Of a DNA stretch of 36,907 nucleotides, positions 1 through 36,907 are shown piece by piece. The notes under the pieces were generated by a model, which was given only the letters and a program-made list of their open reading frames with translations, did no database searches and had not been told where the DNA came from. A program made the translations under genes and the position numbers. The first letter of the stretch is position 1, and every line of letters starts with the position of its first letter. The stretch is from Deltaproteobacteria bacterium (lineage in GTDB: Bacteria; Desulfobacterota; DSM-4660; Desulfatiglandales; HGW-15): NCBI GenBank assembly GCA_019307745.1, contig JAFDJA010000034.1, positions 1-36,907 of the forward strand. Reading direction: 5' to 3'.

Positions 1-6
1 CCCTAT

Positions 7-305
7 CCTGTAAACATCACTAAATATTTGATTTAATGGATGTTTTATAAAAATCGACACTTTTATTGGTCCTTAAAGCCTTACTGAAAACTTGTTGTGC
101 CGTGGCATTCAATTTTGCCGTATGCCCGGAAAATAAAATGATTGAGCGTTGCATGTTTAATGTTTGACATCATTGTATTTTTTTGGTAGACCTCTGAATT
201 AATATAATTGAAAATATTGTAATTGTTTATGATGTGCTTACTGATTTTTAGGGGTCTTATATTTGGTGTCTTGTTTTTAATTTTTTCAATTAGGGAGGAA
301 ATGAG
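7..305 (+). repeat. Leader copy 1 of a duplicated non-coding upstream region (second copy 3191-3489)
   Basis: The leader aligns with 3191-3489 at a constant offset of 3184 nt (start codons 306 and 3490). Long identical blocks include 'catcactaaatatttgatttaatggatgtttta', 'tgtttaatgtttgacatcattgtatttttttggtagacctctgaa' and 'aattttttcaattagggaggaaa'. Confidence 0.9.
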
Positions 306-2933
306 ATGATGATTAGTAAAAAAATACGGATTACGGCTTTTCTTTTTCTGACAGCGGTTTTTTTAACTGTCGGAGGTATTGGGACTGTATCTGCTGCAAC
401 AAACGTCCTTAATGAAGAAGATTGGGGTGGTGTTGCTTTAAAACCTTGGCTTGGAGTTGGAGATCACACATGGACAACAGACGGTACTGAAATAAAAACA
501 ACTGGAGTTACTGATACTCTTGATTATTTGTTGATAGCAAAAAAAGGTAAGGCATCGTCAATAGTATTGGATATGTCTTCCGGTGCAACTGCCGCTTTAT
601 CATTTGATATGCCTAATTCAAAGGACGATGGAATTGCCTTAGTTTTCCTTTCAGGTGAAACAGTGCATAGCTCGAGCACCACTGGATCGTACCTTTATAC
701 ATTTGATTCAAGTGTTAGTCCTCAGTTTTTTACTTCTAGTGTAACACTAACTTTAAATACTGATGGGCCTTTAAAAGGTTCTGCTGCAAGATTTGACAGC
801 ATTGTTGTTGATTTAGGAGAAGCTATTGCTGCTGCACCAGATACGTGGCATGAGGGCTTTGATAATATAGACGCCTCAGGTGACGCAGTCACGGTTACAG
901 ACACAAGTTGGGCTGGCGAAGCATTTAATTGGACTTCCCCACCAGGCGGTAAAGCAGTTATAAGAGAATCTGGTGTTGATGGGGGCAATCGCGCGCAACT
1001 GAATAATAACTCCCTTTTTACTACAGGCGCTATAGCCGGAGCTATAGACGCAACCAGTTATAAATATGGCAAACTGTCAGTTTATGGAGTTGCTGAGGAT
1101 GGAGGAACTCTTTCTGTCGTCCTTTCTGGAGTATCCGGGAGCGGGAGTACTGTTGAAGCGATATTATTTACCCCCCCAGACCCCCTCTCTAACAACCTCA
1201 TACAAAAATCATACTCGTTTAACGATGTTGAAAATTCTGAGTTATTCGACACAGATTTTAATATCGTAATGAATAGCAACGGCAAAACTAGATATGATGA
1301 AATTCATCTTCAACTCTCACTTACTCCAATTCCCGAACCCACACTCGTGCTGAATTCCGGAGCCACAACTTCATCCGTGGCAGCAGGCGATGACGCTGTA
1401 ATAGTAGTTCAGCTTTATGACTCTGCCAACGATGTACAGGAAGATTTAACCGGAGTTTCACCCCAACTTTCCCTGACAAGGAGTTCAACAACGGATACCG
1501 CAACCATAGATGGGGTATTGGATGATCCTCAAAACGGACAAGTCACGTTTACGCTTTCAGGGGTGTCTACAACAGCAGGGGTTTTAGAGACGATTACTGT
1601 AACATCCAACGTGACAGATTGGGAAACCTCCAATACAATTGTTATTGAAACGGTTCCGGACGTTGCTGCAACTGTGGTAATCACCGGAAATGCTACGACT
1701 CAACCGGATATAGCAATAGAGCTTACCGGATCGGCCAGTGACGCATACGGTAACGCGATAACAGACTTAAGCGGTTTTGATTGGACTGCGGATGATGGCA
1801 GTGTCACTCCGGCAAGTGGTGCGACTACCTCCTTTGAAACATCTAACCCTGGCGACTGGACTGTCACTTTAACTGCCCCGAGTGCAGCACTTGACACGCA
1901 CGCTATAGCCGTTTCGGGCACTATCGGAAGTCTGGAGCTGAGCCTTGATCCGGATCCAGTGGAAGCAGGCTCTACTGTCACAGTAACCGCTACGCTCTAT
2001 GATGAATCCGGTACTACGCCACAGGATGTACCGAATGTGGATGATATCATTTTAACAAGGGGGGGAAGCGGAGCAACTGAAGTAGGAACGGCTGGTGGAA
2101 CCGGAGAGATTGTGTTCGCAATCAGCAGCTTAACTAGTGCCACTACAGAGACGGTATATGTTGATTCCAGCGTGGCAGGTTTAAGTGCTTCAGAACAGGC
2201 AATTATCACAACTATTGCCGGTCCTGTAGCATCCATGACAATCACTTCCGGGGTCACAGAACTAACGTCTCCTCCATCCGGGGCAGACACCGAGGTCACC
2301 TTGACAGACATGGAGGATCAATATGGAAACGCCGTTGCTCTGAGCGATGTTGACTGGAGTACAACAGCAGGTACTGTAAGCCCGGCTTCCGGTGTAAGCG
2401 CTGTCTTAACTGTTCCTTCAGGAACAACTGGGGTCGTAACAGTTACAGCAACAGCAGGCTCCGGTGCTACTGCCACACAAGATATCAATGTCACAGGCAT
2501 TGGCGCTATAGCAGAGCTGTTAATCACTGCTGATGATGAAATCCTTGAAACTGATTTCGGAGAGGTTGCTGAGATTACGGCGACAGCCACTGATGCCAAT
2601 CTATTTGAAGTTGTAGATCTGAGCGGTATAGTGTGGTCGATTATTACAGGGGGAGAAACAGGTGATACCCTCCTGCCGGCAACAGGCGAGACAACCACTT
2701 TTGATCCGGCCTCAGCCGTTACTGGTACAAGAGTTATTCAGGCGCTTGCTCCTAGCGGAGCTACCGCGCAAATTTCTATCCAGGTTTGGAACCTACCTCC
2801 GAGACAATCCAATCCTACGAGCGGATGCTTTATTGGAACAGCTGTTTCATCTTCAGGATCAATACTCGTCGTGATGATATCAGCTGCTGGTGGAGCCTAT
2901 ACGGTGATTCGTAAGAGGAAAAACCTGAAATAA
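306..2933 (+). CDS. Secreted/surface protein with repeated Ig-like modules and a C-terminal Cys-TM-basic sorting-like tail
   Basis: 875 aa ORF. N-terminal signal peptide (MMISKKIRITAFLFLTAVFLTVGGIGTVSAA). Alternating Ser/Thr/Gly/Val-rich modules such as 'VDWSTTAGTVSPASGVSAVLTVPSGTTGVVTVTA'. Tail NPTSGCFIGTAVSSSGSILVVMISAAGGAYTVIRKRKNLK. Preceded by a gggagga RBS. Confidence 0.85.
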   Translation: MMISKKIRITAFLFLTAVFLTVGGIGTVSAATNVLNEEDWGGVALKPWLGVGDHTWTTDGTEIKTTGVTDTLDYLLIAKKGKASSIVLDMSSGATAALSFDMPNSKDDGIALVFLSGETVHSSSTTGSYLYTFDSSVSPQFFTSSVTLTLNTDGPLKGSAARFDSIVVDLGEAIAAAPDTWHEGFDNIDASGDAVTVTDTSWAGEAFNWTSPPGGKAVIRESGVDGGNRAQLNNNSLFTTGAIAGAIDATSYKYGKLSVYGVAEDGGTLSVVLSGVSGSGSTVEAILFTPPDPLSNNLIQKSYSFNDVENSELFDTDFNIVMNSNGKTRYDEIHLQLSLTPIPEPTLVLNSGATTSSVAAGDDAVIVVQLYDSANDVQEDLTGVSPQLSLTRSSTTDTATIDGVLDDPQNGQVTFTLSGVSTTAGVLETITVTSNVTDWETSNTIVIETVPDVAATVVITGNATTQPDIAIELTGSASDAYGNAITDLSGFDWTADDGSVTPASGATTSFETSNPGDWTVTLTAPSAALDTHAIAVSGTIGSLELSLDPDPVEAGSTVTVTATLYDESGTTPQDVPNVDDIILTRGGSGATEVGTAGGTGEIVFAISSLTSATTETVYVDSSVAGLSASEQAIITTIAGPVASMTITSGVTELTSPPSGADTEVTLTDMEDQYGNAVALSDVDWSTTAGTVSPASGVSAVLTVPSGTTGVVTVTATAGSGATATQDINVTGIGAIAELLITADDEILETDFGEVAEITATATDANLFEVVDLSGIVWSIITGGETGDTLLPATGETTTFDPASAVTGTRVIQALAPSGATAQISIQVWNLPPRQSNPTSGCFIGTAVSSSGSILVVMISAAGGAYTVIRKRKNLK

Positions 2934-2965
2934 AAGGGTTGGTTCTCTTTTAACCTTAATTAATC

Positions 2966-3003
2966 AAAAGGAGCGTGTCTTTTTCAGGCACGCTCCTTTT
3001 TAT
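2966..3003 (+). terminator. Rho-independent terminator, copy 1
   Basis: AAAAGGAGCGTGtc-tttttca-ggCACGCTCCTTTT stem followed by a T-rich tract. The same hairpin recurs after the paralogue. Confidence 0.85.
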
Positions 3004-3190
3004 TATCCGGTAAATACCAGACTGGTTTTTATAAAAAAAAATTAATATCTTACAAAAATTTTGATCAGTTATTCGGTTGAGTATGCGTCTTACATATATT
3101 TAATTAGATTTTTCACTGCTATGATGCTTGATTCAAGAAAATTTGTAAAAATCCTTCAATCCAATCATACATTCACCTTTCCTTCCCACT

Positions 3191-3489
3191 CCTGTATGCA
3201 TCACTAAATATTTGATTTAATGGATGTTTTAAAAAAATAGACACTTTTCCCGATCCTTAAAGCCTTACTGGAAACTTGTTGTGCCATGGTATTCAATTTT
3301 GACGTATGCCTGAGAAACAGAATGATTGTGCATTGTATGTTTAATGTTTGACATCATTGTATTTTTTTGGTAGACCTCTGAAATAATATAATTGAAAATA
3401 TTGTAATTATGTGATGATGCTCTTACTGTTTTTTAGAACCTTATATTTGGTGTCTTGTATTTAATTTTTTCAATTAGGGAGGAAAAGAG
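3191..3489 (+). repeat. Leader copy 2 of the duplicated upstream region
   Basis: Same alignment as the 7-305 feature, with no net length change and scattered substitutions. Confidence 0.9.
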
Positions 3490-4314
3490 ATGATGATTAG
3501 TAAGAAAATGCGAGTTACGGCTTTTATTTTTATGGCAGCGGTTTTTTTAACTGTCGGAGCTACAGGGAGTATATATGCTGCACAATCCATAACAATCACT
3601 TCCGAGGCCACAGAGGTTGACTTTGCGTTGTTGTGGATTGAGAATCCATCCGCAACAACAGGGACAGTGCAGATCGACTTGACAGAAATGACGGATTCAG
3701 GTGGAACAATCCCCATTGCTCTAAGCGCTGTTACCTGGACTGCAACAGCAGGTACTGTAAGCCCGGTTTCCGGTATAAGCACTGTCCTAACCGTAGATTC
3801 AGGAACATCTCAGATAGTGACAGTTACAGCAACAGCAGCCTCTGGTGCTATAGACACACAGGATATCAAGGTCTTTCTTCTTGGTTCGATGTTTGACATG
3901 GCAATCAATGCCAGTACTACCGAGCTTGATTATGATGATCTGGAGACAACCTCCGGGCTTACGGTTCAAGGTATTGATTCCAGGGGATATGATTTGGATC
4001 TGAGCGGTATAGTGTGGTCAGTAACTACAGCAGGTATTGGCGAAATCCTGCCGCCAGCATTAGGCGAGTTTGCTACTTTTAAAGCATCAGGTGTCACTGG
4101 TACAGCTGTTATTGAAGCGAAGGAGCCTACAAGCGGGGTTACCGCGGTAATTAGTATCTTCGTCGCACAGCTGCAACCCCCGAAGGATAAAAATCCTACG
4201 AGCGGATGCTTTATTGGAACTGCTGTTTCATCCGCAGGATCAATACTCTTCGTGATGATATCAGCTGCCGGCGGAGCCTATACGGTGATTCGTAAGAGAA
4301 AAAACCTGAAATAA
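3490..4314 (+). CDS. Shorter paralogue of the 306-2933 surface protein
   Basis: 274 aa. Near-identical signal peptide and C-terminal 40 residues (NPTSGCFIGTAVSSAGSILFVMISAAGGAYTVIRKRKNLK). The body matches only the last two modules of the larger protein. Confidence 0.85.
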   Translation: MMISKKMRVTAFIFMAAVFLTVGATGSIYAAQSITITSEATEVDFALLWIENPSATTGTVQIDLTEMTDSGGTIPIALSAVTWTATAGTVSPVSGISTVLTVDSGTSQIVTVTATAASGAIDTQDIKVFLLGSMFDMAINASTTELDYDDLETTSGLTVQGIDSRGYDLDLSGIVWSVTTAGIGEILPPALGEFATFKASGVTGTAVIEAKEPTSGVTAVISIFVAQLQPPKDKNPTSGCFIGTAVSSAGSILFVMISAAGGAYTVIRKRKNLK

Positions 4315-4347
4315 AAGGGTTGGTTCTCTTTTAACCTTAAATTAATC

Positions 4348-4387
4348 AAAAGGAGCGTGTCTTTTTTCAGGCACGCTCCTTTTTTTA
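4348..4387 (+). terminator. Rho-independent terminator, copy 2
   Basis: AAAGGAGCGTGtcttttttcaggCACGCTCCTTTTTTT hairpin with T-tract. Confidence 0.85.
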
Positions 4388-4466
4388 TACAATAAATACC
4401 AGACCGATTTTATGAACACGCTATTGTGAAATCTCTCTGCAATTATTACCAGACCACAAATATCAC

Positions 4467-5219
4467 GTGTATGAACTTATGAAAATAATATATGAAACAA
4501 AAGGCAAGGCAAAGGAGTACGCGCCTTTGTCTGCTAATCTCTATAATGGCTGTTCGCACGGCTGCACCTACTGCTACAGTCCTCAATCCCTTGGGACTGA
4601 AAAAACCTGTTTTCATGACAATGTAAAAACGGCAGGGAACGCGCTTGACAGGTTTGCCAGAGACGCATCCCTCCTAAAAGGTAAAAAAGACGACAGAGAG
4701 ATACTCCTGTCTTTTATGACAGACCCTTACCAGCCGATTGAAGATGACCTTCTTATAACCAGACAGGCAATAGAAATATTGATCAGAAACAACCTCAGGT
4801 TCACTATCCTGACAAAAGGAGGCACAAGGGCTGCCAGAGACTTTGTTCTCCTGGAAGGGTATGCTGGGTGCAGCTTCGGGACAACCCTGATTTTTCAATC
4901 ACAACAGGATTCAGACCTGTGGGAGCCAAGCGCCGCTTCTATTTATGACAGGATTATTGCGATAAAACAGGCCCGTGAGAGAGGAATAAGGACCTGGGTC
5001 AGTATCGAGCCTGTAATTGATCCTGGTCAGGCCCTGGGGCTTATCAAGTCCCTTCATGAATATGTTGATCACTGGAAAATCGGTAAGATTAACTACCATC
5101 CTGAAATTGAGGAAAAAACAGATTGGTTTGCCTTTCGAAGGGATGTCAGCACCCTGCTGGAATCCCTTAACAAGGATTATTACCTGAAAAAGAGTCTTAC
5201 GGATCTTGAAACAGGCTAA
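4467..5219 (+). CDS. Radical SAM protein (spore photoproduct lyase-like family)
   Basis: CX3CX2C motif in 'LSANLYNGCSHGCTYCYSP'; downstream 'LLSFMTDPYQPIE', 'TILTKGG', 'VSIEPVIDP'. The likely start may be the internal Met at about 4479. Confidence 0.85.
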   Translation: MYELMKIIYETKGKAKEYAPLSANLYNGCSHGCTYCYSPQSLGTEKTCFHDNVKTAGNALDRFARDASLLKGKKDDREILLSFMTDPYQPIEDDLLITRQAIEILIRNNLRFTILTKGGTRAARDFVLLEGYAGCSFGTTLIFQSQQDSDLWEPSAASIYDRIIAIKQARERGIRTWVSIEPVIDPGQALGLIKSLHEYVDHWKIGKINYHPEIEEKTDWFAFRRDVSTLLESLNKDYYLKKSLTDLETG

Positions 5220-5489
5220 GAGAACTACTCCTGCCTCTATTGATACCATCTCCAGGACCCTATTCTTCCTGTAAGGCGTAGTTATTCTCTCAAACCATTA
5301 TATCTAATCCTCCACCCGGACTGCGTTAAAATATACCCGCCTTGCACGGGTAACATTAATTGCTACATGTCAGAATAAAAGCCAATCTCTGCTCAGGCCA
5401 GGAACATGACTTAAAATAATCTTAACGGTTATATAATGGTTTGAAGAGAATAATTTCACTGCTGAACACTAAAAAGTTATCAGATATCT

Positions 5490-7727
5490 TTACCACAAAA
5501 GCTGATACAGGTTGCTGTAATCATCCGTCCATACACGGATCGAATCGATCTCTTCATATCCAGGAGGTTCAACAGACGCCTCCATAAAAACACGCTGTTG
5601 AAAGATCTCCTTGTCCTTTGACAAAAGGATCCAATCAGTGCCATAGGCATGTCTCTCTTCACCCCATGCGCCTATGTGAACCCGTTCAAGGCCGAATTCA
5701 TTTGCAATCTTCCAGATAAGGGGCTTGAAATTAATATACCTATTCGTGATATGTACAGCTATTATTCCACCTTCACGCATATGACCCATATAGATATTAA
5801 ACGCCTCCCGTGTCAGGAGGTGTATCGGCGGGGCGTCACCGCTGAACGCGTCAAGGGCCAGGATATCAAACTGTTGATTCTCTTCATGCTCCAAAGAGAT
5901 ACGGGCATCCCCCAGAACAACCTCAACCTCTGCCCTGGAATCCGGCACAAAACGGAAAAATCCCTGTTCAGAGGCAGCCACTTCAACCATGGCAGGATTA
6001 ATTTCGTAAATTCGATAGTAATCTCCCTCACGTCCATAGGCGGCCAATGTTCCAGCCCCCAGCCCGACTATACCGACCCTCAACTGAAGATTAGGGGAAT
6101 CATATGCCCTATACCTGGGATGGTTGTTGATTGCCCTGGCTATGCCGCTCTGGGAAGTAAAATAGCTGGTAATTGTTCTGCGAAAATAATCATTACCCAT
6201 TAATTGAAAACCATGCATTGTCTGCCCGTGATACAAATAGCGTGTGTCATACCCAATATCTTCCGGAATCACCTCCACAACCCTCAAAATGCCGTAAAAA
6301 TTTCGATTAATGGCAATTGTCTTCTCTTCAGGATCACCCATGGGAAGATATTGCGTAAGACCGATCTTATCAGCAGTAGAGAGTGTGATATTTCGATAGG
6401 TTTGAGGAAGGCGGTCCACCAGGAGGAAGTATGGTCCAACAGCCAGCAGGACAACGATTGCCGCAGCAGGAACCTTCAACATCCATCCCCAGGCAGGGAG
6501 GTTCATCCATGATCTGCGGTCATGCAGTATAGCTGCAACCACCGCTGCACCACAGATAAAATAACCAATGTACAGCTCCCATAAACCATTAAAAAAGCTT
6601 GGAGCAATAAATCCCACAAATATTCCGCCAAGGGCTCCTCCTATTGATACAGACAAATAAAACTGAGTCAGATACCTGGTGTGCGGCCTTAGCCTTACGA
6701 GTTCCCCGTGACAAAGCATGCAGCAGATAAACAACGCGACATAATATATTGTTATCTGCTGAAGGATGGGTGCAGAGTATCCGGAACCTTCTATCATTGC
6801 AAGCATCTGGAACATGGTACGACCAACCATGTATATGCCTAAAATTCCCAGAACTACAAAAAGGGGTCTATTGTACAGATATCTGCTTGAAAAACACAGG
6901 ATAAACGACAGCAGATATATGCATAGCGGCAGGACCCAGAGGAAGGGTATAACCGCCACCTCTTCCCCAACCTGGTTGGTAGTTGCCAACAGAATTATTG
7001 ACGCTCCGGCAGTCAGGGCCAGCCATAGAATGCGCTGCAACAATGTCGCTCTACCTGGATCAACAGAATCCAGCGGTTTATTGCCTTCGGCAGGGGGACT
7101 GGCAGAAAGCGGGGTATCACTTATACGGCCCGCAGTAAATGCTATAAAACCGCAGCACAACACAAAAATCACATAAATCACAAACCATATTCCGGCCTGG
7201 AGGTTCAGACCAAGATTCGGCTCAACGAAAAATGGATAGCTTAACAGACCCACAAGGGAACCGGTATTGGAGAGGGCAAACAGCTTGTACGGTGACCGAT
7301 TTGGGAAAATCCGGACAAACCAGGCCTGAAGAAGTGTGCTGGTGGTGGCCAGAATAAAGAAAGGCAATCCAACACTGACGGTGAGAAGACCGAGGATACG
7401 AATTATGGGCATATCACTGCCTGTATGCTTCCATCCTGAATCCGGCAGCAGGGGAGATCCCCACAGGAACATCTGAAAAATAAGCAGAATAATCGAAGCT
7501 GACAGGAGAAACAGATGTATCCTGGACTGCCGTCGGGCTGACAATTTGCTCACGATTCCATGTGAATATGCGTAACCGGCGGTGAGCATCACCTGGAAAA
7601 AGAGCATGCAGGTTGACCAGACAGTGGGTGTCCCTCCAAACCACGGAAGGATATACTTGGCCTCTATTAATTGAACCTGGAAAAGCAGCATCGCGCTAAT
7701 AAAAATAGTCAAGGCATAGATTGTCAT
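5490..7727 (-). CDS. Fused MFS-type membrane domain / spermidine synthase-like protein
   Basis: 745 aa. N-terminal multi-TM region (ISAMLLFQVQLIEAKYILPWFGGTPTVWSTCMLFFQ); C-terminal methyltransferase-fold motifs (VGIVGLGAGTLAAYGREGDYYRIYEINP; FDILALDAFSGDAPPIHLLTREAF). Confidence 0.88.
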   Translation of the reverse strand: MTIYALTIFISAMLLFQVQLIEAKYILPWFGGTPTVWSTCMLFFQVMLTAGYAYSHGIVSKLSARRQSRIHLFLLSASIILLIFQMFLWGSPLLPDSGWKHTGSDMPIIRILGLLTVSVGLPFFILATTSTLLQAWFVRIFPNRSPYKLFALSNTGSLVGLLSYPFFVEPNLGLNLQAGIWFVIYVIFVLCCGFIAFTAGRISDTPLSASPPAEGNKPLDSVDPGRATLLQRILWLALTAGASIILLATTNQVGEEVAVIPFLWVLPLCIYLLSFILCFSSRYLYNRPLFVVLGILGIYMVGRTMFQMLAMIEGSGYSAPILQQITIYYVALFICCMLCHGELVRLRPHTRYLTQFYLSVSIGGALGGIFVGFIAPSFFNGLWELYIGYFICGAAVVAAILHDRRSWMNLPAWGWMLKVPAAAIVVLLAVGPYFLLVDRLPQTYRNITLSTADKIGLTQYLPMGDPEEKTIAINRNFYGILRVVEVIPEDIGYDTRYLYHGQTMHGFQLMGNDYFRRTITSYFTSQSGIARAINNHPRYRAYDSPNLQLRVGIVGLGAGTLAAYGREGDYYRIYEINPAMVEVAASEQGFFRFVPDSRAEVEVVLGDARISLEHEENQQFDILALDAFSGDAPPIHLLTREAFNIYMGHMREGGIIAVHITNRYINFKPLIWKIANEFGLERVHIGAWGEERHAYGTDWILLSKDKEIFQQRVFMEASVEPPGYEEIDSIRVWTDDYSNLYQLLW

Positions 7728-8003
7728 ATTACAATTTTCCTTTCCAAAATATTTTTTTAATTCTTACATCACAGTTTTTCCGGAAATAAAAAGTACTTAC
7801 TATAGAAAAACGTTGCCTGAATCCTCCAAATCCGCAAAGTAAAGAACACATTTCCCGGGCATGCTTGCCCTTGGGACCTGATTAAACTTACTTTTTTATC
7901 AAACGCAGGTTACTGCCAGGGGATAAGGCAGGCCCGCAACCGCAATGTCAAATTCAGTTCAAATGTTTCAGTATTACCATTCAATGCCAAAACCCGGTAT
8001 TGA

Positions 8004-8442
8004 TCAGGAAGGACCTTCAATATATGGAGACCTCGCCTTGAACAGAAGCAAACGCTTGCGGATCGCTTCACTCAATTGCTTTTGCTGGTAGGAAACGGCT
8101 AATTCCATAGCCTTCTCCGCCGTATTAACCGCTTCCGGGAATCTACTGGCTGAAGCATAAGCCACAGCCAGAGTATCAAGCAGGTCAGGCTTTTTATAAT
8201 CTGTCAGTTTACAGGCCTGCTCTGCAAGCCGTATTGCTTCGTCCGGCTCCCGCAATCCGCTCTCTTTATAGGTAGCAAGTATCCACGCCAGATTATTATG
8301 GCGCGCCGCCAATGATCTTAACGATCATCCTTATCCACAATATCTCATATGTCAGACCGGTAAGGCAGGACAGGAAAAAACAGACAAGGACTAAAAGGGT
8401 TATCTTGTTAGTTGAAGTACTCGAAAATCTGTTTTCAGCCAC
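8004..8442 (-). pseudogene. Relic of a second MFS/spermidine-synthase-like gene fused out of frame to a C-terminal TPR segment
   Basis: Minus strand from GTG at 8442 (GGAG 5 nt upstream): VAENRFSSTSTNKITLLVLVCFFLSCLTGLTYEILWIRMIVKIIGGAP, then TAA at 8298-8296. A different frame continues as AARHNNLAWILATYKESGLREPDEAIRLAEQACKLTDYKKPDLLDTLAVAYASASRFPEAVNTAEKAMELA, a typical TPR C-terminus. The frames meet around GGCGCGCC (8300-8307). Confidence 0.65.
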
Positions 8443-8531
8443 ATTATCTCCGTGTTATTAGATTAAACATAAAGCAGATAATAGCTTTTTTACCCAGGGA
8501 AACAGGATTTTTCCACATGCCTTTCAATAAT

Positions 8532-8553
8532 TCAGGGACTGGTGAGTCCCTGA
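8532..8553. other. Perfect 9-bp inverted repeat
   Basis: TCAGGGACT-GGTG-AGTCCCTGA, no following T-tract. Confidence 0.6.
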
Positions 8554-9106
8554 CTGATAATCAAAATAATTTGTATTTGTATATATAAGATTAAGACGAA
8601 GATTGTCTGCAGGAGTCGGGTTGAGTCCGCAACCTTTTAAACCTGTTCTAACTTATATTTTGTAGTCACAATTTTCAACCATAAAATACCGTCTTATTAA
8701 TACCAGCATCCTGCAACAGCCATCTAATGAGGTATTTTCTCCCCCAAGGCCGGGATAAAGCTTGTTTAACAGCAAGGCTGTCCGCACACTGATCCTGCAA
8801 AGCGGATTCCTGAGCGCATGATCTTGATCCTCACAATACAGGGAACATTTCCGCAGACTAAAAATTCTGATATTACCTAAGAACCTTATTTATTCTCCGG
8901 TTATAATAAGGCTCCATATTGACGAAGCTAATTTTCCCTTGACCCTGTTGACCATTACCCATACACTCATCCAGTCGTATCGATTTTTCTTTTTATACAT
9001 GAATCCTGTACCTGCCCATGCCTAATAATTAACGGTTTAAAAACACAATAAATGACTGGCGCAGGATGAAGACAGCATACTGCATGACTTTTTACGGGGC
9101 TTTTCT

Positions 9107-10660
9107 GTGGAGATACCAAATATCAGACCGGGTACAATACCCCCTGACCATGTCGCACCTGATTCACTCAAAGGGATCCCGCGTCAGCAGACAAAACACG
9201 CCAGATGGTCCGGACAGGGGTGGCAGGAATTCGTGGCCTCTCTGAGAGATAAAAACATCATTGTCAGGGAGGATCGTGCCGCATGTTCCATCTACATTAC
9301 TGACGGGGGCGGGATGGCCTGCGCTCTTCCGCATGGCATTGCCAGGGCCGAATCTTCAAGACAGATCTCTGATATTCTGAAGGCGGCACAGACATACAAG
9401 GTCCCGATAAAGGTCAGGGGTGGGGCACTTACCACAGAAGGAGAATCCGTGGCCTTCGGCGGTCTCCTGCTTGATATGACGGGTATGAGCGGCGTTATTG
9501 GAATTGACAAAAAAAACCTGACCGCACGGACACAGGCAGGCATATACTGGCACTCCTTTGCCGAGGTTTTAAGGAGGCAGGACCTTGACTATCTGTCTGC
9601 GCCTCTTAATCTGACAGCCTCTATTGGCGGAACACTATCCGTTGGAGGAATCGATGTTAACTCCCCGAAACATGGTTGCAGCGCGGACCAGGCCACAGCA
9701 CTCCAGGTAGTTACTCCAACAGGTGAGATCGTAGAATGCTCTGAGATTGAGAATAGAGAACTATTCGAGAGGGTCCTTCTGGGATATGGCCAGTTCGGAG
9801 TAATCACAGAGGCCACACTTAGAATCAGGCCGTTCTGTCCGATCTCCATGCACTATTTTTACTATAAAGACCTGCGCACCGCCCTGGAAGACATGATGAG
9901 AATGTGTAGAGAGGATGCGGCAGACTATATAGGGATACTTACCATGCTTGACCGTGCCATAAATCTTCTTGTGGCATTTGACTCAAATGAACGGGAACAG
10001 GAGTTTTTCGCAAGACACAAACACAGGGTAAGGGGACACGGAGAGGCAGGTTTTGCCATAAAAATGGCATCATACTATGCCCTTCGACCCTGGAAGATCA
10101 AGGAAGCCATTTATCTCCTGGACCGAAAGCGCTGCCTTATGCCGGAATTCAGCCCTGAACAGCACATGGCAAATAACAAGATTGTTGACAGGGCGGTAGT
10201 CTTTTCACGGTCTGTCTGGAAGCACTGGGGCGGTAAACAGATGGTTATTCCGGATATTGCCACTAGTGAAGAAAAATTTATTGAGGCAGTTGTACGGGGA
10301 AATGAGGTTTGCAAAAAATACTTCCCCCGTTACACACTCTACTGTGTAGGCATCAAACTGCGCAAAGGACTGCAGCGATATGAGATGTCCTGTATCCCGC
10401 CTGATGCAACGGATATCGCATATGGATGTGAATTCGAACCCATGCTTGAAAACAGGATATACAGCATGGACTATCTTCAGTCATTCAAGAATGAAATATA
10501 TGATATCGGAGTTGATATGAAGACCAGTTACTACCGCTTCGGAGGGATGATGAAGGGATATATCAGGAGGGTGTTTGGTGATGAGCTTGTTGACAAACAC
10601 CTTGAGATGAAACGTGCAGCTGATCCATCAATGATACTTAATACGGATATCATATTTTAA
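9107..10660 (+). CDS. FAD-linked oxidase (PCMH-type FAD-binding, cytokinin dehydrogenase/GlcD-like)
   Basis: GTG start. 'VPIKVRGGALTTEGESVAFGGLLLDMTGM', 'SIGGTLSVGGIDVNSPKHGCSADQATALQVVTPTGEIVECS', 'GYGQFGVITEATLRIRP'. Confidence 0.85.
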   Translation: MEIPNIRPGTIPPDHVAPDSLKGIPRQQTKHARWSGQGWQEFVASLRDKNIIVREDRAACSIYITDGGGMACALPHGIARAESSRQISDILKAAQTYKVPIKVRGGALTTEGESVAFGGLLLDMTGMSGVIGIDKKNLTARTQAGIYWHSFAEVLRRQDLDYLSAPLNLTASIGGTLSVGGIDVNSPKHGCSADQATALQVVTPTGEIVECSEIENRELFERVLLGYGQFGVITEATLRIRPFCPISMHYFYYKDLRTALEDMMRMCREDAADYIGILTMLDRAINLLVAFDSNEREQEFFARHKHRVRGHGEAGFAIKMASYYALRPWKIKEAIYLLDRKRCLMPEFSPEQHMANNKIVDRAVVFSRSVWKHWGGKQMVIPDIATSEEKFIEAVVRGNEVCKKYFPRYTLYCVGIKLRKGLQRYEMSCIPPDATDIAYGCEFEPMLENRIYSMDYLQSFKNEIYDIGVDMKTSYYRFGGMMKGYIRRVFGDELVDKHLEMKRAADPSMILNTDIIF

Positions 10661-11643
10661 TGGTCTACAATAAAGCAGATAAGCAACCAGGTTATGAGGC
10701 CTGTACAGGATGCTGCGTATGCACTCTTCCCTGCCCTGTGTGGCATCAGACCCATGACAATTCACTTACTGTTCATGGCCGGGCACGTGCTTTGCAGGGT
10801 GGCAACACCTGCTCAGATCTGAAAGAATCCATCATGGCATGTGTATTGTGCGGAGCATGCGAGCCTGCTTGCCCCTTTGGAATTAAAACCGTCGATATGA
10901 CAATTGAACTCCGCGCGCAGCTTGCAGACCAAAACGATTTGCCTCTTGCTGATCAAAAAGCAGCACAGGAGATACCTACACCTGCCCCTGATACCATGAC
11001 CGATGCCTTGCACAGCCACATATTCCTGCCGGGCAGAGTTCTAAGGGCAGACAAAGTACTCCTGGACAAGACCTTCCAGCTACTGAACACGGAAGGCCGG
11101 GTATCGATTCCTTCTGATGACGGATCCGGGCTTATTGAAATGCTGGAAGCCGGCATACAGCCATCACCTGAACAGAAAGAGCAGTTTATTCGACCACTGA
11201 GGAAGGCGAGGAAACTCACAGTCACCCAGGGCCTGCTGCATCGGTACCTGAGAAGATGGCTCCCTGGAACAAGTGTAACCGGCCTTGGAGAATCTCTTCT
11301 TGCCATCAAAACTATCCAAACATGCATCAGGCCTGCTGACCTGTATATAATCGAGACACGCGGGTTTCATTCGGACTTTAAAAGGCTGGTAAGTGTCTAT
11401 CACAGACTGCGCGGGAAGACAGGATGCCACATGAATCTGGATCTCCAGCGCATTGCCATCCCCACTGGCGCGGCATGCCTTCAGGATCAGTTGAATATGA
11501 ATCACATAGATACTGCTAAACAGGTCCGCTGGATCATTGAGGGGCGCAGGATCGATCGGATTATAGTTGAAAGCCCTGAAGATATAAAACCTTTTCAGGA
11601 TACAACAAAGATCCCGGTCATTCACATTTCCGAACTGGGATAG
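10660..11643 (+). CDS. Iron-sulfur protein with two 4Fe-4S motifs (GlcF/heterodisulfide reductase C-like N-terminus)
   Basis: CTGCCVCTLPCP and CVLCGACEPACP motifs. Start overlaps the preceding stop by 1 nt (TAATG). Confidence 0.8.
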   Translation: MVYNKADKQPGYEACTGCCVCTLPCPVWHQTHDNSLTVHGRARALQGGNTCSDLKESIMACVLCGACEPACPFGIKTVDMTIELRAQLADQNDLPLADQKAAQEIPTPAPDTMTDALHSHIFLPGRVLRADKVLLDKTFQLLNTEGRVSIPSDDGSGLIEMLEAGIQPSPEQKEQFIRPLRKARKLTVTQGLLHRYLRRWLPGTSVTGLGESLLAIKTIQTCIRPADLYIIETRGFHSDFKRLVSVYHRLRGKTGCHMNLDLQRIAIPTGAACLQDQLNMNHIDTAKQVRWIIEGRRIDRIIVESPEDIKPFQDTTKIPVIHISELG

Positions 11644-11718
11644 GGGTTACTTTCTGCTAACACCCCCTCTCCGGCCGGGAAAGTACTCGCATCCGCTCCG
11701 GAAGCATTACTAATCAGA

Positions 11719-12957
11719 ATGGAAATATGTATGTCATCAACAAACAACATAATAAACGCAGACGCAATAATAGTAGGGGCAGGGCTTTCCGGGGCTGCAT
11801 GCGCAAAGCGTCTCGCTGACGCGGGATTCAAGACCATAATTATGGAAAAGAAAAGTCTTCCGCGCCACAAGATCTGCAGCGGCATTCTCTCACCCAGAGG
11901 ACACCGTTTTCTGATCGAGAACTTTGGCCCGCTTCCCCGTGGGATACTGCATAAACCCACGTTCTGCAAAGGTGTGAACTTCCACTTCCCGAGTATGCTT
12001 TCTGTCTCAATGGCATTTCATCATGGAGCAACACCCCACCTGCACAGAAAATATTCTGACTTTTGGGCAGTAAAGAGGAGTGGAGCAGAAATCCATGACA
12101 ATACGAAATTCACCGAACTCAAGGATCAGGGCAGATACGTTGATCTGTCCGCGCAAAAAAACGGAGAAAAGATCAGGTACCGCGCAAGGTATGTAATAGG
12201 TGCTGACGGTCCAAATTCCCCGGTTACCCGATCTATCTATCCAAGCTATCCGAAACAGATCCCGTGGTTTATTGTTGGACAGAAATTCCATGAAATAATT
12301 GAGTGCCCCCTGGATGATGAGTACTTTCATTTCTGGTTTCACCCTGATCTTGGCCACTATACATGGAGCCATGCAAGGGGCGATAAGCAGATCGTAGGAG
12401 TGGGATTTCGAAGAGGCGACAATTTCAATAAACGCCATCAAGGAGTTATGGACTATCTTGAGGAAAAACACGGAGTACGGCTTAAGCCCACTGAGGAGAG
12501 TGAGGCATGCCCGGAAAACTTTGGGCCCTCACTCATAAACAGATATATATTCGGCAAAGGAAATGTCCTTGTCACAGGCCAGGCAGCAGGCTTCCTCAAC
12601 ATGATGGCGGAGGGCATGAGCTGCGCGCTCCATTCAGGGGCAATAGCAGGTGAGGCAGCAGTTGAGTCGTTCCGCTATAACATGCCGGTCCAGCAGGTTT
12701 ACAGGACCATGATCCATTCTGAGGTCCGGCGCTGTTCTGACCAGTGGAATCCCTTAAAGATAATATTTGGCCACCCCCATGAGGCAGATTTCTGGGCTGC
12801 AATGAAAGAGCATCCTGTCAGGGACAGGATAATAATTCTGAAAGATATCTGCAACTTTATAAAAATATATGCCCCTTTAAAATGGGGAAGGCAGATCGTA
12901 TGGCAGGCTATTTGCCGGGAGTTAAGAAATAAGTATTTGACCAGCACCTGGTACTGA
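11719..12957 (+). CDS. FAD-dependent oxidoreductase, geranylgeranyl reductase-like family
   Basis: N-terminal GxGxxG Rossmann motif (ADAIIVGAGLSGAACAKRLADAGFKTIIMEK), 'KICSGILSPRG', 'VIGADGPNSPVTR', 'VTGQAAGFLNMMAEGMSCALHSG'. Confidence 0.82.
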   Translation: MEICMSSTNNIINADAIIVGAGLSGAACAKRLADAGFKTIIMEKKSLPRHKICSGILSPRGHRFLIENFGPLPRGILHKPTFCKGVNFHFPSMLSVSMAFHHGATPHLHRKYSDFWAVKRSGAEIHDNTKFTELKDQGRYVDLSAQKNGEKIRYRARYVIGADGPNSPVTRSIYPSYPKQIPWFIVGQKFHEIIECPLDDEYFHFWFHPDLGHYTWSHARGDKQIVGVGFRRGDNFNKRHQGVMDYLEEKHGVRLKPTEESEACPENFGPSLINRYIFGKGNVLVTGQAAGFLNMMAEGMSCALHSGAIAGEAAVESFRYNMPVQQVYRTMIHSEVRRCSDQWNPLKIIFGHPHEADFWAAMKEHPVRDRIIILKDICNFIKIYAPLKWGRQIVWQAICRELRNKYLTSTWY

Positions 12958-13211
12958 CCAATGATGTTGTCTTATTGCACACAATCCACTCTTGACTGTT
13001 TACAGTATGTGCAGGATCGTCCATTCTTATGAATAGATTTTCTGCACCCGGCCTTCTGATATCCGTCTTCCGGTTATGATTTCTGATTCATAATTGATTC
13101 GTAACTGAACTACTGACGACCGTTTATTGAATCTGCCCTGAAGAAACAAGGGCAGACAGTCTAATACCTGAATTTACAGACCGGACTTCTAAGAAAGCCG
13201 CACCTGGTCTG

Positions 13212-14636
13212 ATGGATAGGATATATATAAATTTGACTACAACAAAGACACAACCGCCTGACACACTTCACATCCCCCATACAAAAGGTGTCCGGACACT
13301 TCTGGGTGATCCTAAAAAGGCAGTCATAAAGCTGTCTATTCCAATAATCATGGGAATGCTGACGCATGTAATTTATCATCTGACAGATGCCATATTCATA
13401 GCATGGCTACCCTCCAACGCCACTGAATCCCTGGCAGCTGTAGGATTTATCTTTCCGCTGCAATTTATTACCATGGCAGTAGCCAATGGCATAGGTACCG
13501 GTGGAGGCGTTGCCATATCCCGAAAGATAGGTGCAAAGGATAGAGAGGGAGCCAACAATGTTGCCTCCCATACCGTTGTCGTGATGCTTGCATTAGCAGT
13601 CCTGTTTACTGCCGCGATACTTCTTATGTCAGAACCTCTGGTTCGAGGCATGGGCGGGAGAGGTGAAGCCCTCAGGCTGGCAGTCATCTATGCCAGGATA
13701 CTGTTTTCATTCTCCATATTCCTCTTCTTTCTGCAAGTGTCCACAGCTATCCTCAGAAGTGAGGGCGACTCAAAAAGGGCCATGTATGTGATGGCTGCCG
13801 GCACGATTCTAAATATAATCCTGGACCCTATTTTTATCCTAAAATTTAAATGGGGCGTAGCCGGTGCTGCCTGTGCCACGATCCTGTCTATGGGTATGGT
13901 CTCTCTTGTGTGTTTTTACTGGCTGTTCCTGAAAAAAAAGACATATGTTTCTTTCAAATTCAAGGGTTTCAGATTTGACAGGAATATAATAAAAGATATT
14001 GCCAGGGTAGGACTCCCATCTTCAGTATCTCAGATGTCCATAGCCCTTATGATAATCTCACTTAATAAGATAATTTCAATGGCCGGGGGCACTGATGGGG
14101 TTACGGTCTTCATTGTTGGCTGGAGAATTGTGTCCATTGCCACTCTGCCTATGGTGGGTGTTTCCAGCGCCGTGGTCACAATAATCGGGGCAGCCTATGG
14201 GGCAAAAGAGTTTAAAAAAATAAGAATAACTTATATGTATGCAGTAAAAATAGGAACCTCTGTTGAAACTCTGATTGGAGTGACGTTGTTTATACTCGCT
14301 CCCCAGATAGCATGGCTCTTTACCCAGTCAGAAGGCTCTGCAAGAATCACAGACGATCTTATTTGGTTCCTAAGAATAATCGGACTATTTTTCCCGACAA
14401 TACCTACTGGAATGATATCAGCAGCACTGTTTCAAGGTGTAGGGAAAGGGGGCGTTACATTGATCATGACGATCATTCGCACTATTATTTTTACAGTTCC
14501 CCTGGTATGGTTTCTCGGGATCTCCCTGGATTATGGACTCATGGGCATATGGACGGGTATAATCGGTGCAGGAATTCTCAGCGTGCCTATGGCATTTGGC
14601 TGGTCAATGTATTATATGCAGCGGATAAAGTCATAA
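13212..14636 (+). CDS. MATE family efflux transporter
   Basis: 474 aa polytopic protein. 'KLSIPIIMGMLTHVIYHLTDAIFIAWL', 'GTGGGVAISRKIGAKDREGANNV', 'STAILRSEGDSKRAMYVMAAGTILNIILDPIFI'. Confidence 0.9.
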   Translation: MDRIYINLTTTKTQPPDTLHIPHTKGVRTLLGDPKKAVIKLSIPIIMGMLTHVIYHLTDAIFIAWLPSNATESLAAVGFIFPLQFITMAVANGIGTGGGVAISRKIGAKDREGANNVASHTVVVMLALAVLFTAAILLMSEPLVRGMGGRGEALRLAVIYARILFSFSIFLFFLQVSTAILRSEGDSKRAMYVMAAGTILNIILDPIFILKFKWGVAGAACATILSMGMVSLVCFYWLFLKKKTYVSFKFKGFRFDRNIIKDIARVGLPSSVSQMSIALMIISLNKIISMAGGTDGVTVFIVGWRIVSIATLPMVGVSSAVVTIIGAAYGAKEFKKIRITYMYAVKIGTSVETLIGVTLFILAPQIAWLFTQSEGSARITDDLIWFLRIIGLFFPTIPTGMISAALFQGVGKGGVTLIMTIIRTIIFTVPLVWFLGISLDYGLMGIWTGIIGAGILSVPMAFGWSMYYMQRIKS

Positions 14637-14832
14637 GTCGCCCTGAAATGACAATTAATAGCTTAATAAGCATGCTTTCAATCCTTTTATTGGCAAGGTT
14701 TTTTTTAAAAACCATTAAATCTATTGTTGGCTAAACGTCTATTATAGTGTATATAAAACCCTCTGAAACTCAGGGAATTTATTTTACGAATAATAATATC
14801 AACCGATTCAATCCAAATCACAGGAGTTTTCA

Positions 14833-15753
14833 TTGGAAAAAAGAGACATCATAATAATAGGTTCAGGGCCGGCAGGACTGACAGCAGCAATCTACTCCGC
14901 GCGCGCGGGCTACAAACCTCTCGTAATTGAAGGGATCCCTTCGGGTGGTCAGCTCATGACAACTACGGAAATCGAAAATTTTCCGGGATTTCCAGAAGGA
15001 ATCACAGGACCGGACCTGATAGGAAACATGAAAAAGCAGGCTGAGCGATTCGGCACGGACTTTTTAAGTAAGGATGCTACAGCCGTTGATCTTCAGACCT
15101 ACCCTTTCAAAATCCAGGCTGAAGAGATTTCATATCAGGCCAGATCCATTATTATAGCCACCGGTGCACAGGCTAAATACCTTGACATTCCCTCTGTTGA
15201 AAAATTCAGGGGCAGAGGTGTATCAGCATGTGCAACATGCGATGGTTTCTTTTTCAGGGACAGCATAATTTATGTCATCGGAGGGGGTGACACGGCGGCT
15301 GAAGAAGCACTTTTCCTCACAAAATTCGGTAAAGAGGTGCACTTAATCCACAGGAGAGACGAACTCAGAGCTGAAAAATATATGCAGCAAAAAATCTTTG
15401 ACAACCCGAAAATTCATATCTTCTGGAACTCTGTTGTGGAAGAAATTAAAGGGAGTGAGGCTGGTGTTGAAAAGATTCTGTTAAAGGATGTCAAGACAGG
15501 TGAACTTACAGAAAAAGACGCTGATGGCGTCTTCATGGGCATAGGCCATTCTCCTGCAACAAAAATCTTTGAGAACCAGCTCAAGCTTGACGATAATGGA
15601 TATATTGTCTGCAATAGAGGAGCAAAAACCAGTGTCAAAGGAGTCTTTGCGGCGGGAGACGTAAGAGAACCGCTATTTCGCCAGGCAATTGTGGCTGCAG
15701 GTACAGGGTGCCAGGCAGCGATCGAGGCAGACAATTACCTGCAGAAGGCTTAA
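14833..15753 (+). CDS. trxB: Thioredoxin-disulfide reductase
   Basis: TTG start with RBS caggag. 'IIGSGPAGLTAAIYSARAGYKPLVIEG', redox motif CATCDG, 'FAAGDVREPLFRQAIVAAGTG'. Confidence 0.95.
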   Translation: MEKRDIIIIGSGPAGLTAAIYSARAGYKPLVIEGIPSGGQLMTTTEIENFPGFPEGITGPDLIGNMKKQAERFGTDFLSKDATAVDLQTYPFKIQAEEISYQARSIIIATGAQAKYLDIPSVEKFRGRGVSACATCDGFFFRDSIIYVIGGGDTAAEEALFLTKFGKEVHLIHRRDELRAEKYMQQKIFDNPKIHIFWNSVVEEIKGSEAGVEKILLKDVKTGELTEKDADGVFMGIGHSPATKIFENQLKLDDNGYIVCNRGAKTSVKGVFAAGDVREPLFRQAIVAAGTGCQAAIEADNYLQKA

Positions 15754-15947
15754 AACCTTAATTTCAAACTAAAAAAAAAGAGTTTGATCTTTGGTTCCAG
15801 GAATGTTGACAAAGAAAAAAACCCGTGTTAATTCATTGAAAAAATCATTAGCGATACACAGGGTCATGTAAAATCTCTTTCTGCCCCATTTTTTTTAAAA
15901 CGCTAAACGCTTTCAATTAATCAGATCTTGGAAAAAAGGAGATATGG

Positions 15948-16271
15948 ATGGGAAACACACTGGAAGTTACTGATGCCAATTTTGATTCTAAAATTATCAA
16001 CTCTGACATACCTTCAATGGTTGACTTCTGGGCAGAATGGTGCGGGCCATGTAAGGCGATAGCTCCAATTATTGAAGAACTGGCGGATGAATATGATGGC
16101 AAAATCAAGATTGCCAAAATGGATGTTGATAAGAACAGAGAAACCCCCGTCAGATTCGGGATAAGAAATATCCCTACTCTTATTCTTATAAAAGGCGGTG
16201 AAGTTATAAAAACAATAATAGGTTCTCAGTCAAAAAGCGCAATAAAGGAAGAGCTGAACAATCTTCTATAA
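15948..16271 (+). CDS. trxA: Thioredoxin
   Basis: 107 aa with 'VDFWAEWCGPCKAIAP' and 'IRNIPTLILIKGG'. Confidence 0.95.
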   Translation: MGNTLEVTDANFDSKIINSDIPSMVDFWAEWCGPCKAIAPIIEELADEYDGKIKIAKMDVDKNRETPVRFGIRNIPTLILIKGGEVIKTIIGSQSKSAIKEELNNLL

Positions 16272-16405
16272 ACTCATTCACAGTACCCGTCGATTACTTA
16301 CTGTCAGCTTTATATCAAAACAGACAATTATTTACGGGGACTGTGCCGTGCCCTTCAAAACAATCATCACAGGTTCTTGCAGGCAGATTGCCTGAAGGTT
16401 AATTT

Positions 16406-17113
16406 ATGCATACTATCTTTAATACTATCAAACAGATTTCAGCCATTTCCCTGATGATTATGTGCCTTGGGGCATGTTCTTCCCACTATGACCCATGGAA
16501 AGGGAAGAATGCGGAAGAGATTATGAACAAGGGAATACTGAATATGGAATGGGGCAGCCATGAATCTGCAACTGAAGCATTTCAGAATGTCAAGGACAGA
16601 TACCCATACAGCAAATTTGCCATCCTGGCTGAACTCAAGATGGCTGACTCATTGTTCATAAGGTCGGAATTTGAAGATGCCTATATTGCCTATGATGAAT
16701 ATGAGAGAATGCACCCCAAGGATAAAAACATACCCTATGTCATCTACCGGAAAGGCATGTGTCACTTTAAGCAGATCAAAACAGTTGATAGAGAACAATC
16801 CAATGCCCTGAAAGCAAAAGATGAATTTGAACGACTTATTAACAGGTTTCCTGAAGACATCTATGCGGCAAAGGCGAGAAAGAATATCAGGGAATGCCTC
16901 ATTTCCCTTGCGGAAGCTGAGATTTCAATCGGGCATTTTTACTACAAGATGAAGAAATATACCGCAGCAATGAACAGATATCTATACGCCATCAAAAACT
17001 ACCCTGACATGGGGCAGTACAATGAAGCTCTAGAGTATATAAGCAGGTGCAGGGAAAACCTCACAGATAAAATGGAGGGTAGTAACCTCATTAATCCGGA
17101 TACTGAATCTTAA
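16406..17113 (+). CDS. bamD: Outer membrane protein assembly factor BamD-like lipoprotein
   Basis: Lipobox LGACSS. TPR-like 'AEEIMNKGILNMEWGSHESATEAFQNVKDRYPYSKFAILAELKMADSLF'. Confidence 0.85.
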   Translation: MHTIFNTIKQISAISLMIMCLGACSSHYDPWKGKNAEEIMNKGILNMEWGSHESATEAFQNVKDRYPYSKFAILAELKMADSLFIRSEFEDAYIAYDEYERMHPKDKNIPYVIYRKGMCHFKQIKTVDREQSNALKAKDEFERLINRFPEDIYAAKARKNIRECLISLAEAEISIGHFYYKMKKYTAAMNRYLYAIKNYPDMGQYNEALEYISRCRENLTDKMEGSNLINPDTES

Positions 17114-18010
17114 TTATAGTATCGGACTTACAATGTATTTATTCACCATATGGTCAGGATAATAAGACTCCTTAACCTTCCTTAATCCCTCTATTCCCAG
17201 ATCCTGCTCCCTATTAATATATTCTACTTCAGCCCAGGCATCCTGGCAAAAGAACTGATTAACGGCAACATAAAGGCCAGGGATATCCGGATTCGCTTTT
17301 TCAATATGGACTACAGCAGTATTGCTATTGAGCTGCTCACCAATAGAGAACGCCTCTATTCTCGAATTGATCTTGATTACACATCCTTTATAATCGAGCG
17401 TATCAAAATGTATCATAGCCTCATGGATTGCTATATCTTCTGAAGAAAGAGACCTGCTTCCTTCGCAATATTTCAACTCGCACCATCTTTCCTGCATGGC
17501 CAGAACACTCTCCTTAAGGTTTTTATCCAGTTCCATGTATTCAAACTCATAATGCTTCAGAAACTGATTCAAATGATTCTTTTTTCTATGGTACTTCTTA
17601 CCGGAAAGCTGAATGAGATCTACTGCCTTATATACATAATCGCAATTGTCTTGATCAAGGACAGAGTAATAGCGGTCAGGTTCCAAGCATGTATTGACAA
17701 ACCTCTCACTCACTTTTCGGATACTGGATTCTGAGGTTATTTCATCAAGGTACCCCAGAAGCATATCAAGGGCCCCTCCCTTGTCTCCAGGCCCAACAGG
17801 CTCCAATCCATAGGGAGGAAGCCCTTCCGGACGGCAGATTATCAAAAGACAATCATCCGTTTCAAGCCATACGGGGCGGTATTGATGCCGCCAGATAAAG
17901 AGATTTATAAAGGTCAGCTCAGAAATAACAGGAGGGTCTTCTTTAAAGTAATGGTCAAAAAGATCCTTATGCCGGATTTCGATTTGCTGAAAATCACTGA
18001 CAGCTGTCAT
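17114..18010 (-). CDS. DUF2156 domain protein (phosphatidylglycerol lysyltransferase C-terminal-like)
   Basis: 298 aa. 'SELTFINLFIWRHQYRPVWLETDDCLLII', 'YHRKKNHLNQFLKHYEFEYMEL', 'AFSIGEQLNSNTAVVHIEKANPDIPGLYVAVNQFF'. Confidence 0.82.
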   Translation of the reverse strand: MTAVSDFQQIEIRHKDLFDHYFKEDPPVISELTFINLFIWRHQYRPVWLETDDCLLIICRPEGLPPYGLEPVGPGDKGGALDMLLGYLDEITSESSIRKVSERFVNTCLEPDRYYSVLDQDNCDYVYKAVDLIQLSGKKYHRKKNHLNQFLKHYEFEYMELDKNLKESVLAMQERWCELKYCEGSRSLSSEDIAIHEAMIHFDTLDYKGCVIKINSRIEAFSIGEQLNSNTAVVHIEKANPDIPGLYVAVNQFFCQDAWAEVEYINREQDLGIEGLRKVKESYYPDHMVNKYIVSPIL

Positions 18011-18060
18011 AAATACCTCCTTGATGAAAAAAGATATCCAAACCCGGAATGTGTAACAGC

Positions 18061-18157
18061 CACCCGCTGAGGTCGTAAAATCTTACCATCTCAGAGGAAA
18101 AAATACGCGGGTTTAAACTATACTATTGAAAAATGAATAGTCACCTCAGGACCCGCG
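18061..18157 (-). promoter_or_regulatory. Structured segment downstream of alaS: terminator-like hairpin plus an alternative stem
   Basis: Minus-strand transcript: CGCGGGT (18157-18151) pairs with ACCCGCG (18112-18106), followed by TATTTTTT. Inner hairpin ACTATT/AATAGT (18141-18136 and 18127-18122). Alternative 7-bp stem CTGAGGT (18149-18143) with ACCTCAG (18073-18067). Confidence 0.45.
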
Positions 18158-18309
18158 CCCCTCCTTTGATATGTAAATAAAACCGGCAATGATATTATAC
18201 AGGAAAGGTCACATGGAATTTACCACTACGCATCAGAGAGAACCAGAAAAATACTTTATTTTATCATAAAAAAACCCTGAAAACCAACATCTTGATTTAA
18301 GAAAATCAT

Positions 18310-20946
18310 TTACCCTTGTTTAACAATATCTTTCACTGCAGCAAGTGCACGTCCTAACTCTTCAGGCCTGTTCCCTCCTCCCTGCGCCATATCAGGCCTG
18401 CCTCCACCCTTACCGCCGACTATCCCGGAAAGCTGTCTGACAATATCTCCTGCCTTAAAGCGGTCAGTAAGATCCTTCGTCACAAGACAGATAAGCATAA
18501 CCTTATCGTCATTTTTTGCGCCAAATACAACAATCCCTGAATCAAGCTTATCCCTTATTTTATCTGTATATTCACGCAGATCCTTTGGAGAATCCACATC
18601 CAGTTCGCGGGTAAGGAGTTTTACACCATTTATCTCTTCAATATCAGAAAGAAGGCCGCCTGACTTAGTTGACTGGAGCTTTGCCTTAAGGGTATCAATA
18701 TCTCGGTCCTTCTGTTTATGCTCCTTTAATATATTCTCCACCCTTTCTATCAGCTTATCGGGAGATGTTTTAAGGAATGAGGAAACCTGCCTCAACTTAT
18801 CCTCCTGATTCTGACCATATTCAACAGCAATTCTACCGGTAACCGCTTCAATTCGACGCACATTTGCGCCAACAGCACTCTCATTCACTATCTTAAAAAG
18901 ACCGAGATCACCACTCATTCTTGTATGGGTACCGCCGCACAACTCAGAACTCACATTATCTCCTATACTAACTACACGGACCTTTTCACCATACCTCTCT
19001 TCAAAGATAGCCATGGCCCCTGTCTTAACGGCCTCATCAAGAGACATCTCTTCCGTGCTGACCTGAAAATTCTCCCTGATATGAGTGTTGACAAGCACCT
19101 CCACTTCCTTCAGACTCTCATATCCCACCTGGGTAAAATGAGAAAAGTCAAACCGCAACCTCTCTGGCGATACACGGGAACCTGCCTGCTTCACATGTTC
19201 TCCTAATACCTCTCTCAGGGCCGAATGAAGGAGATGAGTGGCAGTATGATTAAGTGCGGTTGCCTTTCTTGCATCCAAATCTACCTTGGCCTCCACAGCT
19301 TCTCCACAAGAAAGTATGCCGCTTTTCACTATACCCTTATGCACAATAACATCCTGAGCATACTTCACGGCCCCTGTCACGCGGAAGACAATCCCCTCTC
19401 CCAGGAGCAAACCGGTATCTCCCACCTGACCGCCAGCCTCCCCAAAGAACGGCGTCCGATCCAGAACAACCTCTGCCTCATCCCCCTCCCCTATTGAGTC
19501 TATCTCTTTCCCCTGTTTCAGAATATACATCACCTCTGCCATTGAACTCAGCTCTGAATAACCAAGAAACAGGCTGGTTCCTTTGCCTGTTATCTGCCGA
19601 TACAATGCAGGGATCTTCTCTTCACCGCTGCCCTTCCAGCTCTCCTGTGACTGATTTCTCTGCCCTGACATTGCCTTTTTATAACCATCAATATCGACCT
19701 TAAGGCTCTCTTCACGTGCCACATCTTCAACAATGTCCACAGAAAGGCCATAGGTGTCATAGAGCTTGAATGCCAGCTCTCCAGAGATCGAATCAATCCG
19801 CTTTTCTTTCAGTTCGCCTATCTCGTCCTTTAATATCCTCAGTCCATAAAAAAGTGTGTCAGCGAATCTCTTCTCCTCATTAGTAATCACTCCTTTAACA
19901 GAGGCCTTCGCGGTTACAAGCCCGCTGTAGTCCGGCCCCATTATCTCTATGACCTTATCAGTGATATGATGAAAAAACTGGTCTTTGAGCTCAAATATCT
20001 GGCCAAACCTTATTGCCCTTCTTATGATCCGCCGGAGTACATATCCCCGGCCCTCATTGGAAGGCATGACCCCATCACTGATCAAAAAGGCGGCCGCACG
20101 GGCATGATCAGAAATAACGCGAAACGAGAGGTCCTTTTTTCTGTCAACACCATAGGCAACACCGCCGATATCCTCCATCCTGCTTATAATTGCTCTGAAA
20201 AGATCTGTATCATAATTGGAATTCACACCCTGTATAACTGCCGCAATCCTCTCAAGACCCATGCCAGTGTCAATGCTTGGATTAGGCAGCGGAGTCAGCC
20301 TCCCTGAAGGGTCCCGGTCAAATTGTGTAAACACCAGATTCCAGACCTCAAGGTACCTGTCACATTCGCATTCCAATCCGCAATCGGGATTTTCGCATGC
20401 CATTTCCTCGCCCTGATCAATGTGTATTTCAGAGCATGGTCCGCATGGTCCTGTATCTCCCATGGCCCAAAAATTATCTTTCTCACCCAGTCGGACAATC
20501 CTTTCACAGGGAACACCTGTCTCTTTTTCCCAGATATCAAATGCCTCATCGTCATCATTGTACACAGAGATCCAAAGTCTGTCCTTAGGAAGATTAAAAC
20601 CCTCGATAAGCAGCTCCCATGCCCAGGCAATGGTCTCCCTCTTAAAATAGTCCCCGAAGGAGAAGTTGCCAAGCATTTCAAAAAAGGTGTGATGCCTAGA
20701 TGTATAGCCCACATTCTCCAGATCATTGTGCTTTCCCCCTGCCCGAACACATTTCTGAGATGTGGCAGCCCTTGTATATGACCTCTTCTCTTCACCCTGA
20801 AACAGGGCCTTGAACTGAACCATGCCCGCGTTTGTAAAAAGCAGGGTGGGATCATCCCTGGGAACAAGAGATGAGCTTGCTATGATCTCATGATTCCGGT
20901 CTTTAAAGTAGTCAAGATATCTTTGTCGTATTTCTCTGAAATCCAT
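18310..20946 (-). CDS. alaS: Alanyl-tRNA synthetase
   Basis: 878 aa. 'LFTNAGMVQFKALFQGEEKRSYTRAATSQKCVRAGGKHNDLENVGYTSRHHTFFEMLGNFSFGDYFK', 'NHTATHLLHSALREVLGEHVKQAGS', 'CGGTHTRMSGD', 'GGKGGGRPDMAQGGG'. Confidence 0.98.
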   Translation of the reverse strand: MDFREIRQRYLDYFKDRNHEIIASSSLVPRDDPTLLFTNAGMVQFKALFQGEEKRSYTRAATSQKCVRAGGKHNDLENVGYTSRHHTFFEMLGNFSFGDYFKRETIAWAWELLIEGFNLPKDRLWISVYNDDDEAFDIWEKETGVPCERIVRLGEKDNFWAMGDTGPCGPCSEIHIDQGEEMACENPDCGLECECDRYLEVWNLVFTQFDRDPSGRLTPLPNPSIDTGMGLERIAAVIQGVNSNYDTDLFRAIISRMEDIGGVAYGVDRKKDLSFRVISDHARAAAFLISDGVMPSNEGRGYVLRRIIRRAIRFGQIFELKDQFFHHITDKVIEIMGPDYSGLVTAKASVKGVITNEEKRFADTLFYGLRILKDEIGELKEKRIDSISGELAFKLYDTYGLSVDIVEDVAREESLKVDIDGYKKAMSGQRNQSQESWKGSGEEKIPALYRQITGKGTSLFLGYSELSSMAEVMYILKQGKEIDSIGEGDEAEVVLDRTPFFGEAGGQVGDTGLLLGEGIVFRVTGAVKYAQDVIVHKGIVKSGILSCGEAVEAKVDLDARKATALNHTATHLLHSALREVLGEHVKQAGSRVSPERLRFDFSHFTQVGYESLKEVEVLVNTHIRENFQVSTEEMSLDEAVKTGAMAIFEERYGEKVRVVSIGDNVSSELCGGTHTRMSGDLGLFKIVNESAVGANVRRIEAVTGRIAVEYGQNQEDKLRQVSSFLKTSPDKLIERVENILKEHKQKDRDIDTLKAKLQSTKSGGLLSDIEEINGVKLLTRELDVDSPKDLREYTDKIRDKLDSGIVVFGAKNDDKVMLICLVTKDLTDRFKAGDIVRQLSGIVGGKGGGRPDMAQGGGNRPEELGRALAAVKDIVKQG

Positions 20947-21079
20947 GCTGCTCCCTTAAACTATCATTTTTAAATCACACCAGATATGAATTACCTGAAT
21001 ATGTCTGAATTTACAACTAAGGATTGTGGCAGAACAGGGGCAATAAAAAATTCACACCTGACGCTTAAACCCTGTAACA

Positions 21080-22139
21080 CTAATCCTCAACACCATCTTC
21101 CGCCTGCTTCCCGCCAACATTATCCAACCCTATCTTCTCACGAACAAGATTGGCAATGCTGGTCAGGATATCTTTATTCTCAGCAAGAAACTTTTTTACA
21201 TTCTCCCTGCCCTGCCCTATCCTTTCACCATTAAACGAATACCATGCCCCGCTCTTTTCAACGATATCAAGCTCCACACCAAGATCAAGGATATCTCCTT
21301 CTTTTGATATACCATGTCCATATATGATATCAAACTCGGCATTCTTGAAGGGAGGAGCAACCTTGTTCTTTACCACCTTAACTCTGGTCCTGTTTCCAAC
21401 AGCATCAACCCCATCCTTGATAGCTCCAATACGCCGTATATCCAGCCTCTGGGTGGCATAAAACTTTAATGCGTTCCCTCCGGTAGTTGTTTCTGGATTT
21501 CCAAACATGACACCAATCTTCATCCTGATCTGATTGATAAAGATCACACATGTCTTTGATTTGCTGATCGTTGCAGTAAGCTTCCTGAGCGCCTGGGACA
21601 TGAGGCGCGCCTGAAGGCCCATATGGGAATCCCGCCTGAAGGCCCATATGGGAATCCCCCATGTCACCTTCTATTTCAGCCTTTGGGACCAGGGCAGCGA
21701 CCGAATCAATAATCAACAGATCAATTGCGCCGCTCCTTACCAGAATTTCAGTAATATCAAGCGCCTGTTCTCCTGTATCAGGCTGGGATACGAGGAGGCT
21801 GTCCACGTCAATACCCAGATTTCTTGCATATGCGACATCAAGGGCATGTTCCGCGTCAACAAAACCCACAACCCCGCCCGCTGCCTGTGCCTCCGCTGCT
21901 ATATGGAGGGCAAGCGTGGTCTTTCCTGAGGATTCAGGCCCATATATCTCCACTACCCTCCCCCTGGGCACACCTCCAACACCAAGGGCCAGATCAAGGG
22001 AAAGCGCCCCTGTTGAAATGGCAGGCACGTCAATAGCCTTTGAGTCACCCAGTTTCATAATAGAGCCTCTGCCAAACTGCTTTTCTATCTGTGAAATAGC
22101 CTGATCTACCACCTTATCCCTGTTTGCCTGATCTGCCAT
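21080..22139 (-). pseudogene. recA: RecA recombinase, frame-disrupted by a 25-bp tandem duplication
   Basis: N-terminal part in the 21405..22139 ORF ([32 protein letters not shown]...[13 protein letters not shown]...[19 protein letters not shown]). C-terminal part in the 21080..21667 ORF ([66 protein letters not shown]). Removing one 25-nt copy restores [21 protein letters not shown]. Confidence 0.95.
21608..21658. repeat. Perfect 25-bp tandem duplication (period 25, two copies) in recA
   Basis: gcctgaaggcccatatgggaatccc at 21609-21633 and 21634-21658, head to tail and identical. Confidence 0.97.
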
Positions 22140-22305
22140 ATCTTTCCTCCATGTTATTTTTTTATACTGACCTTATATATTCCCCCTCCTTTACAGAAGG
22201 AGCATGTGAGTCACACACTGTTTCAATATTTCAGCAATAAAATCTTGAAAAACGGGTATCACTGCCGAGAAATTAAAAAACGGCTCCTCCTCTACTGCCA
22301 TATTT

Positions 22306-22881
22306 CTACTTGCTTCCTGTCAGATGCCATGAATCGAGCCGGGTATATCTGGCCCCCGCAGGATTCAAGTCACTCCTGAAAAATACAAGTTCATCAAACA
22401 TTTTGACAGGGCTCTTAAAATCCCTGTGTTTGTCAAGTAGCTCAATCAATGAAGAATCTGGTTTAAATGATTTCTTAAACCTTCCAAGAGTGAGGTGCGG
22501 GTTGAATTTTCGTTTCTCCTGTTTAATACCAAAGGGCTGCAGCTTCTGTTGGAGCATATCCCTGAAGGAGGCAATTCGCCCTATATCGCCATTGATTCCC
22601 AGCCACAATACGCGGGGCCTTCGCGTATCAGGAAACACCCCCATCCCCTGTAATTCAATATAAAAGGGCCTATATCCGGAACAAATGTTTTCGATTGATG
22701 TCCTTATATCAGAAAAGTCATCTTCCCTGATATTGCCCATAAAAAGAACTGTGAGGTGAATGTTGTCCACATCGATCCATCTCACATCCATCCGTGTCCT
22801 TTTTGCCACGTCAGATACCCGTGCCACAGTATCTTTTATCTCCCCTGGCAGTTCAAATGCAAGAAACGAACGGATCTCCAT
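22306..22881 (-). CDS. thpR: RNA 2',3'-cyclic phosphodiesterase (LigT/ThpR family)
   Basis: Two HxT motifs: 'NIHLTVLFMG' and 'NPHLTLGRFK'; start 'MEIRSFLAFELP'. Confidence 0.92.
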   Translation of the reverse strand: MEIRSFLAFELPGEIKDTVARVSDVAKRTRMDVRWIDVDNIHLTVLFMGNIREDDFSDIRTSIENICSGYRPFYIELQGMGVFPDTRRPRVLWLGINGDIGRIASFRDMLQQKLQPFGIKQEKRKFNPHLTLGRFKKSFKPDSSLIELLDKHRDFKSPVKMFDELVFFRSDLNPAGARYTRLDSWHLTGSK

Positions 22882-23398
22882 TCAGATACCTCCTGACCCA
22901 TTCGAGGGCAGTCTCTGCGGTGTACAATTTGATCTGCTGCCTGGATCCTTTAAACAGGTATCTTTCTGACCAGGACTCATCACCAGCATCCATACCAATA
23001 TAAACTGTGCCCACCGGTTTTTCTCTGCTGCCCCCATCAGGCCCGGCAATCCCTGATACGGCTACTCCTATCATGCTATTGAACAGTCTTCTCACACCCC
23101 GGGCCATCTGCAGGACCGTCTGCTCGCTCACAGCACCGAATTCCTCAAGAATTTCGGATGACACCTCAAGAAGATCCACCTTTGCCTGGTTGGTGTAGGC
23201 AGTCACTCCACCCAGAAAATAGCTTGAACTGCCGGGGACATTTGTCAACAAATGGCCGATAAGTCCGCCAGTACAGGATTCCGCAACAGAGATAGAGAGC
23301 TTTTTTTCAACAAGTAGAGCCCCAACAGCATCTTCTATACCCTGGCATTGAGTGCCGTACGGGACGTAATTGTCACTGCGAATTTCATCATGTTCCAT
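22853..23398 (-). CDS. pncC: Nicotinamide-nucleotide amidohydrolase (CinA C-terminal domain)
   Basis: 'LSISVAESCTGGLIGHLLTNVPGSSSYFLGGVTAYTNQAKVDLLEV', 'GVAVSGIAGPDGGSREKPVGTVYIGM'. Confidence 0.92.
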   Translation of the reverse strand: MEHDEIRSDNYVPYGTQCQGIEDAVGALLVEKKLSISVAESCTGGLIGHLLTNVPGSSSYFLGGVTAYTNQAKVDLLEVSSEILEEFGAVSEQTVLQMARGVRRLFNSMIGVAVSGIAGPDGGSREKPVGTVYIGMDAGDESWSERYLFKGSRQQIKLYTAETALEWVRRYLNGDPFVSCI

Positions 23399-23538
23399 AT
23401 CTTATTGCCATACTTTCCAGACATGTTTCTGCAAGACTAAAGGGATTGAAGAGAAAATCCCGGGCCGTGAAAATACAAATGCACCGAAACAATCGGAAAG
23501 GAGATTATCCTCATACCACTATCAACGGGTATTCGGCT

Positions 23539-24054
23539 TTAACCTTTGAAAAATATATAGATCACCCACAGGCTAATATTTGCAAAAATCCCTGCAACAA
23601 GATCATCCAGGACTATTCCAGCGCCTCCCTTGATATTTTTATCAACCCATCCTATGGGAAAGGGCTTTAGAATATCAAAAAACCGAAAAAGAACAAACCC
23701 GAGTAAATAGCTGACCCAGGACAGGGGCATAAAAAAGAGAGTCAGCATCATGCCTGCCACCTCATCTATGACAACTTCAGAAGGGTCCTCCTTATTGAGC
23801 AGTTCCCTGCTTATATCTGAGGCCCAGATTGAAATGGGAATAAGAATTATAAGAGATATCCCCACATATATATCTCCCAGGCTGTGAATGGCAGCAATCA
23901 CAGGGAGTGCCGCCAGGCTGCCCACTGTGCCGGAGGCCTTAGGGCTTAGCCCTGCACCAAACCAGGTGGAAAACAGAAGCCCGGTTCGCCCTATAAAACC
24001 TTCGGAAATAAAAGCCCTTATCACAGGCTGGCTGTTAGATTTTCCTGTTTTCAA
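23539..24054 (-). CDS. pgpA: Phosphatidylglycerophosphatase A
   Basis: 'FSTWFGAGLSPKASGTVGSLAALP', 'DPSEVVIDEVAGMMLTLFFMP', 'FVLFRFFDILKPFPIGWVDK'. Confidence 0.92.
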   Translation of the reverse strand: MKTGKSNSQPVIRAFISEGFIGRTGLLFSTWFGAGLSPKASGTVGSLAALPVIAAIHSLGDIYVGISLIILIPISIWASDISRELLNKEDPSEVVIDEVAGMMLTLFFMPLSWVSYLLGFVLFRFFDILKPFPIGWVDKNIKGGAGIVLDDLVAGIFANISLWVIYIFFKG

Positions 24055-24078
24055 ATCCGGGCCGCCATTCTAATATCC

Positions 24079-25242
24079 TCATTTAATATTCACATTGATC
24101 CAGCCATATATATCTTTCAAGGGGATGTCCTTCTCCTCCGCGATCCTTCGGCAGGCCTCATATTCAGGCATTAATGAGCTGGACCCGTCAGTCTTTATGA
24201 CCTTCTTTACCTGCATAATTCCCCACGGGCTTTCAATTTCTACCAGAGATCTTTCAAGGGTTCTCCTCTGGCAGTACCTGAAGCGCGCTCCAATCGTTGT
24301 AGTCTCGCTGAAAATAATTTCCATTAAGGCATCTAAATTGTCAGGATTTACAATGACCTGTATCTGAATCCCAGGTCTATTCTTTTTCATCTGTATCGGG
24401 CAGAAGACCACATCAAGGGCGCCTCCATCAAACAGTCGGTCCATAAGAAAACCGACCCATTCAGGATTAGTGTCATCCAGGTTGGCCTCAATAATGGCAA
24501 CGGTGTCCGTGTGCTTATCCTGTGCAGATTCCCCGATAATAACTCTCAACAAATTGGGTCTATCAGGAAGATCCCTCATACCTGCCCCATACCCAACAGC
24601 CTCTATGGTCATGGGAGGCAGTGTACCGAATGAATCAGCAATCGCACTCACAAGGGCAGCGCCCGTGGGAGTCACCATCTCAAACTCAAGGCCAGAATCA
24701 TACACAGGCACCCCCCTCAAGAGGGCGACTGTTGCAGGTGCTGGCACCGGTATAATTCCATGGCCTGAATTGATAAGGCCGGATCCCAGAGGGATGCGTG
24801 AAGCAGAGATTGACTTGATGCCAAGGGCTTCTATAGCAAATACCACCCCCACTATATCTATTATAGAATCAACAGCACCAACCTCATGAAAATGGATCTC
24901 ATCCGGAGATTTATTGTGAATTTTTCCCTCCTCGCGGGCAATAGCCTCAAACACATAAATACTCTGTTCTTTGACATCCCTGCTCAAGTCTCCTGACTGT
25001 ATGATCTCTTTAATATGAGTCAGCCCTCGGTGCTCATGCTCCTTGTGCTCCTGTATAACATTAAACCGGGTAGCAGAAAGCCCGTTCTTCATAGACCTGG
25101 TTGCCTCAATGGTATAACCGTCAAATGGAAGAGAACGGATAACCCTTTCCAGTTCTTCAAAAATTAGCCCTGCATCTATAAGTGCACCCAAAAACATATC
25201 GCCACTGACGCCTGAAAAACAATCCAAATATGCCCTCTTCAT
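24079..25242 (-). CDS. larC: LarC family nickel insertion protein (DUF111)
   Basis: 'AYLDCFSGVSGDMFLGALIDAGL', 'IHFHEVGAVDSIIDIVG', 'VTPTGAALVSAIADSFG', 'EANLDDTNPEWVGFLMDRLFDGGALDV'. Confidence 0.92.
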   Translation of the reverse strand: MKRAYLDCFSGVSGDMFLGALIDAGLIFEELERVIRSLPFDGYTIEATRSMKNGLSATRFNVIQEHKEHEHRGLTHIKEIIQSGDLSRDVKEQSIYVFEAIAREEGKIHNKSPDEIHFHEVGAVDSIIDIVGVVFAIEALGIKSISASRIPLGSGLINSGHGIIPVPAPATVALLRGVPVYDSGLEFEMVTPTGAALVSAIADSFGTLPPMTIEAVGYGAGMRDLPDRPNLLRVIIGESAQDKHTDTVAIIEANLDDTNPEWVGFLMDRLFDGGALDVVFCPIQMKKNRPGIQIQVIVNPDNLDALMEIIFSETTTIGARFRYCQRRTLERSLVEIESPWGIMQVKKVIKTDGSSSLMPEYEACRRIAEEKDIPLKDIYGWINVNIK

Positions 25243-25256
25243 AGTTTTTTACTCCC

Positions 25257-25859
25257 TTAACCATTAACCAGCCTGACCAGAGTATGATCAGGGTAGTAAT
25301 CAATAATATTCAGACATCCATAGTCCTGATGGATATGGATCATATTCTTCAAATCAAGACCCAGGGCATTGCAGAGGATCACCCTGTTCACCATTCCGTG
25401 GGCCACAAGTACTATATTATTGCCCTTATGTTCCATAAAAACTGTTTTCGCACAGTCCATAACCCTCTTGGCAAGGTCTTCCACGCTTTCTGTACTTCCA
25501 GGGGCCCTGAAGTGAACAGGGTTCCTTTTACGATCTTCCACTTCTTTGGGATATTTATCAAGTATATCCTCAAACGCCATACCCTCCCAGTCACCAAACC
25601 ATAGTTCACGAAATCCGGATACAACATTGACAATGGCATCATGATACTTGCCTATGATATGGGCACCCTTTCTAGATCTCTGAAGATCACTTGAATAGAT
25701 TGCATCAATATTCTTTTCAGCCAGGCGATCAGCAATAACTTGCATCTGTCTCACACCTTCATCGGTTATATCCACATCACTATGTCCGATGGCAGGGACA
25801 TTTTCATAACCCACTACCTGGCCGTGTCGGACCAGATAAAGTCTGTTGAGCTTTTCCAT
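25257..25859 (-). CDS. Histidine phosphatase family protein (phosphoglycerate mutase-like)
   Basis: 'LYLVRHGQVVGYENVPAIGHSDVDITDEGVRQ', 'IYSSDLQRSRKGAHIIG', 'VLVAHGMVNRVILCNALGL'. Confidence 0.92.
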   Translation of the reverse strand: MEKLNRLYLVRHGQVVGYENVPAIGHSDVDITDEGVRQMQVIADRLAEKNIDAIYSSDLQRSRKGAHIIGKYHDAIVNVVSGFRELWFGDWEGMAFEDILDKYPKEVEDRKRNPVHFRAPGSTESVEDLAKRVMDCAKTVFMEHKGNNIVLVAHGMVNRVILCNALGLDLKNMIHIHQDYGCLNIIDYYPDHTLVRLVNG

Positions 25860-25956
25860 GGGAGAGGATAATAGCCTGTAATATTTTACACGTCAATAAA
25901 TTATGGGCTTTATAAATATGTATCAATATTGTATAAAATCGCCAGGTAAATGGATA

Positions 25957-26226
25957 ATGGAAAATAAAGACTGTTTTGGAATACTGGACAGAGTCTTCCC
26001 TGTAACCGGAAATGGGTTAAGAGAGATTGTTAAGGATTGTTTCAAGTGCCCGGACCGTACTCTGTGTCTGAGTGATGCGCTTAAAACTGAGCAAGGCATT
26101 GAGCTGAGGTCTGATTTGATTGATAGGACCGTATCCAGTGGTCTGATCCAAAGACTTAAGAGATGGTCCCGGAAAAAGGAGCTCAGCCGTCTGGCTGAAC
26201 ATGCAAAAAACAGGAAGAAGAGATGA
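25957..26226 (+). CDS. Small Cys-rich protein of unknown function
   Basis: Likely start at ATG 25957 inside the ORF listed from 25903: MENKDCFGILDRVFPVTGNGLREIVKDCFKCPDRTLCLSDALKTEQG. Four Cys (C-X22-C-X2-C-X5-C). Stop overlaps the next start (ATGA). Confidence 0.65.
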   Translation: MENKDCFGILDRVFPVTGNGLREIVKDCFKCPDRTLCLSDALKTEQGIELRSDLIDRTVSSGLIQRLKRWSRKKELSRLAEHAKNRKKR

Positions 26227-26459
26227 TCATTAAGATAACCTGCCCAATCTGCGGCTTCACAGACCATATCGCGGAAGAGAGTATACAGGTAGAGACAGGA
26301 TGGGCAACATGTCCAAATTGTGGAAACAGCTCTGAACTTCTCATCCAGGACAAAGAACAGGATCAGGTGATAGAACAGGGAGGGCTAAAGTATTTCTTTA
26401 ATCCGAACATAAGGACAATCAAATTTTGCAGACCTCAATCGATTATGAAAGCGTTCTAA
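26223..26459 (+). CDS. Small zinc-ribbon-like protein
   Basis: 78 aa with paired CPxC motifs: 'ITCPICGFTDHIAEESIQVETGWATCPNCGNSSELL'. Overlaps both neighbouring ORFs. Confidence 0.65.
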   Translation: MIIKITCPICGFTDHIAEESIQVETGWATCPNCGNSSELLIQDKEQDQVIEQGGLKYFFNPNIRTIKFCRPQSIMKAF

Positions 26460-28594
26460 ACCCCTCTCAACTGGAAGCAGTAAAGACTGTTGAAGGTCCT
26501 GTACTTGTAATAGCAGGTGCAGGCAGTGGAAAGACAAGAACCCTTGTATACAGACTGGCTTACCTTGTGGAAAGCGGTGTTCCCCCGGAGGCCATTCTCC
26601 TGCTCACCTTCACCAGAAAGGCAGCAGGAGAGATGATGGAAAGGGCTGCAGGCCTTGCTGACGACAGGTGCAAACAGGCCTCCGGAGGCACCTTCCATTC
26701 ACTGGCTCATCGTATCTTGAGGAGCTATGCGGGTGTGCTGGGATTTGATACAAATTTTACCATCCTGGACCGCTCTGACATGGAAGAGATACTGCAAGCA
26801 CTTGTCCAGGAGATAGAGATAGAAAAAAAGGGAGTGCGGTTTCCCAAACGGGCTACACTTGCATCCATTCTGAGCAAAATGACCAATACTCAAATCACCA
26901 TCAGTGAATTGATGAAGGATGAGTACTCCCAGTTTCTGGAATATATACCGGAAATAGAAAAAATTGAAAAGTTATATAAGGATTACAAAAAGGGTAACCA
27001 GCTGATGGACTATGATGACCTGCTTATCTTTTTCAGACAGCTGTTGTCAGAAAATGAGGAGATAAGGGAAGAGCTTGGCCGTAGATACAGCTATATCATG
27101 GTAGACGAATATCAGGACACAAACGGTATTCAGGCGGACATCATAAAATGGCTCGGCCTTGGTCGTGGAAATGTCATGGTGGTGGGAGACGACTCACAGT
27201 CCATATACTCATTCCGCGGTGCGAACTATCAAAACATGTTCTCGTTTCCTGACATGTTTGAGCATACAAAAGTCATCAAACTGGAAGAGAACTACCGCTC
27301 AACCCAGCCCATACTCACCCTTACAAACACCCTAATGGATCAGGCGCGTGACAGATACACCAAATGCCTGTTTACAAAGCGAAAGGATGGGAATAATCCC
27401 AGGTTGATTGATGTCAAAACCGGACCTGAACAGGCTTCATTTATATGCCGAACAGTAAGAGAGTACCAGAATGACGGTATGCCACTTAAGGAGATGGCAA
27501 TTCTTTTCAGGTCAGCCTTCCATTCCTTTGACGTGGAGCTGGAACTCTCCCGCCAGGGGATCCAATTTGTAAAATACGGCGGATTCAAGTTTATGGAATC
27601 AGCTCATATAAAGGACCTTCTGGCCCACTTGAGGATAATAGTCAATAAAAATGATTCAGTGAGCTGGGGCCGGACCCTCAGACTACTGCCCAATATCGGA
27701 CAGAAAAAAAGTCAGGCAATAACAAACTGGATAAGAGGACAAGATTTCAACTCCTGGGAGGTCGATAAATGTCCATCAGGCAAAAACAATGAAGGGCTGA
27801 AAGCGCTGGCAGTGGTTTTAAAAGAACTATCAAAAGACGCTATTTCACCGAAAAACGCTGTAGAGATTGCAAACAAATACTATGATCCCATACTCAAGGA
27901 GAGGTTTGACGACTTCCCACGCAGACAGAAGGACCTTAAACAGCTTGTATTAATGGCAGGCAGGTATAATAAACTGCGCCAGTTCCTTGATGACCTGGCC
28001 CTGGATCCGCCTGCCAGTAAAGCGGACATTGATTCTGATCAGGCAAATGACTTCCTGACCCTGTCTACAGTCCACTCTGCAAAAGGGCTTGAATGGTCTG
28101 TGGTATTTATTATCTGGTTGATGGAAGGCTACTTCCCGTCATCAAAAGCCTATGCCAGTATAGATTCAATAGAAGAGGAGAGAAGAATGATTTATGTGGC
28201 AGCTACAAGGGCCAAAGATGAGCTGTTCCTGTGTTATCCAGGTATGGAGACGCTCCCTGTGTGGCAGTTAGCTGATGTGGGATATAGGACAGGTCTCTCC
28301 TCCTTTATTCAGGCACTGCCCGGCGATATTTTGGATGGAATTTTTCCTGGTTCTTATTTGAAAAAGTCTGGATATAAAAATCCATTCAGCAGACCCGCAC
28401 CTTCAAACATCAGAAAAAAGAAAATCCAGCCTGTCTCAAAGTCAGGTCTGCGCCAGGGGGACAGGGTGACGCATCCGGCATTTGGCAAAGGAGTCATTGC
28501 AAAATTCAAGGAGAACGAAAAGGTAGAAGTTATCTTCAGCAACTATGGCCGCAAGCTCCTGCATATGAAGTATACTACCCTGGAGAAGATATGA
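26426..28594 (+). CDS. UvrD/PcrA-like ATP-dependent DNA helicase
   Basis: 'LVIAGAGSGKTRTLVYRLAYLV', 'LLTFTRKAAGEM', 'IMVDEYQDTN', 'VVGDDSQSIYSFRGA', 'LSTVHSAKGLEWSVVFI', 'YVAATRAKDELFL'; Tudor-like C-terminal 'GDRVTHPAFGKGVIAKF'. TTG start. Confidence 0.95.
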   Translation: MQTSIDYESVLNPSQLEAVKTVEGPVLVIAGAGSGKTRTLVYRLAYLVESGVPPEAILLLTFTRKAAGEMMERAAGLADDRCKQASGGTFHSLAHRILRSYAGVLGFDTNFTILDRSDMEEILQALVQEIEIEKKGVRFPKRATLASILSKMTNTQITISELMKDEYSQFLEYIPEIEKIEKLYKDYKKGNQLMDYDDLLIFFRQLLSENEEIREELGRRYSYIMVDEYQDTNGIQADIIKWLGLGRGNVMVVGDDSQSIYSFRGANYQNMFSFPDMFEHTKVIKLEENYRSTQPILTLTNTLMDQARDRYTKCLFTKRKDGNNPRLIDVKTGPEQASFICRTVREYQNDGMPLKEMAILFRSAFHSFDVELELSRQGIQFVKYGGFKFMESAHIKDLLAHLRIIVNKNDSVSWGRTLRLLPNIGQKKSQAITNWIRGQDFNSWEVDKCPSGKNNEGLKALAVVLKELSKDAISPKNAVEIANKYYDPILKERFDDFPRRQKDLKQLVLMAGRYNKLRQFLDDLALDPPASKADIDSDQANDFLTLSTVHSAKGLEWSVVFIIWLMEGYFPSSKAYASIDSIEEERRMIYVAATRAKDELFLCYPGMETLPVWQLADVGYRTGLSSFIQALPGDILDGIFPGSYLKKSGYKNPFSRPAPSNIRKKKIQPVSKSGLRQGDRVTHPAFGKGVIAKFKENEKVEVIFSNYGRKLLHMKYTTLEKI

Positions 28595-29047
28595 GGGAAA
28601 AAAACTGGGAGCATGATTAAAAAGCAAAAGGGCGGTTGACTGAAAGCCGAGGCTAGGGTTGATTCGCATTTTTTTTTAAGAATTTCGCACTCTGAAAAAA
28701 CGATTCACGTTTTATGGGATCATGCCGTATCAAAAGCCATTACAGGAGTATCTGTTTAATGAAATGACAGATATTTAAATTATAACAAGATTTCATGAAA
28801 GTCCTTATACTTTAATCTTGTACATTTTTCTATTGCGGCTTATCTCTAAACGGAGAGATGAAGCTTGTTTGTTAGATAGTTAAGCCGTCGGCACCCACTC
28901 CCAAAAAGCGGGCTCCAAAATTCATGATTTTAATTCTCCTCATATCTACAATATACTTAGAGGTTAAAATTATTCCAATGCCGCTGTTAACAGGACTACG
29001 ACAAATGGTACAAAATTCAGATAATATATAATTTCAGGAGATATCTG

Positions 29048-31207
29048 TTGCTCAAAAAAATTATTATACACCTGTTTATTATAACAGTCTTCCATCTATG
29101 CGTCATCAACATCTATGGAGCTGATATCCAGGAAAAAAATCCATCAACAGATAATTATGTGCCATGGACTATCACTGCTATCAAAATTAGTTTTAATAAA
29201 AATATTATTGAAGCAGAGGGAGATGTTGTACTCACAAATGGGAGTGAACATCTATACGCAGAACATGCGATATATGATAAAGCAGCAGGAATTGTGGAGA
29301 TAACAGGCAGTGTTCGCCTGGAGTCAGGTGAGGATATCTTTTCAGGCAATAGCGGGGTGTTCTACCTGAAAAACCGTACAGGAAAAATCCTGAAAGGCAG
29401 ACTCTTTCTGAGTGAAAACAACTATTACATCCAGGGGGATGTGCTGGAAAAAATCGGAGATAAAACCTACCGCATAACAAACTGCCATATTACGACCTGT
29501 GTCGATAAGACCCCTGACTGGAGCATCACAGGCGATGAAGTAAAGGTGACAGTTGAGGGCTACGGGACAATAAAACACGCTGCCTTTCGGGTCAAAGAGT
29601 TCCCTGTTATGTACCTGCCCTATATGATATTTCCTGCCAAGACCAGACGCCAGACAGGCCTGCTTCAACCACGTCTCGGATATTCAGATCGAAACGGAGC
29701 AGAAATAGAGATCCCTTTCTTCTGGGCCATTTCAGAGCAGACTGACGCCACATTTTATGAGCACCTTATTGCCGGGCGGGGATTCATGCAGGGTTTTGAA
29801 TTTCGTAATGTTTCTGAAAACAACTCAAAAGGTACGTTCCTCTATGACGTTATTTCAGATGATATAAAAAAGAAGGATATGACAGACAGTACTGAGTTGG
29901 AGCAGCTCAGTCCTTTTGATCGTGAAAACAGTACCAGATACTGGCTGAGGAGCAGGACTGACCAGGATTGGGGCATGGGCCTTGTAGCACGTCTTGATAC
30001 AGATATAGTAAGTGACCCGGATTATTTAAAAGAGTTTAAAGGTGATCGAACCACATCTGATTTAAGACCTGATCTGGCCGATGAATCAGGAAGGCCTGTC
30101 GACGATATCCATTCTCCCACAAGACGTTCTGCCATAAGGCTCAGCAGGGATTTGGAAAACTCCACATTTCAGGTGGAAACATCCTTTCATCAACTCCAAC
30201 AGGAACCGCGCAGCGGTGTGACCACTCCGGAATCTCTTGCAGGTTTTGATTTTTTGCTACTTCCAGAAACCGATTCAGACTTTCCTCTGGCATTATCCTT
30301 TCACACAGATTACGACCGTGTGTGGAAACATTCAGGCCAAAACGGCAATATTTCGACCTTTACACCTGAACTCACATGCCCTGTATGGCTGGGATCGCAC
30401 TGGGAGTTTGACCCCACAGTCTCTTTTACCAGAACCACCCAGTGGCTGGACAATAATCCTGACCATAAATCAATAGACGCTTACGAGATAAATGGTGTCT
30501 TCTCCACAGCCCTGGAAAAATGTTTTGACATTAACGGTAAACAGATTAAGAGGATAAAACATAAAATTTCCCCATCCCTTTCCTATAAATACCTTTCAAA
30601 TAAAGACAGCCGTAAGAATCCTTTGAACCTATTCAATGAGATTGAAGAGGAGGGGGAGATTAACCAGGTAATCTTCTCCATCAATAACTTCATTGATGCG
30701 CGAAGAGAAGATAAGGATGGAAATATCTCCTACTCTCAGATTGGCACTCTTGCTCTCATACAGCCTTATGACGTGGCAGCAGGACGATCTCATTCTCCAG
30801 AGCCTTTTGCTCCGCTAATCTTTGATATGTCCATCACCACAATGCCAGGTTTGGACCTTGATGCTGAACTTCAGTATGACCATTATTCAAAAGATATTAT
30901 ATCTGCAGATACAGGGCTTGAGGTTAAGGTAAAACGGAGTGGTATGAAAAAAGACGAGTGCCGGGTTGATTACCTGTATGAAAAGGATCAGGCCAGAAGC
31001 CTGAACTTCAGTATTGATATCAACCTTGTCCATGGCTTTTCTGCAGGTACTGCCCTGAAAAAAGATCTCATGGCAGAAAAAACTATCAAAAAGAGTCTAT
31101 GGATTGAATACATGTCCCAATGCTGGAGCATAGGTATTATAACAGAGGAGCTGGACAGCTCTGAAAGCTTTATGGTGACCTTTAATCTTCTGGGTCTTGG
31201 TGGTTAA
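29048..31207 (+). CDS. lptD: LPS-assembly protein LptD
   Basis: OstA/LptA-like N-terminus ('NIIEAEGDVVLTNGSEHLYAEHAIYDKAAGIVEITGSVRL') and LptD region ('FPVMYLPYMIFPAKTRRQTGLLQPRLGYSDRNGAEIEIPFFWAISEQTDATFYEHLIAGRGFMQGFEFR'). Confidence 0.9.
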   Translation: MLKKIIIHLFIITVFHLCVINIYGADIQEKNPSTDNYVPWTITAIKISFNKNIIEAEGDVVLTNGSEHLYAEHAIYDKAAGIVEITGSVRLESGEDIFSGNSGVFYLKNRTGKILKGRLFLSENNYYIQGDVLEKIGDKTYRITNCHITTCVDKTPDWSITGDEVKVTVEGYGTIKHAAFRVKEFPVMYLPYMIFPAKTRRQTGLLQPRLGYSDRNGAEIEIPFFWAISEQTDATFYEHLIAGRGFMQGFEFRNVSENNSKGTFLYDVISDDIKKKDMTDSTELEQLSPFDRENSTRYWLRSRTDQDWGMGLVARLDTDIVSDPDYLKEFKGDRTTSDLRPDLADESGRPVDDIHSPTRRSAIRLSRDLENSTFQVETSFHQLQQEPRSGVTTPESLAGFDFLLLPETDSDFPLALSFHTDYDRVWKHSGQNGNISTFTPELTCPVWLGSHWEFDPTVSFTRTTQWLDNNPDHKSIDAYEINGVFSTALEKCFDINGKQIKRIKHKISPSLSYKYLSNKDSRKNPLNLFNEIEEEGEINQVIFSINNFIDARREDKDGNISYSQIGTLALIQPYDVAAGRSHSPEPFAPLIFDMSITTMPGLDLDAELQYDHYSKDIISADTGLEVKVKRSGMKKDECRVDYLYEKDQARSLNFSIDINLVHGFSAGTALKKDLMAEKTIKKSLWIEYMSQCWSIGIITEELDSSESFMVTFNLLGLGG

Positions 31208-31508
31208 TAAGAATTCCCGCCCTTTTGACCAACTGCCCTCATCCTTTCAATTCCTGATCTTAAGACATAATTTTTCCAAAACAAAAAAAATTGACGCAGT
31301 AAATCACACAAATCATCCTGACTGACAAAAAATTAAAATATTAATTTAGAAAAATATTTATAATTTTCCATGTAAAAACAAGCACATGGTCTCACCCTAC
31401 TCCTCTTCTTGTTATCTTCCGGAAAAATTGGTATAGAATTTGCTAAATGTATATATATCATTACTCGAAACCAGAATCTGACGCGTATAGGGAAAAGGAG
31501 TCTTAAGA

Positions 31509-32381
31509 ATGATCGAGCCCAAACTTGTTGATACTGAAACTTTTCTTAAAAATCACTGCACTCTCCCATCACTTCCCGAGGTAGTATCAAAGGTTGAAAG
31601 GGAGATTAATAAAGAGGAAGGAAATATAAATAAAATCACCGAGTTAATCAATGGTGAGCCTGCCCTGACCTCTCAGATCCTGAAGGTGGTCAATTCCGCG
31701 TATTATGGACTGTCAAGCGAGATTAGAAATGTCCGTATGGCAATAGCATTTATGGGATTAAATGAGATATATCGAATGGTTCTTGCACTTTCTGTTATAA
31801 ACACATTAAATGTTGATCAAAAAAAAGAGCTGAACAATTTTTGGTATCACTCGTTTTATTCCGCCATCTGTACAAGATACCTGGCAAAAAAATTTGAGCC
31901 CCTCATGCCACTGGAAGACCTTTGGTCAGCTTCTATTCTCCATGACATAGGCAAACTGGTTTACCTGAAATTTTTCCCCGACCACTACAAAAAACTAACC
32001 AGATACACTGAAAAGCACAAATGTTTTTTTAGTGACGCAGAGGAAAAGTACACCTTGCCATCAAGCTCCTCTTTTGGTTTGATTCTGTGTAACCAGTGGA
32101 GACTTCCTGAAAATATCAAACATGCATGTGAATACCACACACTAAAGGACCTTACACCCAAAGAAGGTAAAGATGTTAATACCAGCTTTAGAAATATTAT
32201 CTGCCTGGGAAACCTGCTTACGATGCTCTCCGGAGATTATTTAAATAATGAAACAAAAGAAAAGATTATAAATGGATCACTTATGGCTTTTGGCTGTACA
32301 GAAAATGAATTTCTGGCCCTTATGGGGGATATATATGAGTTAGCCACAGAGATAAATGATTTTTCTAGTGTACTCTCCTGA
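31509..32381 (+). CDS. HDOD domain protein
   Basis: 'LPSLPEVVSKVEREINKEEGNINKITELINGEPALTSQILKVVNSAYYGLSSEIRNVRMAIAFMGLNEI', 'LWSASILHDIGKLV'. Confidence 0.9.
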   Translation: MIEPKLVDTETFLKNHCTLPSLPEVVSKVEREINKEEGNINKITELINGEPALTSQILKVVNSAYYGLSSEIRNVRMAIAFMGLNEIYRMVLALSVINTLNVDQKKELNNFWYHSFYSAICTRYLAKKFEPLMPLEDLWSASILHDIGKLVYLKFFPDHYKKLTRYTEKHKCFFSDAEEKYTLPSSSSFGLILCNQWRLPENIKHACEYHTLKDLTPKEGKDVNTSFRNIICLGNLLTMLSGDYLNNETKEKIINGSLMAFGCTENEFLALMGDIYELATEINDFSSVLS

Positions 32382-32710
32382 TTGACAGAATATCCACTTT
32401 TATACAATAATAAAACGATTTCCAAATAAAAAGCCTCAGAGATGAATACCTTGGAGAAAGGCCATTCCTTGAGAAAAGGTGCTAATTGTATTTTCCATGG
32501 AGTCCCGCGGCGACACATTGAATATGGAAACCATCTATACAGAAGGGATCAAGGTGACAGATTTGCTCTCAAGCAAATAAGCTTTATATCCAGGCTGTCC
32601 TAGGGGGGATACGCCGCAGTAGATAAATGGTGCAAAATTCAGCTGCCAATTTAGTAAAACATCTTAGATTACTGACATGAGACCTTTTCTATTGAGCTTA
32701 GGAAGGACAA

Positions 32711-33010
32711 ATGGGGAATATCCGTATTGAGCTTATTTTTCAAGATTTTGTTTGCAAGGCAGAGCTGTTTGATACTAATATTGCGAATCGATTTGCAGAC
32801 AATCTGCCCTATAATGTCCCCCTTACCTGCTGGGGCAATGAGCTTTATGGGCCAATCCATAAGAATTTGGGCACGGAAAATCCCGTCCAATATATTCCAA
32901 AGGGAGGCATAGCCTATACAAACCAGGGCGGTTATGTGTGCATCTTTTTCCATCGCCTGACTAAATGCTCGAATGGGGAATCTTTAATTATCAGGGCATT
33001 TGAGGATTAG
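32711..33010 (+). CDS. Cyclophilin-like fold protein
   Basis: 99 aa: 'FADNLPYNVPLTCWGNELYGPIHKNLGTENPVQYIPKGGIAYTNQGGYVCIFFHRL' resembles the small bacterial cyclophilin-like family; ggaagg RBS. Confidence 0.7.
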   Translation: MGNIRIELIFQDFVCKAELFDTNIANRFADNLPYNVPLTCWGNELYGPIHKNLGTENPVQYIPKGGIAYTNQGGYVCIFFHRLTKCSNGESLIIRAFED

Positions 33011-33059
33011 TGTCTTTTTAGATCTCTTTCCGGACAGGAACTGACTCAAGGAGTTATTT

Positions 33060-33269
33060 ATGGAATATCTTAATGCGGTCAATATAATTACCACTATAGT
33101 AATATTACTTATGCTCTATTTTTTAAAGAAACTGTTTTTTGGAGACATCGGAGATAACAGGTTTTTTCACATCATGGCCCTTATAGTGATGGGAGTAGGA
33201 TTATACCTCTGGAGAAGCGGTGCTGCAGCAAAACTGATTGAAGATATCATGAAAGTTGTTGGACAATAA
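33060..33269 (+). CDS. Small two-helix membrane protein
   Basis: 69 aa with two hydrophobic segments (IITTIVILLMLYFLKKLFF; IMALIVMGVGLYLW); RBS aaggag upstream. Confidence 0.6.
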   Translation: MEYLNAVNIITTIVILLMLYFLKKLFFGDIGDNRFFHIMALIVMGVGLYLWRSGAAAKLIEDIMKVVGQ

Positions 33270-33290
33270 AGATGTGCATGCTGGGCCTAA

Positions 33291-33316
33291 AATCCCTTTA
33301 AAATATGTAAGGGATT
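33291..33316. other. Perfect 8-bp inverted repeat
   Basis: AATCCCTT-taaaatatgt-AAGGGATT, no following T-tract. Confidence 0.5.
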
Positions 33317-33569
33317 ATCATCTATGGAGTCATAAGGGATCACCTGTGCCCATGTAAAAAAATTTTTCATTCACTCTTTCCAATTTATTTTAAATTTGCA
33401 AAAAGCAGCTCATCTCCAAAGAATTTGTCGAAAATAATGGTCCAAGAACAATCCAGACACCTGATTAAAGTATTACTTTTCAACATAGATGATCCGCCCG
33501 TCATCATGAATACAAACATGGTTGATGATTTTTTAACCCATATATCAAATTATTAGGAAAATATATTTC

Positions 33570-34673
33570 GTGCCCGATAAAGCAAGTGGTGTTTTTAAAT
33601 TTACAAAAAAAGGGGGTGGAACGCTCCGCGACCCCTTATTCTCCTTTCGCAGACAGTCCAATGAGGCCATAGTACCGGCTGGAATCGTCCGAAAATATAG
33701 ACTTGTTGAAGGTGCAATTGTCAAAGGTCCCCTGAAGCCTGGACGCAATGGACCGTTACTCTCCGCAGTGGATTCAATATGCGGTCTCGAGCCTGAGGCC
33801 TTTCATAAAAGAAAGCCTTTTGCATCTCTTACCTCTATTAATCCTTGCCAACGGTTTGACCTGGCAGCATCAGAAGAGGCTGGCATGCGGATTGTTGATC
33901 TTATGGCGCCTATTGGTAAAGGAACACGGGGCCTTATTATATCCCCCCCCAAGGCGGGGAAGACCATGCTAATTGAGCAGATTGCCGGGGCTATACATAA
34001 AAGCGATCCGGAAACCCGGATCATCGCCCTGTTGATTGATGAACGTCCTGAGGAGGTTACATATTTCCGTCGCTCAGTTGAGGCAGAGGTCCTATACAGC
34101 AGCAGTGATCAAAGTGTGGAGGAGCACATAGAGCTGGCCGAAATCACACTTGCACACATCCGAACCGAGGTTGAGTGCGGCAGAGATGTGGTCCTGCTGG
34201 TAGACAGTCTCACACGCATGGGCAGAGCCTTTAACCTTAAAACCTCAAGATCAGGGTTAACCCTTTCAGGAGGGCTGGGGGCAGGAGCGCTGGAATTTCC
34301 ACGTAGATTCTTCGGGCTAGCGCGAAACATTGAAGGGGGTGGATCTATAACCATCATTGCCACAGCCCTCGTAGACACAGGCTCTCGAATGGATCAAGTC
34401 ATCTTCCAGGAATTCAGAGGTACCAGCAACAGCGAAATCCTTCTGGAACGCTCCCTGGCAGAGGCCCATATCTTCCCGGCCATCAACATCAACGCAAGTA
34501 GTACCCGTAAGGAAGAACGTCTCTACAGTCCAGAGGAGAGCCAGCGACTATCCCATTTACGACGGATACTGGCAGGCCTGAAACCCAAGGATGCGTTGGA
34601 ATCTATATTAAAATTGATCGAGAAATATCCCACCAACAAAGAACTAATAATGAACATTCCCCGAGGCACCTAA
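33570..34673 (+). CDS. Rho-like transcription termination factor paralogue with shortened/divergent N-terminus
   Basis: Rho ATPase core: 'PIGKGTRGLIISPPKAGKTMLIEQIA', 'LLIDERPEEVTYFRRSV', 'DVVLLVDSLTRMGRAFN', 'SGGLGAGALEFPRRFFGLARNIEGGGSITIIATALVDTGSRMDQVIFQEFRGTSNSE'. GTG start; no Rho N-terminal helical domain seen. Confidence 0.88.
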   Translation: MPDKASGVFKFTKKGGGTLRDPLFSFRRQSNEAIVPAGIVRKYRLVEGAIVKGPLKPGRNGPLLSAVDSICGLEPEAFHKRKPFASLTSINPCQRFDLAASEEAGMRIVDLMAPIGKGTRGLIISPPKAGKTMLIEQIAGAIHKSDPETRIIALLIDERPEEVTYFRRSVEAEVLYSSSDQSVEEHIELAEITLAHIRTEVECGRDVVLLVDSLTRMGRAFNLKTSRSGLTLSGGLGAGALEFPRRFFGLARNIEGGGSITIIATALVDTGSRMDQVIFQEFRGTSNSEILLERSLAEAHIFPAININASSTRKEERLYSPEESQRLSHLRRILAGLKPKDALESILKLIEKYPTNKELIMNIPRGT

Positions 34674-34700
34674 AGGAGAATTCTGCCCCTTTTCTTTATA

Positions 34701-34741
34701 AAAAAAACCGCTGCCAATACAGGAAAGGCAGCGGTTATTAT
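34701..34741. terminator. Probable bidirectional terminator between convergent genes
   Basis: aaaaaaAACCGCTGCC-aatacaggaaa-GGCAGCGGTTatta. 10-bp perfect stem with A-tract on the left and AT-rich right flank. Confidence 0.75.
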
Positions 34742-34757
34742 CTTATAATTTGATTTT

Positions 34758-36395
34758 CTACTCCTTGGGCAGAACCAGTGAGTCCATAATAGGTGTCATC
34801 TCCTTACCCTGGAAAGCCGGATAATCAGGAGCATACCTACGAATCTTAAACACCGCATTATACTGGTGACCACGCACATCAAGAGGAATTCCATCTCCCT
34901 CTCTGAGCTGGCCGTCGCGTGCAACAGGATTTCGGTATTCCCAGACAATATTCCCATCTTTTTCTACTTCCAGGAAATGGCCTACAGTTCCAGCGCAGAC
35001 CAGGGTATTTCCATTGGGAAGACGAGATGCACCAGAGATCTCTGTAGAGTACATATCCTCTTTAGGTGTAGTTGTATAGATCCAGGTCTGATCCTTGGGT
35101 CCCCAGATCTGGCCAGGTTTATATTCAGGGAAAAATCCCTCTTCATCCTGGAGTACATCTATCTCATCCACAGAAGAATATCCCCTCCTGCTACCGTTAT
35201 TATAAACGAGAAAATTCCCTGCACCAGGACAGTCATCCTCTATCCACTGGGAGTCATGCTGTAAATAAAGCCTCTGATCATCTGCAGATCCACCACCATA
35301 TACAGCAGGATTGCCCCACCTGTAAAGAAGGTCTCCACCCTTTCCGTATTTTCCGCCAGTACTGCCCTTGGCCTCCTCAGTGGTAGTTGTATGATCAATT
35401 ATCCAGAACTCGTTCTGTCCACGGGCATTAAGACATATCTGATCAAATTTCGGGTTATAATCAATTGAGTTGGCATGATTCCAAAAGGCAGGAGTACGCC
35501 TTCCGCCAGCGTTACAGTCTACCCTGCCTGGATTATCTTTAATAGAACCATAATTGACTACATTTTTATTCCTATCCTGAATAAGATGGTCCCACACTTG
35601 CCATTCCCAGACTATTTCAAATCCCTGTGATCCGAATCTCTCTATCTCAATAATTGATTCTGGGAAGAGTGTATCTGATCTCATCATCCCTGCATCAAAA
35701 CCCGCGGCAATACACTCCGCCTTAGTTTTTAGTTGAACTACCATTACAAGCAGATTTCCATTTGGCATAGGCTCAATATCATGATGTGAGAGCTTGGTAT
35801 CATCTGAATACCACATGGACCAGACCATATTTCCATCCCAGTCATACTCTTCCATCCTGCCCCCCTCACCACCACCAATAAATGACTGATTCTTGGTAAA
35901 GCAGCAACGCAGCAGGTTTCCGTTCTCCAGGAGATATACTGACTGACCAGGCTCATATTCACTGGTCCACTCCTTATAAACCTGACCCGACATACTCATT
36001 AAATATGTCTTCTCATAATGCTTCGGGGCAAACAAGGTATAACCATTATATACTTTATCCTTATCATACTTTATAAGTCCCAGCTGCTGGAAAACCGGGC
36101 CGGTTGGGATAACCCTGTTATTACGACCTTTGCCGCCGCCTCTGTTTCTATTACCGCCTTTGCCGCCGCCTCTGTTTCTATTATCACCTTTGCCGCCGCC
36201 TCTGTTTCCATTATCACCTTTGCCGCCGCCTTCTCGGTTTCTGCTGTCAGCGATCCTATCGTCCCTTTCACTGTCCTTATCAGACTGTTGAGATATGGTT
36301 TGATCCGGCGAGGTGAAAACACACGAAACACAGACCATCAATAAAAGACAGATAATTGCAACAGACCAGTTTTGAAAACCATCTTTGACCTTCAT
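34758..36395 (-). CDS. Aryl-sulfate sulfotransferase-like (ASST family) lipoprotein
   Basis: 545 aa: 'GYTLFAPKHYEKTYLMSMSGQVYKEW', 'EYDWDGNMVWSMWYSDDTKLSHHDIEPMPNGNLLVMV', 'WNHANSIDYNPKFDQICLNARGQNEFWIIDHTTTTEEAKG', 'WRWGNP'-like 'YRWGNPAVYG'. N-terminal hydrophobic segment ending in Cys. Confidence 0.85.
   Translation of the reverse strand: MKVKDGFQNWSVAIICLLLMVCVSCVFTSPDQTISQQSDKDSERDDRIADSRNREGGGKGDNGNRGGGKGDNRNRGGGKGGNRNRGGGKGRNNRVIPTGPVFQQLGLIKYDKDKVYNGYTLFAPKHYEKTYLMSMSGQVYKEWTSEYEPGQSVYLLENGNLLRCCFTKNQSFIGGGEGGRMEEYDWDGNMVWSMWYSDDTKLSHHDIEPMPNGNLLVMVVQLKTKAECIAAGFDAGMMRSDTLFPESIIEIERFGSQGFEIVWEWQVWDHLIQDRNKNVVNYGSIKDNPGRVDCNAGGRRTPAFWNHANSIDYNPKFDQICLNARGQNEFWIIDHTTTTEEAKGSTGGKYGKGGDLLYRWGNPAVYGGGSADDQRLYLQHDSQWIEDDCPGAGNFLVYNNGSRRGYSSVDEIDVLQDEEGFFPEYKPGQIWGPKDQTWIYTTTPKEDMYSTEISGASRLPNGNTLVCAGTVGHFLEVEKDGNIVWEYRNPVARDGQLREGDGIPLDVRGHQYNAVFKIRRYAPDYPAFQGKEMTPIMDSLVLPKE
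36127..36232 (-). repeat. 30-bp in-frame tandem repeat encoding GGGKGxNxNR decapeptides
   Basis: Units starting at 36127, 36157, 36187 and 36217: cctttgccgccgcctctgtttctattaycr. Protein: GGGKGDNGNR GGGKGDNRNR GGGKGGNRNR GGGKGRNN. Confidence 0.92.
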
Positions 36396-36842
36396 AGAAT
36401 TCCTCCTTAAAAAACCAAAATTTATAAGCTCAGTATAATCTCACTGACTAAAAGATATTGAACATGCTGAAACCCGATCTTCACTTAAAACACAAGCCAT
36501 CCGAGACTAAATCTTTCTGCATATTAATCAAAAAAAACAGACTTATTCAGGGATCAGCATCCATAAGTTGGTATTATATATCACACAAACATGAACCCAA
36601 AATGAACTAACTCCAGGGATCAATAATATTTCTTTTTAATTCCAAGCATTTTAAAAATGGTCCAACCTGTGGTTGAATAATAAATTGAAAGCAGTAACTA
36701 CATTAAAATGCTCAATGGAGCAGAAGTCCTGTCATGGTTACATGGGTGACATAAAAATAATATTCAAAAAACCCAAAAGCATACTACCCGGGCCCTGGAA
36801 TGCCTTTGAATCTCTGAATTTATCAGGCCAACTGTTTTTCCG

Positions 36843-36859
36843 GGGGTATTCCCCTTTTT
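36843..36859 (+). terminator. Possible short terminator near window end
   Basis: GGGG-tatt-CCCC-ttttt; only a 4-bp stem. Confidence 0.3.
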
Positions 36860-36907
36860 CGGCCTATTATTGTAAATTCTTTAATATTAATTTTATTCAT
36901 TCATATA

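Follow-up and report, generated by a model that had tools for sequence, protein, structure and literature searches.

An exact 25-bp tandem duplication that splits recA in a draft Desulfobacterota genome is probably an assembly error

The window analyzed here is an entire contig of 36,907 nucleotides (contig 78; GenBank accession no. JAFDJA010000034.1) from the draft genome of an uncultured Deltaproteobacteria bacterium (assembly GCA_019307745.1), which consists of 334 contigs totaling 3.56 Mb and has an estimated completeness of 92% and contamination of 5.5%. On the reverse strand, recA is present as two open reading frames (ORFs): an N-terminal ORF of 244 amino acids (positions 21405 to 22139), matching positions 2 to 164 of the TIGR02012 profile, and a C-terminal ORF of 195 amino acids in a different frame (positions 21080 to 21667), matching RecA profile positions 157 to 321. 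Either half by itself falls under the full-length cutoff of TIGR02012; both match this equivalog, and the gene order is recA-alaS with alaS adjacent, which identifies the two pieces as the recA orthologue. Among the named sequence neighbors of recA, the top of the list is mostly deltaproteobacterial (Geomonas and Syntrophorhabdaceae). The surrounding genes are in good order: alaS, downstream on the same strand (positions 18310 to 20946), is intact, and its closest matches come from the taxonomic family to which the upstream side also points; the RNA 2',3'-cyclic phosphodiesterase gene thpR, upstream and also on the reverse strand (positions 22306 to 22881), is intact; and a nearby gene with a cinA C-terminal domain appears intact.

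The two recA pieces meet at an exact tandem duplication at positions 21608 to 21658, where a 25-mer stands twice, head to tail, on the reverse strand. Tandem Repeats Finder (TRF) reported 2.0 copies with a 100% match, and a scan for exact repeats gave a period of 25 with 26 matching bases, in agreement with a preliminary description of this DNA that had proposed such a duplication; the junction homology is 1 bp. The duplicated codons encode GDSHMGLQA, which we take, by E. coli RecA numbering, to be the L1 DNA-binding loop. The N-terminal ORF carries 169 native residues, including Walker A and B and reaching the L1 loop, followed by an out-of-frame tail; the frame break and the shift of the C-terminal part to another frame were thus described correctly, but the break had been placed at about codon 160, whereas the protein is native to residue 169. 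No further copies of the 25-mer with up to 3 mismatches were found in the window (shuffled sequences give an expectation of 0), and when the whole assembly was searched for the core 17-mer of the unit, it was present only in the two copies, so we rejected the idea that the unit was copied from another locus. A chance origin of the recA repeat itself is excluded, as the expectation for exact repeats with a period of 20 to 60 is about 1e-6 across the 1.16 Mb scanned.

Apart from the duplication, the gene is in excellent condition. At the positions that are invariant in 110 RecA proteins, 46 in the N-terminal half and 35 in the C-terminal half, there were 0 departures, which bears out the earlier impression that the rest of RecA shows no decay and leads us to reject a decayed pseudogene, which should depart at some of these 81 sites. 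Against 30 nearer relatives, the N-terminal half shows 2 departures and the C-terminal half 0, and intact relatives span the same range. As both halves are conserved and lexA was found in the assembly, recA is not decayed, and the lesion must therefore be either very young or absent from the cell. A search for recA in this 92% complete assembly returned the two pieces only, with no second intact copy. Rescue by frameshifting during translation is, in our judgment, unlikely; it could draw on the run of five G residues before the unit and would add residues in the L1 loop. Nearly all of the 98 other genomes searched have an uninterrupted recA match, the partial matches are fragments lying mostly at contig ends, as judged from their coordinates, and none has two adjacent pieces like those seen here. 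Among 17 genomes of the family, a set that includes no genome of the same genus, the motif-pair pattern at recA was found here only. One relative (G084) has two recA genes, and the start of one of them is spanned by an exact tandem duplication of 89 bp (L032, positions 1925 to 2102).

We also scanned about 1.16 Mb of unmasked sequence from the 3.56-Mb assembly for tandem repeats. Exact two-copy duplications of at least 20 bp were found four times, all with units of 22 to 26 bp. Besides the recA duplication, these are a 26-bp duplication that divides an arylsulfotransferase gene between two frames, with 275 and 166 open codons (L164, positions 1992 to 2043), a 26-bp frame-shifting duplication in an FGE-sulfatase protein encoded at a contig end, within its acidic repeat (L251, positions 6715 to 6767), and a 22-bp duplication in a repeat-rich stretch with no clear gene (L208, positions 4253 to 4296). 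All three that lie in reading frames (recA, arylsulfotransferase, and FGE-sulfatase protein) shift the frame, whereas all nine exact arrays of 12 to 18 bp inside ORFs keep it (Fisher P = 0.0045, with the grouping made post hoc). A rule that every short repeat keeps the frame fails at 9 to 11 bp, as with an 11-bp repeat in L187, and the comparison was therefore confined to arrays of 12 to 18 bp. Junction homology is 0 to 1 bp at all four duplications, unlike that of slippage at short repeats. In raw numbers, it is not clear that tandem duplications are more frequent here than in control DNA: exact repeats of 20 to 30 bp number 4 in 1.16 Mb here and 2 in about 0.61 Mb of control loci, or about 3.4 versus 3.3 per Mb, and the control DNA (about 610 kb) has comparable exact two-copy repeats, for example, one of 26 bp in L107. 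Because the raw density resembles that of the control, our argument uses only the breaking of frames and the clustering of sizes, and the events are few. The assembly also contains runs of N of 7 and 21 bp, as well as contig ends that overlap by exactly 114 bp, which are signs of a scaffolded short-read de Bruijn assembly.

We therefore favor, with a probability of roughly 0.6, the explanation that the 25-bp duplication in recA is an assembly error. Two short-read contigs with a true overlap of about 25 bp within recA would have been joined at scaffolding or gap closing with the overlap left uncollapsed, so that the shared bases were written twice; we infer this mode of joining, under which the organism's own recA would be intact and ordinary. 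The preliminary description had listed an artifact as one of three options, next to a very recent lesion and a reversible switch, and the artifact gains support because frame-breaking duplications of similar length occur elsewhere in the same assembly, together with the signs of scaffolding. Exact adjacent duplications (22, 25, 26, and 26 bp) recur in this assembly without selection for frame, and scaffolding or gap estimation was used, as the N runs and the 114-bp overlaps attest; the undecayed RecA, the presence of lexA, and the lack of a two-piece recA in any relative searched also support an error. Joining of contigs despite their overlap, with duplicate sequence left behind, is a recurrent error of metagenome assembly with IDBA-UD and CLC (Chen et al. 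2020, PMC7111523). The likeness lies in duplicate sequence at the join of truly overlapping contigs and in broken protein-coding genes in drafts; the difference, which counts against an artifact, is that the published form normally has Ns between the copies, whereas the recA copies abut directly. A literature search for a gap-closer fault matching the recA case found nothing specific. Also against an artifact, k appears to be near 115, judging from the 114-bp overlaps, so that real reads could account for the 51-bp structure; the size cluster comprises only four events; and the duplication in L251 sits in a natural repeat region.

The main rival, which we hold to be possible but distinctly the less probable, is that a real and very recent 25-bp tandem duplication inactivated recA in the sampled strain or population, producing a null allele that could revert when one copy is deleted by misalignment of the 25-bp repeat. 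The exactness of the copies, a recA with no other lesion, the failure to find a second recA in the assembly, and the consistent gene context on both sides of recA all agree with a real mutation, but a recA null should be strongly disfavored in a free-living cell with lexA and would need to be the consensus allele, lesions of the same kind affect two further, unrelated genes of this assembly, and the junction homology is only 1 bp. Loss of recA does occur in nature, as in the Spiroplasma strain sMel, where the gene is truncated (PMC8208695); there too a broken recA is otherwise recognizable and a relative has an intact copy, but sMel is a symbiont with a truncated gene, whereas here a 25-bp duplication stands in a draft genome whose relatives keep recA. 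It is very unlikely that the duplication is a reversible on/off switch in which slippage gains or loses the 25-bp copy to control RecA production, and just as hard to credit that a recA-null allele arises and reverts often in a free-living population, switching recombination and SOS induction among cells. A perfect 25-bp tandem repeat could contract by misalignment, and each copy carries a 10-bp palindrome, CCCATATGGG, which had been suggested to promote slippage. The forward step from one copy to two, however, has 1 bp of homology, leaving little basis for slippage in that direction, and the palindrome, largely a consequence of the Ser-His-Met-Gly codons, occurs without duplication in the recA genes of 4 of 43 relatives and makes no notable hairpin; the unit folds no better than its shuffles (z = 0.10), and we accordingly rejected hairpin-driven slippage.

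Contingency loci undergo phase variation by slippage in tandem repeats. The recA duplication resembles them in that a change of copy number shifts the frame, but it differs in having a 25-bp unit in just two copies with almost no homology for the forward step, in lying in a housekeeping gene, and in being single copy in relatives. Neither copy-number variation (98 relatives and 17 family genomes, none of the same genus) nor a structure that slips both ways, with short units in many copies, was found, and a search of the literature for phase-variable recA found none. Least probable of all, in our estimation, is a chimeric contig in which DNA from two organisms meets at a conserved stretch within recA. 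Few parts of recA are as conserved as the duplication site, and identities to family-mates are about 78 to 83% for the N-terminal half and 81 to 84% for the C-terminal half, against 84 to 86% and 83 to 85%, respectively, for the best members of another family, but the identities of the two halves correlate across 110 relatives (rho = 0.66), and alaS downstream and a UvrD-like helicase gene upstream both match the assembly's own taxonomic family best, which makes it unlikely that different organisms were joined.

If the duplication is an assembly error, as we favor, a single overlap left uncollapsed makes it look as if a core repair gene were lost, and claims of gene absence from draft metagenome genomes require read checks; if it is real, the consensus is recA null, which would be unusual for a lineage in which the gene is otherwise retained.

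The number of arylsulfotransferase genes is a more unusual observation than the recA duplication. The 3.56-Mb draft has 57 arylsulfotransferase (PF05935) matches, whereas 16 genomes from its taxonomic family have 0 to 10; the expansion appears to be lineage specific. One copy lies in the window on the reverse strand (positions 34758 to 36395), with an in-frame 30-bp repeat of 3.8 copies (positions 36119 to 36231) in a Gly/Asn/Arg/Lys-rich stretch near the N terminus. At the other end of the window are two predicted secreted proteins (positions 306 to 2933 and 3490 to 4314), the first of which gave no Pfam match; their ends are near-identical (GCFIGTAVSS...RKRKNLK).
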